Assembly: GCA_947178215.1 (NCBI GenBank) | Contig: CAMWXJ010000015.1 | Span: 1 to 64,000, forward strand | DNA: 64,000 nucleotides | Direction of reading: 5' to 3' | Source of the DNA: an uncultured Porphyromonadaceae bacterium | GTDB lineage: Bacteria > Bacteroidota > Bacteroidia > Bacteroidales > Muribaculaceae | In this document: piece by piece, positions 1 to 64,000 of the stretch | Numbering within the stretch: position 1 is the stretch's first letter | Layout of the letters: each line of letters opens with the position of its first letter | The notes under the pieces: model-generated | What the model was told of the DNA's origin: nothing | Database searches by the model: none | Seen by the model: only the letters and a program-made list of their open reading frames with translations | Made by a program: the position numbers and the translations under genes

Positions 1-23
1 GCGTGGGGGAGGGTAGATAAGGG

Positions 24-53
24 GGTGTGCCGAGCCTCGCGGCCCGGCACACC
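24..53 (-). terminator. Hairpin downstream of the fimbrial operon
   Basis: GGTGTGCCGAGCC pairs with GGCCCGGCACACC across a TCGC loop, 13 positions with one mismatch. It lies about 135 bases past the last fimbrial stop codon. It has no clear U-tract on the minus strand, so termination is inferred from position and stem strength. Confidence 0.5.
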
Positions 54-188
54 GGTTACATTTGTCGGACTTCCAGTGAGGGAAGCCCGAGCAAGATGTT
101 CAGTCTAAATTGTTAATTTGGGGTTTATTCAGGTCGGTGCTTCGCAGCTCTAACCCTTATTTTTTATGAAATCATATTTTGGTCAATA

Positions 189-3100
189 TCAGTATTCGAC
201 GGCTCTGATAAGGCAGGCGTCGGAGGTCTCCATGTTAGGCAGTGCATTGGTGGCAAACGCGTCGAAATTAAGGGTATAGTAATTTATATCCCACGCGCTG
301 TTACCGCTTTTACCATTATTAGTATTTTCTCCGCACCAGTAAACGGCGCCCGGACGTTTATACAGGTCGTAAAACAGCGGGCGATAGAGGATTTCTCCCG
401 GTGTCTCGTATTTCTGATATCGATTGGAGTAGCGAAGCACACCGCCTCCGAGGATTGGTTCGCCGGCAGCTGCACCACTTCTTGTTGCGTCTTTGCGGCG
501 TCCGTGACCTTCTGCACCTATCGGGAAGAAGATGTTTCGACCGTAATAAATAGGATCGGTCTCATTGTTATTATAAACGAAGCAGCCACGCATACCACGT
601 GTTTTATCGTTGATGTCTCCGTAATATTGGTTTGCCTGTGATACTGAGGTTTGCGTTTCCGTTGCGCCATCGGCATAGAGTACACCAAATCCATTCTGCA
701 TATACGGTCTATTAACAGGATCGAATTGAATCGTTTCGTAATCTTTCTTACTTGCAATCCAACGTCCATTTACACCTTTTTCATCGAATAGCATCCAGAC
801 TTTTTGGTGCCATTCAAACTTATCTGTATCTACGCCATTTGTGGCTTTAATATCATTCCATGATTTTTGTAATACACTTTCTGACGCATCAGACTGCTCG
901 ACGTGAAGGACCTCTAAATTATTAGTTTTTACTCCAAATCCATAAGTGCGGTTGTTGCGTGCAAGTATGGCATCGGCTTGAAACCACTTGAAGTATGAAC
1001 CTTCATCTCGGGGATCGGATGTGTACTTGACGTTATAGGATGGAGACGGTTTTTCATCCAGCGTGGTAGGATTTGACATCGAGTATACATTAAACGACAA
1101 CCATTTTGGGGGAAGTCCGCCTTGATTACGTTTATAATTATATTTACCTGTGAAGTTGTAGTCATCACCGTCGAAAGAAGGTGCTTCGTCGTTAATCGCG
1201 ATGGGTGCGTAGCCCTGTCGCACAAAGATGAGGTGAACACAGGTATAGTTGTGGTAGTAAACACGTATCACTCCGCAGCGAGGTTCGCCATTGTCGCCAC
1301 CCGGGAGTGCCGATTTGGGTTGGAATCGAAATGTGATACTCGTCTGGTCGGCACCTCTGACCACTTCGTTCTGCTCGGTGTTGCTTTGAGTCGCATCACC
1401 TAACGGGGTTATGTTAAACCAATCTCCGGCTGCGATTTCAGCACGCCAGGGCCCGTCGGACTTGAAATCAGAAAAACTTGTGGCGTTATCACCTTCAAGT
1501 CGGAGAAGATGGACGTCAAAACTTTCGGTATTTGACCCCTTTCGCCAGATGCCTTTGGGGTTGACAATACGGCGTACCTGACGGATGTCAACAAAATCTT
1601 CAAATTCCTTGATCTCATCTGTGCCGGGCAGCTTGATGTTGCCGTACACACGGATTTGTGCACGGCGCTGATAAGCGACATAAACGTTGTTGCCGGTATA
1701 TCCGGATGAAGTGACCATATTCTTTGCTCTCGTATAAAGAGGGATGTTGAAGGTAAGTGCAGGACTACCATTTTTACCATCCACATCTTCAACGACCGAA
1801 TAATCGCCATCAGCATCATCTTTATATTCACCTACCTTAGCAGTATATTCGCGTGTGCCACGATTATGACCGGTCCAATATGAATCAAGAAAATCCTTAC
1901 CATATGTATCTGATCCCTGGCCAATCACAGCATCCTTTGTTTTGCGCAGCGACAGGAAGCCAAGTTGCAAACCATTATTACTTCCGGTGTAAACATCTCC
2001 TTTGTAGAAAACATCATCTGTGGGCTTTGAGCCATCCGCATCGTCATTTGACGGCCCCCAGTCGTTGCGGACTATCTCAGCATGCAAATCGCCGACGAGC
2101 TCGCCTACAACCTTGACATTAAGTGTCATGGTGCGGTCGTAGAGATAGGATATATATTGCGGTGACTTGACGTAAATGCCGGGGTCGGGCTCATCGTACT
2201 CGATGTGCCAGTCAACATCATTGGCATAGCCGCGGAATTTCATTGTGAGCTTGTAGTGGAAATTGCGCTCGGCGTTGTAGTCTTTATGGATGTCTTTACC
2301 GAGCATGAAGCGGTAAATGATGGGGCCGTGACCTACTTTCTTTGAGTCATTGTCGGAGGCGGTGAGTCCATCTCCGGAATTACCGGGAATATCGCTCACA
2401 TAGTAACCCTTGACTTCGATATAGGTGCCGTATTTCATTTTATCCTTGTAATACTCATGACTCGAATCGATGCTACCCGGATAAGATACTGATGAGTTTG
2501 CGCCTGTCTTGTCCTGATACTTCACAGGGCCTTCGCCCTGCATATTTTCATAAAAATAGAGGGCTTCATCATCTTCCTTGTGGCTCACCGAGCCACCTCT
2601 GTTTACGGTAGGTCCATTTGACAGATATATGCCGTGGCGGTCAGCGTCGGGTGTATATGTCGGAGTGTCAGATGTGCCGCTCATGTTGGGATAAGTAATC
2701 ATCTCGCCATCAGCGATGAGTTCCTCTGGACTTTTGGGGACGTTGTTTTTGCCAAGTAGACATTCAGTGGGAATGTCCTTGATCTGAACCGAATGTATGA
2801 ATATAGTGACACCGTTTTTAAGCCCCGAAGCATCATACGCAATGGTGATTTTAGAGGCTGCGCGGCGCAGATAGCCGTGAAGCGTCATGTTTGGTTTGTC
2901 GATTCTTACAACGGGTGCCTGATCGGGTAAGGATTCAAAGTTGCCGAGGCTCTTGCCGTCGGTAAAGTAGCCAAACATCTGGGCATTCTCTTTCATCTTA
3001 GCCGTGTTTGTTTCCGGGCTACTCTCATTGTTAATAGGCTTCCAGGTGAGTCGGATGTTTTGTAAGTCTTCTATCGACTCAATCCGCTCACCGTAAGTGG

Positions 3101-3488
3101 CAGTAAAATTCGGTATGTTGCCTACCGCAAAAATCTTGTAGGCTCCGAAAGGTAGAGTGAGATTGAATGTCTTTTTTGCTACGTTGGTTTCATTATCATT
3201 GCCTGCAACAGTTCCCGGAGTAGATTCAGTGATGTCTTGACACTTGATAAAATTACCCTCGTAGTCAAAAACGACAACGGCGAGGTCGTTTATAAATTTG
3301 AGTGCATCACCGGCTGAGCGCGAGTCGGTAAGACCCTCGTCAAACGGCCTGAATGATACTGTGGCTTTAAGCGTTGTCTCTCCTTCCGGAAACGGCCCGG
3401 GTTCGTCAAAATACAAATCATCCTTGCATGACTGCATGCTTGCAGCCAGGCAAAGGAGGGTAAATATGTTGATTAATATGTGTTTCAT
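189..3488 (-). CDS. Large fimbrial tip-like lipoprotein (DUF4906-like)
   Basis: A protein of 1099 residues, last gene of the fimbrial operon. Residues 1-21 form a lipoprotein signal with lipobox MQSC (Cys21), so it should be exported and lipidated. The first 250 or so residues resemble the fimbrillin N-terminal fold (SRSAGD segment, then hydrophobic strands around VVVFDYEG), followed by a long beta-rich region. The C-terminus (WDINYYTLNFDAF, then CLIRAVEY) resembles the terminal module of large Bacteroidales surface proteins of the DUF4906 type. Size and last position suit a tip or adhesin subunit of a type V pilus, but this is inference. Its DNA is AT-richer than its neighbours (27 of 60 G+C in the line from 1021, against 37 of 60 in the line from 8401). 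It starts 32 bases after the preceding gene ends. Confidence 0.65.
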   Translation of the reverse strand: MKHILINIFTLLCLAASMQSCKDDLYFDEPGPFPEGETTLKATVSFRPFDEGLTDSRSAGDALKFINDLAVVVFDYEGNFIKCQDITESTPGTVAGNDNETNVAKKTFNLTLPFGAYKIFAVGNIPNFTATYGERIESIEDLQNIRLTWKPINNESSPETNTAKMKENAQMFGYFTDGKSLGNFESLPDQAPVVRIDKPNMTLHGYLRRAASKITIAYDASGLKNGVTIFIHSVQIKDIPTECLLGKNNVPKSPEELIADGEMITYPNMSGTSDTPTYTPDADRHGIYLSNGPTVNRGGSVSHKEDDEALYFYENMQGEGPVKYQDKTGANSSVSYPGSIDSSHEYYKDKMKYGTYIEVKGYYVSDIPGNSGDGLTASDNDSKKVGHGPIIYRFMLGKDIHKDYNAERNFHYKLTMKFRGYANDVDWHIEYDEPDPGIYVKSPQYISYLYDRTMTLNVKVVGELVGDLHAEIVRNDWGPSNDDADGSKPTDDVFYKGDVYTGSNNGLQLGFLSLRKTKDAVIGQGSDTYGKDFLDSYWTGHNRGTREYTAKVGEYKDDADGDYSVVEDVDGKNGSPALTFNIPLYTRAKNMVTSSGYTGNNVYVAYQRRAQIRVYGNIKLPGTDEIKEFEDFVDIRQVRRIVNPKGIWRKGSNTESFDVHLLRLEGDNATSFSDFKSDGPWRAEIAAGDWFNITPLGDATQSNTEQNEVVRGADQTSITFRFQPKSALPGGDNGEPRCGVIRVYYHNYTCVHLIFVRQGYAPIAINDEAPSFDGDDYNFTGKYNYKRNQGGLPPKWLSFNVYSMSNPTTLDEKPSPSYNVKYTSDPRDEGSYFKWFQADAILARNNRTYGFGVKTNNLEVLHVEQSDASESVLQKSWNDIKATNGVDTDKFEWHQKVWMLFDEKGVNGRWIASKKDYETIQFDPVNRPYMQNGFGVLYADGATETQTSVSQANQYYGDINDKTRGMRGCFVYNNNETDPIYYGRNIFFPIGAEGHGRRKDATRSGAAAGEPILGGGVLRYSNRYQKYETPGEILYRPLFYDLYKRPGAVYWCGENTNNGKSGNSAWDINYYTLNFDAFATNALPNMETSDACLIRAVEY

Positions 3489-3520
3489 ATCAAGAAATGT
3501 GCTGCGGTTATGGCTTCGGT

Positions 3521-4837
3521 TTAGTCAGCGTCAGGATTGTTGTCGGGGTAATCCTCTTCTTTGACGTGCTCCTTGTCGGGGTCATCGGGTTTGTCGGGGT
3601 CTATTCCGAAACCGGGATTGAGTGTAACACCTCTGTATGGCTCCATCTCTACTTCACAACTGATGTTGTTGTGGTCGTTGAATGTGACGTTGACAACGAC
3701 GTGGGTGTTGCGGGGGAGGCGAGGGAGATTTGGCAGTTCTTTGGTTAGTTCGACACCGTTGACGCCGAAGGTTACGGTATAAGTCTGTTCGGTTTTGCCA
3801 TCGGGTATATAGGCGCTTTCAAGGAGGTAGAAGGGCTTCCACTGCGGGTTTGTGAACGACGCATTCACTTCGCTGTTTGTCTTGACGGTGACACCTACTG
3901 AGCGGGTGTATTGTTCGTGGGCGGCGTCGGTGGGGACGGCGTAGTTGTTGTAGAGGTGGGCGGTGTAGAAGGCTTTTTCGCCCTTTATGTCTGTCTGCCA
4001 CTCGGCAACTTTGCCTGTGGCTGTCTCGATGGGTGTGGCGTCGTCGGCAGTTGACGTGTATTCGAGCTGATGCACTATTGTTGAGCCATCGGTTGACTTG
4101 ACGCGGGGGAAGAACCACTCGGTAGTGGCTGTTTTGTCAATCCTAAGTTCAGAAATCTTTACTTGCGCCGAGGATTTGTTGGTGAAGTTGAAGCTGTACT
4201 TGACGGCGCAGCGGTTGAGCATGAAGCTGAGGCTCTGCTTTGATTCAGAACCAATCTGCATCTTGTAGACGGCGGTCATGGGGATGTTGTTTATCATCTC
4301 GTCGCCGACAGGCAGGCTGAGCTTATAGTCGGTGAAGTCGGCGGGGAGTTCTTTGCCCACTACTACTTGATTGAAGTTGTAGTCAACGATGTTGGTCTGG
4401 TTGACGGCGCCGCTTCCGCCGAGCTCGATGTCGCCTCGCTCCGCATGTTCGTTAGCTATCAGGTAGATAGCCTTGGTGTCGTTGGGCGTGACTTCAAGCT
4501 CGTGGGTCACATTAGTGTAATAGTAGTTTTTGTAGTTGTAGAAGCGGTTGTGCTCCACTTTGCCGTTTCCGTCTACGATGATGATTCGTAGCTGATTGAG
4601 CTTTTCGTAGTCGGTAGCCGGGCCCTCTGTGCCGTCGGGTTCACCGGCGCGCGAGCCTCGCGTCACATCTGTTGTGGAGATGTTGAGCGCGAGTGTCACA
4701 GTGGCTTCTGCGGGTGCTGGCGTGTCGACGTCGGTCGAGCAGGCCGACAATGCTCCCGCCGTCGTGGCTGCCGCTACGATGGCTGCTAAGATATGGCCGG
4801 TGGTGAGGCGTAATCGCGTTGTGTGGGTCGGTTTCAT
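3521..4837 (-). CDS. Fimbrillin-like lipoprotein (FimA/Mfa accessory pilin)
   Basis: A protein of 438 residues. The signal peptide ends in lipobox LSAC (Cys33). The mature start is followed by a TRGSRAGEP segment, reminiscent of the Arg sites where type V pilins are trimmed by a trypsin-like protease, then LNQLRIIIVDGNGKV, typical of the first strand of the P. gingivalis FimA-type N-terminal domain. The C-terminus is a Pro/Asp-rich tail (DPDKPDDPDKEH). The start codon overlaps the end of the Mfa2-type gene by four bases (ATGA), indicating translational coupling. It may be a minor shaft or tip-adaptor subunit. The fimbrillin family call is firm; the place in the fibre is inferred. Confidence 0.75.
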   Translation of the reverse strand: MKPTHTTRLRLTTGHILAAIVAAATTAGALSACSTDVDTPAPAEATVTLALNISTTDVTRGSRAGEPDGTEGPATDYEKLNQLRIIIVDGNGKVEHNRFYNYKNYYYTNVTHELEVTPNDTKAIYLIANEHAERGDIELGGSGAVNQTNIVDYNFNQVVVGKELPADFTDYKLSLPVGDEMINNIPMTAVYKMQIGSESKQSLSFMLNRCAVKYSFNFTNKSSAQVKISELRIDKTATTEWFFPRVKSTDGSTIVHQLEYTSTADDATPIETATGKVAEWQTDIKGEKAFYTAHLYNNYAVPTDAAHEQYTRSVGVTVKTNSEVNASFTNPQWKPFYLLESAYIPDGKTEQTYTVTFGVNGVELTKELPNLPRLPRNTHVVVNVTFNDHNNISCEVEMEPYRGVTLNPGFGIDPDKPDDPDKEHVKEEDYPDNNPDAD

Positions 4838-5847
4838 AGTTCGGTGTCATTCAGTCTGACAACCCAGTCGTTGATTTTAATCATTACGTTGTACCACTGT
4901 GCGTCGCCGGTGAGGAAGAATACCATCGACCACTCGCTCTGTCGGTCGAGAAATTCCTGTGATCCCATTTCGGTGTATATGTCGCTTTTGAGGAGCAGGA
5001 GATAGTTGACAAGGGGAATGTCGACAACATTGGCTCCGGTGGCGCGGTTGCGTATGATGAGTCGCGGGCTGTTGGAGGTAACAAATCGTGAGGTGGAGAG
5101 CTCGGCGTAGCCTACGGTGACGTCGGCTCCGGAGTCGTCGGTGCCGGCTGAGGCTGTGCCTGAGGTCCAGGGTGTATATGTGACGGGATTGCCCTTGACG
5201 ACGGAGTTGTCGTGGGCCAATACCGTGTTGTCGTCGGTGATAAGGAAATCGAAGTCGCGGCCGTCGACAGGCGAGCCGCTGAGGTGTTGGAGCACGATGC
5301 GGAGATTGTTGGTGTCCTTCATCATGGGGAGGGTGGTTTCGCCCATCTTGTCGGGCTCAACAGTGACGTCGATTGCGCCATAGTAGAGCGGATGTAGCAA
5401 CGTAGACGATGTAGCGTCGTCGGCGAGGGGCAGGGTCACCGAGAGGTCGGTGAGTGTAGCCGCCGCGGCGGGTGCGGCGTTGGTGTAGGCAAAGGAGGCG
5501 GCGTCGCACTCCATGCCGCCGTAGGCTACCATGCGGTAGGTTCCGGCCGGGAGGTCGAGGCGCATGCGATAGCTCTCGTCGGAGAGCATTGCGCGCGACA
5601 GCTCGGTGCGTGTCTCTACAAAGCGCCCTTCGGAGTCGTAGATGTGGAGAGTCAGACAATCAACTTTTGCGGGGAATGCGTTGGCATACTCCATGTTGTA
5701 GTCATAGACAAATCTCAGCACAACACCCTCGTCGCAGGGGTCGAGGTCATCATAGATTGCGCTGTCGCAAGAGGTCAGCGCTCCCGCCGGCGTGGCCGCT
5801 ATGGCCACGCCGGCAAGCGCACGGACGATGTTTTGTAGAAACTTCAT
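4834..5847 (-). CDS. FimB/Mfa2-type fimbrial anchor lipoprotein
   Basis: A protein of 337 residues with lipobox LTSC (Cys27). The region after the signal (LDPCDEGVVLRFVYDYNMEYANAF, split here as CDEGVVLRFVYD and NMEYANAF) is the hallmark of the FimB/Mfa2 family, which keeps its lipid and anchors the pilus in the outer membrane while limiting its length. DLPAGTYRMVAYGG is also typical. The C-terminal half is beta-rich and ends in INDWVVRLND, a strand like the one ending the major pilin here (LPWVVRVND). It lies 96 bases after the pilin gene, across a polypurine tract. Confidence 0.85.
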   Translation of the reverse strand: MKFLQNIVRALAGVAIAATPAGALTSCDSAIYDDLDPCDEGVVLRFVYDYNMEYANAFPAKVDCLTLHIYDSEGRFVETRTELSRAMLSDESYRMRLDLPAGTYRMVAYGGMECDAASFAYTNAAPAAAATLTDLSVTLPLADDATSSTLLHPLYYGAIDVTVEPDKMGETTLPMMKDTNNLRIVLQHLSGSPVDGRDFDFLITDDNTVLAHDNSVVKGNPVTYTPWTSGTASAGTDDSGADVTVGYAELSTSRFVTSNSPRLIIRNRATGANVVDIPLVNYLLLLKSDIYTEMGSQEFLDRQSEWSMVFFLTGDAQWYNVMIKINDWVVRLNDTEL

Positions 5848-5877
5848 TTATAATGGAGTTGATAGATTAGCGTTAAT

Positions 5878-5935
5878 GGGAGGGGAGAGGGAGATGAGAG
5901 ATAGAGAGAAATGGGGGAGGAGAGAGGAGAAGAGG
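5878..5935 (+). repeat. Polypurine tract between pilin and anchor genes
   Basis: 55 of 58 plus-strand bases are purines, with T only at 5895, 5902 and 5912. The fimbrial mRNA therefore carries a long C/U-rich stretch between the Mfa1-type stop codon and the Mfa2-type start. The sequence contains GAGAG and GGGGAG blocks but no exact repeat unit. A role in setting pilin-to-anchor ratio is speculative. Confidence 0.8.
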
Positions 5936-5943
5936 TAATATTA

Positions 5944-7641
5944 TCAGAAATCGATGTCGTTGACACGTACTACCCAAGGCAGAATCATAACTTCAACGGT
6001 GAAGTAGACATCTTCCTTTTCGTCGGGATCTTCGGGGTCAAACGGATCGGGATCGTCGTCGGGAATGACGGGGTGACCGAGCGAGTTGATGGAGGTGACG
6101 CGCAGCTTGTAGATGTTGTTGCGCACTACCTGGAATTCCATGTGGCCCATTACGGAATTGTTGTCGTTGTTGTTGTGACGGTTCCAGTAGGGATAGTACA
6201 TGGGATAACCATTATCAGCATCGCTGTATTGGTAGCGTGTGAATCCGCCTACGCTTACGGCTGTTGCCTCAGTGCAGTTTTTGTAATCGGCAACGAGGTC
6301 GGTGTAACCGGTCGTATTGTCGCCCAACTCTTCAATAAATTCAGCGATATCATCCCATGAGCCATAGAGATTGCCCTTGTAAGCATAGAGGTCGCTGTGA
6401 GCAGCGATTGCTTCCTTAATATTCTGGGGAGCATTGGCGGTTGCGGTAAGCATGCCCTTGAAGATGACGCCGGTGGTGATACCCTGCCTCTGGTTTGCAG
6501 CGGGCGCGGGAATGGTGTTTTCGGTAGCGTAGCGCCAGATTTTGTAGCCTTTACGTTTGTTAGCGCTGCCATTCCAGCCCTCGAAGTTCTGGTCATCTCC
6601 ATTGAGTACATCGGATATTTTCCATGTGTCCCATGCGGCAGGATTCCAGGTGCCAGCCTGGTTGCCATTACCTGACCAGCAGAAGAAGTTTTCATAGACG
6701 TCTTCATGAATGCCGGCTTTACGATCAGCATCAGTGTCTACAACCCACATGTTATTATCTTCAATGGCCTGGGTGGGCATATCCTTGCCACACAGCTCGT
6801 AATTGTCGATGAGGCCGTTGCGTGATGTGCGCATCAGGTGATAGAAACTCTTGCTGAGGTTTACGAGCGACATTTCGGTGAGCTGAACCTGGAGAATTGT
6901 TTGCTGCTCGTCATTTTTTGCAAATGTATAAGTGCAATTGCCGTCGGAGCCGTCCATGAAGTCGAATCGGGCAACCGAGCGCTGAACTCTCACCGCACCG
7001 TTTCCTGTGAGGGGATACGGATTGTTTTTGTCATTATATAAGCCGGAGTTGATTGCTTCAAGGCCGGGAAGACTGCATTTGGTCATCGACTCATTTGCCA
7101 TAAGGAAATTGTTCTTGCTCCAAATGGATTCGTCTGTTGCAGACTTAATGGTGTGTTGTTCATCTGCCCACAGTGACTTTGCATCTCCTCGTGAACGTCC
7201 TGCTATGTGCGCTTCAAGCTCATCGGTGTAGTTGCAGAAAGCGTAGACCATGACCCAGCCATCCGGCTTATCTTCGAGATAGTTGACGAGCACCGACTTG
7301 TTGAACGTGCCGGTGACCACCAGGTTGGTATTGGTTTGCGAGATGTTGTCGATGGTCTTGTAGGAGATGAAAGAGTTGTCGTCGACATCGGCAAGTACGA
7401 GAAGCACTTTCGACACTTTGTTTTCATAGTCCTTGCCGACTTCCGTGCCGTCGTTGGAAGCGTTACCGGGATTGGTGGTCACGCTTCGTGAGCCGTTGGA
7501 TGTCGGGAGCTGGATTTTAACCGACATGTAGAGTTCGTCGAGAGACTCTTCGGGAGTGTTGACCTCCGGAGCGTCGTCGCTGCACGACCATAAGCCTAAG
7601 GCCATGGCCGGGATGAGCAGATATTTGCCAAATATTTTCAT
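5944..7641 (-). CDS. Mfa1-family major fimbrial subunit
   Basis: A protein of 565 residues with lipobox LWSC (Cys20). The segment ELYMSVKIQLPTSNGSRS followed by KVSKVLLVLADVDD matches the Mfa1 family N-terminus, where the mature pilin is released by cleavage after Arg and the freed strand takes part in strand exchange. Other family-like segments are GAVRVQRSVARFDFMDGS and the closing LPWVVRVNDIDF. As the first pilin gene of the operon it is the best candidate for the shaft subunit. The DNA is AT-richer than the two upstream genes. It lies 63 bases after the DUF3868 gene. Confidence 0.85.
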   Translation of the reverse strand: MKIFGKYLLIPAMALGLWSCSDDAPEVNTPEESLDELYMSVKIQLPTSNGSRSVTTNPGNASNDGTEVGKDYENKVSKVLLVLADVDDNSFISYKTIDNISQTNTNLVVTGTFNKSVLVNYLEDKPDGWVMVYAFCNYTDELEAHIAGRSRGDAKSLWADEQHTIKSATDESIWSKNNFLMANESMTKCSLPGLEAINSGLYNDKNNPYPLTGNGAVRVQRSVARFDFMDGSDGNCTYTFAKNDEQQTILQVQLTEMSLVNLSKSFYHLMRTSRNGLIDNYELCGKDMPTQAIEDNNMWVVDTDADRKAGIHEDVYENFFCWSGNGNQAGTWNPAAWDTWKISDVLNGDDQNFEGWNGSANKRKGYKIWRYATENTIPAPAANQRQGITTGVIFKGMLTATANAPQNIKEAIAAHSDLYAYKGNLYGSWDDIAEFIEELGDNTTGYTDLVADYKNCTEATAVSVGGFTRYQYSDADNGYPMYYPYWNRHNNNDNNSVMGHMEFQVVRNNIYKLRVTSINSLGHPVIPDDDPDPFDPEDPDEKEDVYFTVEVMILPWVVRVNDIDF

Positions 7642-7704
7642 ATTGGTTTGTTTAGTTAAGATGTGTTTGTTGCGTGATTGGTTGGTGGATGTAAGAGTTC
7701 AGGT

Positions 7705-9159
7705 TTAGGGAGCGGGGATGAAGCCGGCGGGGGCGGCGATGTCGTGCACCTGTTGTAGGGCGGCGGGGGCATCGGCCACGCGCAGGCGTGCGGCCTGTCC
7801 GAGCAGCTCGGCAGCCTCGGTGTAGTTGCCTTCGAGTGCGGCGAGTATGCCGCGCGCATAGACCGCTTCGGGAGCGGAGCCTGCGCGGGCAAGGCACTCG
7901 GCGGCGCGCGACAGATGGCCTGAGGCCATTGCGGCGTTGGCGGCGTTGAGGTTAGCCACTTCCGAGGTGGGGTAGACTGTGAGTGCGGCGGCCCATAGGC
8001 GGTCGAAGTCGGCAGTGCCGGGTGTCATGGCCGAGGCTGCTGCATAAAACTCTTCGAGGCTGAGCTTCGAGGGGTTGGTGAATGCGATGTCGCGTATCTC
8101 GGCAGGGTCGGTGAATGAGCGGATAGTGAAGTCGACGTCGTAGTCGGAGTGACGTAGGGCGGGGTAGACTTCACGTAACAGATAGGCGTACTGTGTGGGG
8201 TAATCGGCGCGTATCTTGTTGTCGCGGGGGTCGGGAGCGAGCGATGAATCGATGATGTCGAGAATCGCGTCGCGGTTGTCTATGTCGCTTGCTGCAACCC
8301 ACTTGCGCAGTCCGGCCCAGTCCTCGGGTGTCGATTCGGTCTTCACCACACCCTTGGGGAAGTGGTAGAGGCCGTCTACGTAGTCGGCGAGGGCCTTGGT
8401 GCGTCCTTCGGCAAGACGTGTGTTGTTGGCATACGAGCCTTCGGGCGATGCGTAGCCGTGGATGCGTAGCGAGCGTATCGTGATGTCGCTGTCGTTGCGT
8501 ATGCTGTCGATTGAAGCGATGATTTTCCGGAGCTCTTCGGGGTTGCGGCGGTAGTCGGGGTTGATGTCGGTGCGGTTGACGCGGAAGTCGATGAATGCCG
8601 AGCCGCTGATGTTGCGCTCCTTGACCGCTTCGGCGGTGGGGCGTAAATATATATATGAGGGTACGAAATTGCGTGGACGGTAGTCGAGGCTGCCGAGGGG
8701 GCGTGAGGCGGAGCCTTCGGCTGCACCTCCGCAGCCGCACATGTCGGCTACGAGTGTCACCGTCGATGTCTCCATCCAGGGCTGCCATGGTGTGGTCACG
8801 GCGTAGGCCACACGTTCGCCCTGACGTGCGAGGCGGTCGGAGGGGAGCAGGAGGTCGGGATTTCGCTCGATGCGTATGCGGCGGTTGCGTCCGGGCACCA
8901 CCACAGCGGGGAGCGACACGGAGTTGCCGTGGTCATCGGCTATGACGGGTATGTAGGCTGTCTGGCGGTCGGTGTGCTGGCTCATGCCTTCGAGGTCGAG
9001 GGTCATGGAGAGCGACACCACCGAGTCGGTGCGCGCTACCCTGATGTCGGAGATAGCGGGGAGGGGTACGACGGCGGTGTCGGCGAGTGCCGGTGTGACT
9101 GCGCCGGCTGTCATTATCATTGCAATGGCCGCTGCGGCCGGTAACTGATATATGCGCAT
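7705..9159 (-). CDS. DUF3868 / OmpA-like fimbrial-locus protein
   Basis: A protein of 484 residues with a signal peptide probably cut after PALA (residue 26). The N-terminal 150 residues form a beta-rich DUF3868-type domain. Residues 185-345 resemble an OmpA-type domain (INPDYRRNPEELRKI, then LRIHGYASPEGSYANNTRLA), which in this family contacts peptidoglycan. The last 100 residues are Ala-rich helical repeats of TPR type (LNAANAAMASGHLSRAAECL). Genes of this type sit beside DUF3575 and mfa1/mfa2 genes in other Bacteroidales; tethering the fimbrial apparatus to the cell wall is inferred. It starts 40 bases after DUF3575. Confidence 0.8.
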   Translation of the reverse strand: MRIYQLPAAAAIAMIMTAGAVTPALADTAVVPLPAISDIRVARTDSVVSLSMTLDLEGMSQHTDRQTAYIPVIADDHGNSVSLPAVVVPGRNRRIRIERNPDLLLPSDRLARQGERVAYAVTTPWQPWMETSTVTLVADMCGCGGAAEGSASRPLGSLDYRPRNFVPSYIYLRPTAEAVKERNISGSAFIDFRVNRTDINPDYRRNPEELRKIIASIDSIRNDSDITIRSLRIHGYASPEGSYANNTRLAEGRTKALADYVDGLYHFPKGVVKTESTPEDWAGLRKWVAASDIDNRDAILDIIDSSLAPDPRDNKIRADYPTQYAYLLREVYPALRHSDYDVDFTIRSFTDPAEIRDIAFTNPSKLSLEEFYAAASAMTPGTADFDRLWAAALTVYPTSEVANLNAANAAMASGHLSRAAECLARAGSAPEAVYARGILAALEGNYTEAAELLGQAARLRVADAPAALQQVHDIAAPAGFIPAP

Positions 9160-9199
9160 GATAGGGATTGGCGATTGATGATTGACGTAATGGTGCCGG

Positions 9200-9805
9200 T
9201 CAGAACACGTAGACGAGGTTGATGGCGGCCTTTGTGGGGCCTACATAGTTGTGGTGTCCCGACTCTTCCTTGCGGCCGCAGGTGGCGCAGGGGTATTTGT
9301 CGTAGGTGGCGTAGACCCATCCGAGACCTATCTCGGCTTCAAGATTCCAATGGCGGTTGAGCATCCATGTGTGGCCGTAGGCGATGCCGAGGCCTCCATA
9401 CCATCCCTGAAAGCGGTGGTCGCGGAGTTCGCGGTAGTCAGTGCCGAGAAACTTGAAGGGGAGGTCGAGGTTGCCGAAGTTGTACTGACCTCCGAGGAGG
9501 TGGGCGGCGACGAAATTGCCGCCGAGGGCCTCGCAGAACCAGTAGCGCGCTTCGGGCTGTATCATCCAGTGTTTCCAGCGCTTGTCGTTGCCTATGGTCC
9601 AGCCGTTGAAGTTGGCCGAGAGGTCGACTGACCATTTGGGCGCTACCTGCATCTCAGCTCCGGCGTTGATGGTGGCAGTAGCGTCGTAGAACAGATTGGT
9701 TTTGAGGGCCACGTCGTGCTGGGCGCAAATTCCCGGCGTGGCGATGATTGCCGCGAGACATATGGCTGCGACGGCAAACAGTCTTTGGAGCGACTTTGTC
9801 AACAT
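9200..9805 (-). CDS. DUF3575 outer-membrane beta-barrel-like protein
   Basis: A protein of 201 residues and the first structural gene of the fimbrial operon. Residues 1-28 are a signal peptide (cut near ICAQ). The mature start, ALKTNLFYDATATINAGAE, and APKWSVDLSANFNGW are characteristic of DUF3575, a family of small predicted barrels with alternating polar and hydrophobic strands, ending in aromatic VYVF like other outer-membrane barrels. Four cysteines include a CATCG pair near residue 178. The ATG at 9805 is preceded by a leader of about 330 bases with a G9 run; the stop of an alternative upstream reading frame overlaps this ATG. Confidence 0.8.
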   Translation of the reverse strand: MLTKSLQRLFAVAAICLAAIIATPGICAQHDVALKTNLFYDATATINAGAEMQVAPKWSVDLSANFNGWTIGNDKRWKHWMIQPEARYWFCEALGGNFVAAHLLGGQYNFGNLDLPFKFLGTDYRELRDHRFQGWYGGLGIAYGHTWMLNRHWNLEAEIGLGWVYATYDKYPCATCGRKEESGHHNYVGPTKAAINLVYVF

Positions 9806-9925
9806 GATAGTGGTAGGGTGTGACGAAGAGTCACCACAGCCCGCGAGGGGTGGCGACGGATATGACGAATCAACCCGCAGGGCTTGCCGGCGAGGTGATA
9901 AGTGGTTGAAAATAAATATGGTGGC

Positions 9926-10012
9926 TTAGAAATGGGGGGGGGTAAAACTCAACCGGAGGCGACTATGAGCCGTCTCTGCACAATGTGTAAGATGTGATGA
10001 CACCCTGAACAT
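9926..10012 (-). CDS. Possible leader peptide containing a C9 run
   Basis: A candidate 28-codon ORF begins with ATG at 10012 (MFRVSSHLTHC...) and ends at TAA 9928-9926, two codons after the C9 run. Reading through 10 C instead gives 46 codons. Reading through 8 or 11 C leaves the frame open to a TGA at 9801-9799 that overlaps the DUF3575 ATG. No ribosome-binding site or homology supports translation; it is reported only for the frame arithmetic. Confidence 0.25.
   Translation of the reverse strand: MFRVSSHLTHCAETAHSRLRLSFTPPHF
9934..9942 (+). repeat. Mononucleotide G9 run in the fimbrial leader
   Basis: Nine consecutive G on the plus strand (C9 in the fimbrial transcript), 129-137 bases before the DUF3575 start. 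It is the longest G or C run I noticed in the window. Runs of this length commonly vary by slipped-strand mispairing in surface-structure loci of other bacteria. Confidence 0.85.
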
Positions 10013-10105
10013 TATATTATTGATTCTACCCTGAGGTGATATGTTGGTTTCCTGATTATTAATCCCTTAACTGACGACGAACTGTCAAGTGCAGTGATGT
10101 AGGAC

Positions 10106-10130
10106 TCGGGATGTGTGTGCAACATCCCGA
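10106..10130 (-). promoter_or_regulatory. Hairpin at the 5' end of the fimbrial leader
   Basis: TCGGGATGT pairs perfectly with ACATCCCGA around a 7-base loop. It lies within about 10-30 bases downstream of the predicted start site, so it should sit near the 5' end of the fimbrial mRNA, where it could stabilise the transcript or be a protein target. Function unknown. Confidence 0.55.
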
Positions 10131-10142
10131 CTATATTTGCTG

Positions 10143-10150
10143 CAAAGTTA
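10143..10150 (-). promoter_or_regulatory. Promoter -7 element, fimbrial operon
   Basis: TAACTTTG on the minus strand is an exact match to the Bacteroidetes -7 consensus TAnnTTTG. No TTG lies at the ideal 19-22 base distance upstream; a TTG at 10165-10163 is too close. Transcription should start near 10139. Confidence 0.6.
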
Positions 10151-10273
10151 TAGATAATATTTCAAGGTGCGAAATTTTTGACCTATAAAAGTGTTATGAA
10201 TCTTATATTTTTGATAATTCCATAAGTAAAGACAGGGAAGGTGGGAGCGGCAGTGTGTGTCGGTGTCGGCGGC

Positions 10274-11203
10274 TCAGCCAATCATTGATAGCGCCGCGCG
10301 GTATTTGGCCGGGGTCATGGCCTTGTGGAGCGCTTTCCACGCCTTGCGCCCTATCTCGGCTTCGGAGTACTCCCAGAAGGGCTTTATCTTTGACAGTATC
10401 TGGCTGTCGCCACAGAGTGTGCGGCAGTAGTGAGCGTAGAGCCTGTCGTGGAGCCGTAGCATAGCGTCGAGGCGTCGGGCACGGTCCCACTCGCCGCCTC
10501 CGGCATACTCGGCGAAGAGCGATGGACGGCCTACGAGACCGCGTCCCGCCATGACTCCCGCCAATCCGGGGTAGCTTTCGGTGACTGTGTCGATATCGGC
10601 AGGCACGAGCAGGTCGCCGTTGAAAATCACCGGGTGGCGGCACTCGCTGAGAAATGCGGCAAACTCCTCGCGGTGGAGCTCGCCACGGTACTGCTGCTTT
10701 GCCGTGCGCGGGTGCATTGTGACGGCGGTCAGCGGCATGCCGTTGATTGTGTCGACTACGGCGCGCCACTCGTCGGGCCGCGTCATGCCGGGCCTCATTT
10801 TCAGCGAGAAGTCGACGGAGGTATATTCGGCCATTACCGATGCGATGTCGGGGAGCAACGCGAGGGATGCGGCTCCTCGGCCTCGTGCCGTTTGGAGTGG
10901 AAAGGGGCATCCGCAGTTGAGGTTTATCCTGCCGGCGCCGGCGGCTACGAGGCTGTCGACGAGCCGCCGGAACTCTTCGGCGGTGCCGAAGATAATCTGG
11001 GGGATGAGGTCGACGCCTTCGTTGAGCGGCGACGTGAAGTCGCGCATGTCGTGGCGGCGCGGATCGTTCTTTTCGAGTCTGACGAACGGAGTGTAGTAGG
11101 TCACGGCGGCGGCTCGCTGGCAGTCCCCGTAAATCTCGCTGTGTAGCCGGCGCCACGCTGCGTCGGTGTGGCCTTGCAGCGGAGCCGCATGAAGAGTGGT
11201 CAT
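10274..11203 (-). CDS. tRNA-dihydrouridine synthase family protein
   Basis: Likely 309 residues. I chose the ATG at 11203 (MTTLHAAPLQGHTD) over an in-frame TTG at 11233 because APLQGHTD aligns with the APM-G-TD start of the Dus fold, where FMN binds. The active-site cysteine lies in NLNCGCPF. MRPGM, TMHPRTAKQQY and VIFNGD are the usual FMN and tRNA contact strands, and MAGRGLVGRPSLF is the C-terminal TIM-barrel phosphate loop. The enzyme should reduce uridines in tRNA with NADPH. Which position it modifies cannot be told. It follows dnaJ by 78 bases on the same strand, with no consensus promoter between them. Confidence 0.85.
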   Translation of the reverse strand: MTTLHAAPLQGHTDAAWRRLHSEIYGDCQRAAAVTYYTPFVRLEKNDPRRHDMRDFTSPLNEGVDLIPQIIFGTAEEFRRLVDSLVAAGAGRINLNCGCPFPLQTARGRGAASLALLPDIASVMAEYTSVDFSLKMRPGMTRPDEWRAVVDTINGMPLTAVTMHPRTAKQQYRGELHREEFAAFLSECRHPVIFNGDLLVPADIDTVTESYPGLAGVMAGRGLVGRPSLFAEYAGGGEWDRARRLDAMLRLHDRLYAHYCRTLCGDSQILSKIKPFWEYSEAEIGRKAWKALHKAMTPAKYRAALSMIG

Positions 11204-11281
11204 TCTGTGTGCCGGAGAAAAAATAATCGGCAACTTGGTTAAGCTGCCGGTTATTGAAGTTATGTGTTAGAATAGTGTGTG

Positions 11282-12478
11282 TCAGTCGAAGATGTGTCGG
11301 AGCTTGGAGAAGATGCGCTTCTTGACGCTCTCGCTCGGCTGCATGTTGGGCTTGCCCCGGAAGTTCTCGAACGCCTGACGCTCCTCGTCGGTGAGCTCTT
11401 CGGGTATATAGACCATTACGTTGACAAGCTCGTCGCCCGTCTCGCGGCTCTCGTAGGCCGGTAGGCCCTTGCCGCGCAGACGCAGCACCTTGCCGGGCTG
11501 AGTGCCGGGGGCGATTTTCAGTCGGGCTCGGCCCGTCACGGTGGGCACTTCGACCGAACCGCCGAGGGCTGCCGTGGGGAGGTCGAGCATGAGGTTGTAG
11601 ATGAGGTCGTTGCCGTCGCGTATCAGTTCGGGGTCCTTTATCTCCTCAATCACTACGAGCAGGTCGCCGTTCACACCGCCGTGTACGGCCGCGTTGCCCT
11701 TGCCTTTGAGTGTGAGCACCATGCCGTCGGTGACACCTGCCGGTATGTGGAACGACACCTCCTGAGGCTTGCGCTCCACGCCCTCGCCGTTGCAGTAGCT
11801 GCACTTCTCCTGGATAATCTTGCCTTCGCCCTCGCAGGTGGGGCACACCGTCTGGCTTTGCTGTATGCCGAAGAGTGTCTGCTGCTGACGCAGTATGGTG
11901 CCCGAGCCGTGGCAGGTGGGACAGGTGGTGAACGATGTGCCGTCCTTGGCGCCCGTGCCGTTGCAGTGCGAGCACTTGACGAAAGTAGGAATCTTGAGGT
12001 TCTTGCTTACGCCCGACGCTATGTCGGCGAGCGACATCTTTATCGTGATACGCAAGTCGGTGCCGCGGCGCTGCTGGCGTCGCGGCCGTCCGCCGCCACC
12101 GAACCCGGCACCTCCGAAGCCGCCCATGTTGCCGCCTCCGAAAATGTCGCCGAACTGGCTGAAAATATCCTCCATGGTGAAGCCGCCGGCATGGAATCCG
12201 CCGAATCCGCCGTCGCCTCCGCCGGGGAAGCCCTGCGGACCCATCGACGGGCCAAACTGGTCGTACTTCTGACGCTTGCCGGCATCGGAGAGCACATCAT
12301 AGGCGTTTGCCGCCTCGATAAACTTCTCCTCGGCCTCCTTCTTTTCGGCGTCGGATTTGTTGGCAAACTTGTCGGGGTGATATTTCAGGGCGAGTTTGCG
12401 GTAAGCCTTCTTTATTTCGTCGGCGGTGGCATTCTTGTCGACGCCGAGCACTTCGTAATAGTCTCTCTGCTGTGCCAT
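11282..12478 (-). CDS. dnaJ: Chaperone protein DnaJ
   Basis: A full-length type I DnaJ of 398 residues. The J domain occupies residues 5-70 with HPD at 34-36. A Gly/Phe-rich region follows ([14 protein letters not shown]), then four zinc motifs in order: [24 protein letters not shown] and CSYCNGEG. The C-terminal substrate-binding domains contain GDLLVVIEE. It stimulates DnaK ATP hydrolysis and delivers unfolded clients. It lies 32 bases downstream of grpE on the same strand, so the two co-chaperones should be co-transcribed; dnaK is not in the window. Confidence 0.97.
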
Positions 12479-12510
12479 GTGTCAGTGTGTGGGTGAGGAG
12501 TGAAAGGGGG

Positions 12511-13137
12511 TTACTGTCCTACTGCCACTTTGGCGTGGCGGAGAACCTTGTCGTTTATCATATATCCCTTGGTGAGGGTGTCGACAATCTTGCCCTTCTG
12601 CTCCTCGTCGGCTACCGGTACGTTGGCAAGGGCCTCGTGGAGCTCGGGGTCAAAGGGTTGGCCGTCGGTCTCCATGGCGGTGACGCCGTTCTGGGCGAGA
12701 TATTTGACAAGCTTGTTATAGATGAGTTCCATGCCCGAGCGGATAGCCTCGGCATCGGTAGCCTTGGAGGCAGCTTCGAGGCCGCGCTCGAAGTCGTCGA
12801 CTATCGGGAGCAGTCCGAGCAGCACCTTCTCCGAAGCATTGCGGATAATGTCGCTCTTCTCGCGAAGAGTGCGCTTGCGGAAGTTGTCAAACTCGGCCAT
12901 GAGGAAGAGATACTCTTTCTTCTCCTTGGCCACCTGCTCGTTGGCCTCTGCGAGCTGCTTGTTAAGAGCCTCGATGTCGGTCATCTCTCCGGAGGCTTCC
13001 TCAGCGGTCTCGGTCTCGTCGGCAGCCTCGGGCACGTTGTCGAATGTCGTGGCGTCCTCGCCGAGATTGTGGATATGCGGTTTTGCGCCCTCTTTGCGGG
13101 CGTCGGTGTTATCTTGTGGATTATGTTCTTTGCTCAT
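12511..13137 (-). CDS. grpE: Nucleotide exchange factor GrpE
   Basis: Likely 208 residues from ATG 13137 (MSKEHNPQ); an extension to a TTG at 13182 has no family support. An acidic disordered N-terminus leads into a long coiled coil (MTDIEALNKQLAEANEQVAK, EYLFLMAEFDNFRKR), the GrpE dimer stalk. The C-terminal beta domain (GVTAMETDGQPFDPELHEAL, then GYMINDKVLRHAKVAVG) carries the DnaK-contacting signature. It releases ADP from DnaK. It is first of a grpE-dnaJ-dus set. I could not see a consensus promoter in the 106 bases between it and ispE. Confidence 0.95.
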   Translation of the reverse strand: MSKEHNPQDNTDARKEGAKPHIHNLGEDATTFDNVPEAADETETAEEASGEMTDIEALNKQLAEANEQVAKEKKEYLFLMAEFDNFRKRTLREKSDIIRNASEKVLLGLLPIVDDFERGLEAASKATDAEAIRSGMELIYNKLVKYLAQNGVTAMETDGQPFDPELHEALANVPVADEEQKGKIVDTLTKGYMINDKVLRHAKVAVGQ

Positions 13138-13243
13138 GATGATAGGAGTTGTTATAGTTGGTGACTGCAAAAAGTTTGCCAAACCGAGGCAAACGGCTCC
13201 GATGTCATAACATTTTTTTCAACGGTATCGTTCAGAACCAATA

Positions 13244-14104
13244 TCAGAGCAGTGGACTGACCATTGTGTCACATCCGGCAAAGGCCTCCCTCACCGTGTC
13301 TGCCAAATTGTCACCTCCATCCCTGAACAGGCCAAACACGGCCGAGCCGCTGCCTGTCATCGCGGCGTAGGCGGCGCCGAGCGCTGTCATCGTCGCCTTG
13401 GCAGCGGCTATCGAGGGGCGGCGCGACATCACGCTTGCCTCGAAGTCGTTGACGAGGCCGGCCGCTTCCCACTCTTCGGGGGGTAGTAGTGCCACAATCT
13501 CGGCCGGTGTCATGCCGGCGAGCGGCGCCGGAGTAACGCCGGCGTAGGCCTCGCGCGTCGACACTCCCTCGCCCGGCTTGGCAATGACAATGGTCAGGCT
13601 TAGCGCGCGGAGTGCCTCTTCAGCCTCGCGTGCCGGGGTGATAGTGGTGCCGGTGCCGGTGGCGCTTACCACATTATTATATATAAAAAACGGGCAGTCG
13701 GCGCCTATCTCCGAGGCGACCGAGGCGAGCTCGTCGTCGCTCAGGCCGAGGGCGCACACCTTGTCTGCCACGCGGAGCATGAATGAGGCGTCGGCCGAGC
13801 CGCCCCCCATGCCCGCGCCGTCAGGAATAATCTTGCGTAGATATATGTCGAGGGGTGGCAATGGGGCGCCGGTGCGCCGTTCGAGGGCGCGCACGGCTTT
13901 CATCACGAGGTTGGCTTCCGGCTCGACGGCCACGCCGCGTCCCGTCACGGTGAGCGAGTGCGCTCCGCCGGCCGCCGGCACGGCTTCAAGCACGTCGCAC
14001 CATTTTACCGGCACCATGAGGCTCTCGATGTCGTGGTAGCCGTCGGGTCTGCGGCGTGTGATTCGCAGCCCGAGATTTATCTTGGCGTTGGGAAATACAA
14101 TCAT
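13244..14104 (-). CDS. ispE: 4-diphosphocytidyl-2-C-methyl-D-erythritol kinase IspE
   Basis: A protein of 286 residues. FPNAKINLGLRITRRRPDGYH at the N-terminus (catalytic-site Lys and substrate-binding loop) and the glycine loop PDGAGMGGGSADAS are the GHMP-kinase signatures of IspE. The late motif AAMTGSGSAVFGLF completes the ATP site. It phosphorylates the 2-hydroxyl of CDP-methylerythritol in the non-mevalonate isoprenoid pathway. A TATTTTTG promoter element ends eight bases before the ATG, so the mRNA should have almost no leader. Confidence 0.95.
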   Translation of the reverse strand: MIVFPNAKINLGLRITRRRPDGYHDIESLMVPVKWCDVLEAVPAAGGAHSLTVTGRGVAVEPEANLVMKAVRALERRTGAPLPPLDIYLRKIIPDGAGMGGGSADASFMLRVADKVCALGLSDDELASVASEIGADCPFFIYNNVVSATGTGTTITPAREAEEALRALSLTIVIAKPGEGVSTREAYAGVTPAPLAGMTPAEIVALLPPEEWEAAGLVNDFEASVMSRRPSIAAAKATMTALGAAYAAMTGSGSAVFGLFRDGGDNLADTVREAFAGCDTMVSPLL

Positions 14105-14111
14105 AGTGTTG

Positions 14112-14119
14112 CAAAAATA
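14112..14119 (-). promoter_or_regulatory. Promoter -7 element, ispE
   Basis: TATTTTTG on the minus strand matches TAnnTTTG. The start site would fall about four bases before the ispE ATG, a nearly leaderless transcript. No clear -33 TTG is seen at the right distance. Confidence 0.5.
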
Positions 14120-14206
14120 GTGAATTATTGCTATTCCCGGTCATTTTTCGCGACGCTAAACGCGGCTCGCCCGTCATCGTGGCCCTGTCGGCCATGAAAA
14201 GCGTAG

Positions 14207-14241
14207 CCCATGCGGCACTCCGGCGCGGAGAGCCACATGGG
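14207..14241 (-). terminator. Hairpin after the DUF1349 gene
   Basis: CCCATG, GGC and CTCC pair with GGAG, GCC and CATGGG around a GGCGC loop, with two single mismatches. It lies 52 bases past the end of the DUF1349 gene and before ispE. Confidence 0.5.
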
Positions 14242-14293
14242 TCACAGTGCATGGGTTACAGTGTCGTGGTGAGCAGATTGATTCTTACTGCAC

Positions 14294-14943
14294 TTATTCC
14301 TGATTGGCGCGGAGCCATTCGGTGCGCACGGCGTCGGGGAGGTGCTTCACCTTGAAGTCGGAGAACACGGCCTTGAAGCCCTCGCCGTCGGGGCTCGCGG
14401 CAAACATGCCTATCTTGACCGGCCTGTTGGCTTCAATCCAGGCGTTTCGCATCATGATATACTCCTTGTCGTCGAAGGAGTAAAAGATTTCTATCGCGTC
14501 TTTGCGGCGCATCGCCTTAATCCACAACGCGTTGACGGGACGGTCGAGGGCTATGACGCTCCAATCGGAAGTGGTGTGTGTCACCACGGTGCTCACGTTG
14601 TACTTGCCGTCGACATATTCGATGCCGGTCTTGATATAGTTTTCGTGGTCGAGGCGTATCATCATGCCGGCCTGGTCAAACCTCACCTTGTAGTCGCCGG
14701 AGACTTTCAGTTTGGCCTCGAACTCGCCGCCGTACTCGGCATAGAAAATGGCGCGTCGTCAACGGTAAATCCGTAGTGGGATATGCGCCAGTAGTCGGTG
14801 TTGGGCGTGACTTGCATTGCGAGAGTGCCGTCGGTGACGCTCCACTGCGCGGGCTCGTTAAACCAGTTCATCTTTTCGAGCGACTGGGCCATGGAGGGGA
14901 GCGACGTCAGAAGTAAGAGCGATGTGATGATTGATTTGTGCAT
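14294..14943 (-). pseudogene. DUF1349 (concanavalin-like) protein, frameshifted
   Basis: Two minus-strand reading frames together make one exported DUF1349 protein of about 215 residues. The first (from ATG 14943, MHKSIITSLLLLTSLPSMAQS, a clear signal peptide) carries NWFNEPAQWSV and DYWRISHYGF, then runs out of frame after DDAPF. The second frame resumes at once as FYAEYGGEFEAKLKVSG and continues to DQAGMMIRLDHENYIKTG and SDWSVIALD, the family core. Fusion needs one extra base in the A-run at 14745-14748 (plus strand). DUF1349 proteins have a concanavalin-like beta-sandwich and often accompany sugar-active enzymes. It could be a recent mutation or a sequencing error. Confidence 0.8.
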
Positions 14944-14969
14944 TTTGCGTGGGGTTAATATTGGCTTTC

Positions 14970-14982
14970 GGTTAGATTAACC
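14970..14982. promoter_or_regulatory. GGTTA-GAT-TAACC palindrome
   Basis: A perfect 5+5 inverted repeat with a 3-base centre, lying 12 bases upstream of the -7 element of the LuxR-type gene, where an upstream activator or repressor could act. Possible operator; the binding protein is unknown, and autoregulation by the adjacent LuxR-type protein is one option. Confidence 0.4.
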
Positions 14983-14994
14983 ATGGATTATTAT

Positions 14995-15002
14995 TACTTT
15001 TG
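14995..15002 (+). promoter_or_regulatory. Promoter -7 element, LuxR-type gene
   Basis: TACTTTTG matches TAnnTTTG. It abuts the oppositely oriented -7 element of the DUF1349 gene without a gap, so the two promoters should compete for polymerase. No TTG at ideal spacing. Confidence 0.55.
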
Positions 15003-15033
15003 CAAAGTTACGGCCTTGATATAGCCGTAGCAA
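15003..15033 (-). promoter_or_regulatory. Promoter of the DUF1349 gene
   Basis: On the minus strand TTG (15033-15031), exactly 20 bases, then TAACTTTG (15010-15003): a full match to the Bacteroidetes consensus. The leader to ATG 14943 would be about 55 bases. Confidence 0.7.
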
Positions 15034-15058
15034 TGCTTAAAAATAACCATTTTTGAAG

Positions 15059-15781
15059 ATGAAGACCCGAAGCCGGCTCCATGCGCTGCTCACTCACTCC
15101 GTAGCGGCGGCTGGCGATAGCGATGACGATGGAGTGATGAACTACGCCCGATATTGCGCGTCGATAGAAAACTCGGTAGTGGTGGTGAGCGACATGGCCC
15201 GTGAGAAGAGCCGTATCTTCTGCGGCGCCTTTGCCGCCACGCTCGGAATCGAAAACTACGAGAGCGAGGACTCGATTTGGGAGCGGCTGATTCTCGAGCT
15301 GCTACCCGAAGCGGAGCAGGAGGAGAAGTATAGGGCGGAGCTGCGGTTTTATCATTATCTCCGTCATCTGCCGAGGCATCGCCGGCCATGTTACCGCCTC
15401 GTCACACAGCTGCGGATGGCCGGCGTCGACGTTATCCACCAGATGTATTATATCTACGACGGCGCGGGCGATACAATCAAATATGCGGTGTGCGTGTATG
15501 AACCGCTTGTGAGGCCGCTCCCCGCCAGGAGCATCGTTGTGGACTCGACCTCGGGGCTCTACGAGGTGCTCGAAAGCAGCTCTGACACCAACATCCTCAC
15601 CAAGCGTGAGATTCAGGTGCTCGGGCTGATTGACAGTGGCAGTTCGAGCAAGGAAATAGCCGATATGCTTTCGATAAGCATCAACACCGTGAGCCGTCAC
15701 CGGCAGGATATACTCGCCAAGCTCCGGGCGCGCAACTCCACCGAGGCGTGCCGCGCCGCTAAATCGCTCGGCATCCTTTAA
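15059..15781 (+). CDS. LuxR-type HTH transcriptional regulator
   Basis: About 240 residues, taking ATG 15059 rather than the in-frame TTG at 15053. The C-terminal 60 residues are a LuxR/FixJ-type helix-turn-helix: LTKREIQVLGLIDSGSSSKE, then IADMLSISINTVSRHRQDIL. There is no receiver domain. The N-terminal 170 residues look like a PAS-like sensory region (IHQMYYIYDGAGDTIKYAVCVYEPL), a layout common in Bacteroidales. Signal and targets are unknown. It is transcribed divergently from the broken DUF1349 gene through abutting promoters, and a palindrome lies just upstream. Confidence 0.8.
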   Translation: MKTRSRLHALLTHSVAAAGDSDDDGVMNYARYCASIENSVVVVSDMAREKSRIFCGAFAATLGIENYESEDSIWERLILELLPEAEQEEKYRAELRFYHYLRHLPRHRRPCYRLVTQLRMAGVDVIHQMYYIYDGAGDTIKYAVCVYEPLVRPLPARSIVVDSTSGLYEVLESSSDTNILTKREIQVLGLIDSGSSSKEIADMLSISINTVSRHRQDILAKLRARNSTEACRAAKSLGIL

Positions 15782-15853
15782 TGCTGCGTCGCCATTTCAC
15801 AATTCTTATGGTGGGGCAGGGGTGATTGGGGTTCGCAGTTCGGGGAAAATGCG

Positions 15854-15861
15854 TAACTTTG
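15854..15861 (+). promoter_or_regulatory. Promoter -7 element, dnaB
   Basis: TAACTTTG ends eight bases before the ATG at 15870, so the predicted start site is only about four bases upstream of the codon. This supports that ATG over the GTG at 15822, which would lie upstream of the promoter. Confidence 0.6.
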
Positions 15862-15869
15862 CAGCCACT

Positions 15870-17465
15870 ATGCCAGATACTCCATCCACTCCGCAACGAC
15901 AGCAATACGGCGGCCCGGGCGCCGCCCGACGCAAGGCCGAGCAACGGACACTCTATGACTTCGGTGGCCGACAGCAGCCGGCCGACACAGAGCTCGAACA
16001 GGCCGTACTCGGTGCCCTCATGCTTGAAAAGGACGCCTACACCACTGTGTGCGACCTGCTTAAGCCGGAATGTTTCTATGAGCCGGTCGACCGCAAAATC
16101 TACGAGGCAATCCAGCATCTCGGAGCATCGCAGCGCCCAATCGACATGCTCACGGTCACAGAGCAGTTGCGCGCCGACGGCACTCTTGAAGAGGTAGGTG
16201 GCCCGGCTTTCGTGTCGGCGCTCACCATGCGTGTGGCGTCGTCGGCCAACGTAGAGTATCACGCCCGTATCGTGGCGCAGAAATATCTTGCACGCGAGCT
16301 TATCACCTTTGCTGCCGAGATAGAGAAAAAGGCGTTTGACGAGAGCAACGACGTAGACGATCTGCTCCAAGAGGCCGAAGGTCGCCTCTTTGAGATTTCG
16401 CAGCGCAACGTCAAAAAGGATGTAACGCAGATTGACCCGGTAATCACGCAGGCTATCGGTCAGATTCAGGCCGCGGCCAACCGTGCCTCAGGTCTTTCGG
16501 GTCTGGAAAGCGGATTTCACGAGCTCGACAAGCTCACGTCGGGCTGGCAGAGCTCCGACCTCATCATCATCGCCGCCCGCCCTGCCATGGGCAAGACAGC
16601 TTTCGTGCTGTCGATGGCCAAGAACATGGCTATCAATTACAACATCCCGGTGGCAGTGTTCTCGCTCGAAATGTCGCAGGTGCAGCTCGTCAACCGTCTT
16701 ATAAGTAATGTGTGCGAGCTGGAGAGTGAAAAAATCAAGAGCGGCCAGCTCACGGAGCGCGAGTGGGACCAGCTCATGGCACGCTCGAAGCATCTCTACG
16801 GGTCGAGCCTGTATATCGACGACACGCCGTCGCTGTCGATATTCGAGCTTCGCACCAAGGCGCGCCGTCTGGTGCGCGAGTACAATGTGCAGATGATAAT
16901 CATCGACTATCTCCAGCTCATGAACGCGTCGGGCATGCGCTTCGGCTCGCGCGAGCAGGAGGTGAGCATGATTTCGCGCTCGCTAAAACAGCTTGCCAAG
17001 GAGCTCAACATCCCTATCGTGGCGCTGTCGCAGCTTAACCGCTCGGTCGAGAACCGCGGCGACTCCAAGGAGGGCAAGCGTCCGCAGCTGAGCGACCTCC
17101 GCGAGAGCGGCGCTATCGAGCAGGATGCCGATATAGTGTGCTTCATCCACCGTCCGGAATATTATCTCCGCTCCGACACCGACGCCGCCGGCAACGATAT
17201 CCGTGGCCTCGCCGAGTTTATCGTAGCAAAGCACCGTTCGGGACGTGTGGACGACGTGAAACTTCGCTTCAAGGCCAAGTACGCGCGCTTCGAGAACTGG
17301 GACGATGCCGACGCCGAAACATTTCCCGCTACGGCCGCCTCGGGCATCGACCTGTCGGCGTTCTCGGCCCCGACACAGGCGCCCGGAGTGCCTCGGGAGC
17401 TTGCCACGCCGGCCGACAATCAGGTGTTTGTCCCCACCGTCGACACCGCTCCGCCCCCCTTCTGA
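15870..17465 (+). CDS. dnaB: Replicative DNA helicase DnaB
   Basis: About 531 residues from ATG 15870 (MPDTPSTPQ). The N-terminal helical domain begins at ADTELEQAVLGALMLEKDAY and binds primase. The RecA-like C-terminal domain carries Walker A (ARPAMGKTAF), Walker B (MIIIDYLQLMN), SREQEVSMISRSLKQLAKEL and the arginine-finger region ending in VAKHRSGRVDDVKLRF. It unwinds the fork as a hexamer. The C-terminal 50 residues are Ala/Pro-rich and probably disordered. It is transcribed alone from a near-leaderless promoter, and the next gene begins 123 bases later. Confidence 0.95.
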   Translation: MPDTPSTPQRQQYGGPGAARRKAEQRTLYDFGGRQQPADTELEQAVLGALMLEKDAYTTVCDLLKPECFYEPVDRKIYEAIQHLGASQRPIDMLTVTEQLRADGTLEEVGGPAFVSALTMRVASSANVEYHARIVAQKYLARELITFAAEIEKKAFDESNDVDDLLQEAEGRLFEISQRNVKKDVTQIDPVITQAIGQIQAAANRASGLSGLESGFHELDKLTSGWQSSDLIIIAARPAMGKTAFVLSMAKNMAINYNIPVAVFSLEMSQVQLVNRLISNVCELESEKIKSGQLTEREWDQLMARSKHLYGSSLYIDDTPSLSIFELRTKARRLVREYNVQMIIIDYLQLMNASGMRFGSREQEVSMISRSLKQLAKELNIPIVALSQLNRSVENRGDSKEGKRPQLSDLRESGAIEQDADIVCFIHRPEYYLRSDTDAAGNDIRGLAEFIVAKHRSGRVDDVKLRFKAKYARFENWDDADAETFPATAASGIDLSAFSAPTQAPGVPRELATPADNQVFVPTVDTAPPPF

Positions 17466-17588
17466 CGAAAAGTTAATGCCGCGAAAAAAAATTAACTAAA
17501 CGCGCAACTTTTTTCATGACGCTGTTGTTAGGAAAGTATAAAAAACAAACACACTACACACACAACAATCCTCCACAACTATTTAGTT

Positions 17589-18650
17589 ATGAAAAAAGCG
17601 TTAGTTATGATGGCCCTCATGCTCGGAATCGGCACGGCGGCTTTCGCACAGAACATCAGCAAGAACGAGGCCAAGCAGCTCAAAGCTTTCCTCGCCCAGA
17701 CAGCAGAAAACGGTGAGAGCAACGCACAGGCTCTCAAAGTAGCCGACCTCAATAACGTAGGCGCCATCGAGGGCGTGACCGTAGCCGGTGGCCACGTGAC
17801 CGCCATCGAATGGAAAGACAAAAAGCTCGCCGGCTCACTTGATCTCTCAGGCTTCACCTCTCTCCAGAAGGTGGATGTAAGCCGTAATAAAATCACCTCG
17901 ATCGATGTGAGCGGCAACAGCTCTCTTGGCTCGCTCAACGTGAGCCGCAACCTCCTTACCGCTATCGACATCGACGGCTGCTCGTCGCTCACCGACCTCA
18001 AAGTCTACAAGAACCGTCTTACCTCGCTCAATGTAGCGGGCGCCCCGATTCTCGCCAGCCTCAACTGCTCCGGCAACCTCTTTGTAGAACTCAACGTTTC
18101 AGGCTCTGCCACGTTGAAGACCCTTAACTGCCAGAGCAACCACCTCGAAGCACTCAACGTGACCAACTGCACCAACCTCACCAACCTCTACTGCGGTTAC
18201 AATCACCTCACTGCTCTCAACCTTGTAGGCGTGACAGCCCTCAAAAACCTCAACATCGACTCCAACGAGATTGCACAGCTCTACGTGCAGGGCCTGCCGA
18301 TGCTCACCTCGTTTATGTGCACCGACAACAACATGACCTCTCTCGCAGTACGTGAGTGCAACAACCTCCTTGACCTCGTTTGCTCCTACAACGACCTGAC
18401 CACATTCGAACTTACCGGCTGCAACAACGTCCAGTATATCGACTGCTCCTACAACGACCTTACAACCCTTAGCCTCAGCAACCTTACCTTCCTCCAGCGT
18501 CTGCTCTGCAACAACAATCAGCTCAACATGCTCGACATCTCGTTTGACACTCAGCTCTCCTATGTCAACTGCCGCAACAACATGATTACCGATCTCCGCA
18601 CCACCGGTGACGATAACCTCGGAATGCTCGCTTGCCGCTGGTTTGACTGA
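17589..18650 (+). CDS. Secreted leucine-rich repeat protein
   Basis: A protein of 353 residues with a signal peptide (cut near AFAQ, residues 1-21). From about residue 80 to the end it consists of roughly 12 repeats of 21 residues with the pattern L-x-x-L-(D/N)-(V/C)-S-x-N-x-L-T. This resembles the internalin/SDS22-like LRR fold seen in Bacteroidetes surface proteins. Many repeats carry Cys at the same position (LNCSGN, LYCGYN, LVCSYN, YIDCSYN). No sorting domain, lipobox or enzyme domain is visible. It probably binds a protein or glycan in the periplasm or outside the cell; the ligand is unknown. The upstream 123 bases hold no clear TAnnTTTG. Confidence 0.8.
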   Translation: MKKALVMMALMLGIGTAAFAQNISKNEAKQLKAFLAQTAENGESNAQALKVADLNNVGAIEGVTVAGGHVTAIEWKDKKLAGSLDLSGFTSLQKVDVSRNKITSIDVSGNSSLGSLNVSRNLLTAIDIDGCSSLTDLKVYKNRLTSLNVAGAPILASLNCSGNLFVELNVSGSATLKTLNCQSNHLEALNVTNCTNLTNLYCGYNHLTALNLVGVTALKNLNIDSNEIAQLYVQGLPMLTSFMCTDNNMTSLAVRECNNLLDLVCSYNDLTTFELTGCNNVQYIDCSYNDLTTLSLSNLTFLQRLLCNNNQLNMLDISFDTQLSYVNCRNNMITDLRTTGDDNLGMLACRWFD

Positions 18651-18712
18651 TACCGCCAACGCCTTCAGGACGCAACCCAATCTGTTGCGGTTCTGACATA
18701 ACTACAATCGCC

Positions 18713-18744
18713 GAGCCCCGGACGCTATCCAGCGCCCGGGGCTC
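18713..18744. terminator. Bidirectional terminator, LRR gene / prfC
   Basis: GAGCCCCGG and CGCT pair with AGCG and CCGGGGCTC across an ATCC loop, with one A-C mismatch. It lies between convergent genes and can serve both. A smaller hairpin (CGCAAC...GTTGCG, 18671-18689) precedes it. Confidence 0.75.
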
Positions 18745-18771
18745 TATATGTCGTGCCGGAATTGTGCAGGC

Positions 18772-20352
18772 TTAAAATTCGGATGAGAAGTGGAAACGGA
18801 GCTTTGGGAAGTCGCTCTGGGCCATTGTCAGGACGTAGGAGGAGTCGGCGAGGAACACGTCGCGGCCGTCTCGGTCTACGGCCATGAACTGGTGTTTGCG
18901 GCGTTTGAAGGCTTCGAGGGCATCGGCGTCGTCGCTCTCTATCCAGCACGCCTTGTAGAGCGAGATAGGCTCCCATCGGCACTGTGCGCCATATTCGTGC
19001 AGCAGGCGGTATTGTATGACCTCAAATTGTAGCTGACCAACCGTGCCGATAATCTTGCGGCCGTTGAACTGGTTGGTGAAGAGCTGAGCCACACCCTCGT
19101 CCATGAGCTGCTGGATGCCTTTCTCGAGCTGTTTTGACTTCATGGGGTCGGTGTTCTCAATGTATTTGAACATCTCAGGCGAGAATGATGGAAGGCCGCG
19201 ATAGTGCAGTTTCTCGCCCTGTGTGAGGGTGTCGCCAATCTTGAACGAGCCGCCCGAGTCGGGGATGCCTACTATGTCGCCGGGATAAGCCACGTCGACA
19301 ATGCTCTTTTTCTGAGCCATGAAGGCGGTGGGAGATGCAAATTTGAGGCTCTTGCCCGAGCGCACGTGGAGATACGGCTCATTGCGCATGAAGGTGCCGG
19401 AGCATATCTTGACGAATGCGATGCAGGAGCGGTGGTTGGGGTCCATGTTGGCGTGTATCTTGAATACGAATCCCGAGAACTTCTCCTCTTCGGGGCGCAC
19501 TTCGCGCTCTTCGGCCGACACGGGCGAGGGGCAGGGGGCTATCTCCACGAAGCAGTCGAGCAGCTCTTTTACGCCGAAAGTGTTGAGGGCCGAGCCAAAG
19601 AACACTGGGGCAAGCTCGCCGCGGCTGTAAGCCTCGCGGTCAAATTCCGGATATACGCCTTCTATAAGGTCGAGGTCCTCACGAAGCTTGGAGGCGTCGG
19701 TCTCGCCTACGGCCTCGTCAATGCGGGGGTCGTTGAGGTCGTCAATCTCCACTCGCTCGCTCACGCGCTGCTTGTCGGGGGTGAACAGGTCGATGCCTTT
19801 TTCGTAGATGTTGTAGACACCCTTGAATTTGGCTCCGATATTTATAGGCCACGACAGCGGACGCACGGCAATCTTCAACTCCTGTTCGAGCTCGTCGAGG
19901 ATGTCAAACGGGTCGCGTCCCTCGCGGTCGAGCTTGTTGACGAATATTATCACGGGAGTGTTGCGCATGCGGCACACCTCCATGAGGCGGCGTGTCTGTT
20001 GCTCAACGCCCTTGGCTACATCGACCACGATGATTACTGAGTCGACCGCCGTGAGTGTGCGATAGGTGTCCTCGGCAAAATCCTGGTGGCCGGGAGTGTC
20101 GAGGATGTTGATTTTGTAGTCGCCGTAATCGAAGCCCATGACGGAGGTGGCGACCGATATGCCGCGTTGCTTCTCAATCTCCATCCAGTCGGAGGTGGCT
20201 GTCTTTTTGATTTTATTGCTCTTCACGGCTCCGGCCACGTGTATGGCACCACCAAATAGTAGGAGCTTTTCGGTAAGGGTGGTTTTACCTGCGTCGGGGT
20301 GAGATATGATGGCGAATGTGCGGCGGCGCTTTATTTCGTCGGTAAGTGTCAT
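18772..20352 (-). CDS. prfC: Peptide chain release factor 3
   Basis: A protein of 526 residues, full length for RF3. The GTPase domain shows G1 SHPDAGKT (17-24), DTPGHQDF, and [10 protein letters not shown], the last specific to RF3 rather than EF-G. Domain 2 and the RF3 C-terminal domain follow ([19 protein letters not shown]). It removes RF1/RF2 from the ribosome after termination. It starts 16 bases after rfbD ends on the same strand and has no promoter of its own, so it should be transcribed with the rhamnose gene. Confidence 0.95.
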
Positions 20353-20368
20353 GAGCTGAATTATGGTG

Positions 20369-21247
20369 TCAGAGTGTTTCTGGATTGATGCGGGCCAAGG
20401 TGGCGGCGAGGCTCTCTTCCCAGTGCGGGATGCTGAGGCCGAATGTCTTTTTTATGAGTTGCTTGTTGAGTACGCTGTAAGGGGGGCGGGCGGCACCGGA
20501 GGGGTTTTCGCTGCAATAGTCGGCTGTCGAGATAGGCTTCACGTCGACATCGGTCATGCCGGCAATGCGGAATATCGCTTTTGCGAAGTCATACCACGAG
20601 GCGACGCCTTCGTCGGTGTAGTGGAATATGCCCGGAATCCACTGCGGAGCTTTGAGGATTGATATTATGGCCGAGGCCACGTCGGCAGCCGCGGTCGGGG
20701 TGCCTATCTGGTCGGTCACCACGCGTATCTTGCGCCCTTTCGCGCCGAGCGACAGCATGGTCTTGACAAAATTGTGATTGTAGGGCGAGTATAGCCATGC
20801 GGTGCGCAGGATTATTGCGTTGGGGCACAGACTGAGAAGCACCACCTCGCCCTTTCGCTTGGATGAGCCGTAGACTGATGTGGGGTTTACCTTGTCGGTC
20901 TCTCGATACGGGAGGTGTGCCGATCCGTCGAACACATAGTCGGTGGATATATGTATCACTTTGGCTCCCGTCTCGTAGGCAGCCTTGGCTATGTTGGCAA
21001 CAGCGTCGGTGTTGATGCGCAGGCACATGGCCGTCTCCTGCTCGGCGCGGTCGACGGAGGTGTAGGCAGCGCAGTTGATGATGTGTGTGTACTCACCGTC
21101 GGCCACTGCGCGTGCCACGGCTGCGGCGTCGGTCAAGTCGAGGGTGTCGATGTCGGTGTAGGTCGTGATTCCCGGCATAGTCTCCTCCAAAAGGGTATGG
21201 AGCTCTGTGCCGAGCTGGCCGCCTGCACCTGTAAGCAGTATCTTCAT
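20369..21247 (-). CDS. rfbD: dTDP-4-dehydrorhamnose reductase
   Basis: A protein of 292 residues. The Rossmann loop is GAGGQLG (7-13). [19 protein letters not shown] and YGSSKRKGE (the Tyr/Lys catalytic pair of extended SDRs) are RfbD signatures. It performs the NADPH-dependent last step to dTDP-L-rhamnose. It is separated from rfbACB, lying divergently on the other side of the trmH-type gene, and is transcribed with prfC from a good promoter at 21295-21327. Confidence 0.93.
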
Positions 21248-21294
21248 TGCAAGATAAATGGTGTCGTGAGGCCCGTTACGGGCATAAACGGTTG

Positions 21295-21327
21295 CAAAAT
21301 TAGCAATTTTCGGCCATAATGAGGCAA
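21295..21327 (-). promoter_or_regulatory. Promoter of rfbD-prfC
   Basis: TTG (21327-21325), 22 bases, then TAATTTTG (21302-21295) on the minus strand. The leader to ATG 21247 would be about 45 bases. Confidence 0.6.
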
Positions 21328-21335
21328 TCTTTTAG

Positions 21336-21343
21336 TAATTTTG
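21336..21343 (+). promoter_or_regulatory. Promoter -7 element, trmH-type gene
   Basis: TAATTTTG is separated from the ATG at 21348 by only CCGT. The predicted start site coincides with the start codon, so the mRNA should be leaderless. No TTG at -33 is seen. Confidence 0.55.
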
Positions 21344-21347
21344 CCGT

Positions 21348-22145
21348 ATGGAACAGATGCAGCAGGGGCGCGCGTTGAGGCGTCTCATAGCCGACCTCGA
21401 CGATGCCCGCGGGCGTCGTGAGGCCCGTGCCTGGAAAGCAGAGGGCACCAAATGTGCCGGCGACCTTCTGGGTTTATTCCCGTGTAGGGTGCTTGTTGCC
21501 ACCGACGCATGGCTCGCGCAACATCCGTCGGCCTCGACCATGGCCGGCAGTGTCGTGGCGGTGCCTCCGCGCGAGATGGAACGTATGAGTCGCTTGCAGT
21601 CGCCCCCGCCGGTGATTGCGGTGTTTGATATGCCCGACACGGAGTTGCCTCCGCGCGACGGCCGCAACCTCATGCTCGCGCTCGACACAGTGCAGGACCC
21701 CGGTAACCTCGGCACCATAATACGTACTGCCGACTGGATGGGTGTGAGGCATATCCTCGCCACCCGTACCACAGCCGACTGCTTTGCGCCAAAGGTTGTC
21801 ATGGCGACCATGGGGGCACTTGCGAGGGTGTCGGTACATTATCTCGACAATCTCGCCGCTGAGCTAATAGCGCGTCACGACGCCGGAGCCGAGATACTCG
21901 GCACATTTCTCGACGGCACCGACATGTTTGCCACTCCGCTTCCGGCTTCCGGCGACGGGTGTATCGTCGTTATGGGCAATGAGGGGCGCGGCATCTCCGA
22001 CGAGGTTGGGAGCACCGTCACACGCAGGCTGCTGATTCCGTCGTATCCGCCTGGCGCTCCCACGTCAGAGAGCCTGAACGTGGCGACCGCCACGGCCATT
22101 ACTCTTGCTCGTCTAAGATTTGGCGGATTGACCCCGAAAGGCTAA
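21348..22145 (+). CDS. TrmH/SpoU-family RNA 2'-O-methyltransferase
   Basis: A protein of 265 residues. The N-terminal 100 residues form a substrate-binding domain (VLVATDAWLAQHP). The SPOUT catalytic domain carries motif 1 LDTVQDPGNLGTIIRTADWMG, motif 2 VVMGNEGRGIS and motif 3 ending in SESLNVATATAI, which forms the knotted S-adenosylmethionine site. It should methylate a ribose 2'-OH in rRNA or tRNA; the exact site cannot be read. The start is fixed by the promoter directly before it. Its stop codon lies inside the next promoter. Confidence 0.9.
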   Translation: MEQMQQGRALRRLIADLDDARGRREARAWKAEGTKCAGDLLGLFPCRVLVATDAWLAQHPSASTMAGSVVAVPPREMERMSRLQSPPPVIAVFDMPDTELPPRDGRNLMLALDTVQDPGNLGTIIRTADWMGVRHILATRTTADCFAPKVVMATMGALARVSVHYLDNLAAELIARHDAGAEILGTFLDGTDMFATPLPASGDGCIVVMGNEGRGISDEVGSTVTRRLLIPSYPPGAPTSESLNVATATAITLARLRFGGLTPKG

Positions 22146-22150
22146 ATTTG
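22119..22150 (+). promoter_or_regulatory. Promoter of rfbACB inside the trmH-type gene end
   Basis: TTTG (22119-22122), exactly 20 bases, then TAAATTTG (22143-22150): a complete consensus match. The first three bases of the -7 element are the TAA stop codon of the upstream gene. The leader to rfbA ATG 22174 would be about 20 bases. Confidence 0.7.
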
Positions 22151-22173
22151 CATAACCAATCACTCAAAGCCCC

Positions 22174-23076
22174 ATGAAAGGCATCATACTCGCGGGCGGC
22201 ACAGGCAGCCGCCTCTTTCCCATAACCCTTGCGGTAAGCAAGCAGCTGCTTCCCATCTACGACAAGCCGATGGTGTACTATCCGCTGTCGACCCTCATGC
22301 TTGCGGGTATCCGCGATATACTGCTAATATCCACTCCGGCCGACCTCCCGGCGTTTGAGCGTCTGCTCGGCGACGGCAGCCGCTACGGAGTGCGCATGAG
22401 CTATGCCCCGCAACCGCGCCCCGAGGGTCTCGCCCAGGCTATGCTCATAGGACGTGAACATATAGGCGACGACGCTTCTTGCCTCATTCTCGGCGACAAT
22501 ATCTTCCATGGTCCCGGACTGTCGGATCTGCTTGAATCGGCAGCGAGGAAAGCCGAGGGGGGACGTGCGTCGGTGTTTGGTTACTGGGTCGACGACCCCG
22601 GACGCTACGGTGTGGCCGAGGTAGATTCGTCGGGCCGCTGCCTTTCCATTGAAGAGAAGCCGGCGCGCCCCAAGAGCAACTATGCAGTGACGGGCATCTA
22701 TTTCTACCCCAAGGGGGTGTCGGATATAGCGGCGACAATCACCCCGTCGGCCCGCGGCGAGCTGGAAATCACCACGCTCAATCAGCGTTATCTCGACGCC
22801 GGAACTCTCGACATCGAGCTCCTCGGACGCGGCTTTGCGTGGCTCGACACCGGCACTGTCGATTCTCTTGCCGACGCCTCGTCGTACATAGCCGCCATAG
22901 AAAAGCGCCAGGGCCTTCAAATCGCCTGTGTCGAGGGTATAGCCTACGCGCGCGGGTGGATAGGCGCTGACAGGCTGAGAGAGATTGCGGCCACGATGCC
23001 GGCGACATCCTACGGGCGTCACCTGCTCCGTCTGGCCGAGACAGCTCCGTCGACTAACCCACTGAAACAGCTATGA
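22174..23076 (+). CDS. rfbA: Glucose-1-phosphate thymidylyltransferase
   Basis: A protein of 300 residues. The nucleotide-binding signature is [13 protein letters not shown] (6-18), followed by [34 protein letters not shown] and WLDTGT, all canonical for RmlA. It makes dTDP-glucose from dTTP and glucose-1-phosphate and is normally inhibited by dTDP-rhamnose. It is first of the rfbACB operon and overlaps rfbC by four bases. Confidence 0.96.
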
Positions 23077-23633
23077 CAGTTACCGAGACATCGATACCGG
23101 GTGTGAAGATATTGGAGCCCCGGCTGTTTCCCGACGGCCGTGGTTACTTCTGCGAGACTTACTCGCAGCGCGACTTCGAGGCTAAGGTGGCTCCCGGAAT
23201 AATCTTTGTTCAGGACAACGAGAGCCGCTCGCGACGCGGCGTGGTGCGAGGGCTGCATTTCCAGGCTCCTCCCTTTGCTCAGGCTAAACTGGTGAGGGTG
23301 GTGGAGGGCAGGATTGTCGACATAGCTCTCGACATCCGTGTAGGGTCGCCGACCTACGGCCGCCATGTCGCCGTGGAGCTTTCGGCCGACAATCATCGTC
23401 AGCTCTTTCTGCCTGCTGGTATAGCCCACGGTTTCGCCGTGCTGAGCGAGTGGGCCACGTTTCTCTACAAGGTCGACAATTTCTACGCTCCGCAGGCCGA
23501 CGGGGGTATCTCTGTTACCGACCCGCTGCTCGGCATCGAGTGGCCTTTCAGCCTCTCGGAAGCGATATTGAGCGACAAAGATTTGCGTCATCCGGTATTA
23601 TCACAGTTCACTTCTCCGTTTAAATATGAATAA
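23073..23633 (+). CDS. rfbC: dTDP-4-dehydrorhamnose 3,5-epimerase
   Basis: A protein of 186 residues, the usual RmlC length. Cupin core motifs: [19 protein letters not shown] with the catalytic-base His, [15 protein letters not shown] and [14 protein letters not shown]. It epimerises C3 and C5 of the 4-keto-6-deoxy sugar. Its ATG overlaps the rfbA stop (ATGA), and its own end overlaps rfbB by eight bases, so translation of all three is coupled. Confidence 0.96.
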
Positions 23634-24717
23634 CAAGCGTCATTTCAATACAATACTTGTCACCGGCGGCGCCGGGTTTATCGGCTCGCACGTCGTGCGT
23701 CGTCTGCTGACCGCTCATCCCGATTCGCGTATTGTCAACGTCGACCTTCTCACCTATGCCGGCAATCTCTCCAATCTTGACGACATCCCGGCCTTGGCGG
23801 GGGAAAACCGTTATCGGTTTGTTCATGCCGACATCGCCGACGGCGACATGATGCGCCGGGTGATAGCCGAAGAGAAAGCTGACGCGATAGTCAACCTTGC
23901 GGCTGAGACCCATGTCGACCGTTCGATTGTCGACCCGGGCAGCTTTGCGCGTACCAACGTGCTTGGCACCATGTCGCTGCTCAATGCCGCCCGCGCCGTG
24001 TGGGAAGCGTCGCCGGAGGGCTATGAAGGGAAGATGTACTACCAAATATCGACCGACGAAGTGTTTGGCGCGCTTGGCGAGGGCGACGCTCCATTTTGCG
24101 AGACAACTCCCTACAATCCGCATTCGCCTTACTCTGCGGCCAAATCGTCGGCCGACCATTTCGTGCGCGCCTACCACGACACCTATGGCCTGCCTGTATT
24201 GATTTCCAATTGCTCTAACAATTACGGGCCCAACCAGTTTCCCGAGAAGCTGATGCCCCTTGTCATAAACAATATCAAGCATGGGCGCGACATTCCGGTC
24301 TACGGGCGAGGCCTTAATATCCGCGACTGGCTCTATGTCACCGACCATGCCGAAGCTATCGACACGATACTCCACAACGCGGCTGCCGGCTCGACCTACT
24401 GCGTTGGCGGCAACAATGAGCAGCGCAACATAGACATAGTGAAAGCACTGATAGCCGTGACAGACCGTCAGCTTGGGCGCCCGGCGGGAAGTTCCGACCG
24501 TCTCATCACTTTTGTGACCGACCGCAAGGGTCACGACCTGCGTTATGCAATCGACTCTTCGCGCCTGCAAAACGACTTGGGCTGGAAGCCCGCGACAACG
24601 TTTGCGGAGGGTCTGGAAAAGACGGTGGCCTGGTATCTTGACAATACCCGCTGGCTCGACGACATTACCTCGGGCGAGTATGCCCGCTATTACGAGCGTA
24701 TGTACGGCTCGCGCTGA
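23626..24717 (+). CDS. rfbB: dTDP-glucose 4,6-dehydratase
   Basis: A protein of 363 residues. NAD loop TGGAGFIGSHV near the N-terminus, then NLAAETHVDRSI, YQISTDEVFG (the Thr-Asp-Glu catalytic triad) and YSAAKSSADHFVRAYH (YxxxK). NCSNNYGPNQFPEKLMPL completes the RmlB signature. It makes dTDP-4-keto-6-deoxyglucose, the intermediate used by rfbC and rfbD. It ends the operon before a strong terminator. The rhamnose presumably feeds surface glycan synthesis. Confidence 0.96.
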   Translation: MNNKRHFNTILVTGGAGFIGSHVVRRLLTAHPDSRIVNVDLLTYAGNLSNLDDIPALAGENRYRFVHADIADGDMMRRVIAEEKADAIVNLAAETHVDRSIVDPGSFARTNVLGTMSLLNAARAVWEASPEGYEGKMYYQISTDEVFGALGEGDAPFCETTPYNPHSPYSAAKSSADHFVRAYHDTYGLPVLISNCSNNYGPNQFPEKLMPLVINNIKHGRDIPVYGRGLNIRDWLYVTDHAEAIDTILHNAAAGSTYCVGGNNEQRNIDIVKALIAVTDRQLGRPAGSSDRLITFVTDRKGHDLRYAIDSSRLQNDLGWKPATTFAEGLEKTVAWYLDNTRWLDDITSGEYARYYERMYGSR

Positions 24718-24749
24718 CGGTGTCGCTGTCGGCTGAAAAAGATAAAGTT

Positions 24750-24794
24750 GGCCGGGTGTCGGAATTTGTATGAGGCAGATTCCGGCACCCGGCC
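24750..24794. terminator. Bidirectional terminator, rfbB / rprY
   Basis: GGCCGGGTGTCGGAAT pairs with ATTCCGGCACCCGGCC (16 positions, one G-T pair) around a 13-base loop between convergent genes. A second hairpin (CTGTGGC-ACTCG-GCCACAG, 24843-24861) lies nearer rprY. Confidence 0.8.
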
Positions 24795-24900
24795 ACTTAG
24801 GGACAATCTCGATGGATACTTGAATGGATATGGTTATAAAGTCTGTGGCACTCGGCCACAGGCGGAGGGAGGTCGTCGTAAGGTGAGTGCAGTGTCTCTC

Positions 24901-25605
24901 TTACTGGTTTGAGGCGTCGGGGGCGATGAGCTTGTAGCCCTTGCCGTGGATGTTGATGATTTCGATTGAGGGATCTTCGCGCAGATGCTTGCGCAGCTTG
25001 GTGATGTAGACATCCATGGAGCGGGCGTTGAAGTAGTTGTCGTCAATCCAGATGGCTTTGAGCGCGAAGTTGCGTTCGAGAATCTCGTTGACGTGTGAGC
25101 AGAGCAGTGCGAGCAACTCGCTCTCTTTGGTGGTGAGCTTGGTCACCTTGTCGTCAATCATGAGCACCTGCTTCTGGGTGTCGAATGTGAATCGGCCTAT
25201 CTTGTACATGGTTATCTCCTTGCCCTTCTTACCCTTTACGCGGCGGAGGATGGCCTCGATGCGAAACACGAGCTCTTCCATGGAGAAAGGTTTGGTGATA
25301 TAGTCGTCAGCTCCAATCTTGAAGCCTTCGAGAATATCTTCTTTCATCGACTTGGCGGTAAGGAATATGATGGGCACATCGGCATTGACCGTGCGGATTT
25401 CCTGCGCGAGGGCGAATCCGTCTTTGCGCGGCATCATGACGTCGAGCACGCACAGGTCGTATTTGCCTTTGAGGAATGCTTTGTATCCGGCTTCACCGTC
25501 GGAGAAGAGGTCGGCGTTGAATCCTTTGGCTTGAAGGTACTCGCGGAGGAGCATACCCAGATTCTCGTCGTCCTCACAGAGTAGTATACGCAGTCGTTCT
25601 TCCAT
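24901..25605 (-). CDS. rprY: Response regulator RprY
   Basis: A protein of 234 residues. The receiver domain has the acidic pocket CEDDEN (10-15), phospho-acceptor Asp55 in VLDVMMP and Lys in YITKPFS. An OmpR/PhoB-type winged helix follows (LTTKESELLALLC, NARSMDVYITKLRKHL, NIHGKGYKLIAP). The sequence closely fits the Bacteroides RprY type. It is encoded 14 bases after the kinase gene on the same strand. Regulators of this system have been linked to stress and sodium-related responses; nhaA lies directly upstream of the pair here. Confidence 0.9.
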   Translation of the reverse strand: MEERLRILLCEDDENLGMLLREYLQAKGFNADLFSDGEAGYKAFLKGKYDLCVLDVMMPRKDGFALAQEIRTVNADVPIIFLTAKSMKEDILEGFKIGADDYITKPFSMEELVFRIEAILRRVKGKKGKEITMYKIGRFTFDTQKQVLMIDDKVTKLTTKESELLALLCSHVNEILERNFALKAIWIDDNYFNARSMDVYITKLRKHLREDPSIEIINIHGKGYKLIAPDASNQ

Positions 25606-25619
25606 AATTATATACGTGT

Positions 25620-27143
25620 TTAGGTGGTTAGCGGTAGGGTGATTATGAATTTGGTGCCGACGCCGGGTTCGCTCTCGACGGCTATCTGTCCGCCGAGCTG
25701 GCGCAGTATGCGCTGCACGTAGGCCAGGCCGAGGCCGAAGCCTTTCACGTCGTGGCGGTTGCCCGTCGACACGCGGTAAAATTTGTCGAATATCTTTTTC
25801 TGGTCCTCCTTGCGGATGCCGATGCCGTTGTCGGCGACGACGATTTGGAGGTGGTTGTTGTGGTTGATGTCGCGGGTCTTGACGGTGAGATGCAGCGGCT
25901 CGTCCTCGCGACGATACTTAACCGCATTGTCAAGGAGGTTGAAGATGACATTGGTGAAGTGCATCTCATCGACATGGATTATAGCGTCGGGGGCGTCAAG
26001 CGACGCCGATATTGTGCCGCCGTACTTCTCGACTTTGAGCTTGAATGTGTGCACCACGTTGTCGATTATGGCGTTGGCGTCAACGTCGGTAAGTTTGAGT
26101 GTTGCGCCCTGGCGCTCGAACATCGACATCTGGAGTACCTTTTCGACCTGGAAGCGCAGACGCCTGGTCTCGTCGTTTATAACGCCGGAGATGTGCGACA
26201 GCATTTTGGGCGACTTCATCACCGCGCCGTCGTTGAGCATCTGTGCGGCGAGCGAGATAGTCGAGATAGGCGTCTTAAACTCATGGGTCATGTTGTTGAT
26301 GAAGTCGTTTTTCATCTCCGTGAGCTTTTTCTGACGGAAGCTCAGGGCTATGGTGTAGATGAAGGTCACGAGCAGGATGAAGGTGAACACAAATGTCGGA
26401 ATCATGAACTTGACCGACGAGAATATGTAGTCGCGCATGGTGGGGAAGTAGACTTTCAGGTAATTCATGCGCGAAGGGGAGTCGGAAGGAAAGAGCGTCT
26501 GCGCAAATGTGGCGGTGGTCTGCGCTTCGGCATTGGAGTAGCCTGCGGAGCGGAACACTGTCGCCCCCATGCGGTTTACGACGGCAAACTCTACCGGAAG
26601 CGTCAGGCCGTTGTTGGCAAGCTCTGTGCGGAGATATTGGGCTATGGTAGCCGAATCGGCACGTTCGGTTATGGGACGATTGCCGGCGTGGCTTATGATG
26701 TTGAGTATGACTTCGTTGAGTAGGCTGCGCTGGTAGATGTACTGCCCGCGTAGCTGTTCCTGCATCGACTTCTGGCTGTTTTTGATCGACAGGCCGGGCT
26801 GCTGTGGTTGAAGCGACGACAAGTTGCCTTTGAGGGTGATGTCGCCCTCGATGCCTTCGCCTGTGGTGAATGAATAGGTTATCGCGCCCACCGACGAGCC
26901 GTCGGGCGAGTAGCTCGGGAGGAGCTGCGAACGCACGTTCGAGACATCCTCTTCAAGGTAATATTTGGCCTCATCCTGTTCGAGAGCGGAAGCGACTGCA
27001 TAGAGGCTCCGCTTGACCCCCTCGGCGAACTGATCGTCGCGCATCTTCACCATGTTGTGCATATACGTTATCTGCATATACAGCAAGCCGGCAAATGTGA
27101 GGGCCATAATGATGGTAAGAAACCAGATGGTTGACTTTTTCAT
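25620..27143 (-). CDS. rprX: Sensor histidine kinase RprX
   Basis: A protein of 507 residues. The first membrane segment is at residues 7-24 and the second near 245-268 (FMIPTFVFTFILLVTFIYTI), enclosing a periplasmic sensor of about 220 residues. The HisKA box contains the phospho-acceptor His in MTHEFKTPIS. The ATPase domain shows NLLDNAVKYR (N box), VADNGIGI (G1) and GFGLGLAYVQ (G2). It should phosphorylate RprY. It is first gene of rprXY, with repeated TGTTAACA-type boxes in its upstream region. Confidence 0.92.
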   Translation of the reverse strand: MKKSTIWFLTIIMALTFAGLLYMQITYMHNMVKMRDDQFAEGVKRSLYAVASALEQDEAKYYLEEDVSNVRSQLLPSYSPDGSSVGAITYSFTTGEGIEGDITLKGNLSSLQPQQPGLSIKNSQKSMQEQLRGQYIYQRSLLNEVILNIISHAGNRPITERADSATIAQYLRTELANNGLTLPVEFAVVNRMGATVFRSAGYSNAEAQTTATFAQTLFPSDSPSRMNYLKVYFPTMRDYIFSSVKFMIPTFVFTFILLVTFIYTIALSFRQKKLTEMKNDFINNMTHEFKTPISTISLAAQMLNDGAVMKSPKMLSHISGVINDETRRLRFQVEKVLQMSMFERQGATLKLTDVDANAIIDNVVHTFKLKVEKYGGTISASLDAPDAIIHVDEMHFTNVIFNLLDNAVKYRREDEPLHLTVKTRDINHNNHLQIVVADNGIGIRKEDQKKIFDKFYRVSTGNRHDVKGFGLGLAYVQRILRQLGGQIAVESEPGVGTKFIITLPLTT

Positions 27144-27203
27144 CTAAGTGAGGCTATGTCGTAGAATAATATCATACGTGTTTATGAAAATTAATCTTTG
27201 TTA

Positions 27204-27296
27204 TGTTAACACGCACGGAGGTGTAAAGGTTGTGAAAAAATACATCAGCCAGGATAAATGTTAACATCGAGCGCAAATTTAACACTTAATTGTTAA
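27204..27296 (-). promoter_or_regulatory. TGTTAACA boxes upstream of rprXY
   Basis: Two identical 8-bp palindromes, TGTTAACA at 27204-27211 and 27259-27266, plus a split copy TTAACA-N6-TGTTAA at 27279-27296. The second overlaps the predicted transcription start and the third overlaps a -7 element, positions suited to autoregulation. That RprY is the binder is inference. Confidence 0.5.
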
Positions 27297-27309
27297 AAGT
27301 GCAAATTTA
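27274..27309 (-). promoter_or_regulatory. Tandem -7 elements, rprXY
   Basis: Two copies of TAAATTTG on the minus strand, 27281-27274 and 27309-27302, 28 bases apart. Leaders to ATG 27143 would be about 125 and 155 bases. The -33 regions are AT-rich and ambiguous. Confidence 0.5.
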
Positions 27310-27344
27310 TTCAGCCAATAGGAGTTAAATTGCTTGGAAAAGCG

Positions 27345-27381
27345 TTCAGGGCGCCTGTCAGCCATTGACAGGCGCCCTGAA
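27345..27381 (-). terminator. Terminator of nhaA
   Basis: A perfect 16-bp stem, TTCAGGGCGCCTGTCA with TGACAGGCGCCCTGAA, and a 5-base loop, 35 bases past the nhaA stop codon. It separates nhaA from rprXY. Confidence 0.85.
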
Positions 27382-27415
27382 TATGCGGGTTGCAAAAGTG
27401 AGTGTCAGCGGGGGG

Positions 27416-28837
27416 TTATTCCTCGTCGGCGTATTCGTCGACATCCACAGCATGCTTGGGCAGCGTGTGGTTGAGCATCATGTAGCCGAGTATGCCGCTG
27501 AGGAGCGAGCCGACCACGATACCAAGTTTGGCGTGATTGAGCAGGTCGGCGCCGTGGGCGCCCATGGCGCCGAACGACAGATTGGCGATGAAGAGACTTA
27601 CCGTGAATCCTATGCCACCGAGCATGGCTACGGATGCGAGCATGGCCCAGTTGCTGCGATAAGGCATCGGAGCGAGTTTGAGCTTGACAGTGAGCCACGA
27701 GAAGATAAAGATGCCTGCGAACTTGCCGACCACAAGGCCGAGGATAATGGCGAGTGACACACCCTCGATTACCGAAGCGGGGTCGAGGCCGAGCAGCAGT
27801 ATGCCCGCGTTGGCAAATGCGAAGAGCGGGATGATGATATAGTTGACGAGCGGATAGAGCGAGTCTTCGAGGTCTTGAAGAGGCGAGATAACCTTGTCCG
27901 ATGCGCTTTCAATCTCTTTGAGGCGGTTGAGACGCTCCTTGTCGAGGATGCTGCAACGCTGCGAGAGCTCGTCGTCTTCTTTCTCGTTAAATTCACCTAC
28001 TACGCGGCGAATCACCTTGATATATTTCATCGGGGGATAAACCGGTGTGGCGGGTATGCAGAACGCCACGAGTACGCCGGCGATAGTGGGGTGTATGCCC
28101 GAGTTGAGGAAGAAGAACCACACCACCATGCCTATGAGCAGATAGAAGAGCTTGCTCTTGACTTTGAGATAGGAGCCGAGGAGCAACACGCCGAGGAGTA
28201 TGGCCGCATAGAGCAGGAACATAAGCTCGAGGTGGGTTGAGTAGCATGTGGCGATGACGATGATGCCGCCTATGTCATCGGCAACTGCGAGCGTGGTGAG
28301 GAACACTTTGAGCGATAGTGGGCAGCGTGAGCCGAGCATGGCGAGCACGCCAATAGAGAAGGCAATATCGGTCGCCATTGGGATTGCGGCGCCCCCTACA
28401 TAGTCAGTGCCGCTTGCGAGCACGAAGAAGATGAGGACGGGGAAGAGCATACCGCCGCAAGCGCCCATAATCGGGAGCAGGGCTTTTTTGAACGACGAGA
28501 GCTCGCCTACGAGCATCTCGCGCTTGATCTCGAGGCCTACGGAGAAGAAGAATATTACCATGAGCGCGTCGTTGATAAATTCGAGCACGGTCATGGGTTC
28601 GCCTCCGTGGCTGAACACGTTGAAGTCGCCTACTTGAAGTCTTACCTGCTGGTTCCAGAAGTCGAAATAATACTGGTTGATGCCGGGGATATTGGCGATG
28701 ATGAGCGCAAGGATTGTCGCCAGGATAAGCAGGTTGCCTCCCGAGGCATGCCGTTTGATGGCTTGCGTGGCCGCATACATGATATGGTATCCGCGGTTGC
28801 CGTTAGACGGTGTCGGACACGACGCTTGATTGGCCAT
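27416..28837 (-). CDS. nhaA: Na+/H+ antiporter NhaA
   Basis: A protein of 473 residues with about 12 membrane segments. FINDALMVIFFFSVGLEIKRE is the NhaA signature. ATDIAFSIGVLAMLGSRCP and LAVADDIGGIIVIA carry the paired aspartates that bind sodium and protons. A soluble acidic insert (EFNEKEDDELSQ) sits in mid-protein. It exports Na+ in exchange for protons across the inner membrane. The gene is monocistronic between lepA and a strong terminator; no consensus promoter is evident in the 74 bases upstream. Confidence 0.95.
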   Translation of the reverse strand: MANQASCPTPSNGNRGYHIMYAATQAIKRHASGGNLLILATILALIIANIPGINQYYFDFWNQQVRLQVGDFNVFSHGGEPMTVLEFINDALMVIFFFSVGLEIKREMLVGELSSFKKALLPIMGACGGMLFPVLIFFVLASGTDYVGGAAIPMATDIAFSIGVLAMLGSRCPLSLKVFLTTLAVADDIGGIIVIATCYSTHLELMFLLYAAILLGVLLLGSYLKVKSKLFYLLIGMVVWFFFLNSGIHPTIAGVLVAFCIPATPVYPPMKYIKVIRRVVGEFNEKEDDELSQRCSILDKERLNRLKEIESASDKVISPLQDLEDSLYPLVNYIIIPLFAFANAGILLLGLDPASVIEGVSLAIILGLVVGKFAGIFIFSWLTVKLKLAPMPYRSNWAMLASVAMLGGIGFTVSLFIANLSFGAMGAHGADLLNHAKLGIVVGSLLSGILGYMMLNHTLPKHAVDVDEYADEE

Positions 28838-28911
28838 TGATTTAAGTGTTTTGTGATGAAACGTGAGTTAATTGCTTGGTAGGATAAGTGGAGAGAGGCG
28901 GAGGGTAGGCG

Positions 28912-30699
28912 TCAGTCGAGTTTGAGTACGGCGAGGAACGCTTTCTGAGGCACCTCCACCGAGCCTATCTGCTTCATTCTCTTCTTGCCTTTCTTTTGCT
29001 TTTCAAGAAGCTTGCGCTTACGCGATATGTCGCCGCCGTAACACTTGGCGGTAACATCCTTGCGCACCGCCTTGATAGTCTCGCGGGCTATGATTTTGGC
29101 GCCGATAGCGGCCTGTATGGCGATGTCGAATTGCTGGCGCGGGATAAGCTCTTTGAGCTTCTCGCACATGCGTCGGCCGAAAGTCACGGCGTTGTCGACA
29201 TGGGTGAGAGTCGACAGGGCATCGACGCTTTCGCCGTTGAGCAGGATGTCGAGTTTTATGAGCTTGCTCTCGCGGAAGTCGTGGAGGTGGTAGTCAAATG
29301 AAGCATAGCCTTTGGATATGCTTTTGAGCTTGTCGTAGAAGTCGATTACTATTTCTCCGAGCGGCATGTCGAATATCATCTCCATGCGGTTGCCGGAAAT
29401 ATATTCCTGCTTTACAAGCTCGCCGCGTTTGCCGAGACACAGAGTCATGATTGGACCGATGTAGTCGGCCGCGGTGATGACCGACGCACGAATGTAAGGC
29501 TCTTCGATGTGGTCGATGAGAGTGGGGTCGGGCAGTCCCGAGGGGTTGTGTACCTCGGTCATGTCGCCCTTCTTGTCGTAGACGCGATAGCTTACGTTGG
29601 GTACCGTGGTGATGACGTCCATGTCAAATTCACGGTCGAGGCGTTCCTGTACTATCTCCATGTGGAGCAGTCCGAGGAAGCCGCAGCGGAATCCGAAGCC
29701 GAGAGCCATCGATGATTCTGGCTGGAATGTGAGTGACGCGTCGTTGAGTTGCAGCTTTTCGAGCGACGAGCGCAGGTTCTCGAAGTCTTCCGTTTCGATA
29801 GGGTATACGCCGGCGAAAACCATAGGCTTCACCTCCTCGAATCCGTCAATGGCTTCGGCGCATGGTCGCTCCACATGGGTTATGGTGTCGCCGACGCGCA
29901 CCTCGCGCGATGTCTTGATGCCTGAGATTATATAGCCTACGTTGCCGGCCGACAGTTCCTGTCGTGGCGACATGTTGAGGCGGAGTATGCCTATCTCGTC
30001 GGCGTGGTATTCCTTGCCTGTGGAGACAAACTTCACGAAGTCGTCGGTGCGGATGCGGCCGTTGACAATCTTGAAGTAGGCTATGATGCCGCGGAACGGG
30101 TTGAATACCGAGTCGAAGATGAGAGCTTGGAGCGGTGCCTCCGGGTCGCCTTTGGGGGCCGGAACGCGTTCCACTATGGCACGGAGCACCTCTTCGATGC
30201 CCTCGCCGGTCTTGCCGCTGGCACGGAGTATATCCTCGCGCTTGCAGCCGATGAGGTCGATAATCTCGTCCTCCACCTCTTCGGGCTTGGCGCTGTCGAG
30301 GTCGATTTTGTTGATTACGGGCACAATTTCCAGGTCGTTGTCAATCGCCATGTAGAGATTGCTTATGGTCTGTGCCTGTACACCTTGCGAGGCATCGACG
30401 ATGAGGAGCGCTCCCTCGCATGCGGCGATGGAGCGGCTCACCTCGTATGAAAAGTCGACGTGTCCCGGAGTGTCGATTAGATTGAGCACATATTTTTCGC
30501 CGTCGAGCTCGTAGTCCATCTGAATGGCGTGGCTCTTGATAGTGATGCCGCGCTCGCGTTCGAGGTCCATGTCATCGAGTACCTGGGCCTGGAGGTCTTT
30601 GCCTCCTACGGTTTTGGTGTATTCGAGCAGGCGGTCGGCAAGAGTGCTTTTGCCGTGATCTATGTGGGCAATTATGCAGAAGTTGCGTATATTCTTCAT
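28912..30699 (-). CDS. lepA: Elongation factor 4 (LepA)
   Basis: 595 residues from ATG 30699 ([19 protein letters not shown]), the standard LepA length; a TTG at 30744 would lie upstream of the promoter element and is rejected. GTPase motifs are [17 protein letters not shown] and NKIDLDSA. The C-terminus carries the LepA-specific tail ([20 protein letters not shown]). It is a ribosome-binding GTPase acting in translation fidelity or ribosome assembly. The promoter lies directly upstream, with a leader of about 15 bases. Confidence 0.96.
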
Positions 30700-30717
30700 A
30701 TCATGTAAATATTGGTG

Positions 30718-30748
30718 CAAAGGTACACAATTTTTCCGACGCAATCAA
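30718..30748 (-). promoter_or_regulatory. Promoter of lepA
   Basis: TTG (30748-30746), exactly 20 bases, then TACCTTTG (30725-30718) on the minus strand. It supports the ATG at 30699. Confidence 0.7.
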
Positions 30749-30773
30749 CAGCACATCAACTCCGGGGTGTGGT

Positions 30774-33023
30774 TCAGGGTTTTACGAAACGGAATATGTA
30801 GGGTGTCTCGTCGGCTGAGATGCGGCGCGGCTTGATGCGGTCGCCGTCGCTCATCCAGTAGAAGTTGCCGCCGAGGCCGCCGTTGCGTATGGCGAAGGTG
30901 TCGGAGCCGTCGGGGTTGCGCTCAATGCGGTAGGTGTGCCAAGCGGCCTCGAACGGATTTGAGGTCTCGTTGGAGGTGAACGCTCCCAGCTCGTTGATGT
31001 AGCGGCGGTCTTTGGCGTTGATAATCTGGAAGCGGTCGCTCTCGGGGTTGAGGGCTATGCGCCAGAGCTGACGGTCGGGGTTGACGTCATCCTCGGCGGT
31101 CTGCCACACAGGGAAGCCGCCAGTCGAGCCGGCCTCGGGGTTGCCGAGATAGCGGCCCTGGGTGTCGGCTATGCGGTAAAGGCCGTTGTCGATAACCGGA
31201 GTGGGGAACACATCGGTTCGGTAGCTGTACTTGTTGCGGTATTCGGCAGTCATCTCGCCCACATGACCGCGGAGAAACGGCTCGGCATAGAGCGAGCCTA
31301 CCACCGGATTGGCGCTCTTGATAGTGCCTTCGAAGTTGCGGCTCTCCACAGCTCCGGCGCGACGGGTAAGGTCATCATAGGCCGTATAGGCATCGACAAA
31401 GGCCACGGTGTCGCCTTTGACGAGTGCGGCGTGCATGTCGATTACCTTGCTTCCGCGCTGACCGAGAAGCTTCATAACTTCGAGCCATGGACGTATCTCA
31501 GAGGTTAGGGGCATCGTGTCGGCAGTGGCGAGAAGTTCGTCGGCGGCACGCTCTACGCGCGCGAACTCATCTTTGAACGCCTTCTCTCCTTCGGGTGTGG
31601 CGCCGGCGCTGAGTGCGCCGCCGTAGGTGTCGATAAGCTCTTTAAGCTTCGGGCTCTCTTCGAGGCGACGGAGGCGGTGGGTATTTTCGCCGAGGTCGAT
31701 ATTGTAGGAGCAGAATGTGGTGAAAGCATCCTCGTGTCCCGGGGCTATTGCGGCGATTGCGCGCTGCCACGACTGCTGCGGGTCATATTTGACGGGGTTC
31801 CACAGATAGTCGGCGCCGTTGTAAATGCCTATCTTCGATGCTTCGGCGTACTCCATAGGGTTGAGTACAAAGCCCGAGGTCATTGTCGGTACTTCGGTGT
31901 CGTTGCCATAGACGGGACCCATGAGCAGATGGTCGATGCAATAGTCGTTGACAGGCCAGTTGAGCCATATAAACGGCTTGCGCGCAATCAGGGGTTCCAC
32001 CCACTCAACGTCGGCCACGTCGATCATGTCGACCACGCTGTTGCCGGTCCACATTATTCTGATATCCTTGTCGGCATCGGCGCCGAGGTCTTTGAGATAC
32101 GCGCCTTTGCCGGCCCAGAGCTTGTTGTATTCCGAGGGACACATTATGAGTGGTGTCACGTCGGAGTGCTTCTTTACAAAATTCTTGGTGAGATAGTTGA
32201 GATAGTCGGCTTGGAGCTTGGCGTCGTAGTTGCTGATGTCGTCGAAGAAAATAGCGAAAGAGCGGAAGCCCATGTCGTACATCTGTTCGAGCTTGTCGAC
32301 GGCCGCATTGCGGTCGGCCTGTGTGGCTATCGAGTTGCCGGGGTGCATGGCCCACACAATCCACACCTTGTTTTTTGCGGCTGCCTGGGCGAGCTCGCGC
32401 AGCTCGGCGGCCTTGTCGGCGGGGTAGGGCTCGCGCCAGCGCGCATGGTGAAACGGGTCATCTTTCGGGCCGTAAATATATGTGTCGAGTTTGTTGGCTC
32501 CGTAGAATTCAAACTGACGCAAGCGGTCGGTGTGGCTCCATGGATTGCCGTAGAAGCCCTCCACTACGCCGCGATTGTGGCTCGCAGGCCAGTCGATGAT
32601 TTCAACCTCGGTGAGTTCGCCGCCGGCTCCGGCAAGCAGTTGGAGTAGGGTTTGTACGCCGTAGAAGGTACCTTTGCCGTCGGCGCCGGCAATCACGATT
32701 TCTTTGGGAGTGACGGAGAGGTAATAGCCCTCGGCCTCTTTGGGTATGCGCGAGGCATACGCCTTCACGGCCTTGTCGCCGCGTTCGCCTATGACGAGTT
32801 TCGTAGTGCCGTTGGCAGGGAAGTTGCGGCGCAACAGCGCCATTGCGTCGGCGTCGGCGTCACGTTCGCCGTTAATTTTCAGACCCTGAGGGGTATTCAC
32901 TATTGCTGTACCCCACTTCACCTGCTGCGGTGTGGGGTTGACGTCAGCCTGTCGGGCGTCAACGCTTGCCGCGAAGGTCAGCGCGAGGGCGGCTGTGAGT
33001 AGGGGATATTTCATAGATTTCAT
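30774..33023 (-). CDS. Secreted GH84 beta-N-acetylglucosaminidase
   Basis: A protein of 749 residues with a signal peptide (residues 1-24). An N-terminal domain (EGYYLSVTPKEIVIAG, TFYGVQTLLQLL) precedes the GH84 barrel: RGVVEGFYGNPWSH, YIYGPKDDP, MHPGNSI and the catalytic pair Asp261-Asp262 in AIFFDDISNYD. MCPSEYNKLW, IMWTGNSVV and GPVYGNDT complete the resemblance to the Bacteroides thetaiotaomicron enzyme BtGH84. It cleaves terminal beta-GlcNAc by substrate-assisted catalysis. The last 140 residues (DTQGRYLGNPEAG, QLWRIALNP, FQIINAKDRRYI) look like a ricin-type beta-trefoil, a probable sugar-binding module. Mucin or host glycoprotein use is inferred. No SusC/SusD genes are adjacent. Confidence 0.93.
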   Translation of the reverse strand: MKSMKYPLLTAALALTFAASVDARQADVNPTPQQVKWGTAIVNTPQGLKINGERDADADAMALLRRNFPANGTTKLVIGERGDKAVKAYASRIPKEAEGYYLSVTPKEIVIAGADGKGTFYGVQTLLQLLAGAGGELTEVEIIDWPASHNRGVVEGFYGNPWSHTDRLRQFEFYGANKLDTYIYGPKDDPFHHARWREPYPADKAAELRELAQAAAKNKVWIVWAMHPGNSIATQADRNAAVDKLEQMYDMGFRSFAIFFDDISNYDAKLQADYLNYLTKNFVKKHSDVTPLIMCPSEYNKLWAGKGAYLKDLGADADKDIRIMWTGNSVVDMIDVADVEWVEPLIARKPFIWLNWPVNDYCIDHLLMGPVYGNDTEVPTMTSGFVLNPMEYAEASKIGIYNGADYLWNPVKYDPQQSWQRAIAAIAPGHEDAFTTFCSYNIDLGENTHRLRRLEESPKLKELIDTYGGALSAGATPEGEKAFKDEFARVERAADELLATADTMPLTSEIRPWLEVMKLLGQRGSKVIDMHAALVKGDTVAFVDAYTAYDDLTRRAGAVESRNFEGTIKSANPVVGSLYAEPFLRGHVGEMTAEYRNKYSYRTDVFPTPVIDNGLYRIADTQGRYLGNPEAGSTGGFPVWQTAEDDVNPDRQLWRIALNPESDRFQIINAKDRRYINELGAFTSNETSNPFEAAWHTYRIERNPDGSDTFAIRNGGLGGNFYWMSDGDRIKPRRISADETPYIFRFVKP

Positions 33024-33049
33024 TATTTGCCGGTATTAGAGTTAGCCGA

Positions 33050-33057
33050 CAAATTTA
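33050..33057 (-). promoter_or_regulatory. Promoter -7 element, GH84 gene
   Basis: TAAATTTG on the minus strand, about 25 bases before ATG 33023. No clear TTG at the expected -33 position. Confidence 0.5.
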
Positions 33058-33112
33058 CAAATAAATTGTAGATTTACGGCCACGCCGGTCGAAAATATCA
33101 GTCCATGAGTGA

Positions 33113-33133
33113 CAAAAAACGCCTGGTGAGGCG
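33113..33133 (-). terminator. Possible minus-strand terminator
   Basis: Read on the minus strand, CGCCT-CACC-AGGCG is followed directly by six T. The stem is only 5 bp. No minus-strand gene ends here; it could stop transcripts that run from SemiSWEET antisense through the muramidase gene. Confidence 0.4.
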
Positions 33134-33206
33134 CGAATTGCAGCTTTCTGTACCGGTTGAGGCTTTTTTATGCTTGACGGGCAGCGATGAGGCCCACTTG
33201 TCGCAT

Positions 33207-33214
33207 TAGATTTG
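33207..33214 (+). promoter_or_regulatory. Promoter -7 element, muramidase gene
   Basis: TAGATTTG matches TAnnTTTG and lies between the in-frame ATGs at 33187 and 33250, favouring 33250 as the start with a leader of about 32 bases. Confidence 0.5.
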
Positions 33215-33249
33215 CGGCTGATGACATTCATACCTTAAAAATCCTTACT

Positions 33250-33861
33250 ATGGCAGCAGACATTGACCTCTACATTCCGTTCGTTATCCGGTGGGAAACC
33301 GGTGTGTCGCTCCCCGGTGCGAGCAACGAAAATCTCTTTGACGCCGCTCGCCGTAGCCGAAATGCGTTTTCCGACAACGCTCTCGACCGCGGGGGCGCCA
33401 CCATGTGCGGAGTGACCCTCGCTACTTACCGCGCTTACTGCGGCGGCATAGGGCAGACGCAGCCCGCGGTAGCGGACCTGCGCGGGATAGCATATGCCGA
33501 CTGGCGCGCAATAGTCGCCACGATGTTCTGGGAACGTTGGCGTGCTTCCGATATAGCGAGCCAGGCTGTGGCCGAAGCGTTAGTCGACTGGTTATGGACC
33601 AGCGGCACGTCGGGCATAAAGATTCCGCAGCGGCTGCTGGGGGTGAAAGCCGATGGCATAGTCGGGCCGATGACACTCGCGGCTGTTGCGCGGCAGGAGC
33701 CGGCTGAACTGTTCGCTGCCTTACAGTCGCGCCGCGAAATCTATGTGCACAACATTGTGGCGTCGTCGCCGTCGCAGCGGGTGTGGCTCAACGGATGGCT
33801 CAATCGCATACGGGCGCTTACCGCTTGCCATGCCTCTTCTTTCGGTCGTTGTAGATCTTGA
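33250..33861 (+). CDS. GH108-type muramidase (endolysin-like)
   Basis: About 203 residues from ATG 33250. The N-terminal half fits glycoside hydrolase family 108: FVIRWETG with candidate catalytic Glu16, then DRGGATMCGVTLATY, the GG-x-T-x-x-G-(I/V)-T block of the family. The second half (IPQRLLGVKADGIVGPMTLAAV) matches the PG_binding_3 domain that normally follows it. There is no signal peptide or membrane segment, as in phage endolysins that need a holin. No other phage genes are near, so it may be a domesticated lysin. Its last 44 bases overlap the convergent SemiSWEET gene. Confidence 0.75.
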   Translation: MAADIDLYIPFVIRWETGVSLPGASNENLFDAARRSRNAFSDNALDRGGATMCGVTLATYRAYCGGIGQTQPAVADLRGIAYADWRAIVATMFWERWRASDIASQAVAEALVDWLWTSGTSGIKIPQRLLGVKADGIVGPMTLAAVARQEPAELFAALQSRREIYVHNIVASSPSQRVWLNGWLNRIRALTACHASSFGRCRS

Positions 33862-34093
33862 TGCCGAAGATGATGGCCGAGGCCAGCGTCGTGATAGAGT
33901 TGGTGAGCACGAGTGGGATGTTGCCCAGGAGCGCTCCCTGTATGACGAAAAACACACTTCCTGCTCCGAGCATAAGAAAAGTGGGCAACGCTATGCCGTC
34001 GGTCTCGCGTGTGCGTATAGTGTACCATGCCTGGGGCAGATAGCCCATGAGCATACATACGGTGGCGGCATAGCCTATAATGTCGGCAATCAT
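33818..34093 (-). CDS. SemiSWEET-type sugar transporter
   Basis: A protein of 91 residues with three membrane segments. GYLPQAWYTIRTR carries the PQ motif (Pro20-Gln21) at the end of the first helix; the second and third helices are FLMLGAGSVFFVIQGALLG and PLVLTNSITTLASAIIFGIK. The triple-helix bundle dimerises to carry small sugars across the inner membrane. The lysine/arginine tail (NDRKKRHGKR) is encoded within the overlap with the muramidase gene. The substrate is unknown. A leader of about 170 bases precedes it. Confidence 0.88.
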   Translation of the reverse strand: MIADIIGYAATVCMLMGYLPQAWYTIRTRETDGIALPTFLMLGAGSVFFVIQGALLGNIPLVLTNSITTLASAIIFGIKIYNDRKKRHGKR

Positions 34094-34270
34094 AGTAGTC
34101 AGATTTTAGAACCGATAAATGCTGCGGTCAGGACTATGTAGAAAGGCGCGGTAGTATAACCTCGCTACTTCCGACATGTGTTTTTTTCATTTCTGAAAAT
34201 GACAAGAGGTGTTGTCTATCGGTTATATTGTTAAACTTTCGTCATGCGGATTACCCGCACGGATCTGCGA
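34094..34270 (-). promoter_or_regulatory. Long leader of the SemiSWEET mRNA
   Basis: About 170 bases of untranslated RNA between the promoter and ATG 34093. On the minus strand it contains TGCGG-GTAAT-CCGCA near the 5' end and GACAA-CACCTC-TTGTC in the middle, and CCGATA near 34220 can pair with TATCGG near 34110. I do not recognise a known riboswitch class. Confidence 0.35.
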
Positions 34271-34301
34271 CAAAGGTAACAAAAACGCCTCGACCATGCA
34301 A
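34271..34301 (-). promoter_or_regulatory. Promoter of the SemiSWEET gene
   Basis: TTG (34301-34299), exactly 20 bases, then TACCTTTG (34278-34271) on the minus strand. Confidence 0.65.
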
Positions 34302-34357
34302 GAACAATGCGATAAACTGTTTTTGCTGTGTGCATGGCAGCAAGATTAAGAATTGCC

Positions 34358-34392
34358 TTGACCGTATTATCCACGGAGATTTTGTATCTTTG
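34358..34392 (+). promoter_or_regulatory. Promoter of the radical SAM gene
   Basis: TTG (34358-34360), 24 bases, then TATCTTTG (34385-34392). The spacing is at the long end. Leader to ATG 34444 about 48 bases. Confidence 0.55.
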
Positions 34393-34443
34393 TAGCCTAG
34401 ACAAAGGTCAAGAATAATCATTACTCATTTTCAAAATCAGATT

Positions 34444-35223
34444 ATGCAGACAGTATTATTTCACGACACGATATTCGGACCGATAAAGAGCCGCAGGTTA
34501 GGTGTGTCGCTCGGCATCAATCTTACGCCAAACGACGGCAAGATATGTTCGTTTGACTGCCTATATTGCGAGGCCGGCTTCAACGAGCAGGGGCGCGGCA
34601 CAACAGGTTTCGCTCCGCGCGAGCGTGTGGCGACCCTGCTTGAGAACAAGCTCAAAGCTATGCGTGAGGCTGGCGAACCGCTCGACGTGATAACTTTTTC
34701 GGGCAATGGCGAGCCGACGCTTCATCCTGATTTCGCCGGAGTAATCGACGATACCATAGCCCTGCGTGACAAATATTATCCCGAAGTAAAGATAAGCGTA
34801 TTGTCAAACGCCACCCGCGCCGGCAACGAGCGGGTAGCGGCGGCCCTCCACCGCGTCGACAACAACATACTCAAACTCGATTCAGCCGTCGACGAGACAA
34901 TGAAAGCCCTCGACCGTCCTGTCGACAAAAGCTATTCAGTGGAGCGCGCCGTTGCCGGCATTAAGCCCTACGGCGGCTCATGCACGGTGCAGACCATGCT
35001 CACGCGTGGTTTTCACGACGGACGGCGTATCGACAACACCACTGCCGCCGAGCTCGATGCGCTCATCGAGGCATACCGCGTTATCATGCCCGGCGAGGTG
35101 ATGCTTTATTCGCTCGACCGCCGCAGTCCCGAGCAGTCGCTCGAAAAGGTGGGGCGCGACGAGCTTGAAGCTTTCGGCAATCGCATCCGCAACGAACTGG
35201 GAATAAAAGTACAAGTAGTATGA
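34444..35223 (+). CDS. Radical SAM protein (COG0731-like)
   Basis: A protein of 259 residues. FGPIKSRRLGVSLGINLTP leads into the iron-sulfur motif CSFDCLYC (Cx3Cx2C) and the SAM-contact strand TFSGNGEPTLHP. The N-terminal FGP-SRRLG signature is typical of the uncharacterised Fe-S oxidoreductases of COG0731, distantly related to wybutosine enzymes. It should cleave S-adenosylmethionine to start radical chemistry on an unknown substrate. Its stop overlaps the LD-carboxypeptidase start by four bases, suggesting coupling. Confidence 0.85.
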   Translation: MQTVLFHDTIFGPIKSRRLGVSLGINLTPNDGKICSFDCLYCEAGFNEQGRGTTGFAPRERVATLLENKLKAMREAGEPLDVITFSGNGEPTLHPDFAGVIDDTIALRDKYYPEVKISVLSNATRAGNERVAAALHRVDNNILKLDSAVDETMKALDRPVDKSYSVERAVAGIKPYGGSCTVQTMLTRGFHDGRRIDNTTAAELDALIEAYRVIMPGEVMLYSLDRRSPEQSLEKVGRDELEAFGNRIRNELGIKVQVV

Positions 35224-36158
35224 TGACACAACAGCACCTTATCGCGGCCACAACGGGTGGACTTATCATACCCGATGCTCTCAGGCCTGCCGACCGCATT
35301 GCCATCGTAGCGCCGTCGGGGGCGGTAAAGCCTGTACTTGTCGACGGACTCGCCACGTTTATCGCCGGTGCCGGCTACGCTCCGGTGATTATGCCCCATG
35401 CAAAGGATCGCTCGGGGAGCTACGGCGGCAGTCTGGCCGATCGTTTTTCCGATTTGTCGGCGGCCATTGTCGACCGCTCTATAAAGGCCATTATATGTGC
35501 CCGCGGCGGTTACGGCGCGGTGCATCTGCTTCCACGGCTCGAGACGTTGCCGTTGCGTGCCAATGCCAAGTGGCTTGTCGGTTTCAGTGACATCTCGGCT
35601 CTCCATGCGCTGTGGAGCAGCCAAGGGATTGCGTCGATACATGGCCCTATGGCGCGTCATCTGTCGGTCAACGGTCTCAGTCATCCCGCCTCGCAGGCTC
35701 TACTCGAAATGCTCCGTGGCGAGACCGTCACTGTCGAGGCGCCGGCGCATCCGCTCAACCGCCATGGCGAGGCGTCGGCTACGCTGCTCGGAGGCAACTT
35801 CGCCGTACTTGAAGGACTCGTTAACACGCCCTACGACATGCTTCGGACTGACTCCATTCTGGTGCTTGAAGACATCAACGAGCCGATTTACCGTGTAGAG
35901 CGCATGTTGTGGCAACTGCGCCTTAGCGGAGTACTCGGCTCGCTGAAAGGTCTTGTAATAGGTAATTTCAAAGGCGCCGACGCCGACGCCAATCATGAGA
36001 GTGTGGAGCAGGCCATAGCGGAAATGACGGAGCCTTACAGCTTCCCTATTGCGTTTGGTGCACCTGTGGGACACATACTCGACAATATGCCATTGCGCCT
36101 CACCGCTCCTGCCCGTCTGGTTGTCGACCCGACCGACGGTTTGCGCCTGGTGATGTGA
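35220..36158 (+). CDS. LD-carboxypeptidase (peptidase family S66)
   Basis: A protein of 312 residues. RIAIVAPSGAV at the N-terminus, the nucleophile Ser123 in LVGFSDISALH, the Glu in LEDINEPIYRVERML and the His in GAPVGHILDN form the S66 Ser-Glu-His triad. ICARGGYGA is the usual oxyanion region. It removes the terminal D-Ala from muropeptide tetrapeptides during cell-wall recycling in the cytoplasm; no signal peptide is present. It is the second gene of a two-gene operon, and its last 59 bases overlap the convergent EFR1-type gene. Confidence 0.92.
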   Translation: MMTQQHLIAATTGGLIIPDALRPADRIAIVAPSGAVKPVLVDGLATFIAGAGYAPVIMPHAKDRSGSYGGSLADRFSDLSAAIVDRSIKAIICARGGYGAVHLLPRLETLPLRANAKWLVGFSDISALHALWSSQGIASIHGPMARHLSVNGLSHPASQALLEMLRGETVTVEAPAHPLNRHGEASATLLGGNFAVLEGLVNTPYDMLRTDSILVLEDINEPIYRVERMLWQLRLSGVLGSLKGLVIGNFKGADADANHESVEQAIAEMTEPYSFPIAFGAPVGHILDNMPLRLTAPARLVVDPTDGLRLVM

Positions 36159-36936
36159 CGGCGGCTTCATCGCTCCCTGGAAGCGATTCAGGAGCGTGAT
36201 ATTGCCCCTTGTGTGCCGTGCGGTTGCCATAGGCCACGGCGTGGCGTGGGCAGCGGTGATAGCAGGCGAGGCAGGTCATGCAGTTGTCGCCCCATTCAGG
36301 CACCGCGCCTTTGTGCGACTGCGTGATGTTGCCTGTCTGGCACTCGCTCACGCATGCGCCGCAGCCTACGCAAGCGTCGGCTATTGCGTGGAATGGAGCG
36401 GGTGACATAAGAAAACGCCTGAAAAATGATTTGAAAAGTCCGCTTTTGAGGCCCGGCATTGCGCCCGGCTTCACATCTGTTATGGCCATGTGGTGACGTA
36501 TAGCCTTGGCTATGAATCTCAGTCGCGCGGGTGCATCGGCCAGTTTGCGGGTTTCCAGGTCGGGGGCGTCAGTATCCATTCCCGGGAGCAGCACATAGGT
36601 GTTGGGCATTATCACGGTGAATGCGCCGGTAGGATTGCCGCCGCGTGCCTTGATCAGACGCGCCCAGATGCGGTCGGCCATGCCGGCGTCGTCGCCGCAT
36701 GTAGCCACCATGTAATGTTCCGTGTCGCAGCTGAATGTAAGTCGGCTTATAACCTCTTCCACGACCCCGGGGACAGACCATGCGTGAATAGGAAACATCC
36801 ATATAATGCGCTGACAACCCTCGACCTGAGACTGGTCGAGGGTCAGCAGCGGCACTATCGGCTCATTGCCCGTAAGCGGCGCGATATATTCGGCGGCGAG
36901 GCGCGTGTTGCCTGTCGCGGAAAAAAGAGCAATCAT
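36100..36936 (-). CDS. EFR1-type flavodoxin/ferredoxin fusion
   Basis: A protein of 278 residues. The N-terminal 160 residues are flavodoxin-like, with FSATGNTRLAA binding the FMN phosphate and IWMFPIHAWSVPG the ring. Two 4Fe-4S motifs follow: CVGCGACVSEC and CMTCLACYHRC. This matches the EFR1 ferredoxin family, intracellular electron carriers of unknown partner. The last 30 residues are polar, low-complexity and encoded in the overlap with the S66 gene. The start overlaps the DUF2027-Smr stop by four bases. Confidence 0.88.
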   Translation of the reverse strand: MIALFSATGNTRLAAEYIAPLTGNEPIVPLLTLDQSQVEGCQRIIWMFPIHAWSVPGVVEEVISRLTFSCDTEHYMVATCGDDAGMADRIWARLIKARGGNPTGAFTVIMPNTYVLLPGMDTDAPDLETRKLADAPARLRFIAKAIRHHMAITDVKPGAMPGLKSGLFKSFFRRFLMSPAPFHAIADACVGCGACVSECQTGNITQSHKGAVPEWGDNCMTCLACYHRCPRHAVAYGNRTAHKGQYHAPESLPGSDEAAVTSPGANRRSGRQPDGQER

Positions 36937-38042
36937 CTTATCGTGACCTGGGTGGCGCCGAAGCCATATTCGCGGAACGAAGCGTCCTGCACGTCGTGGC
37001 CTTTGTAGCGGTGGTTGAGTTCTTTCATGATAGCCGAGCGGAGCACTCCCTCGCCCTTGCCGTGAATGAAGATGAGTTTCCGGCCGTGGGCTTTCAGGTT
37101 GGCGTCCATGACTTCGCGGAAACGGTCGATTTGAAGATTGAGCATGTCGGCGTTGGTGAGTCCGCGCGTGGAGTCGACAAGCTCCGTAATGTGCAGGTCG
37201 GTGACGACAGGCTCGCCGGGCCCGGCTTTCGGCTGTGAGCGTTTGATTACCGGGCGTGTAGCGCGGCGGTCGATGCGCTTTTTCTCCATAAGACTTTGCC
37301 TCAGCAGCGTAGGGTCGGGGGCCGGTTGCGAGCCGGCGGGGCTGTCGTCGGTCACCAGCGCGAGCTCTATTACTGGCTCGTCGAAATAGTCGCTCGGGCG
37401 GAAGCAGTGGAGCTTGAAGAATTTTGTGGTGTCAAGGCGCATCTCAATATTGCCCGGGGCTTTGATGCCGTAGGCTTTCGAACGTTTGAAAGCGGTGTAC
37501 TGTATCGAGATACGGTCCATATCGGGGAGCATCTCGCGTGTTACTTCCGCCACAAATTCCTGTATGTTAGGCTCTATCTCGCCCTGTGCCAGGAGCGTCC
37601 AGTCGTTGGTGCCATTGGCGCGCGAGGCTATGGTGTAGGCGAGGTAATAGTTGCTGTCGTTGACGATAAAGGCGTCGTAGGTGGTTGATTGGTCGCTGAG
37701 GCGCTTCAAGTCGGAGGCCGCAAACGCGAGCACTACGTTGAGCTTGTCAGCCCCTTCAATTTCCTCTATGGGAATCTCTTTGCGCGGCGCGGGAACGGGT
37801 GTCGGCGTCTGGGAGGTCTGTTGTGTGGCCGGTGTGCCCTTGGAGCCCTTTTTCGGCGCGGCGATGTCGGCTGTCGCTGCCATCATCTCGTCGGAGGCGC
37901 GCGCCACCACGACACATTCTGTCAGTAGAACCGGCACTTCGAAGCCGTCCTCGTCCTCGACATAAGCGAGGCGGCCGTCGAGCCTTGCTACGCGGCCGCC
38001 TCCTGTCGAGTTAAGAAATCTTACGGTATCTCCTATGTTCAT
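36933..38042 (-). CDS. DUF2027 and Smr domain protein
   Basis: A protein of 369 residues. The first 50 residues form an SH3-like barrel (GDTVRFLNSTGGGRVARLDG) shared with the KOW-like start of this family. A Pro/Thr-rich linker and a central DUF2027 beta domain follow. The C-terminal 90 residues form an Smr domain: TDLHI at the start and FIHGKGEGVLR, the nucleic-acid nicking motif of MutS2-type Smr domains. Probably a nucleic-acid or ribosome-associated factor; the substrate is unknown. It overlaps both neighbours by four bases in a tightly coupled operon. Confidence 0.9.
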   Translation of the reverse strand: MNIGDTVRFLNSTGGGRVARLDGRLAYVEDEDGFEVPVLLTECVVVARASDEMMAATADIAAPKKGSKGTPATQQTSQTPTPVPAPRKEIPIEEIEGADKLNVVLAFAASDLKRLSDQSTTYDAFIVNDSNYYLAYTIASRANGTNDWTLLAQGEIEPNIQEFVAEVTREMLPDMDRISIQYTAFKRSKAYGIKAPGNIEMRLDTTKFFKLHCFRPSDYFDEPVIELALVTDDSPAGSQPAPDPTLLRQSLMEKKRIDRRATRPVIKRSQPKAGPGEPVVTDLHITELVDSTRGLTNADMLNLQIDRFREVMDANLKAHGRKLIFIHGKGEGVLRSAIMKELNHRYKGHDVQDASFREYGFGATQVTIR

Positions 38043-41000
38043 TTCTTCTTCTGTGAATCGATGTCTTCGAGAAGAGCTTTCACCGCCGCTTCGAGCTGCT
38101 GGTCTTCGCCTGCCGCGAGGCGGAACGGGTCGTTGGCGACCTTGATATCGGGTTCAAGCTGCTTGTTTTCGAGGTATGTGCCGTCGGCAAGCTTGTAGGC
38201 TGTGACGGGAACACCAAACACGAGCTGCGGGTCTTGGAGGGTAATCCAGTTGACCGACGACATGGTGCCGGGTACGGGCATGCCTACAAGGCGGCCGATA
38301 TTCTTGTGCTTGTACACCCAGGGGGTGCCGTGGGCATTGGAGTAGTTGTACTCGCCTGTAATCATGATAGAGGGCTTGTTCCAGCGGCGCGAGGGCATGT
38401 CGCCCGAGGTGCGGCCGTGGACTTCCTGATGGAAATATTTCTCGCCCGAGAACATCACTTCAATATCCTCGTGCATGCGACCGCCGCCATTGAAGCGGGT
38501 ATCAATCACGATGCCGTCCTTGCCTACGTATTCGCCGAGCACTTTGGAATAGAGGTCGCGGAACGAGGGGTCGGCCATCGACTGGATATGCACATATCCG
38601 AGGCGGCCACCCGACAGACGGTCGACGTCGGCGGCGCGGTTGCGCACCCAGCGGTCATACATAAGACTGTTCATCGTGCCGGCCGATATGGGGAGCACCA
38701 CTTCCTCGACTTTTTCGCCCGAGGGGAGGGTGAAAGCCACGAGGGTCTTGTCGCCGCGCTTGTCGGCGAGCAGTGTGAGGGGGTCGGAATCGGCGGTGAG
38801 TTCAACGCCGTCGATTGCTGTGATTGTCGAGCCGGGAACCATAGCCGAAGCGGCGCGGTCAAAGGGGCCGCCGGTCACAATCTCGTCGACTTTGAGTCCG
38901 GGGCCGGTGTAGGCCATGTCATAGAGCAGGCCGAGCGAAGCGTTGGGATGCTTTGCCGAGGGGCCGGAGTAGCGTCCTCCGGAGTGGCTTACATTGAGTT
39001 CGCCGAGCACTTCCGACATGAGGTCGGCGAAGTCGGCGTTGTGGGTGATGTGGGGGAGGAACTTGCGGTAGTGCTCCACATAGCCGTCCCAGTCTACGCC
39101 ACCCATATCTTTCCAAAGGAAGCGTTCGCGGGCTTCGCGCTTCATGTAGTCGTACATATATTCGCGCTCGGCGGCGGGGTCGAGCTCCATTGTGGCTGAA
39201 GCCGAAATGGGGGTCATGCGGTCGGACTTCGGGTCAAACTTGTTCATGCGGCGTCCCATGACAAACATCTTGCCGTCGCGCGATGTGGCGAAGCCGGCGG
39301 GGCTTTCGAGATGCTGCACTACTTTGAGGTCGCCTTTGCGCAGGTCTTTTTTCCACATGTCGTAGCCCTTTTCGGTGGCGTTGATGAAGTAGAGGCTCTT
39401 GCCGTCGGGGCTCACGGCAAAGTCGGCGATTGACGACGAAGAGGGGGTGAGGCGGAACACACGGTCGCGTATTCCTTCCGGCTCAATGAGAGTTTTCTTG
39501 ACTTTCGAGGTGTCGGCAGCGGCTTTCTTGTCGCCTTTCTTGTCGGCACTATCCTTGCCGCCTTTTTTCTTGGCTTCCTTTTCAGCTTCCTGGAGGAGTT
39601 CGTAATCCTCTTCCGAGAGGCGATATCGGTCGTAGGCGTCGCGGTTGAGGAAGCAAATCAAGACGTCGCCCTGAGTGCCCCACGATGCGTGGTTGCGCAT
39701 GCCGTAACGCTCCGACTCGAATACCACTGCCTGGCCGTCGAGGGCCCACGACGGATTGCTGTCGGTGTAGCCGGATGCTGTGAGTTTTGTCATCTCTCCG
39801 GTCTCGGCGTCGATGATGGCGATGTCGTAGTACGGCTCGTGGCGCCAGTCACACTGCTCCACAAGCAGATAGCGCGAGTCGGGGCTCCACTGCGAGCCGA
39901 AGCCGTGGTAGCGCGAGGTGGTGATATTGTCGTTGGTGAGGCGTTTGGTCTTGCCGGAGGCAATATCCATCACTTCAAGGTTGTTGCGGTCGATAACGTA
40001 GGCCAGCTTTTTGCCGTCGGGCGACACTGATGGATTGGTGCGCTCGTGGCTGTCGGTCTTGAACACCTTTTCCTCTTTGATGAGGGTGGCGTTGGCGAAA
40101 TTGGGGTCGTCGGCACGGCCTATTGTAGCGCAATAGATGTTGTAGCGGCCGTCGCGCTCCGATGTGTAGTAGAGCTCGCGGCTGTCTTTGCCCCAGCTCA
40201 AATCGCCCTCCGCTTCGGGAGTATGCGTTATCTGCTTGGTGGTTGCGTGGTCGACAGAGGTCACGAACACTTCGCCGCGGCTGGTGAACGCAATCATCTT
40301 GCCGTCGGGTGAGGGGAGTCCGAAGCCGCCGTTGACGCTGAGGGTGCGCTTCTGGTCGGGCTCGTCGATAACGACATCAATGGCTACCTTGGCCGGCTTG
40401 CCGCCGGGGCGCTGGGTGTAAATCTCTCCGTCAAAGGCATAGGCGAGAGTACCGTCGGCCGCGCCGGAGAGGAAGCGCACGGGATGCTTGGCAAAATTGG
40501 TCTCCTGCTTTACCTGTGTGGGATTAGCCATGTCTGTCGAGAACACGTTCATCGAGCCGCCGTTGCGTTCGGAGAGGAAGTAGAGGCGGCCGTCGGCGCC
40601 GGGAGTGGGATTGCGGTCCTCGCCGGCGTGTGAGGTGATATTTGTGACCTTGCGGGCTCCCTCGTCGTAGAGCCATATGTCGCGTGTGGCCGACGATGTG
40701 TGGTGCTTGCGCCACTGGTTTTCCTGGCTGTGGACATCCTCATACACGAAGTTGCCCTTTTTGCCGGTGTAGGCGAGCGAAGTGGCTGAGAGAGGAGCGA
40801 GCTGGCGGGGACGTCCGCCCTTTACCGGCACGGTGTAGAGCTCGGTGCGGCGGGCATAAGGGAAGTCGGCGCTCTTGGTCGGGTCCTGAATCACGGCCGA
40901 GAACACAAGCTCCTTGCCGTCGGGGGTGAATGTCTCGGGCAGCTCGGCGGTGGAGTTGAATGTGAGCTGCGTGGCTGAGCCGCCGTTGGCCGGCATGATG

Positions 41001-41281
41001 AAGATGTCCTGGCCACCGTTGCGGTCGGAGGCGAAAGCGATCGACTTGCCGTCGGGGCTCCATATGGGGTGATTCTCGTAGGAGGGGAGCGAGGTCAGAC
41101 GGGTTGCGGTGCCACCGGCCGCCGGCACGGTGAAGATGTCGCCCTTGTAGGCGAAAGCGATTGTCTTTCCATCCGGTGAAATCCTGACATCGCGGAGCCA
41201 CATGGGAGTCACAGCCCAGGCCGACGATCCGGCGGCAAGCGCCAGTGCGGTCAGGACTGCTTTCGTTAGTTGATTCGTCAT
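38039..41281 (-). CDS. Exported tricorn-like S41 peptidase
   Basis: About 1080 residues from ATG 41281, which gives a clean signal peptide (MTNQLTKAVLTALALAAGSS...); an ATG at 41311 is also in frame. The N-terminal half is a beta-propeller of PD40/TolB-type repeats (ISPDGKTIAFAYKGDIF, WSPDGKSIAFASDRNGGQDI). A Lys/Ala/Asp-rich linker (about residues 575-605) leads to a second propeller, then a PDZ domain (PGSTITAIDGVEL) and an S41 domain with GIVIDTRFNGGGRMHED and the probable nucleophile Ser in EYNYSNAHG. The order matches tricorn protease, which trims oligopeptides, but a signal peptide places this one in the periplasm. First of a three-gene operon. Confidence 0.9.
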   Translation of the reverse strand: MTNQLTKAVLTALALAAGSSAWAVTPMWLRDVRISPDGKTIAFAYKGDIFTVPAAGGTATRLTSLPSYENHPIWSPDGKSIAFASDRNGGQDIFIMPANGGSATQLTFNSTAELPETFTPDGKELVFSAVIQDPTKSADFPYARRTELYTVPVKGGRPRQLAPLSATSLAYTGKKGNFVYEDVHSQENQWRKHHTSSATRDIWLYDEGARKVTNITSHAGEDRNPTPGADGRLYFLSERNGGSMNVFSTDMANPTQVKQETNFAKHPVRFLSGAADGTLAYAFDGEIYTQRPGGKPAKVAIDVVIDEPDQKRTLSVNGGFGLPSPDGKMIAFTSRGEVFVTSVDHATTKQITHTPEAEGDLSWGKDSRELYYTSERDGRYNIYCATIGRADDPNFANATLIKEEKVFKTDSHERTNPSVSPDGKKLAYVIDRNNLEVMDIASGKTKRLTNDNITTSRYHGFGSQWSPDSRYLLVEQCDWRHEPYYDIAIIDAETGEMTKLTASGYTDSNPSWALDGQAVVFESERYGMRNHASWGTQGDVLICFLNRDAYDRYRLSEEDYELLQEAEKEAKKKGGKDSADKKGDKKAAADTSKVKKTLIEPEGIRDRVFRLTPSSSSIADFAVSPDGKSLYFINATEKGYDMWKKDLRKGDLKVVQHLESPAGFATSRDGKMFVMGRRMNKFDPKSDRMTPISASATMELDPAAEREYMYDYMKREARERFLWKDMGGVDWDGYVEHYRKFLPHITHNADFADLMSEVLGELNVSHSGGRYSGPSAKHPNASLGLLYDMAYTGPGLKVDEIVTGGPFDRAASAMVPGSTITAIDGVELTADSDPLTLLADKRGDKTLVAFTLPSGEKVEEVVLPISAGTMNSLMYDRWVRNRAADVDRLSGGRLGYVHIQSMADPSFRDLYSKVLGEYVGKDGIVIDTRFNGGGRMHEDIEVMFSGEKYFHQEVHGRTSGDMPSRRWNKPSIMITGEYNYSNAHGTPWVYKHKNIGRLVGMPVPGTMSSVNWITLQDPQLVFGVPVTAYKLADGTYLENKQLEPDIKVANDPFRLAAGEDQQLEAAVKALLEDIDSQKKK

Positions 41282-41362
41282 GATATATGGGGTGTAATGA
41301 TTGATTGTCATCGAAACGGTAAAAAGGTGACTTACGGCGCTACGCGCGACAATAAATCGCTA

Positions 41363-41394
41363 CAAAGTTAATAAATATTGTGTGAATATGACAA
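41363..41394 (-). promoter_or_regulatory. Promoter of the tricorn-like operon
   Basis: TTG (41394-41392), 21 bases, then TAACTTTG (41370-41363) on the minus strand. Leader about 78 bases to ATG 41281. Confidence 0.65.
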
Positions 41395-41399
41395 CGACA

Positions 41400-41440
41400 A
41401 GCGCGCCAATCAACCCCGTTGTAGGGGTGATTGGCGCGCT
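41400..41440 (-). terminator. Terminator of rpmE2
   Basis: AGCGCGCCAATCA plus CCCC pairs with GGGG plus TGATTGGCGCGCT, 17 bp with one bulged A and a loop of 6, starting 38 bases past the rpmE2 stop codon. It also bounds the tricorn-like promoter. Confidence 0.8.
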
Positions 41441-41477
41441 GTGATGGATTCTTTCAGTAATGGAATGTGGGTTCCGA

Positions 41478-41732
41478 TTACTTTTTGTGGCGGTTGCCGT
41501 AGCGGCTCATGAACTTGTCGACGCGGCCTGCGGTGTCAACGAGCTTCTGCTTGCCGGTGAAGAAGGGGTGTGAAGAAGAGGTGATTTCAAGCTTTACAAG
41601 GGGATAGGTCACGCCGTCGATTTCGATAGTCTCCTTGGAGGCAACGGTTGAACGGGTGATGAAAGTCTCTTCGTTAGACATGTCCTTGAACACTACTTCA
41701 CGGTAGTTTGAAGGATGAATATCTTTCTTCAT
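41478..41732 (-). CDS. rpmE2: 50S ribosomal protein L31 type B
   Basis: A protein of 84 residues. [17 protein letters not shown] and [23 protein letters not shown] (in two blocks) are typical of L31. The cysteines of the zinc-binding form are absent, marking the zinc-independent type B paralogue. It is monocistronic with its own promoter and terminator. The short A-rich stretch before ATG (AAATAACA) stands in for a Shine-Dalgarno sequence, as is normal in this phylum. Confidence 0.95.
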
Positions 41733-41811
41733 TGTTATTTAAATGTGAGGGTTGTTGTTATCGAAAGTGGGAACACTGCCGCTGGTAGGGCGGCGGCTTT
41801 TTGTAATGGCT
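41733..41811 (-). promoter_or_regulatory. rpmE2 leader with a small hairpin
   Basis: The predicted leader of about 78 bases contains GCCGC and GCGGC arms (minus strand) around 10 bases, at about 41781-41800. This could be an autoregulatory ribosomal-protein leader, but the stem is short. Confidence 0.25.
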
Positions 41812-41814
41812 CGG

Positions 41815-41846
41815 CAAAGGTAGGCATTTTTTTCTTATCTGCCAAA
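41815..41846 (-). promoter_or_regulatory. Promoter of rpmE2
   Basis: TTTG (41846-41843), exactly 20 bases, then TACCTTTG (41822-41815) on the minus strand: full consensus. Confidence 0.75.
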
Positions 41847-41928
41847 AATCATGCTCCGTCACTATTATTTTTTCTTGCGCGCGGAGGGGAAGATTGGGTG
41901 GAGTGTGCCATTTGTGACGGATTTTTTG

Positions 41929-41936
41929 TAACTTTG
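41929..41936 (+). promoter_or_regulatory. Promoter -7 element, PpiC-type gene
   Basis: TAACTTTG, 67 bases before ATG 42004. TTTG at 41911-41914 is only 14 bases upstream, so no good -33 is visible. Confidence 0.55.
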
Positions 41937-42003
41937 GCGCAAATTCTCTCTCCCGGGGCAAGTGAGCCTTTGGGGCTTAACTAACTACTGACAACATTAC
42001 GTT

Positions 42004-43377
42004 ATGTATTTCAAGAAGATAATCTGCGGCGGCATGCTCGCACTCGCCTTCGCGGCGACAGCTCAGAACAATGTGGCCGAAGAGGTCGCATGGGTTGTTG
42101 GCGACACTCCCATATGGAAAAGCGAAATCGAGGAGCAATTTGAACAGCTCCGCTACGCACAGCAGGAAATCAAGGGCGATCCGTTTTGCTTCATACCTGA
42201 GCAGATGGCGGTGCAGAAGCTCTATCTGCATCAGGCCGACCTCGACACCATCGAGGCCAACGAGGCGCAGGTGATAAGCGGCGCCGACAGGCAGCTCAAT
42301 ATGTTTATCGCAGAGCTGGGCTCGAAAGAAAAGGTGGAGCAGTACTTCCGCAAGCCTATAACGGAGCTCCGTCAGAGCTACATGGATATGTTCCGCAATG
42401 AAAGCCGTGTAGCGCAGGTGCAGCGTGAGCTTACCAAGGATATAAAGACGACTCCGAGCGACATACGCCGCTACTTCAACTCGCTTCCCGCCGACTCGGT
42501 GCCATACGTGCCGCTTCAAGTAGAGGTGCAGATTATCACCATGGAGCCGGTGATACCGCGTGAGGAAATCGAGGATGTCAAGGATCGCCTGCGCCGATAT
42601 GCCGATGCCGTCAACAAGGGCGAGAATTTCTCCACATTAGCCATCCTTTACAGTGAGGACGGTTCGTCGGTGCGCGGCGGCGAGCTCGGCTTCACGAGCC
42701 GTGCGGCCCTCGACCCCGAATTTGCCGCCGTGGCTTTCAATCTTAACGACCCGAAAAAGGTGAGCCGCATAGTGCAGAGCCAGTACGGCTATCACATCAT
42801 ACAGCTCATTGAAAAGCGCGGCGACCGCATCAACTGCCGCCATATCCTCCTTACCCCCAAGGTGTCGGACAGCGAGCTGAAACTTGCCACGGAACGCATG
42901 GATTCGCTCCGCAGCTTCATCATGGAAGGCAAGGCAACATTTGACGAGGCAACCCAGATTTCAATGGACAAGGACACTCGCAACAACCGCGGACTCATGG
43001 TGAATAACGACCCGAGCGGTCCGCGTACGAGCCGTTTCCGCATGGAGCAGCTCCCCCAGGAGGTGGCCAAGAATGTTGCTGACCTGCAAGTGGGAGAGAT
43101 TTCGCAGCCGTTTGTCATGACCGACAACAGCAACAAGACCGTAGTGGCAATGGTGCGCCTCGCCAATCGTGTAGAGGGTCATCGCGCCGACCTGCGCAAC
43201 GACTATCTGCTGATAAAGGATATGTATGAGAACGCCGAGCGTGAGCGCATACTCGCCGAGTGGCTCGAAAAGAAAATACGCGAAACGTATGTAAGGGTCG
43301 AGGAGGGTTATCGCAATTGCGATTTCCGTTACAAAGGCTGGATACGCGAGCGTGCCGACAACTCTCAGGCTGAGTAA
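42004..43377 (+). CDS. Periplasmic peptidyl-prolyl isomerase (SurA/PpiC-like)
   Basis: A protein of 457 residues with a signal peptide (MYFKKIICGGMLALAFAATA, cut near residue 20). A SurA-type helical N-terminal region begins with EEVAWVVGDTPIWKSEIE. Two parvulin domains follow: the first around VQIITMEP to GGELGFTSRAALDPEFA and SQYGYHIIQLIEKRG, the second around INCRHILLTPKVS. It should chaperone outer-membrane proteins in the periplasm. It lies 15 bases before the OstA-like gene, which fits a shared role in envelope assembly. Confidence 0.92.
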   Translation: MYFKKIICGGMLALAFAATAQNNVAEEVAWVVGDTPIWKSEIEEQFEQLRYAQQEIKGDPFCFIPEQMAVQKLYLHQADLDTIEANEAQVISGADRQLNMFIAELGSKEKVEQYFRKPITELRQSYMDMFRNESRVAQVQRELTKDIKTTPSDIRRYFNSLPADSVPYVPLQVEVQIITMEPVIPREEIEDVKDRLRRYADAVNKGENFSTLAILYSEDGSSVRGGELGFTSRAALDPEFAAVAFNLNDPKKVSRIVQSQYGYHIIQLIEKRGDRINCRHILLTPKVSDSELKLATERMDSLRSFIMEGKATFDEATQISMDKDTRNNRGLMVNNDPSGPRTSRFRMEQLPQEVAKNVADLQVGEISQPFVMTDNSNKTVVAMVRLANRVEGHRADLRNDYLLIKDMYENAERERILAEWLEKKIRETYVRVEEGYRNCDFRYKGWIRERADNSQAE

Positions 43378-43392
43378 AAAACATTACGACGC

Positions 43393-45369
43393 ATGAAGCG
43401 CTTTCGCAGCAAACTGTCATCATTGGCGGCCGTGGGCATAGCAGCCCTTACGGCCGCTTCGGCGCTTATGGCGTCGCAGCCTACACCGCAACGGCAGCGG
43501 CATCCCGACTTCGCCACGGGCACAAAGCGCCCCAACCGCCCCAACATAGCACCTACGATTCCTACCGCCGACCGTGGTCAGAAAGACAAGGTATTTCTCG
43601 AACATGCCGATACGCTCAGGTTTAACCACGACTATTCGGTAGACCCGCTGACCGGACTCCCCAAGAACCAGTATCAGGTGCTCGTGGGCAACGTCGAGTT
43701 TCGTAAGGGGGGCATGGTCATGACTTGCGACAGCGCATATTTCTATGAGGGCAACAACTCGTTTGACGCCTTTTCGCGTGTAAAAATGGAGCAGGGCGAC
43801 ACATTGTTCGTGTTCTGCGACGAGCTTAACTACGACGGCGAGCAGGAGATAGCGGTGGCTGTGGCCTACAATGGCCGCAACGTGCGTCTTATAAACCGTG
43901 ACGTGACACTTGAAACCGAAATCCTCAACTACGACATGGCCCAGGAGGTGGGCTACTACACAATTGGCGGCAAACTGAGCGACAAGCAGAACATACTCAC
44001 TTCGCGAGAGGGCGAATATTTCCCCTCCACGAAGCAGAGCTACTTCTACCGCAATGTGGTGCTTGAACCGGTCGATGAGAATGACCCGTCGCGTCTTTAC
44101 ACCGACACGCTTGAATACAACACTGCCACCCATGTGGCGGAGATAGTCGACAAGACGCTTATCATAGGCCGTGACGGCGATATCAACTCTACCTCCGGGA
44201 CATACAATACTGAGACCGGAGTAGCCAACCTGTTCAGTCGTTCGACAGTGAAGATGCGCCGCGGAAATACCCTCACCGGCGACACAATAGACTATGACCG
44301 TGATTCGGGCATAGGTATCGCCACGGGCGATGTCGTCATGACCGACTCGGCGCGACAGTCGTCGGTGGCCGGCGACTATGCTTTCTACAACGAGAATATC
44401 GACAGCGCTTTTGTAACCGGACACGCTGTGGTAAAGGAGTATTCCCGCGGCGACACTCTTTATCTCCACGGCGACACCATCAACGCCTACACTGACCCGG
44501 TCGATTCGGCGCGAATCATCAACGTGTTTCATCGCGTACGTTTCTTCCGCTCCGACATGCAGGGGCTTTGCGACTCGATGTCGTATGTCGACCTCGACTC
44601 CACCATGTACATGTACCGCGCGCCGATAGTGTGGAGTGCCGACCGCCAGATTTTCGGTAATGCCATAGAACTTAGACTCAACGACTCGACCGTAGAGCGT
44701 GCCCATCTGCCGGAGTTTGGCTTCATAGCACAGCATATAGCCGAGGACTGCTACAATCAGCTCACCGGCAAAAACATCACTGCATGGTTCAAGGACTCGG
44801 AGCTTCATCACCTCCTTGTGGAGGGCAATCTGATGATGATTATGTTCCCGATGGAAAACGACTCGACCTACAATAAGTTCGCTTACATCGAGAGCACCAA
44901 TATGGATGCCTATTTCAAGGATAATTCTCTCGACAGCGGACGTATCTGGCCTGAGAACAAAGGCACCGTGACACCCCTCTACCTCGCGCGCCGCAACCAG
45001 TATTTCCTTGACAAATTTGCGTGGTACGAAGTGCTCCGTCCGCAGGCTCCGGGCGACATATTCATTATTCCTGAGGCTATGGTGGGGCTTATCAATGCTG
45101 CGCCTCCTGTGGTGCAGCGCAAGCGTGAACCGCGCAAGAAGCCTGAGGAATTGGAGCTTGAAGAGGAGGCGATAATAGAACAGTCGCCCGACGGAAGCGT
45201 GAAGCCGCCTACGCCGCTCGACACTCCGCCCGACCAGACCGCGACAACCGACGAGACGGAGAAAACCGTCGACACGGAAACGACGGTAGCGAAGGAGACT
45301 GAAACAAAAACCGAAGAGACACAGACCCAATCGCAGACACAGCTTGAGACTCCACCTGTTCAATCCTGA
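43393..45369 (+). CDS. OstA-like (LptA/LptD-related) envelope protein
   Basis: A protein of 658 residues with a signal peptide (cut near ALMASQ). From about residue 80 to 540 it is made of short beta repeats of the OstA type: VLVGNVEFRKGGMVMTCDSA, FVFCDELNYDGEQEIAVA, TGDTIDYDRDSGIGIATGD, YLHGDTINAY. This is the beta-jellyroll fold used by LptA and the LptD N-terminus to carry lipopolysaccharide across the periplasm. The last 120 residues are charged and low-complexity, rich in Thr, Glu and Lys, probably disordered. Its 3' end overlaps the next gene by 26 bases. Confidence 0.88.
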   Translation: MKRFRSKLSSLAAVGIAALTAASALMASQPTPQRQRHPDFATGTKRPNRPNIAPTIPTADRGQKDKVFLEHADTLRFNHDYSVDPLTGLPKNQYQVLVGNVEFRKGGMVMTCDSAYFYEGNNSFDAFSRVKMEQGDTLFVFCDELNYDGEQEIAVAVAYNGRNVRLINRDVTLETEILNYDMAQEVGYYTIGGKLSDKQNILTSREGEYFPSTKQSYFYRNVVLEPVDENDPSRLYTDTLEYNTATHVAEIVDKTLIIGRDGDINSTSGTYNTETGVANLFSRSTVKMRRGNTLTGDTIDYDRDSGIGIATGDVVMTDSARQSSVAGDYAFYNENIDSAFVTGHAVVKEYSRGDTLYLHGDTINAYTDPVDSARIINVFHRVRFFRSDMQGLCDSMSYVDLDSTMYMYRAPIVWSADRQIFGNAIELRLNDSTVERAHLPEFGFIAQHIAEDCYNQLTGKNITAWFKDSELHHLLVEGNLMMIMFPMENDSTYNKFAYIESTNMDAYFKDNSLDSGRIWPENKGTVTPLYLARRNQYFLDKFAWYEVLRPQAPGDIFIIPEAMVGLINAAPPVVQRKREPRKKPEELELEEEAIIEQSPDGSVKPPTPLDTPPDQTATTDETEKTVDTETTVAKETETKTEETQTQSQTQLETPPVQS

Positions 45370-46348
45370 AAACGACCTCGCACTCGCTGCGGGAATCGAG
45401 AGATACACACCGCCCGCGGCAGCAGTACGGCTGTCGCGGGCGGGACAGTTGTTGCCTGCATGGCTTGCCGGTTCCGGTGACGCCATACTTGTTGCCGACG
45501 AGAGTGCGTGTGAGGAGGCCGAAAGGCTCAACGCGCGTTTCGGCCTCGGCATAAAGGCAGTGACCGAATCGCCGTCGGGGCTGACGGCCTGCTCGCCGTG
45601 GGGTTGGAGTCTTGCCGCCCGCAGGCGTTTCATGGATGCCGGAGTGTCGAAAGCAATATTGCCCTCCGACGCGTGGCTCGACACCCACAGGCGTCTCAGT
45701 TCGCGCTTGTCAACGGTAGAACTGTCGCACGCTCTTGGCCTCAGGCCCCCTGTTGTGGCCCTCACTCCGGCCGAGGCTGTCGCTGCTGTGGCGGCAAATG
45801 AGGAGTCGGGGCTTGACAGTTTTATCAAGATGCCATGGTCGAGCAGCGGCCGCGGCGTCTTCTCCACCGGACGGATGAATGCGGCAATGGTAGAGCGACG
45901 TGCCGCCGACATCATCCGCAGTCAATCGGCTGTCATTATCGAGCCTGACCGTCGCCGGCGTTCCGACTTTGCAGCATTATACTGTTGCGAGGGGGGCCGC
46001 GCGCGGTTTACGGCGCTTTCGCTCTTCGTTACTGACGACCGCGGAGCCTATCGCGGCAATATTGTAACCTCCGACGACGAGATAATGTCGCGGCTCGGCG
46101 TCGACCCTGCTTCATGGATCGAAAGAATGGCCGATGCACTCACAGCCGTCATCGCTCCCCATTACGAGGGCATGGCCGGCGTCGACATGGTGGTTACCGA
46201 TTCAGGCGACATCTGGCCGTTGATAGAGCTTAACTTGCGCTCCACCATGGGTGTGGTGGCAGCCGCCATGCGTCCGTACTTCAAGCGTCCGGTGCTTCTT
46301 GCTCCCGCACCCGGTCGTGTGGACTCGCATCTTCCGTTGCAGCTTTGA
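45344..46348 (+). CDS. ATP-grasp-like protein of unknown function
   Basis: A protein of 334 residues starting with TTG at 45344, inside the OstA-like gene. The N-terminus MRLHLFNPENDLALAAG is strongly motif-like, which supports the unusual start. Residues in FIKMPWSSSGRGVF resemble the Lys-(Ser)-Gly loop of ATP-grasp enzymes, and DMVVTDSGDIWPLIELNLRS ends in the E-x-N-x-R metal-binding pattern of that fold. No membrane segment or signal peptide is seen. It would be a cytoplasmic ligase of unknown substrate; the ATP-grasp assignment is my inference. It ends before a strong bidirectional terminator. Confidence 0.6.
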   Translation: MRLHLFNPENDLALAAGIERYTPPAAAVRLSRAGQLLPAWLAGSGDAILVADESACEEAERLNARFGLGIKAVTESPSGLTACSPWGWSLAARRRFMDAGVSKAILPSDAWLDTHRRLSSRLSTVELSHALGLRPPVVALTPAEAVAAVAANEESGLDSFIKMPWSSSGRGVFSTGRMNAAMVERRAADIIRSQSAVIIEPDRRRRSDFAALYCCEGGRARFTALSLFVTDDRGAYRGNIVTSDDEIMSRLGVDPASWIERMADALTAVIAPHYEGMAGVDMVVTDSGDIWPLIELNLRSTMGVVAAAMRPYFKRPVLLAPAPGRVDSHLPLQL

Positions 46349-46359
46349 CACAGATAAAG

Positions 46360-46392
46360 CATCAGGGCATCCCCGCCGGGGATGCCCTGATG
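46360..46392. terminator. Bidirectional terminator, ATP-grasp-like / DUF6155
   Basis: A perfect 15-bp stem, CATCAGGGCATCCCC with GGGGATGCCCTGATG, and a 3-base GCC loop between convergent genes. Confidence 0.85.
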
Positions 46393-46422
46393 GTATTTGC
46401 GCTGAAAAAGATCTCTCAGCCG

Positions 46423-46977
46423 CTACTTTTTGGATGAACCGAGCATTGCTATACCCTCTTCGACGTGGTACTTCAGCTGCTGGCGCATAAAGTTGCCGGG
46501 ACGGTGAAACGGGCCGCTCTTGATGCCGTCGATTAGGTTGTTGAGCCGGGCGAGTGTCGGTTCGAGCATGGCGTTGTCGTCGGCGAGCCTGAGCATCTCG
46601 GCTATGATGCGGCCAAACGACCGCAAAGATATTTCCGTGTACCAATAGCCCTGATTGCCTGCCGTGGCAAGCAACGACAAGGTGTTGAACATCAGAGCAA
46701 GCACATACTCGGCTCCGGGATTGAGGGTCGCCACGTTCTTGATGACGTTGCGGATACGGGAGATGCGCGGTTTGTTGTAGCCGCGCGAGCCGCGTTTGAA
46801 CACCTCTTTCGCTATCTCGGAGGTGGATTTTTCGATGAGCTTGTCGATGTCGGGGTTGATGAAAAATTCCAGGTACGCCTTTGCTTCGGCACGCGCCGAG
46901 TAGAGGTCGAGTATAAGCTCGTCCTTCTGCTCGGGCGTGAGAGTCGCGAGTGTCTTTTTCAGTTGGGCTTTCGACAT
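46423..46977 (-). CDS. DUF6155 family protein
   Basis: A protein of 184 residues, all helical in appearance. MSKAQLKKTLATLTPEQKDELILDLY at the N-terminus (in two parts, with LYSARAEAKAYLEFFINP) matches the start of DUF6155 proteins, whose function is unknown. It has several Lys/Arg-rich segments (FKRGSRGYNKPRISRIR) and no signal peptide. It is last of the uvrB-ygiQ-S9 peptidase operon, nine bases after the S9 gene. Confidence 0.7.
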   Translation of the reverse strand: MSKAQLKKTLATLTPEQKDELILDLYSARAEAKAYLEFFINPDIDKLIEKSTSEIAKEVFKRGSRGYNKPRISRIRNVIKNVATLNPGAEYVLALMFNTLSLLATAGNQGYWYTEISLRSFGRIIAEMLRLADDNAMLEPTLARLNNLIDGIKSGPFHRPGNFMRQQLKYHVEEGIAMLGSSKK

Positions 46978-46986
46978 GGGCGGTCG

Positions 46987-49131
46987 TTATTCAGCCTTGG
47001 CTTCGGTTGCTGTCGCGGCTTCCGGTTTGAGCCACTTGTCGAGCCAACGGAAGAACACGCGATACCACATCACAGAGTTCTGGGGCTTCTGAATCCAGTG
47101 GCATTCGTCGGGGAAAACAAGCATTTCGGCGGGTATGCCGCGTAGGCGTGCTGCGTTGAACGCCATCATGCCCTGCGAGGCGAGGATGCGGAAATCGTAT
47201 TCGCCGTGGGTGACGAGAATCGGAGCAGTCCATTTGTCGACAAAGGTGTGAGGCGAGGCGCCGAACGTGCGCTGTGCCACGGGGTTGCTCTTGTCCCAGA
47301 ACGGGCCGCCGAGATCCCAGTTGGCAAACCACATTTCCTCAGTTTCGAGATACTGGGCGTCGAGGTTGAAGATGCCGGCATGGGCGATAAGGGCGGCAAA
47401 GCGGCCATCGTGGTTACCTGCGAGCCAGTAGACGGAGAAGCCGCCGTAGCTTGCGCCCACTGCGCCTACATGGTCGCGGTCGACATAAGGCTTCTCGCGC
47501 ATGAAGTCGACAGCTGCGAGATAGTCTTTCATGTTCTGACCGGGATAGTCGCCTGATATCTGTGCGTTCCACTCGGTGCCGAAGCCGGGGAGGCCGCGGC
47601 GGTTGGGGCAGATTACAATGTAGCCCTGAGCTGCCATGAGAGCCACGTTCCAGCGATAGGAGAAGAACTGGCTAACGGCGCTCTGCGGACCGCCTTGGCA
47701 GTAGAGTATTGCGGGATATTTCTTGGCAGGGTCAAATTTGGGAGGATAGAGCACCCAGGTAGTCATGAGTTTGCCGTCGGTGGTGGGCACGAGCACGGAG
47801 TCGACGGCGGGCATCTCTATCTCGGCGAGAAGCTCGGTGTTGACGTTGGTGAGCTGCTTAACATTGCCGTCGGCTGCTACTGCATAGATTTCGTTGGGGG
47901 CAATCATGCTGTGGCGCACGGTGAACACGGTGTCGTCGGCGCCGGGAGCGAGGGCGGCGTAGTCATAGCGGCCGCCGGCTATTTCGGTCACGGCCTTGGT
48001 GGCGCAGTCGAGTGCGAACATCGGTACGACGCCCCCCTTGGGAGCGAGGAAGAAGATCTTGTTGCCCTTAGCCGACCATGCGAAGTCGGTGGCTGTGTAG
48101 TCCCAGTCGGCGGTGAGGTCGGTCTTTTCTCCCGACGCCATATCCATTACGAAGATGCGGTTTTTGTCGCTCTCGTAGCCGTCGTGCTCCATGGAGAGCC
48201 ATGCCAGACGTGTGCCGTCGGGCGAGAATGCGGGGTTGGTATCGTAGCCCATCATCCCCTCGGTGAGATTGCGGGTTTCGCCCGACGCGAGGGTGTAAAG
48301 GTAGAGGTCGGAGTTGGTCGACACGGCATAGTCCATGCCGGTCTTTTTGCGCGACACATAGACGAGGCTCTTAGAGTCGGGGCTCCATGCAAATGACTCT
48401 ACGCCGCCGAAAGGCTTCATCGGGGCTTCGTAGGGCTCGTCGGCCATGATGTCCTTGACGTCGGCTACCTTGGCGCCGTCGAAGGTGCCGATGAAGGGGT
48501 GAGGAATTTCGGTTACCCACTCATCCCAGTGTTTGTACATGAGGTCGTCTATAAGACGGCCTGTCGCCTGTGGCAAGTCGGGATAGATGTCCTGTGCTGT
48601 ACGAGAGTACTTGACGTTGCCTATCATTACCACCGACTTTTCATCGGGGGAGAAAAGGAAGCCGCTGATACCACCCTCGACATTCGATACGGCTTTGCGG
48701 CCCGAGCCGTCGCTGTTCATGACCCAAAGCTGCGAAGCGCCGTTGACGGGTGCCATGAATGCAATCTTATTGCCGCCGTCTATCCACACGGCGCCATTCT
48801 CGCTCTCGGGAGTCTTGGTGAGGCGACGGTTTTCGGTGCCGTCGGCCTTCATGACGTAGAGGTCGGAGTTGGAGCGGTTTTCGGGAACGCTGACATACGA
48901 TACGGAGTAAAGGATGAGCGAGCCGTCGGGGCTAAGCACGGGGTTGCCGACACGGCCGAAGGCTTCGAGGCCTTCGATTGTGTACCGGCCGCCTTCGGGA
49001 TGATAGTCGGGGCGGTCAATCATTGCTGCGGAGCTTTCGGCGCCCGATGAGGCGCCGTTGCCGCACGATGCGAGGCTCAGAGTTGCTGCTGTGGCCATTG
49101 CAAGGGTGTGTAGATGGATTGATTTATGCAT
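46987..49131 (-). CDS. S9 family prolyl oligopeptidase-type lipoprotein
   Basis: A protein of 714 residues with a lipoprotein signal (LASC, about Cys23). The N-terminal 400 residues form a beta-propeller of PD40-like repeats (LSPDGSLILYSVSYVS, FSPDGTRLAWLSMEHDG). The C-terminal alpha/beta-hydrolase domain carries the catalytic Ser in GASYGGFS, Asp in HGEYDFRI and His in DECHWIQ. The build resembles the DPP5 and acylaminoacyl-peptidase groups that trim dipeptides from oligopeptides in the periplasm of Bacteroidales. Dipeptide specificity is inferred. It lies 12 bases after ygiQ. Confidence 0.88.
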   Translation of the reverse strand: MHKSIHLHTLAMATAATLSLASCGNGASSGAESSAAMIDRPDYHPEGGRYTIEGLEAFGRVGNPVLSPDGSLILYSVSYVSVPENRSNSDLYVMKADGTENRRLTKTPESENGAVWIDGGNKIAFMAPVNGASQLWVMNSDGSGRKAVSNVEGGISGFLFSPDEKSVVMIGNVKYSRTAQDIYPDLPQATGRLIDDLMYKHWDEWVTEIPHPFIGTFDGAKVADVKDIMADEPYEAPMKPFGGVESFAWSPDSKSLVYVSRKKTGMDYAVSTNSDLYLYTLASGETRNLTEGMMGYDTNPAFSPDGTRLAWLSMEHDGYESDKNRIFVMDMASGEKTDLTADWDYTATDFAWSAKGNKIFFLAPKGGVVPMFALDCATKAVTEIAGGRYDYAALAPGADDTVFTVRHSMIAPNEIYAVAADGNVKQLTNVNTELLAEIEMPAVDSVLVPTTDGKLMTTWVLYPPKFDPAKKYPAILYCQGGPQSAVSQFFSYRWNVALMAAQGYIVICPNRRGLPGFGTEWNAQISGDYPGQNMKDYLAAVDFMREKPYVDRDHVGAVGASYGGFSVYWLAGNHDGRFAALIAHAGIFNLDAQYLETEEMWFANWDLGGPFWDKSNPVAQRTFGASPHTFVDKWTAPILVTHGEYDFRILASQGMMAFNAARLRGIPAEMLVFPDECHWIQKPQNSVMWYRVFFRWLDKWLKPEAATATEAKAE

Positions 49132-49143
49132 TTGGTGATGATG

Positions 49144-51111
49144 TTATGAATGTCGTGCATTGTTGCTTTTATGCGGTTTGTGACGCTTGTCGCCGCCGGT
49201 AGCGGGAGTCTTGGCGCGGTTGCGCGACTCGGGTTTGCGGTCGGCCGGGGTGAAGCGGTTGGGACCTTTCGGCGCGCCGCCGGGGAAGAGGCGCGGAATG
49301 AGGTCGGGGCGGTTGATGTGGCGGAGCGAGCGGATGATAGGGTCGCGGTAGGCACGGTCGTACCAGAAGAAGTACTGCCGCTGTGCGAGTTTTTCCTGTG
49401 CCGTGACGGCTGTGTAGACAGGCTCCATGGTATAGGGATGAACTCCCGAATAGTATATCTCCGTGGCCACCGTCATCGGGGTGGGAGTGAAATCCTGCAC
49501 CTGTTCGAGGCGGATGTCGAGATTCTTTGTCTCAACGGCCAGCTCGGCCATATCCTCTTCTGTGCAGCCTGGGTGTGAGGATATGAAGTAGGGAATCAGT
49601 TGCTGACGCAGACCGGTGCGGGTGTTTACCTCGTCGAAGAGATGCCGGAATTTGTGGAACAGCTCAAACGACGGCTTGCGCATGAGTTTGAGTACGCGCG
49701 GGCTGGTATGCTCCGGAGCGACTTTGAGGCGTCCGCTCACGTGGCGGGTTATAAGCTCTTCGTTGTAGCGGCGGTTGGCCGCGTCTACGCGTTTGTCGCC
49801 GGTGGGGTGCATCGACAAGTCGTAACGCACTCCGCTGCCGATAAACGATTTCTTTATACCAGGTATGGCGTCGGCCGAACGGTAGATGTCGAGCAGCCGC
49901 GAGTGGTCGGTGTCGAGATTCGGGCACGGCGAGGGGTGCAGACACGTTGGGCGCAGGCATTTGGCGCATATCGACTTGTCCTTGCCTCCGAGGCTGTACA
50001 TGTTGGCCGACGGTCCGCCGAGGTCGGAAATGTAGCCCTTGAAGTCAGGCATGCGGGTCACGGCCTTGACTTCGCGCATGATGCTTTCCTTGCTCCGTGA
50101 TGCTATGAATTTGCCCTGGTGGGCCGATATGGTGCAGAACGCACAGCCTCCGAAACAGCCGCGGTGCAGGCACACCGAGTGGCGTATCATCTCGTAGGCC
50201 GGGATAGTCTTGCCGTAATATCGCGGGTGAGGCAGGCGGGTGTAGGGGAGGTCAAAGGTTGCGTCGACCTCAGCCGTTGTCATCGGGGGATACATGGGGT
50301 TGACCTTGACGGCACGCCTGTCGTCGAGAGCCTGCCAGAGCGTGGCGCCTCCGTCGAGGCGATTGCTCTGTTGCTCGATATGGCGGAAGTTGGCCGACTG
50401 CTTCTTGCGGTCGGCCACGCATGCGGGCCATGAGTTGAGGATGATGTCGGTTTCTGTCGTGGCCGGGGGCATCTCGCCGGCGGGGCGTATGACGGCGCTC
50501 TGAGGCAGGTCGATGATGTCGCCCACGGGCGTGCCGCTGTCAAGGCGACGCGCAAGTTCCACGATACTCTTCTCGCCCATCCCGTAAAGGAGAATGTGTG
50601 CGCGGGTGTCGGAGAGTATCGAGGGTCGCAGGCGGTCCTGCCAATAGTCGTAGTGGCTCAGGCGGCGCAGCGATGCCTCAATGCCGCCTATCACTATCGG
50701 TGAGTCGGGGAATAGGTCGGCAAGTATGTCGGAATACACTATCGTGGGATAGTCGGGGCGTGCGCCGTGACGTCCGCCCGGTGTGTAAGCGTCGTCGGAA
50801 CGGCGGCGGCGAGCGGCGGTGTAGTGGTTGACCATAGAGTCCATGGCACCGGCCGATATGCCGAAAAAGAGGCGGGGGACGCCGAATTTCTTGAAGTCGC
50901 GCAGGTCGTCTTTCCAGTTGGGCTGAGGCACTATGGCGACTTTATAACCGGCAGCTTGAAGCGTGCGGCCTATCACGGCTGCTCCAAACGACGGATGATC
51001 GACGTAGGCGTCGCCGGAGAAAAGCACTACATCGGGACGGTCCCAGCCAAGAAGTTTCATCTCCTTGACTGAGGTGGGAAGATATAGAGTGGTGTCGCGG
51101 GTGTAATTCAT
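49144..51111 (-). CDS. YgiQ family radical SAM protein
   Basis: A protein of 655 residues. The N-terminal part has VVLFSGDAYVDHPSFG and IGGIEASLRRLSHYDYW, diagnostic of YgiQ. The Fe-S motif CFGGCAFC (Cx3Cx2C) follows HRG near the middle. A YgiQ-specific C-terminal region contains KVAPEHTSPRVLKLMRKPS. The substrate is not known. The final 50 residues are basic and low-complexity. It overlaps uvrB by four bases. Confidence 0.93.
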   Translation of the reverse strand: MNYTRDTTLYLPTSVKEMKLLGWDRPDVVLFSGDAYVDHPSFGAAVIGRTLQAAGYKVAIVPQPNWKDDLRDFKKFGVPRLFFGISAGAMDSMVNHYTAARRRRSDDAYTPGGRHGARPDYPTIVYSDILADLFPDSPIVIGGIEASLRRLSHYDYWQDRLRPSILSDTRAHILLYGMGEKSIVELARRLDSGTPVGDIIDLPQSAVIRPAGEMPPATTETDIILNSWPACVADRKKQSANFRHIEQQSNRLDGGATLWQALDDRRAVKVNPMYPPMTTAEVDATFDLPYTRLPHPRYYGKTIPAYEMIRHSVCLHRGCFGGCAFCTISAHQGKFIASRSKESIMREVKAVTRMPDFKGYISDLGGPSANMYSLGGKDKSICAKCLRPTCLHPSPCPNLDTDHSRLLDIYRSADAIPGIKKSFIGSGVRYDLSMHPTGDKRVDAANRRYNEELITRHVSGRLKVAPEHTSPRVLKLMRKPSFELFHKFRHLFDEVNTRTGLRQQLIPYFISSHPGCTEEDMAELAVETKNLDIRLEQVQDFTPTPMTVATEIYYSGVHPYTMEPVYTAVTAQEKLAQRQYFFWYDRAYRDPIIRSLRHINRPDLIPRLFPGGAPKGPNRFTPADRKPESRNRAKTPATGGDKRHKPHKSNNARHS

Positions 51112-53273
51112 ACTGGTGTGTCGGTGTGTGTCAGGACGCCGTCGTCTCGGCGGCTTTCGAGAAGCTTTTCCATGCCGATAATCTCGTCGCGCAGACGGGC
51201 GGCCTCCATGAACTCCATCTGTTTTGCGGCGGCGACCATCTGCTGGCGCAGACGCGTGATCGAGCGCTCTATGTCGGCGGGTGTCATATAGGGTACCACC
51301 GGGTCGGCAGCTATGTTGACAGCGCTGGAGAATTCATTTTCGTAGGTGGGTGCGTTCCTGTCGGCGTCGCGGCGCGCCTTGGATATGGTGCGCTCTGCGG
51401 CCTTGACGGCAGGGCTTTCCTTGTGCTGACGGTTTTTGATAGCGGGGCTCATGCCTGTGCGCTCCTCCGCCTCCTTCTCGTCGAGGCCGATGATGCGCTG
51501 ACGCGCTTTGACAATGGCTTGGGGCGTGATGCCGTGCTCCTCGTTGTAGGCGAGCTGAATCGAGCGTCGGCGTTCGGTCTCGTCGATAGTGAGCCGCATC
51601 GAGTCGGTTATCTTGTCGGCATACATTATCACCATGCCGTTGAGGTTACGGGCTGCTCGGCCTACTGTCTGCGTGAGGGAGCGGTGCGAGCGCAGGAAGC
51701 CCTCTTTATCGGCGTCGAGGATAGCCACGAGGCTCACTTCGGGCAGGTCGAGGCCCTCGCGGAGCAGGTTGACGCCTATAAGCACGTCGTAGACTCCGGC
51801 ACGCAGGTCGTCGAGGATGCGTATGCGGTCGATTGTGTCGACATCCGAGTGAATGTATGCAGCTTTGACTTGGAGTTTTAGCAGATAGTCGTTGAGCTCT
51901 TCGGCCATGCGCTTGGTGAGGGTGGTGACCAGCGTTCGCTCGCCGCGTTCGCGCCGTGTCTCTATCTCTTCGAGCAGATTGTCAATCTGGTTGAGCGATG
52001 GGCGCACCTCGATGCGCGGGTCGAGCAGTCCGGTAGGACGAATTATCTGCTCCACGACGACGCCCTCGCTCTGTTGGAGTTCGAAGTCGGCGGGAGTGGC
52101 GCTGACATAAATGGTCTGGCCGGTCATCTGCTGAAATTCCTCAAATTTCAGCGGGCGGTTGTCCAGCGCTGCGTCGAGGCGGAAGCCGTAGTCGACAAGA
52201 TTGTTTTTGCGCGAGAGGTCGCCGCCAAACATGGCGCGTATCTGAGGAATAGTGACGTGACTCTCGTCGATTATCGTGAGGAAGTCTTTGGGGAAATAGT
52301 CGAGCAGACAGAACGGGCGCGCGCCTTTCTCTCGTCCGTCGAAATAACGCGAATAGTTCTCGATGCCGGGGCAGTGGCCCACCTCGCGCATCATCTCCAT
52401 ATCGTAGGTCACGCGCTCGCGCAGACGCTGTGCTTCCAGCAGCTTGCCCTCTTTCTCGAATCTCACCGCCTGGGTGCCGAGGTCGAGCGAAATCTGTGTC
52501 AGCGCTGTGGCCATGCGCTGTGGCGAGGTCACGAAGAGGTTGGCGGGATAGATGTTGAATGAATCGTGTTTGCCGAGGCTCACGTTGTCGAGCGGGCGGA
52601 AGGTGGAGATTGACTCTATCTCGTCGCCCCAGAACACAACTCTCAGCGCTATCTCCTCGTAGGCGAGATACACGTCGACAGTGTCGCCCTTGACGCGGAA
52701 TGTGCCGCGGCCGAGCTCCACCTCATTGCGCGAATAGAGCGAGTTGACAAGCTCGCGGAGCAACACGTTGCGCTTGATTTTCTGCCCGACATGAAGCGCG
52801 ATTACATTGGCGTTGAAGTCCTCGGGGTTGCCCATGCCGTAAAGACACGACACCGAGCTCACCACCACAACATCCTTGCGGCCCGACAGCAACGCTGAGG
52901 TAGTGGCGAGGCGCAGTCGCTCAATCTCGTCGTTAATCATCAGGTCTTTTTCGATATATTTGTCGACCGAGGGGATGTAGGCTTCCGGCTGGTAATAGTC
53001 GTAATATGACACAAAATACTGCACGGAGTTGTCGGGGAAGAAACTCTTCATCTCGCTGTAAAGCTGTGCGGCGAGTGTCTTGTTGTGGCTGAGAATCAGG
53101 GTGGGACGATTGACTTTCTGTATGACATTCGCCATGGTGAAGGTCTTGCCCGAGCCGGTTACGCCAAGCAGTGTCTGCGCCGGGATGCCGGCCTCTATGC
53201 CGCTTGCGAGCTGGGCAATGGCCTGGGGCTGGTCGCCGGTGGGCTGATAGTCGGAGTGTAGTGTGAAACTCAT
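51108..53273 (-). CDS. uvrB: Excinuclease ABC subunit UvrB
   Basis: 721 residues from ATG 53273 (MSFTLHSDYQPTGDQPQA). The reading frame stays open 60 codons further upstream, but a promoter element immediately precedes this ATG and conserved UvrB sequence begins here. Helicase motif I is GVTGSGKTFT; the beta-hairpin YYDYYQPEAYIP inserts between DNA strands; DESHVTIPQ is motif II. LLREGLDLPEVSLV and TVGRAARN are motifs V and VI. The C-terminal UVR domain that contacts UvrC is at MEFMEAARLRDEI. It verifies lesions in nucleotide excision repair. First of a four-gene operon. Confidence 0.96.
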   Translation of the reverse strand: MSFTLHSDYQPTGDQPQAIAQLASGIEAGIPAQTLLGVTGSGKTFTMANVIQKVNRPTLILSHNKTLAAQLYSEMKSFFPDNSVQYFVSYYDYYQPEAYIPSVDKYIEKDLMINDEIERLRLATTSALLSGRKDVVVVSSVSCLYGMGNPEDFNANVIALHVGQKIKRNVLLRELVNSLYSRNEVELGRGTFRVKGDTVDVYLAYEEIALRVVFWGDEIESISTFRPLDNVSLGKHDSFNIYPANLFVTSPQRMATALTQISLDLGTQAVRFEKEGKLLEAQRLRERVTYDMEMMREVGHCPGIENYSRYFDGREKGARPFCLLDYFPKDFLTIIDESHVTIPQIRAMFGGDLSRKNNLVDYGFRLDAALDNRPLKFEEFQQMTGQTIYVSATPADFELQQSEGVVVEQIIRPTGLLDPRIEVRPSLNQIDNLLEEIETRRERGERTLVTTLTKRMAEELNDYLLKLQVKAAYIHSDVDTIDRIRILDDLRAGVYDVLIGVNLLREGLDLPEVSLVAILDADKEGFLRSHRSLTQTVGRAARNLNGMVIMYADKITDSMRLTIDETERRRSIQLAYNEEHGITPQAIVKARQRIIGLDEKEAEERTGMSPAIKNRQHKESPAVKAAERTISKARRDADRNAPTYENEFSSAVNIAADPVVPYMTPADIERSITRLRQQMVAAAKQMEFMEAARLRDEIIGMEKLLESRRDDGVLTHTDTPV

Positions 53274-53278
53274 AACTG

Positions 53279-53311
53279 CAAAATTACAAAAAATAGCCCT
53301 AATAATGTCAA
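53279..53311 (-). promoter_or_regulatory. Promoter of the uvrB operon
   Basis: TTG (53311-53309), 22 bases, then TAATTTTG (53286-53279) on the minus strand. The -7 element ends five bases before ATG 53273, so the mRNA should be leaderless. Confidence 0.65.
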
Positions 53312-53478
53312 TATCCCATATTAATAATGTATAACCGGCAATCAACAGGCTTCCGGCAGGGAGTGAAAAGGAGAAAAAAACAGGGCGCGGTGAAAAAAAA
53401 GTCGCTTCATGGTGTAACGAACCGGGGGTGTGGTGCGTCATATAGTAAAACAAACTTCACAAAATCCATTTTAAGGAT

Positions 53479-54342
53479 ATGACAAAAACATCTCATCACA
53501 TGATATACAGATTTATTACGGCCGTAGCACTCGGCCTCACAGTAAGCGCGCTGACATCGTGCGCCAAGTCGGTGGCCGAGACCGCCAGCGACACTTTCGT
53601 TTTTGCTGACAACAGCGACGATCTCAAATGCATCACCCGCGAGTATAAGAATCTTAAAAACTTTGATGAAGTGAGCCTGTCGACTGGCGTGGATGTCACT
53701 TATCAGGTCGGCTCTCCAGCCAAGGCGGTCGTCACCGTGTCGGAAAATGTGGCTGACCTTCTTGTGGTTGAAGTCAATGGCGGCGAGCTCCGTATGGGTA
53801 TCGAAAACAAATTCGGAAAGTCGCTGCGACGTTTCAAGGTAAAGGCTGTTGTCACAGGCCCGGCGCTCACTTCGGTCAAGGTGTCGAGCGGTGCCGACTT
53901 CAATCTCGCCGAGGGTGAGAAAATGGGTGTTTCAGACGGCAATCTCTCGCTCTCGGCTTCAAGCGGCGGCGATATAAAGATGAACGGTCTGCTGAAATAT
54001 AATAAGATTTCGACAAGCGCGTCAAGCGGCGCCGACATCAACATCAGCGCGGTCAAAGTAGGCTCTCTCAGCGCGTCGGCATCAAGCGGCGCCGACATCA
54101 ATATCTCCGGCATCGACGCCGAGAGTGTGTCGGCATCATCGTCGAGCGGCGCCGACATACGCCTTAGTGGCACTACCCGCGAAGTGTCGCTCTCAGCATC
54201 GAGCGGCGCCGATATCTCCGCCCGCAAGCTGATCGCCGGCACCGGCCGTGCCAATGCTTCAAGCAGCGGCGACATATCATGCTCAATCAAGAATCCCACG
54301 TCGCTCCACCACTCGTCGGGAGGTGGCGTTAGCAACCATTGA
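53479..54342 (+). CDS. Head GIN domain lipoprotein (DUF2807)
   Basis: A protein of 287 residues with lipobox LTSC after a hydrophobic signal; the start may be ATG 53479 (preceded by AAGGA) or ATG 53500. NFDEVSLSTGVDVTYQVG begins the DUF2807 head-GIN fold, an exported beta-solenoid of unknown role in Bacteroidetes. From residue 155 on, six turns repeat the pattern (A/S)-S-S-G-(A/G)-D-I. The C-terminal residues HHSSGGGVSNH are low-complexity. It is monocistronic, 205 bases from the divergent uvrB start. Confidence 0.88.
   Translation: MTKTSHHMIYRFITAVALGLTVSALTSCAKSVAETASDTFVFADNSDDLKCITREYKNLKNFDEVSLSTGVDVTYQVGSPAKAVVTVSENVADLLVVEVNGGELRMGIENKFGKSLRRFKVKAVVTGPALTSVKVSSGADFNLAEGEKMGVSDGNLSLSASSGGDIKMNGLLKYNKISTSASSGADINISAVKVGSLSASASSGADINISGIDAESVSASSSSGADIRLSGTTREVSLSASSGADISARKLIAGTGRANASSSGDISCSIKNPTSLHHSSGGGVSNH
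53955..54280 (+). repeat. In-gene repeats of the head-GIN solenoid
   Basis: Six related units centred on TCAAGCGGCGCCGACAT, spaced about 45-66 bases apart, each encoding one SSGADI turn. Third positions differ between some copies (TCAAGC, TCGAGC) while the core is nearly identical, so the DNA could recombine to change the number of turns. Confidence 0.6.
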
Positions 54343-54477
54343 TGATATACAATGACGCGGGCTGGGTGAGGGGGTGAAAGCCTTCTTGTCCGGCCCGCTC
54401 CGCTTTATCGGTGTATGTGTCAGGACGCAACTCTGTGATAGCGCCGGAGGTGAAAGTTACGCATTTCGCAGGCAATA

Positions 54478-54510
54478 TTGTGGATATGTGGCGAAAATAT
54501 GTTAATTTTG
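54478..54510 (+). promoter_or_regulatory. Promoter of the TetR-fabG pair
   Basis: TTG (54478-54480), 22 bases, then TAATTTTG (54503-54510). ATG 54518 follows seven bases later, so the leader should be only about 4 bases. Confidence 0.65.
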
Positions 54511-54517
54511 CGGCGCA

Positions 54518-55129
54518 ATGGTAAGTAAGACTCGCGAAAAACTTATAGAAGTAGCCCGTCAGCTCTTTGTGCATAAGGGCATAGAAAACACGACGATGAA
54601 CGATATTGCCACTGCCTCCGACAAGGGGCGGCGCACTATCTATACCTATTTCAAGAATAAGCGCGAGATTTACGATGCCGTCATCGAGCGTGAGAGCGAC
54701 CAGCTCATACAGCGCCTGCGTCACATAAAGGAGCAGGCCGACCTTGATACCACCTCGAAGCTCGAACGCTATCTGCGTGTGCGCTTTGACTTCCTGACCG
54801 AGACCAAGCCGCGCCACGAGGTGTTGCTTCAATGGATAGGGCGCGACGTGCGCCGTATTGACCGCATACGCCGCCTTGCGCTTGACAAGGAGCTGGATAT
54901 GTTCAAGGCGCTGCTTGCCCAGGGTGTTGATGAGGGAGTGTTTGATCCGGAGCAGGCCAAGTGTCTGCCGGCTCTTGAATGGCTCGTGCTCCAAGGGCTG
55001 TGGGCTGAAGACATATCCGGACGCTTAGAGAGCCACGGACTTACGGCCGAGATATTGCGCGACAATATAATAAAATTCATAATCAGCGGCATACGCATCA
55101 ATTCAGCCTCGGAAGCGAGTGGGGATTGA
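54518..55129 (+). CDS. TetR/AcrR family transcriptional regulator
   Basis: A protein of 203 residues. The N-terminal helix-turn-helix is canonical: KLIEVARQLFVHKGIENTTM, then NDIATASDKGRRTIYTYFKNK. The C-terminal 140 residues are a helical ligand-binding and dimer domain with no family motif. It lies 38 bases before fabG on the same strand, so it may control fatty-acid synthesis or sense acyl compounds, as some TetR proteins do; that link rests on position only. The near-leaderless start gives little room for leader-based control. Confidence 0.9.
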   Translation: MVSKTREKLIEVARQLFVHKGIENTTMNDIATASDKGRRTIYTYFKNKREIYDAVIERESDQLIQRLRHIKEQADLDTTSKLERYLRVRFDFLTETKPRHEVLLQWIGRDVRRIDRIRRLALDKELDMFKALLAQGVDEGVFDPEQAKCLPALEWLVLQGLWAEDISGRLESHGLTAEILRDNIIKFIISGIRINSASEASGD

Positions 55130-55167
55130 GCATGAGCCGCAGACCATAACACAAAAACAAGACAATA

Positions 55168-55914
55168 ATGAAACTTCTCGAAGGAAAGACAGCCCTCATC
55201 ACCGGTGCCGCACGCGGCATCGGTAAGGCGCTCGCCCTGCGCTTCGCCGCCGAGGGAGCCAACATAGCATTTACCGACCTCGTAATCGACGAAAACGGCA
55301 AGGCCACCGAAGACGAGATTGCCGCTCTCGGCGTCAAAGTCAAAGGCTATGCCTCGAATGCAGCTGACTTCGCACAGACCCAGGAAGTTGTAGCCAAAGT
55401 CAAGGAAGACTTCGGCCGCATCGACATACTTGTCAATAACGCCGGTATCACCAAAGACGGCCTCATGCTCCGCATGACCGAAGCCCAGTGGGACGCTGTA
55501 ATCGCCGTAAACCTTAAGAGCGCGTTCAACTTCATCAACGCCGCGCTCCCCATAATGGTGCGTCAGCGCTCGGGCAGCATCATCAATATGGCATCGGTAG
55601 TGGGTGTTCACGGCAACGCCGGTCAGGCCAACTATGCTGCCTCCAAGGCAGGTCTTATCGCTCTCGCCAAGAGTATCGCGCAGGAAGTGGGCAGCCGCGG
55701 CATCCGTGCCAACGCTATCGCTCCCGGCTTTATCGAGACAGCCATGACAGCCGCTCTTCCCGACGACGTGCGCAAGGAGTGGGTCAACAAAATACCCCTG
55801 CGTCGCGGCGGTCAGGTCGAGGATATTGCCAATGTGGCTGTGTTCCTCGCTTCCGACATGTCGAGCTATGTAAGCGGCCAGGTTATCCAGGTCGACGGTG
55901 GCATGAACATGTAA
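55168..55914 (+). CDS. fabG: 3-oxoacyl-ACP reductase FabG
   Basis: A protein of 248 residues. Classical SDR motifs: TGAARGIGKALA (NADP loop), NNAGITKDGLMLRM (FabG-specific), Ser in NMASVVGVHGN and Tyr/Lys in YAASKAGL. The C-terminus YVSGQVIQVDGGMNM is the FabG ending. It reduces beta-ketoacyl-ACP in fatty-acid elongation. It follows the TetR-type gene, has an A-rich region (CACAAAAACAAGACAAT) before ATG in place of a Shine-Dalgarno, and ends at a terminator. Confidence 0.95.
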   Translation: MKLLEGKTALITGAARGIGKALALRFAAEGANIAFTDLVIDENGKATEDEIAALGVKVKGYASNAADFAQTQEVVAKVKEDFGRIDILVNNAGITKDGLMLRMTEAQWDAVIAVNLKSAFNFINAALPIMVRQRSGSIINMASVVGVHGNAGQANYAASKAGLIALAKSIAQEVGSRGIRANAIAPGFIETAMTAALPDDVRKEWVNKIPLRRGGQVEDIANVAVFLASDMSSYVSGQVIQVDGGMNM

Positions 55915-55949
55915 TCGGTGCCACGACGAAGCATTAAAAAATATGAAAA

Positions 55950-55987
55950 GGGCCCGCGCAGACACGTTTTGCGCGGGCTCTTGTTTG
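55950..55987 (+). terminator. Terminator of fabG
   Basis: GGGCCCGCGCA pairs with TGCGCGGGCTC (one G-T pair), 9-base loop, followed by TTGTTTG. A classical intrinsic terminator; its T-tract also supplies the -33 TTTG of the next promoter. Confidence 0.8.
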
Positions 55988-56014
55988 TTATGCCATAAAA
56001 AATCCGTACCTTTG
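55984..56014 (+). promoter_or_regulatory. Promoter of the DUF4290-rimM operon
   Basis: TTTG (55984-55987), 19 bases, then TACCTTTG (56007-56014). The -33 lies in the T-tract of the fabG terminator. Start site about 56018; leader about 42 bases to ATG 56060. Confidence 0.75.
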
Positions 56015-56059
56015 CCCCAATAGGCAAAGTGTCTCTCTCCGGTGCCTAAACATTTGACT

Positions 56060-56656
56060 ATGCTAAGCTACAACACCCGACTCCCGCAGCTCAGACTTCC
56101 GGAATATGGCCGAAACATCCAGCAGATGGTTGACCATTGCCTTACCATCGCCGACCGCGACGAGCGCACCCGTTGTGCCTATACCATCGTGGGCGTGATG
56201 AAGACATTGCTGCCACAGACCGGCGAGCCCGATGAATATATGCGCAAGCTATGGGATCATCTTGCGATTATGAGCGATTTCAAGCTCGACATCGATTATC
56301 CCTACGAAATCATTGCGCCGGATAATCTCGATTCGCGTCCCGACCCTATCGACGTACATCCCCATTACATCCGTTACCGCCATTATGGCCGCGAGGTGGA
56401 ACGCCTTATCGAGGCAGCTTGCAAAATGGAGGAAGGGGAGGAGCGCGATGCCCTCGTGATGCTTATCGCCAACCAGATGAAAAAGCTTCGCCTGGCGGTA
56501 TATCCCGACTCGTCGGCCGACGCCAAGGTGCTCGACGACCTGGCCCAGATGAGTCATGGGGCAATAGTGCTCGACCCCGAGACCACATTACTCCACGACT
56601 TCTCGATAGCCGACGTGCCCGCGGCTGGCAAGAAAAAGCGTAAGCGCAAAAGATAA
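56060..56656 (+). CDS. DUF4290 domain protein
   Basis: 198 residues from ATG 56060 (MLSYNTRLPQLRLPEYGRNI); the GTG at 56042 is less likely. LPEYGRNIQQMVDHCLTIAD and DFKLDIDYPYEI are typical of DUF4290, a Bacteroidetes family of unknown function. The protein is helical, cytoplasmic, and ends in a basic tail (KKKRKRKR) that could bind nucleic acid. In related genomes it commonly precedes murA and rimM; here rimM follows after 21 bases and murA is absent. Confidence 0.85.
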   Translation: MLSYNTRLPQLRLPEYGRNIQQMVDHCLTIADRDERTRCAYTIVGVMKTLLPQTGEPDEYMRKLWDHLAIMSDFKLDIDYPYEIIAPDNLDSRPDPIDVHPHYIRYRHYGREVERLIEAACKMEEGEERDALVMLIANQMKKLRLAVYPDSSADAKVLDDLAQMSHGAIVLDPETTLLHDFSIADVPAAGKKKRKRKR

Positions 56657-56677
56657 CCCACGACAGGCGACCGCACC

Positions 56678-57229
56678 ATGATAAAGCTCAATCAGCTCAT
56701 ACCGGCGGCTATGGTCAACAAGACCCACGGCATACACGGCGAGATGTCGGTCACGGTAGATCCCGACGTGACGCTCGCTCAGGGCAGTTGTGTCATCACC
56801 CCGGTGGACAACATACCGGTGCCGTTTTTTGTCGCCGCGATACGTCCGCGCCAGGCCGACACTTTCCTCGTTAGGCTCGATGGCGTGGAGAGCGACGCAG
56901 CCGCTTCGGAGTTTGTCGGGGCGACTCTCTATGTGGAGCCGTCGGCCATTTCAACCGCCGCCTATGAGGACGACGAGAGCGACGGTGATGACGAGGAGGG
57001 ATTCTATGCCTCCATGCTCATCGACTCCACGCTGTGCGATTCCGACGGCACGACCATAGGCCGCATAACGGATATTGACGACTCGACGGTCAACACCCTG
57101 CTCATTGTCGAGCGTACAGACGGCTCGTCGGTCATGGTGCCGCTGTCGGCCGACCTCATTGTTTCGTATAATCCCGACGAGGCCACCCTTACAATGGATA
57201 TTCCGGAGGGTCTTCTCGATATTCAATAA
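56678..57229 (+). CDS. rimM: Ribosome maturation factor RimM
   Basis: A protein of 183 residues. VNKTHGIHGEMSVTV is the RimM N-terminal barrel signature. The second PRC-barrel domain begins near GFYASMLIDSTLC and ends with VMVPLSADLIVSYN. A strongly acidic stretch (EDDESDGDDEEG) joins the two domains. It assists maturation of the 30S head. It is second in the operon, with the next small gene 25 bases downstream. Confidence 0.88.
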   Translation: MIKLNQLIPAAMVNKTHGIHGEMSVTVDPDVTLAQGSCVITPVDNIPVPFFVAAIRPRQADTFLVRLDGVESDAAASEFVGATLYVEPSAISTAAYEDDESDGDDEEGFYASMLIDSTLCDSDGTTIGRITDIDDSTVNTLLIVERTDGSSVMVPLSADLIVSYNPDEATLTMDIPEGLLDIQ

Positions 57230-57254
57230 CACCTCTCTTTCACTCTTTCACGTC

Positions 57255-57599
57255 ATGAACCAGTTTGACGAAAACGCAGCCTGCAAATATATAGCCGCGC
57301 GGCTTGCCGAGGCCGGACGTCCGGTGTATAACTCCGACGAGTTGCTCAATATCATAGACATGATATGGGACTTCTACGACACCCGAGGCCTGCTTGATCC
57401 CGACTCCGACGGCGACGACCCCGAGCGCGCCGAGCTCGAACAGGAGATTGTGGCCTATGCCAAGACTCTGCTTAAACGCGACAAAGGCGCCGGAGTAGAC
57501 TTCGCCGATCTCCCCCTTATAGTCAAGGCTGAACTCGACTATGAAGATACCCTTCTTGAAGGCGACGAAGGAATCGACGAACTCAACGACCTCATTTGA
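57255..57599 (+). CDS. Small acidic conserved protein, unknown function
   Basis: 114 residues from ATG 57255 (MNQFDENAACKYIAARLAEA). The frame is open further upstream but only over rimM. It is strongly acidic, with helical segments YNSDELLNIIDMIWDFYDTR and ELEQEIVAYAKTLLKRD and the tail EGDEGIDELNDLI. Small acidic proteins of similar shape occur widely in Bacteroidales, but I know no function. It lies between rimM and an OmpA-like gene on the same strand. Confidence 0.65.
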   Translation: MNQFDENAACKYIAARLAEAGRPVYNSDELLNIIDMIWDFYDTRGLLDPDSDGDDPERAELEQEIVAYAKTLLKRDKGAGVDFADLPLIVKAELDYEDTLLEGDEGIDELNDLI

Positions 57600-57642
57600 C
57601 CTCCTCCATCTTCTCCATAACCATTTAACCAGTCATCAATAA

Positions 57643-58326
57643 GTGAGACACCTCCTGCCACTGCTAATCACATTGTCGACTCTCCTCGTCACGGTCTATG
57701 GCCGTGCCGGCGCGGAGGTGGTGTATACCAATCCATACGAAGGTTTCAATGAGGAGACCTTCATGGATATGGATTTCGAGCCCAATCTGGCCACCCCCGT
57801 GGTGCCCGACAAAGAGAAGGCCGCTGTGCGCCGCATGATGTCGGCGACAGCGTCAGCACTCAAAGGGCCGTTTACGGTAGAGCTTATGCGCGACGACGAG
57901 GTAATGGTGGTGTCGATTCCCACCGACAACATTTTCCTCCCTAACGACACACTGCTCACCGACGCGGCCGAACGCCTGATGCAGCCTTTGTTCGGGCTGA
58001 TGAAAGACCCGATGAAATATAAGGTCGTGATGGCAATGCATACCGACGATACGGGCAACGCGCTCTATCAGGAACGGCTGTCGACGGCGCGCCTGTATTC
58101 CGTCTACGACCTCTTCCTCGACATGATAGACTCGGGCGACATAAACCCCGACATTGTAATCATACCGTATGCCATGGGCGGCGATGATCCGGTGACCGAC
58201 AACGACACCTGGCGTCATCGCGCTATCAACCGCCGCCTCGAACTGTATTTCATACCGGGGCCGTCGCTAATCGAGGACGCTCATCGCCAGACTGCCGCGC
58301 CAGCCTCGGGAGCCAAAAAGAAATAA
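57643..58326 (+). CDS. OmpA-like periplasmic protein
   Basis: A protein of 227 residues, probably from the GTG at 57643 (no ATG precedes the signal peptide [21 protein letters not shown]). The C-terminal 130 residues form an OmpA-type domain: [20 protein letters not shown], then [20 protein letters not shown], ending in NRRLELYF. Such domains bind peptidoglycan. There is no beta-barrel, so this is a small wall-associated protein. Confidence 0.75.
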
Positions 58327-58369
58327 TCCCCTAATCCCAAGCAAAAAAAAACAATCATCACATAAGATA

Positions 58370-59851
58370 ATGGCAAAGGAACTGAAAGACCTCACCAAGA
58401 GAGCCGACAATTACTCTCAGTGGTACAACGAACTTGTAGTCAAGGCCGACCTCGCCGAGCAGAGCGCTGTGCGCGGTTGCATGGTAATCAAGCCCTACGG
58501 CTATGCGATATGGGAAAAAATGCAGCGCACTCTCGATGACATGTTCAAGCAGACGGGCGTGCAGAACGCCTATTTCCCACTGCTCATCCCCAAGTCGTAC
58601 CTCTGCCGCGAGGCCGAGCATGTGGAAGGCTTTGCCAAAGAGTGTGCCGTGGTGACACACTACCGCCTCAAAAACGACCCCAACGGCACAGGTGTGGTGG
58701 TCGATCCCGACGCGCGTCTTGAAGAGGAACTTATTATCCGCCCCACTTCCGAAACGATAATCTGGGGCACTTACAAGAACTGGATTCATTCTTACCGCGA
58801 TCTGCCCGTACTCTGCAACCAGTGGGCCAACGTGATGCGCTGGGAAATGCGCACACGTATGTTCCTCCGCACGGCCGAATTTCTTTGGCAGGAGGGCCAC
58901 TGTGCCCACGCCACTGCCGAAGAGTCGGAGGCCCGCACCGTTCAGATGATTAATCTCTATGCAGAGTTTGCGGAAAAATATATGGCCATGCCGGTAATCA
59001 AGGGTGTGAAGAGCGCCAACGAGCGTTTTGCCGGCGCACTAAACACCTACACAATCGAGGCCATGATGCAGGACGGCAAAGCCCTTCAATCGGGTACGTC
59101 GCACAACCTCGGCCAGAACTTCGCCAAGGCGTTTGACGTGACTTTCGTCAACAAGGAAAACAAGCCCGAATATGTATGGGCCAATTCGTGGGGCGTGTCG
59201 ACACGTCTTATGGGCGCCCTGATTATGACTCATTCCGATGACAACGGCCTCGTGCTCCCTCCCCACCTCGCTCCCATTCAGGTTGTGATTGTGCCTATAT
59301 ACAAGAACGACGAGCAGCGCGCCGAGATAGCCAAGGTTGTGGAACCGATAGTGGCCGAATTCAAACAGCGCGGCATCAGCGTTAAGTTTGACGACGCCGA
59401 CAACCGTCGCCCCGGATTCAAGTTTGCAGACTACGAGCTCAAAGGCGTGCCCGTGCGTCTTGCAATCGGTGCGCGCGATATAGCCAACGGCACCGTAGAG
59501 ATTATGCGCCGTGACACCCTCGAAAAGCACGAGGGCAAGCTTGAAGGCATTGTCGACTATGTGGCCGCTCTCCTTGAAGACATTCAGAAAAACATCTTTG
59601 AGAAGGCTCTCAAACGTCGTGAAAGCATGACCGTGAAGGTCGACACCTACGAAGAGTTCAAGGTAGCCATTGAGAAGGGCGGATTTATCCTCGCCCACTG
59701 GGACGGCACGCCCGAGACCGAAGACCGCATCAAGGAGGAGACCAAGGCTACAATCCGCTGCATACCCCTCGACGCTCCCGACGAGGAGGGCGTCGACATG
59801 ATCACCGGAAAGCCCTCGCACCGCCGTGTGATTTTCGCCCGCAACTATTAA
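58370..59851 (+). CDS. proS: Prolyl-tRNA synthetase (archaeal/eukaryote-like type)
   Basis: A protein of 493 residues without the editing insertion of the long bacterial form, i.e. the short ProS type. Class II motif 2 lies in [20 protein letters not shown], with [12 protein letters not shown] after it; motif 3 is [17 protein letters not shown]. An anticodon domain follows ([10 protein letters not shown]), then a zinc-type C-terminal domain ending in Asn-Tyr. A run of nine A lies 18 bases before ATG, an A-rich initiation region. It charges tRNA-Pro. Confidence 0.96.
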
Positions 59852-59865
59852 AAAGGCGAATCATA

Positions 59866-60849
59866 ATGGCCGACGACGACATTATCACCTCAGGCAAACC
59901 GACTGGCCTTCCCGTAATCGCGGTAGTCGTTCCCTGCTACAACGAAGAGGAAGCGCTTCCGCTGTCGCTCGGGCGCCTCATGGATGTGCTCGATACGATG
60001 GCGCGGCGCGGTCTGGCGTCAGTGGATAGCTATGTGCTGTGTGTCAACGACGGTAGCCGCGACAACACCTGGCAGGTTATAGCTGATTCCCACAGGTCGA
60101 ATCCACGTGTGAAAGGCATTTCGCTCGCGCATAACCGCGGCCACCAGTATGCGCTGCTGGCCGGACTGATGACGGCGATGCCGGTGTGTGATGCCGCTAT
60201 ATCTATTGACGCCGACCTCCAAGATGATCCCGAGGCCATGATAGAGATGGTGGAGAAGTTTCGCGACGGCGCCGAGATTGTCTACGGAGTACGCTCTTCA
60301 CGTGCCACCGACACCTGGTTCAAGCGCAATACCGCCCACGCTTTCTACACTTTCCAGAAGCGTATGGGGCTCGACACCGTCTACGACCATGCCGACTATC
60401 GCCTCATGAGCGCGCGCGCCCTTGAATTGCTGAGCGAGTATGGCGAGGGCAACCTGTTTCTGCGCGGAATAATACCGCAGATAGGTCTTGAAACGGCCGT
60501 GGTAACCTACGAGCGCGCGGCGCGTGTGGCCGGCGAGTCCAAGTATCCTCTCAGCAAGATGCTGAGCTTCTCGATCGACGGCATTACGAGTTTTTCGTCG
60601 CGACCGCTGCGGATAATATTCTTTGTCGGGGTAGCGCTGCTCATACTTGATGTCGTAATGGGACTCTATGTGTTCAGTGCCTATTTCGGGCACGAAGCCA
60701 TTCCCGGCTGGACGTCGCTCATGCTCTCGACATGGTTTCTCGGCAGCTTGATTCTCATTGCCCTCGGCGTTGTAGGCGAGTATGTAGGCAAGATATTCAT
60801 GGAGGTAAAGCACCGCCCGCGGTTCGCTATCTCCAAACGATTAATGTAA
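59866..60849 (+). CDS. GtrB/DPM1-like family 2 glycosyltransferase
   Basis: A protein of 327 residues. VVVPCYNEEEALPLSLGRLM begins the GT-A fold; ISIDADLQDDPEAM carries the metal-binding acidic motif; HADYRLMSARALELL and GESKYPLSKM are typical of polyprenyl-phosphate glycosyltransferases. Two membrane helices lie at the C-terminus (IIFFVGVALLILDVVMGLY and LSTWFLGSLILIALGVVGEY). It should transfer a hexose to undecaprenyl phosphate on the inner membrane for later surface glycan decoration. It begins 14 bases after proS. Confidence 0.9.
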   Translation: MADDDIITSGKPTGLPVIAVVVPCYNEEEALPLSLGRLMDVLDTMARRGLASVDSYVLCVNDGSRDNTWQVIADSHRSNPRVKGISLAHNRGHQYALLAGLMTAMPVCDAAISIDADLQDDPEAMIEMVEKFRDGAEIVYGVRSSRATDTWFKRNTAHAFYTFQKRMGLDTVYDHADYRLMSARALELLSEYGEGNLFLRGIIPQIGLETAVVTYERAARVAGESKYPLSKMLSFSIDGITSFSSRPLRIIFFVGVALLILDVVMGLYVFSAYFGHEAIPGWTSLMLSTWFLGSLILIALGVVGEYVGKIFMEVKHRPRFAISKRLM

Positions 60850-60867
60850 GCACAGTTACTTTCCTTA

Positions 60868-61143
60868 ATGGACAGCAAACAGTTTTTAGCCCGTTTGGCC
60901 GAGCGCGCCTGTGTGTCGGTCAAGGACGCTTCGGCGATGACCGAGGCTCTCGGTGCCGCCCTCGCTTCGGTGTGCGCCGGCCTCGACACAGCCGCTATAC
61001 CCGGTTTCGGCAATTTCACTGCGACAAAGCGTGATGAGGAGGTCGTGACCGATGATGTGACGAAGAAGCGCATGCTTATGCCCCCGACTATTGTGACATC
61101 GTTTCGCCCAAGTGTAATACTTCGTCATCGTCTTGACAAATGA
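60868..61143 (+). CDS. HU-family DNA-binding protein
   Basis: A protein of 91 residues. FLARLAERACVSVKDASAMTEALGAAL (in two blocks) forms the two dimer helices, and IPGFGNFTATKR is the beta-turn start of the DNA-binding arm. The arm end MPPTIVTSFRPSVILRHRL replaces the usual P-A-F-x-A-G ending, so this is a divergent HU. Its stop overlaps the start of the membrane-anchored HU-like gene by four bases, suggesting equal or coupled synthesis. Confidence 0.88.
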   Translation: MDSKQFLARLAERACVSVKDASAMTEALGAALASVCAGLDTAAIPGFGNFTATKRDEEVVTDDVTKKRMLMPPTIVTSFRPSVILRHRLDK

Positions 61144-61934
61144 ATGAAAAGATTAATCTTCGCCAACTGAGCGACAGGCTGCCCGCCGATGTTTTTGGCA
61201 TCGATGCCGAGAAGCGCACTCAGATCGTTAGTGAAATATTCGCTCTCATAGCCGAAACGCTTGAAAGCGGCGAGAGTGTAGCCGTGAAAGGTCTCGGCGT
61301 GTTCGCTCTGACAGGCGACAAGGATTCGCCTGTCATTTTCGAGCCCGACCGCGCTTTTGTGGCGATTGCCAATGCTCCCTTTGACGCTTTCAGCCCTGTG
61401 GCCCTCCCCGACGTGGTGACTGAAAGCGACTTGGCCGTGGTAGGGGAGGAGGCGGAGGATGCGGACACTTCGGATGCTTCGGACGCTTCGGACGCTTCGG
61501 ACACTTCGGACACTTCGGACACTTCGGACACCTTGGACGAGGCCGCTCACGAGGCTCAACCTCATGCTGAGCCGGCTCTTGACTCTGAGCCCGAGCCGGT
61601 GCCGGCAGCCCCGGTGGCAGAGGCCACTCCGATAGCTGAGGTAACGCCGATAGCTGAGCAAGAGCCCGAGCCGGTGCCGGCAGCCCCGGTAGCAGAGGCC
61701 ACTCCGATAGCTGAACCAGAACCTAAAAATGAGTATATTCCGCACGTTGAGGCTGCGCAAGAGGCTGAAGGGTCGCGGTTTGGTGCCGGCTATTTCTGGG
61801 GGTTGCTTACCGGTCTGCTTGTGGGGGCAATCCTGTTTATGATATATGTGCTGATTACTACCAGCAGTGAGCCGTTATCGACCTATGAGATAGAGGATGA
61901 GGCTGCCGCTGCTGCAATCACCGCGATTGAATGA
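61140..61934 (+). CDS. Membrane-anchored HU-like protein with repeats
   Basis: A protein of 264 residues. The N-terminal 85 residues resemble an HU-type fold of the Bacteroidetes kind (NLRQLSDRLPADVFG, SVAVKGLGVFALTGDKD, VAIANAPFDAFSPV). A long acidic and repetitive linker follows: eight triplets of Asp-(Thr/Ala)-(Ser/Leu) at about residues 109-132, then a Pro/Ala/Glu region containing a 25-residue duplication. One membrane helix lies near residues 217-239 (GLLTGLLVGAILFMIYVL), leaving a short acidic tail. It may link DNA or the preceding HU to the membrane. DNA binding is inferred from the fold only. A four-base overlap couples it to the HU gene. Confidence 0.75.
   Translation: MNEKINLRQLSDRLPADVFGIDAEKRTQIVSEIFALIAETLESGESVAVKGLGVFALTGDKDSPVIFEPDRAFVAIANAPFDAFSPVALPDVVTESDLAVVGEEAEDADTSDASDASDASDTSDTSDTSDTLDEAAHEAQPHAEPALDSEPEPVPAAPVAEATPIAEVTPIAEQEPEPVPAAPVAEATPIAEPEPKNEYIPHVEAAQEAEGSRFGAGYFWGLLTGLLVGAILFMIYVLITTSSEPLSTYEIEDEAAAAAITAIE
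61464..61535 (+). repeat. Eight tandem 9-bp units in the HU-like gene
   Basis: Units of GACACTTCG, GACGCTTCG and GATGCTTCG, with a degenerate last copy GACACCTTG. The unit length is a multiple of three, so copy-number change keeps the frame and alters only linker length. Confidence 0.9.
61587..61714 (+). repeat. 53-bp direct repeat, 75-bp period, in the HU-like gene
   Basis: Copies at 61587-61639 and 61662-61714 differ at one base (GTGGCAG against GTAGCAG). The period of 75 bp is 25 codons. The near-identity suggests a recent duplication. Confidence 0.85.
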
Positions 61935-61993
61935 CTTGCGAACTATTGAAGCTGCCGGAGCGTTAAGGTCAGAAACCTCCATCCGTCAAGACT

Positions 61994-63421
61994 ATGTCCG
62001 CTAAACACTCCCAACCGCTTAGAAAGCAATCCCGGGTCAAAGCCTGGGTAACACAACACTATGACAAAGCCCTCAGAGTGTGGGCATATATGAGCGATGG
62101 AGTGTGGCGCGACACGCGTCGCGACTGGCGCATAAGCATCATAAAGACGCTAAATCTCACCATACGGTCGTTTCTTGATTCCGACCTCCAAAGCAGGGCG
62201 TGCGCGTTGACTTACCGCACGGTCCTTGCCATTGTTCCGGCACTTGCGTTGCTCTTTGCGATATGCCGCGGTTTCGGCTTCGCCAATCTGTTGCAGAATC
62301 AGCTCTACTCTATTGTGCCGTCGCAGCATCAGGCCCTTGAAATGGCTCTGAAATTTGTCGACAGTTATCTGTCGCAGGCATCTGAGGGAATATTCGTAGG
62401 CGTAGGCATCCTGTTTCTGCTTTGGACCCTCATCTCGCTGCTGAGTTCGGTTGAGGACGACTTCAACCGAATATGGCAGGTGCGCGCGGGGCGCTCTATG
62501 TGGCGCAAAGTCACCGATTACCTTGCTATCTTCCTCGTGCTCCCCGTGCTGCTCATCTGCTCGGGCGGTATCACGATAGTGATGTCGACCACGCTGAAAA
62601 AGCTTGTCATATTCGATTTCCTTGGGCCGGTGGTAAATGTGCTCATGGACGTGCTCGCCCTCGTGCTTACATGGCTTTTCTTTGCCGGCGCCTATCTGCT
62701 CATTCCCAACGCAAAAGTGCGTTTCAGCAACGCTTTTTTGGCGGGCGCGCTTGTGGGAACCTCCATTCAGGTAATCCAGTGGCTGTTTATCACAGGTCAG
62801 ATGTATGTGACCAAATACAACGCTATATACGGCTCATTCTCTTTCCTGCCCCTTATGCTTATATGGCTTCAACTCACATGGCTTGCTACGCTTACCGGTG
62901 CGCTCGTGTGTTACGCCTCACAGAACATAGGCCAGTTCTCGTTCTATCGTCAGGTAGAGAATATAAGCCAGGAATACGACATGCGTGTCACGATAGCCGT
63001 GCTCGCTGTGATAGTGAAGCGGTTTGCCGCCGGACGCAAGGCTCTGACGTGTATCTCTCTCGCCGCCGATTACCGGTTGCCGGAAAATATGGTGCGCAAC
63101 GCGGTGCTCCGCCTCAATACCGTTGGGCTCGTGGCATTTGAGGAGTCGGAGGGCGACACAGGTATGCATCCGCTAATCCCAGCTGTCGACATATCCCGCA
63201 TTACCGTGGCCGACACCGTGAGCAGGCTTCGCCACTGCGGCGACAGCAACTTCATACCCGGTTTCGACGGGCATTACAGCGCTGTCGATGACATAGCAAA
63301 CAGAATAGACAATGCGATAGCTTCGGCAGTCGCCGAAACACGCCTCGCCGACCTCGATATAGAAATACACCCCCTCGCCGAAAGCGGGGCCACTACCGAC
63401 AATCCAACTAAAACCACATAA
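61994..63421 (+). CDS. YihY/BrkB family membrane protein
   Basis: A protein of 475 residues with about six membrane segments in the middle 300 residues. [21 protein letters not shown], then [39 protein letters not shown] and [20 protein letters not shown] are the family signatures (once misnamed ribonuclease BN). The cytoplasmic C-terminal 130 residues look like a winged helix ([20 protein letters not shown]), an extension common in Bacteroidetes. The transported substrate is unknown. It begins 59 bases after the membrane-anchored HU-like gene. Confidence 0.9.
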
Positions 63422-63449
63422 TTGTTTAACTCTAAAAACCGTTTCTGCT

Positions 63450-63830
63450 ATGAACAAGATTCAGGTAGCTACCGAACAGGCTCCCGCAGCCATCGGTCCT
63501 TACAGCCAGGCCATCAAGTGCGGCAATATGCTCTTCATCTCCGGCCAGATTCCCGTTAACCCCGCCGACGGCACTATCCCGGAGGGCATCACTGCCCAGA
63601 CCGAACAGGTTATCCGTAACATCAAGGCTATCCTCAAAGAAGCCGGCGTCAGCATCGACAATGTGGTGAAGACCACCTGCTTCCTCTCCGACATGAGCCA
63701 CTTTGTGCCCATGAACGAGGTTTACGCCCGCGAGTTCACCGCTCCTTTCCCTGCCCGCTCTGCCGTAGCCGTGCGCGAGCTCCCCAAGCAGGTGCTCGTA
63801 GAGATTGAGACTATCGCCACTCTCGACTGA
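63450..63830 (+). CDS. RidA family enamine/imine deaminase
   Basis: A protein of 126 residues, the normal RidA length. [20 protein letters not shown] at the N-terminus, the catalytic Arg in FPARSAVAV and the closing Glu in LVEIETIA define the active site at the trimer interface. It hydrolyses reactive 2-aminoacrylate-type intermediates formed by PLP enzymes. It lies 28 bases after yihY and ends before a terminator. Confidence 0.96.
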
Positions 63831-63854
63831 TAAGATAGCCCATAAAATTGACAG

Positions 63855-63891
63855 CACAGCCGCCCCGCGCGTCAAGCACAGGGCGGCTGTG
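63855..63891. terminator. Bidirectional terminator, ridA / mutS2
   Basis: CACAGCCGCCC pairs with GGGCGGCTGTG (11 bp) around a 15-base loop between convergent genes. Confidence 0.7.
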
Positions 63892-63916
63892 TGTATCTTG
63901 CGGCCGGCGTGAAGGG

Positions 63917-64000
63917 TCAGCTTAGCTCCACAACGGTGATGCCGGCGCCTCCGAGGCGTACATCCTCGTCGTGTGCCGACGATACGCCCGGTACGGTAGA
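63917..64000 (-). CDS. Probable MutS2 C-terminus (partial)
   Basis: The last 27 codons of a minus-strand gene that continues past the window edge. It reads GVSSAHDEDVRLGGAGITVV then ELS and stop TGA at 63919-63917. The GGAGITVV ending matches the close of the Smr domain in Bacteroidales MutS2 proteins, which act on recombination intermediates or stalled ribosomes. The call rests on this short tail only. Confidence 0.6.
   Translation of the reverse strand, partial: STVPGVSSAHDEDVRLGGAGITVVELS

What the first reader, a model, noticed from the sequence alone, without database searches (positions are those of the whole stretch)
9799..10012. Homopolymer run that could switch a fimbrial leader ORF
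The fimbrial leader has C9 (in RNA) inside a small ORF from ATG 10012. With C9 the ORF stops at 9928-9926. With C10 it runs to 46 codons. With C8 or C11 the frame is open all the way to TGA 9801-9799, which overlaps the DUF3575 ATG at 9805-9803. I checked each codon. Run-length change could therefore turn translational coupling of the first fimbrial gene on or off, a form of phase variation distinct from promoter inversion. That the leader ORF is translated is unproven.
Basis: partly seen in the sequence, partly recalled or inferred. Interest (0 to 1): 0.72.

Follow-up and report, generated by a model that had tools for sequence, protein, structure and literature searches.

The report
Poly-G tract before fimbrial operon
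A run of nine Cs in front of a gut bacterium's fimbrial genes appears to be one of a family of similar G/C runs, most of them ending in the same two letters, that sit before or inside surface-protein genes and look like slippage-driven on/off switches.

Summary
The narrow claim, run-length-controlled coupling of a leader ORF to DUF3575, is weakly supported. The paralogous fimbrial leader in the same genome has a C8 run in the same place and an ATG also 70 nt upstream, but no run length tried there (C6-C12) makes an ORF reaching the DUF3575 start, and the two leader ORFs show no codon-level conservation.

The wider pattern is stronger. In this Muribaculaceae-like genus and near kin, G/C runs of 8 or more lie upstream of 21 of 31 DUF3575 loci. 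Runs of 9 or more are followed by TA in 44 of 58 cases in four genomes of the family, against 222 of 1042 in the rest of the sampled order. Tracts occur as promoter spacers between TTAA repeats and the -7 box (36-38 nt in 19 of 23), in or out of frame at the start of SusC-like genes (9 and 3 of 12), and as C runs in leaders, as here. Four of 8 homologous tract pairs differ in length.

Best reading: a slippage-type contingency tract. How it acts in this leader is open; reversible switching was not testable.

The parts
9934..9942 (-). C9 tract (G9 on the + strand, followed there by TAAAA)
9926..10012 (-). leader ORF as assembled (C9), 28 codons; translation unproven
   Evidence: paralog has an ATG at the same distance from its run; no codon-level conservation
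9799..10012 (-). extent of the leader ORF if the run were C8 or C11
   Evidence: not matched in the paralog, where the longest frame ends at -25
10142..10150 (-). predicted -7 promoter box TAACTTTGC, 345 nt before the DUF3575 ATG and about 200 nt before the run
   Evidence: consensus match only; paralog has TACCTTTGC at -342; -7 consensus TANNTTTGY from PMC12632263 passage
9830..9857 (-). hairpin just before the DUF3575 start, kept in the paralog
   Evidence: 10 pairs in this stem, 1 with both sides changed; only two sequences
10106..10130 (-). 9-bp hairpin near the predicted transcript start; not seen in the paralog alignment
9200..9805 (-). first gene of the fimbrial operon, DUF3575 (PF12099)
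   Evidence: E 4e-72
189..9159 (-). rest of the operon: TPR/DUF3868-like (weak), Fimbrillin_C protein, Mfa2-like anchor, a protein without Pfam match, FimA/DUF4906-like (weak) large protein

Best explanation
The C9 run is a homopolymeric contingency tract: it gains and loses bases by slipped-strand mispairing and so varies expression of the fimbrial operon between cells. It is one of a set of G8-10 tracts, mostly followed by TA, that this genus has at surface genes. Shown by sequence: the set, its TA-biased flank, its placement, length differences between homologous members, and, in about 20 promoters, the tract as spacer between TTAA direct repeats and the -7 box. Inferred: slippage during growth and the effect on expression. 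At this locus the tract lies in the 5' leader, about 200 nt past the predicted promoter. The most concrete mechanism I can offer is that run length decides which of three frames ribosomes take from the leader ATG, and that only one frame carries them into the hairpin before the DUF3575 start and opens it (about 0.3 on its own). The rest of the confidence is for a variable tract with another effect on the leader.
For: G/C run of 8 or more within 550 nt upstream in 21 of 31 DUF3575 loci (20 of 30 without the window, hand count), against about 0.5% expected from the own genome's density of such runs. TA after runs of 9 or more: 44 of 58 in four genomes of the family, 222 of 1042 in the other genomes of a 247-genome order sample. 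Promoter spacing: TTAA-pair-to-box distance 36-38 in 19 of 23, permutation P 0.0004. SusC-like genes: 9 of 12 tracts in frame with an upstream ATG, 3 not. Length differences in 4 of 8 homologous pairs, clearest L276/L280, C11 and C10 with near-identical flanks. Paralog leader keeps run, ATG distance and three-frame layout.
Against: No within-species run-length data. Leader ORF without codon-level conservation; tests on other homologous leaders ambiguous. The leader's only homolog found in 34 genomes of the genus is the own-genome paralog, and the paralog run differs by substitution, not length. Only 1 of 7 DUF3575 loci from named records has a run of 8 or more. G9 runs as such are not in excess in the window. 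Two genomes of the genus show only a weak TA bias (5 of 21, 4 of 16, hand count).
Confidence: 0.55

Rival explanations
1. One reading: with C8 or C11 the leader ORF overlaps the DUF3575 start and couples its translation; other lengths switch it off.
For: Frames correct. Six leaders in a sister genome (G028) also have an ORF from an upstream ATG crossing a C run, 4 of 6 continuing in the longest frame.
Against: In the paralog no run length from C6 to C12 reaches the DUF3575 ATG. In the six G028 leaders the ORFs end 37-119 nt before the gene, too far for overlap coupling. No codon-level conservation.
Confidence: 0.15
2. The tract works at the DNA level as a promoter spacer or binding site, as it seems to do at many sister loci.
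For: Composite TTAA-repeat/G-tract/-7 promoters elsewhere, including fimbrial ones.
Against: Here the tract is about 200 nt downstream of the only predicted box, it points the other way, and one search's runs-and-box listing shows no TAnnTTTG between run and gene. A promoter of another type is not excluded.
Confidence: 0.15
3. The C run acts in the RNA without an ORF, for example as a C-rich loading site for Rho, so that length tunes premature termination.
For: Poly-C as a Rho ligand is recalled, not searched. The stretch after the run is C-rich and little structured in the fold.
Against: No test made here of Rho sites; inference only.
Confidence: 0.12
4. The run is a chance or assembly feature without function.
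For: About 0.3 such runs expected in a window of this composition; the genome is a 48-contig assembly.
Against: Run at the paralogous position and in 21 of 31 related loci, mostly with the same TA flank.
Confidence: 0.08

Closest known systems
Neisseria meningitidis porA promoter poly-G tract
   Same: A poly-G tract inside a promoter changes expression of an outer-membrane protein (abstract start of PMC3639595 in the listing). Matches the promoter-spacer tracts found at sister loci.
   Different: At this window the tract lies in the predicted leader, not in the promoter; the neisserial tract was tested by experiment, this one was not.
Bordetella fim promoter poly-C tracts
   Same: Homopolymer length governs a fimbrial operon (recalled; the search gave no dedicated paper).
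   Different: Different fimbriae, bacterium and, here, position of the tract.
Coding homopolymer contingency genes of Neisseria, Campylobacter and Helicobacter
   Same: Runs near the 5' end of surface genes, in or out of frame (listing). Matches the SusC-like class.
   Different: Here most tracts have a 3' TA, and one set spans promoters, coding starts and leaders.
Invertible promoters of gut Bacteroidales (capsule, SusC/D, fimbriae)
   Same: Same gene classes made phase-variable in the same order of bacteria (passages of PMC12632263).
   Different: Site-specific inversion; no inverted repeats of 10 bp or more here. That review's main text has no occurrence of 'homopolymer' or 'slipped'.

Membership tests
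Simple-sequence contingency locus (slipped-strand phase variation) | a simple-sequence tract of mutable length at a surface gene | tested here: met
   C9 at 9934-9942 before a fimbrial operon
Simple-sequence contingency locus (slipped-strand phase variation) | length differs between homologous copies | tested here: inconclusive
   4 of 8 homologous pairs elsewhere differ; for this very locus only a paralog, differing by substitution
Simple-sequence contingency locus (slipped-strand phase variation) | high-rate, reversible length change within a strain | not testable with these tools
   no reads and no second genome of the species
Simple-sequence contingency locus (slipped-strand phase variation) | length changes expression | not testable with these tools
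   needs reporters or transcripts
Promoter-spacer tract (porA, Bordetella fim type) | tract between an upstream element and the core promoter | tested here: not met
   window tract about 200 nt past the predicted box; met at sister loci, 19 of 23 at 36-38 nt
Invertible promoter | promoter between inverted repeats | tested here: not met
   no inverted repeats of 10 bp or more in 9600-10500
Frame-switched leader ORF with translational coupling | leader ORF conserved at codon level, overlapping the gene start in one frame | tested here: not met
   overlap present in the window, absent in the paralog; no codon-level conservation

The most novel reading that the evidence does not exclude
Muribaculaceae carry a dedicated hypermutation module: a G8-10 tract with a near-fixed 3' TA, recognised as a sequence by a cellular factor, that has been placed in promoters (as spacer after TTAAC repeats), at signal peptides and in leaders of fimbriae, SusC-like receptors and glycan genes, giving a slippage-based phase-variable surface repertoire beside DNA inversion.
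Probability: 0.2. Interest if true: 0.85.

Novelty: new variant of a known kind. Interest (0 to 1): 0.6.

Why it matters
Phase variation in gut Bacteroidales is described as DNA inversion (passages of PMC12632263). A slippage-based set covering fimbriae, SusC-like receptors and glycan genes in an abundant gut family would mean that surface states are written in run lengths, which assemblies flatten to one value and inversion-finding tools do not look for. It can be tested on existing deep reads. The 3' TA shared by promoter, coding and leader tracts has no explanation that I found.

Tried and rejected
Invertible promoter: no inverted repeats of 10 bp or more. Known RNA family in the leader: three matches, all far below their family's threshold; the two hits are elsewhere. 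Leader homologs in 34 genomes of the genus: the C2 paralog; the other hits are 20-46 bp at E 0.0027 or worse. Protein-coding leader ORF: window/C2, L276/L280 and L216/L245, ambiguous at best. L216/L245 share an open frame and a short segment whose differences I read by eye as synonymous, but over the aligned stretch 42 of 53 differing codons in that frame are non-synonymous. L276/L280 show no third-position bias in the open leader frame. Leader-type loci elsewhere by a run-plus-promoter pattern: 7 matches in 4 of 34 genomes, of which only some look like leaders.

Literature. In the listed titles and abstract starts (one search listed 20 of 60 papers) I saw none on homopolymer phase variation in Bacteroidota. 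Passages only were read in PMC12632263 and PMC11868660. Preprints and most subscription journals are not held.

Biases. The 209-run pool is not a random sample: it holds loci fetched for DUF3575 similarity, 58 regions that I chose from the listing (five genomes, TA and non-TA runs), and loci of a TA-containing pattern. Runs near locus ends or with further G6/C6 in the flanks were dropped. In one search the boxes come from loci mostly fetched for a run. Related loci are not independent, so P values are guides. Several genomes outside the family also have a high TA share on small counts (5/5, 7/8, 4/5, 4/5, 5/7), so the bias is not confined to the family. Promoter-class runs without TA exist (3 of 33 non-TA runs have a box at 15-23 nt).

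Full report
Observation. The minus strand carries C9 at 9942-9934 in the leader of a fimbrial operon. The operon starts with DUF3575 (PF12099, E 4e-72), followed by a protein with weak TPR/DUF3868 matches, a Fimbrillin_C protein, an Mfa2-like anchor, a protein without Pfam match and a large protein with weak FimA/DUF4906 matches. G/C runs of 7 and 8 are absent from the window and 9 occurs once; a first-order Markov model expects 0.3. No call names the organism. The best named protein match is a Muribaculaceae MAG at 65% identity, so 'Muribaculaceae' is inferred.

The paralog test. The genome holds two more DUF3575 operons, on C2 and C7. The C2 leader is the only strong match to the window's leader among 34 genomes of the genus. 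It has C8 at the same place, an ATG also 70 nt upstream of the run, and a predicted promoter at -342 against -345. The three frames after the run end at -120, -64 and +7 in the window and at -116, -66 and -25 in the paralog. So in both leaders one frame stops at once, one stops before a conserved hairpin (one pair changed on both sides) and one goes into or past it. That parallel favours a frame-based device. Against it: the paralog never reaches the DUF3575 ATG; the leader ORFs differ by 2 synonymous and 17 non-synonymous codons without position bias, and another frame is as similar. The 9-against-8 difference is a substitution.

The wider pattern. Upstream of DUF3575 in this genus and near kin, a G/C run of 8 or more lies within 550 nt in 21 of 31 loci, the window included. 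Of the ten misses, two have runs of 6 or 7, and three are cut by contig ends, one of them with only a run at the contig end. The own genome's density predicts about 0.5% per locus. Among seven loci from named records only one has such a run, inside the DUF3575 coding start and out of frame (L096). The feature therefore belongs to this genus and near kin, not to the gene family at large.

In the own genome 23 runs of 8 or more remain after leaving out two at a contig end, and 16 of the 23 are followed by TA. They include three fimbrial leaders; upstream regions of SusC-like genes (two confirmed by Pfam; others by their N-termini); the start of four SusC-like genes, one out of frame; a UDP-sugar dehydrogenase gene; and the first codons, from a GTG start, of a sensor-like protein. 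Whole-genome counts of TA after runs of 9 or more give 44 of 58 in four genomes of the family and 222 of 1042 in the others of a 247-genome order sample. In the pooled loci it is 134 of 188 (104 TAA or TAG), against 29 of 444 for runs of 5-6. By genome, from the capped listing without contig-end runs: G006 10/12, G028 12/20, G016 6/9, G008 11/12, G014 8/11, G004 5/21, G002 4/16.

Promoter class. Of 147 TA runs, 28 have a TAnnTTTG box 14-24 nt downstream; 23 of these have a TTAA direct pair 9-11 bp apart upstream. The distance from its proximal copy to the box is 36-38 in 19 of 23 although the run's place between them shifts (correlation of the two gaps -0.68, permutation P 0.0004). Among 315 boxes, such pairs fall at 35-39 nt in 18 of 38 cases with a G run near and 2 of 15 without. 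The run is thus a spacer in a composite promoter, and a length change would shift the repeats against the core.

Coding class. Twelve runs lie just before a SusC-type N-terminal segment: 9 in frame with an upstream ATG, 3 not. Others lie early in two acyltransferase genes (PF01757).

Leader class. The window belongs here with its paralog and six leaders in a sister genome (G028) before genes whose N-termini look like signal peptides; one of the six has Fn3-associated domains, five no Pfam match. In all six an ORF from an ATG 18-50 nt upstream crosses the C run; it continues in the longest frame in 4 of 6 and ends 37-119 nt before the gene. Whether these ORFs are translated is open.

Length change. 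Of eight homologous tract pairs found by flank similarity, four differ (9/10, 10/11, 9/6, 10/7). L276/L280, paralogous leaders in one genome with C11 and C10 and near-identical flanks, is the clearest. This shows mutability, not reversible switching.

Conclusion. The run is best explained as one of a set of homopolymer contingency tracts of this genus. Its effect here must lie in the leader if the predicted promoter is right; frame-dependent passage of ribosomes into the start-proximal hairpin is the most concrete proposal and is unproven. In ten literature searches (listings) I saw no paper on homopolymer phase variation in this group; a 2025 review of gut Bacteroidales speaks of inversions and does not use the words homopolymer or slipped (word counts and passages).

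Noticed in passing
G000 C1:48498 (L075, L191): C9 in the first codons (GTG start, signal-peptide-like) of a long sensor-like protein; in frame as assembled. Could make a regulator phase-variable.
   Followed up: partly
G000 C4:89827 (L044) and G006 (L137): C9 near codon 59 of a UDP-glucose/GDP-mannose dehydrogenase gene; a similar gene in G006 also has such a run.
   Followed up: partly
L096 (CALVDU010000034.1): G8-TA tract inside the start of DUF3575 itself, out of frame with the upstream ATG found.
   Followed up: partly
G030, whole genome: All 15 runs of nine or more G are followed by T, the strongest bias seen.
   Followed up: no
L247 and L257 (G030): In-frame C9 runs early in two acyltransferase genes (PF01757).
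   Followed up: partly
G028 L155, L157-L160, L169: Six leaders with C9/C10 runs before large secreted-looking proteins, each with a short ORF crossing the run.
   Followed up: partly
L146 1664-1848: Rfam match to Bacteroidales-1 RNA (6S-like) near a run-bearing gene.
   Followed up: no
window 10106-10130: Hairpin TCGGGATGT...ACATCCCGA right after the predicted transcript start.
   Followed up: no
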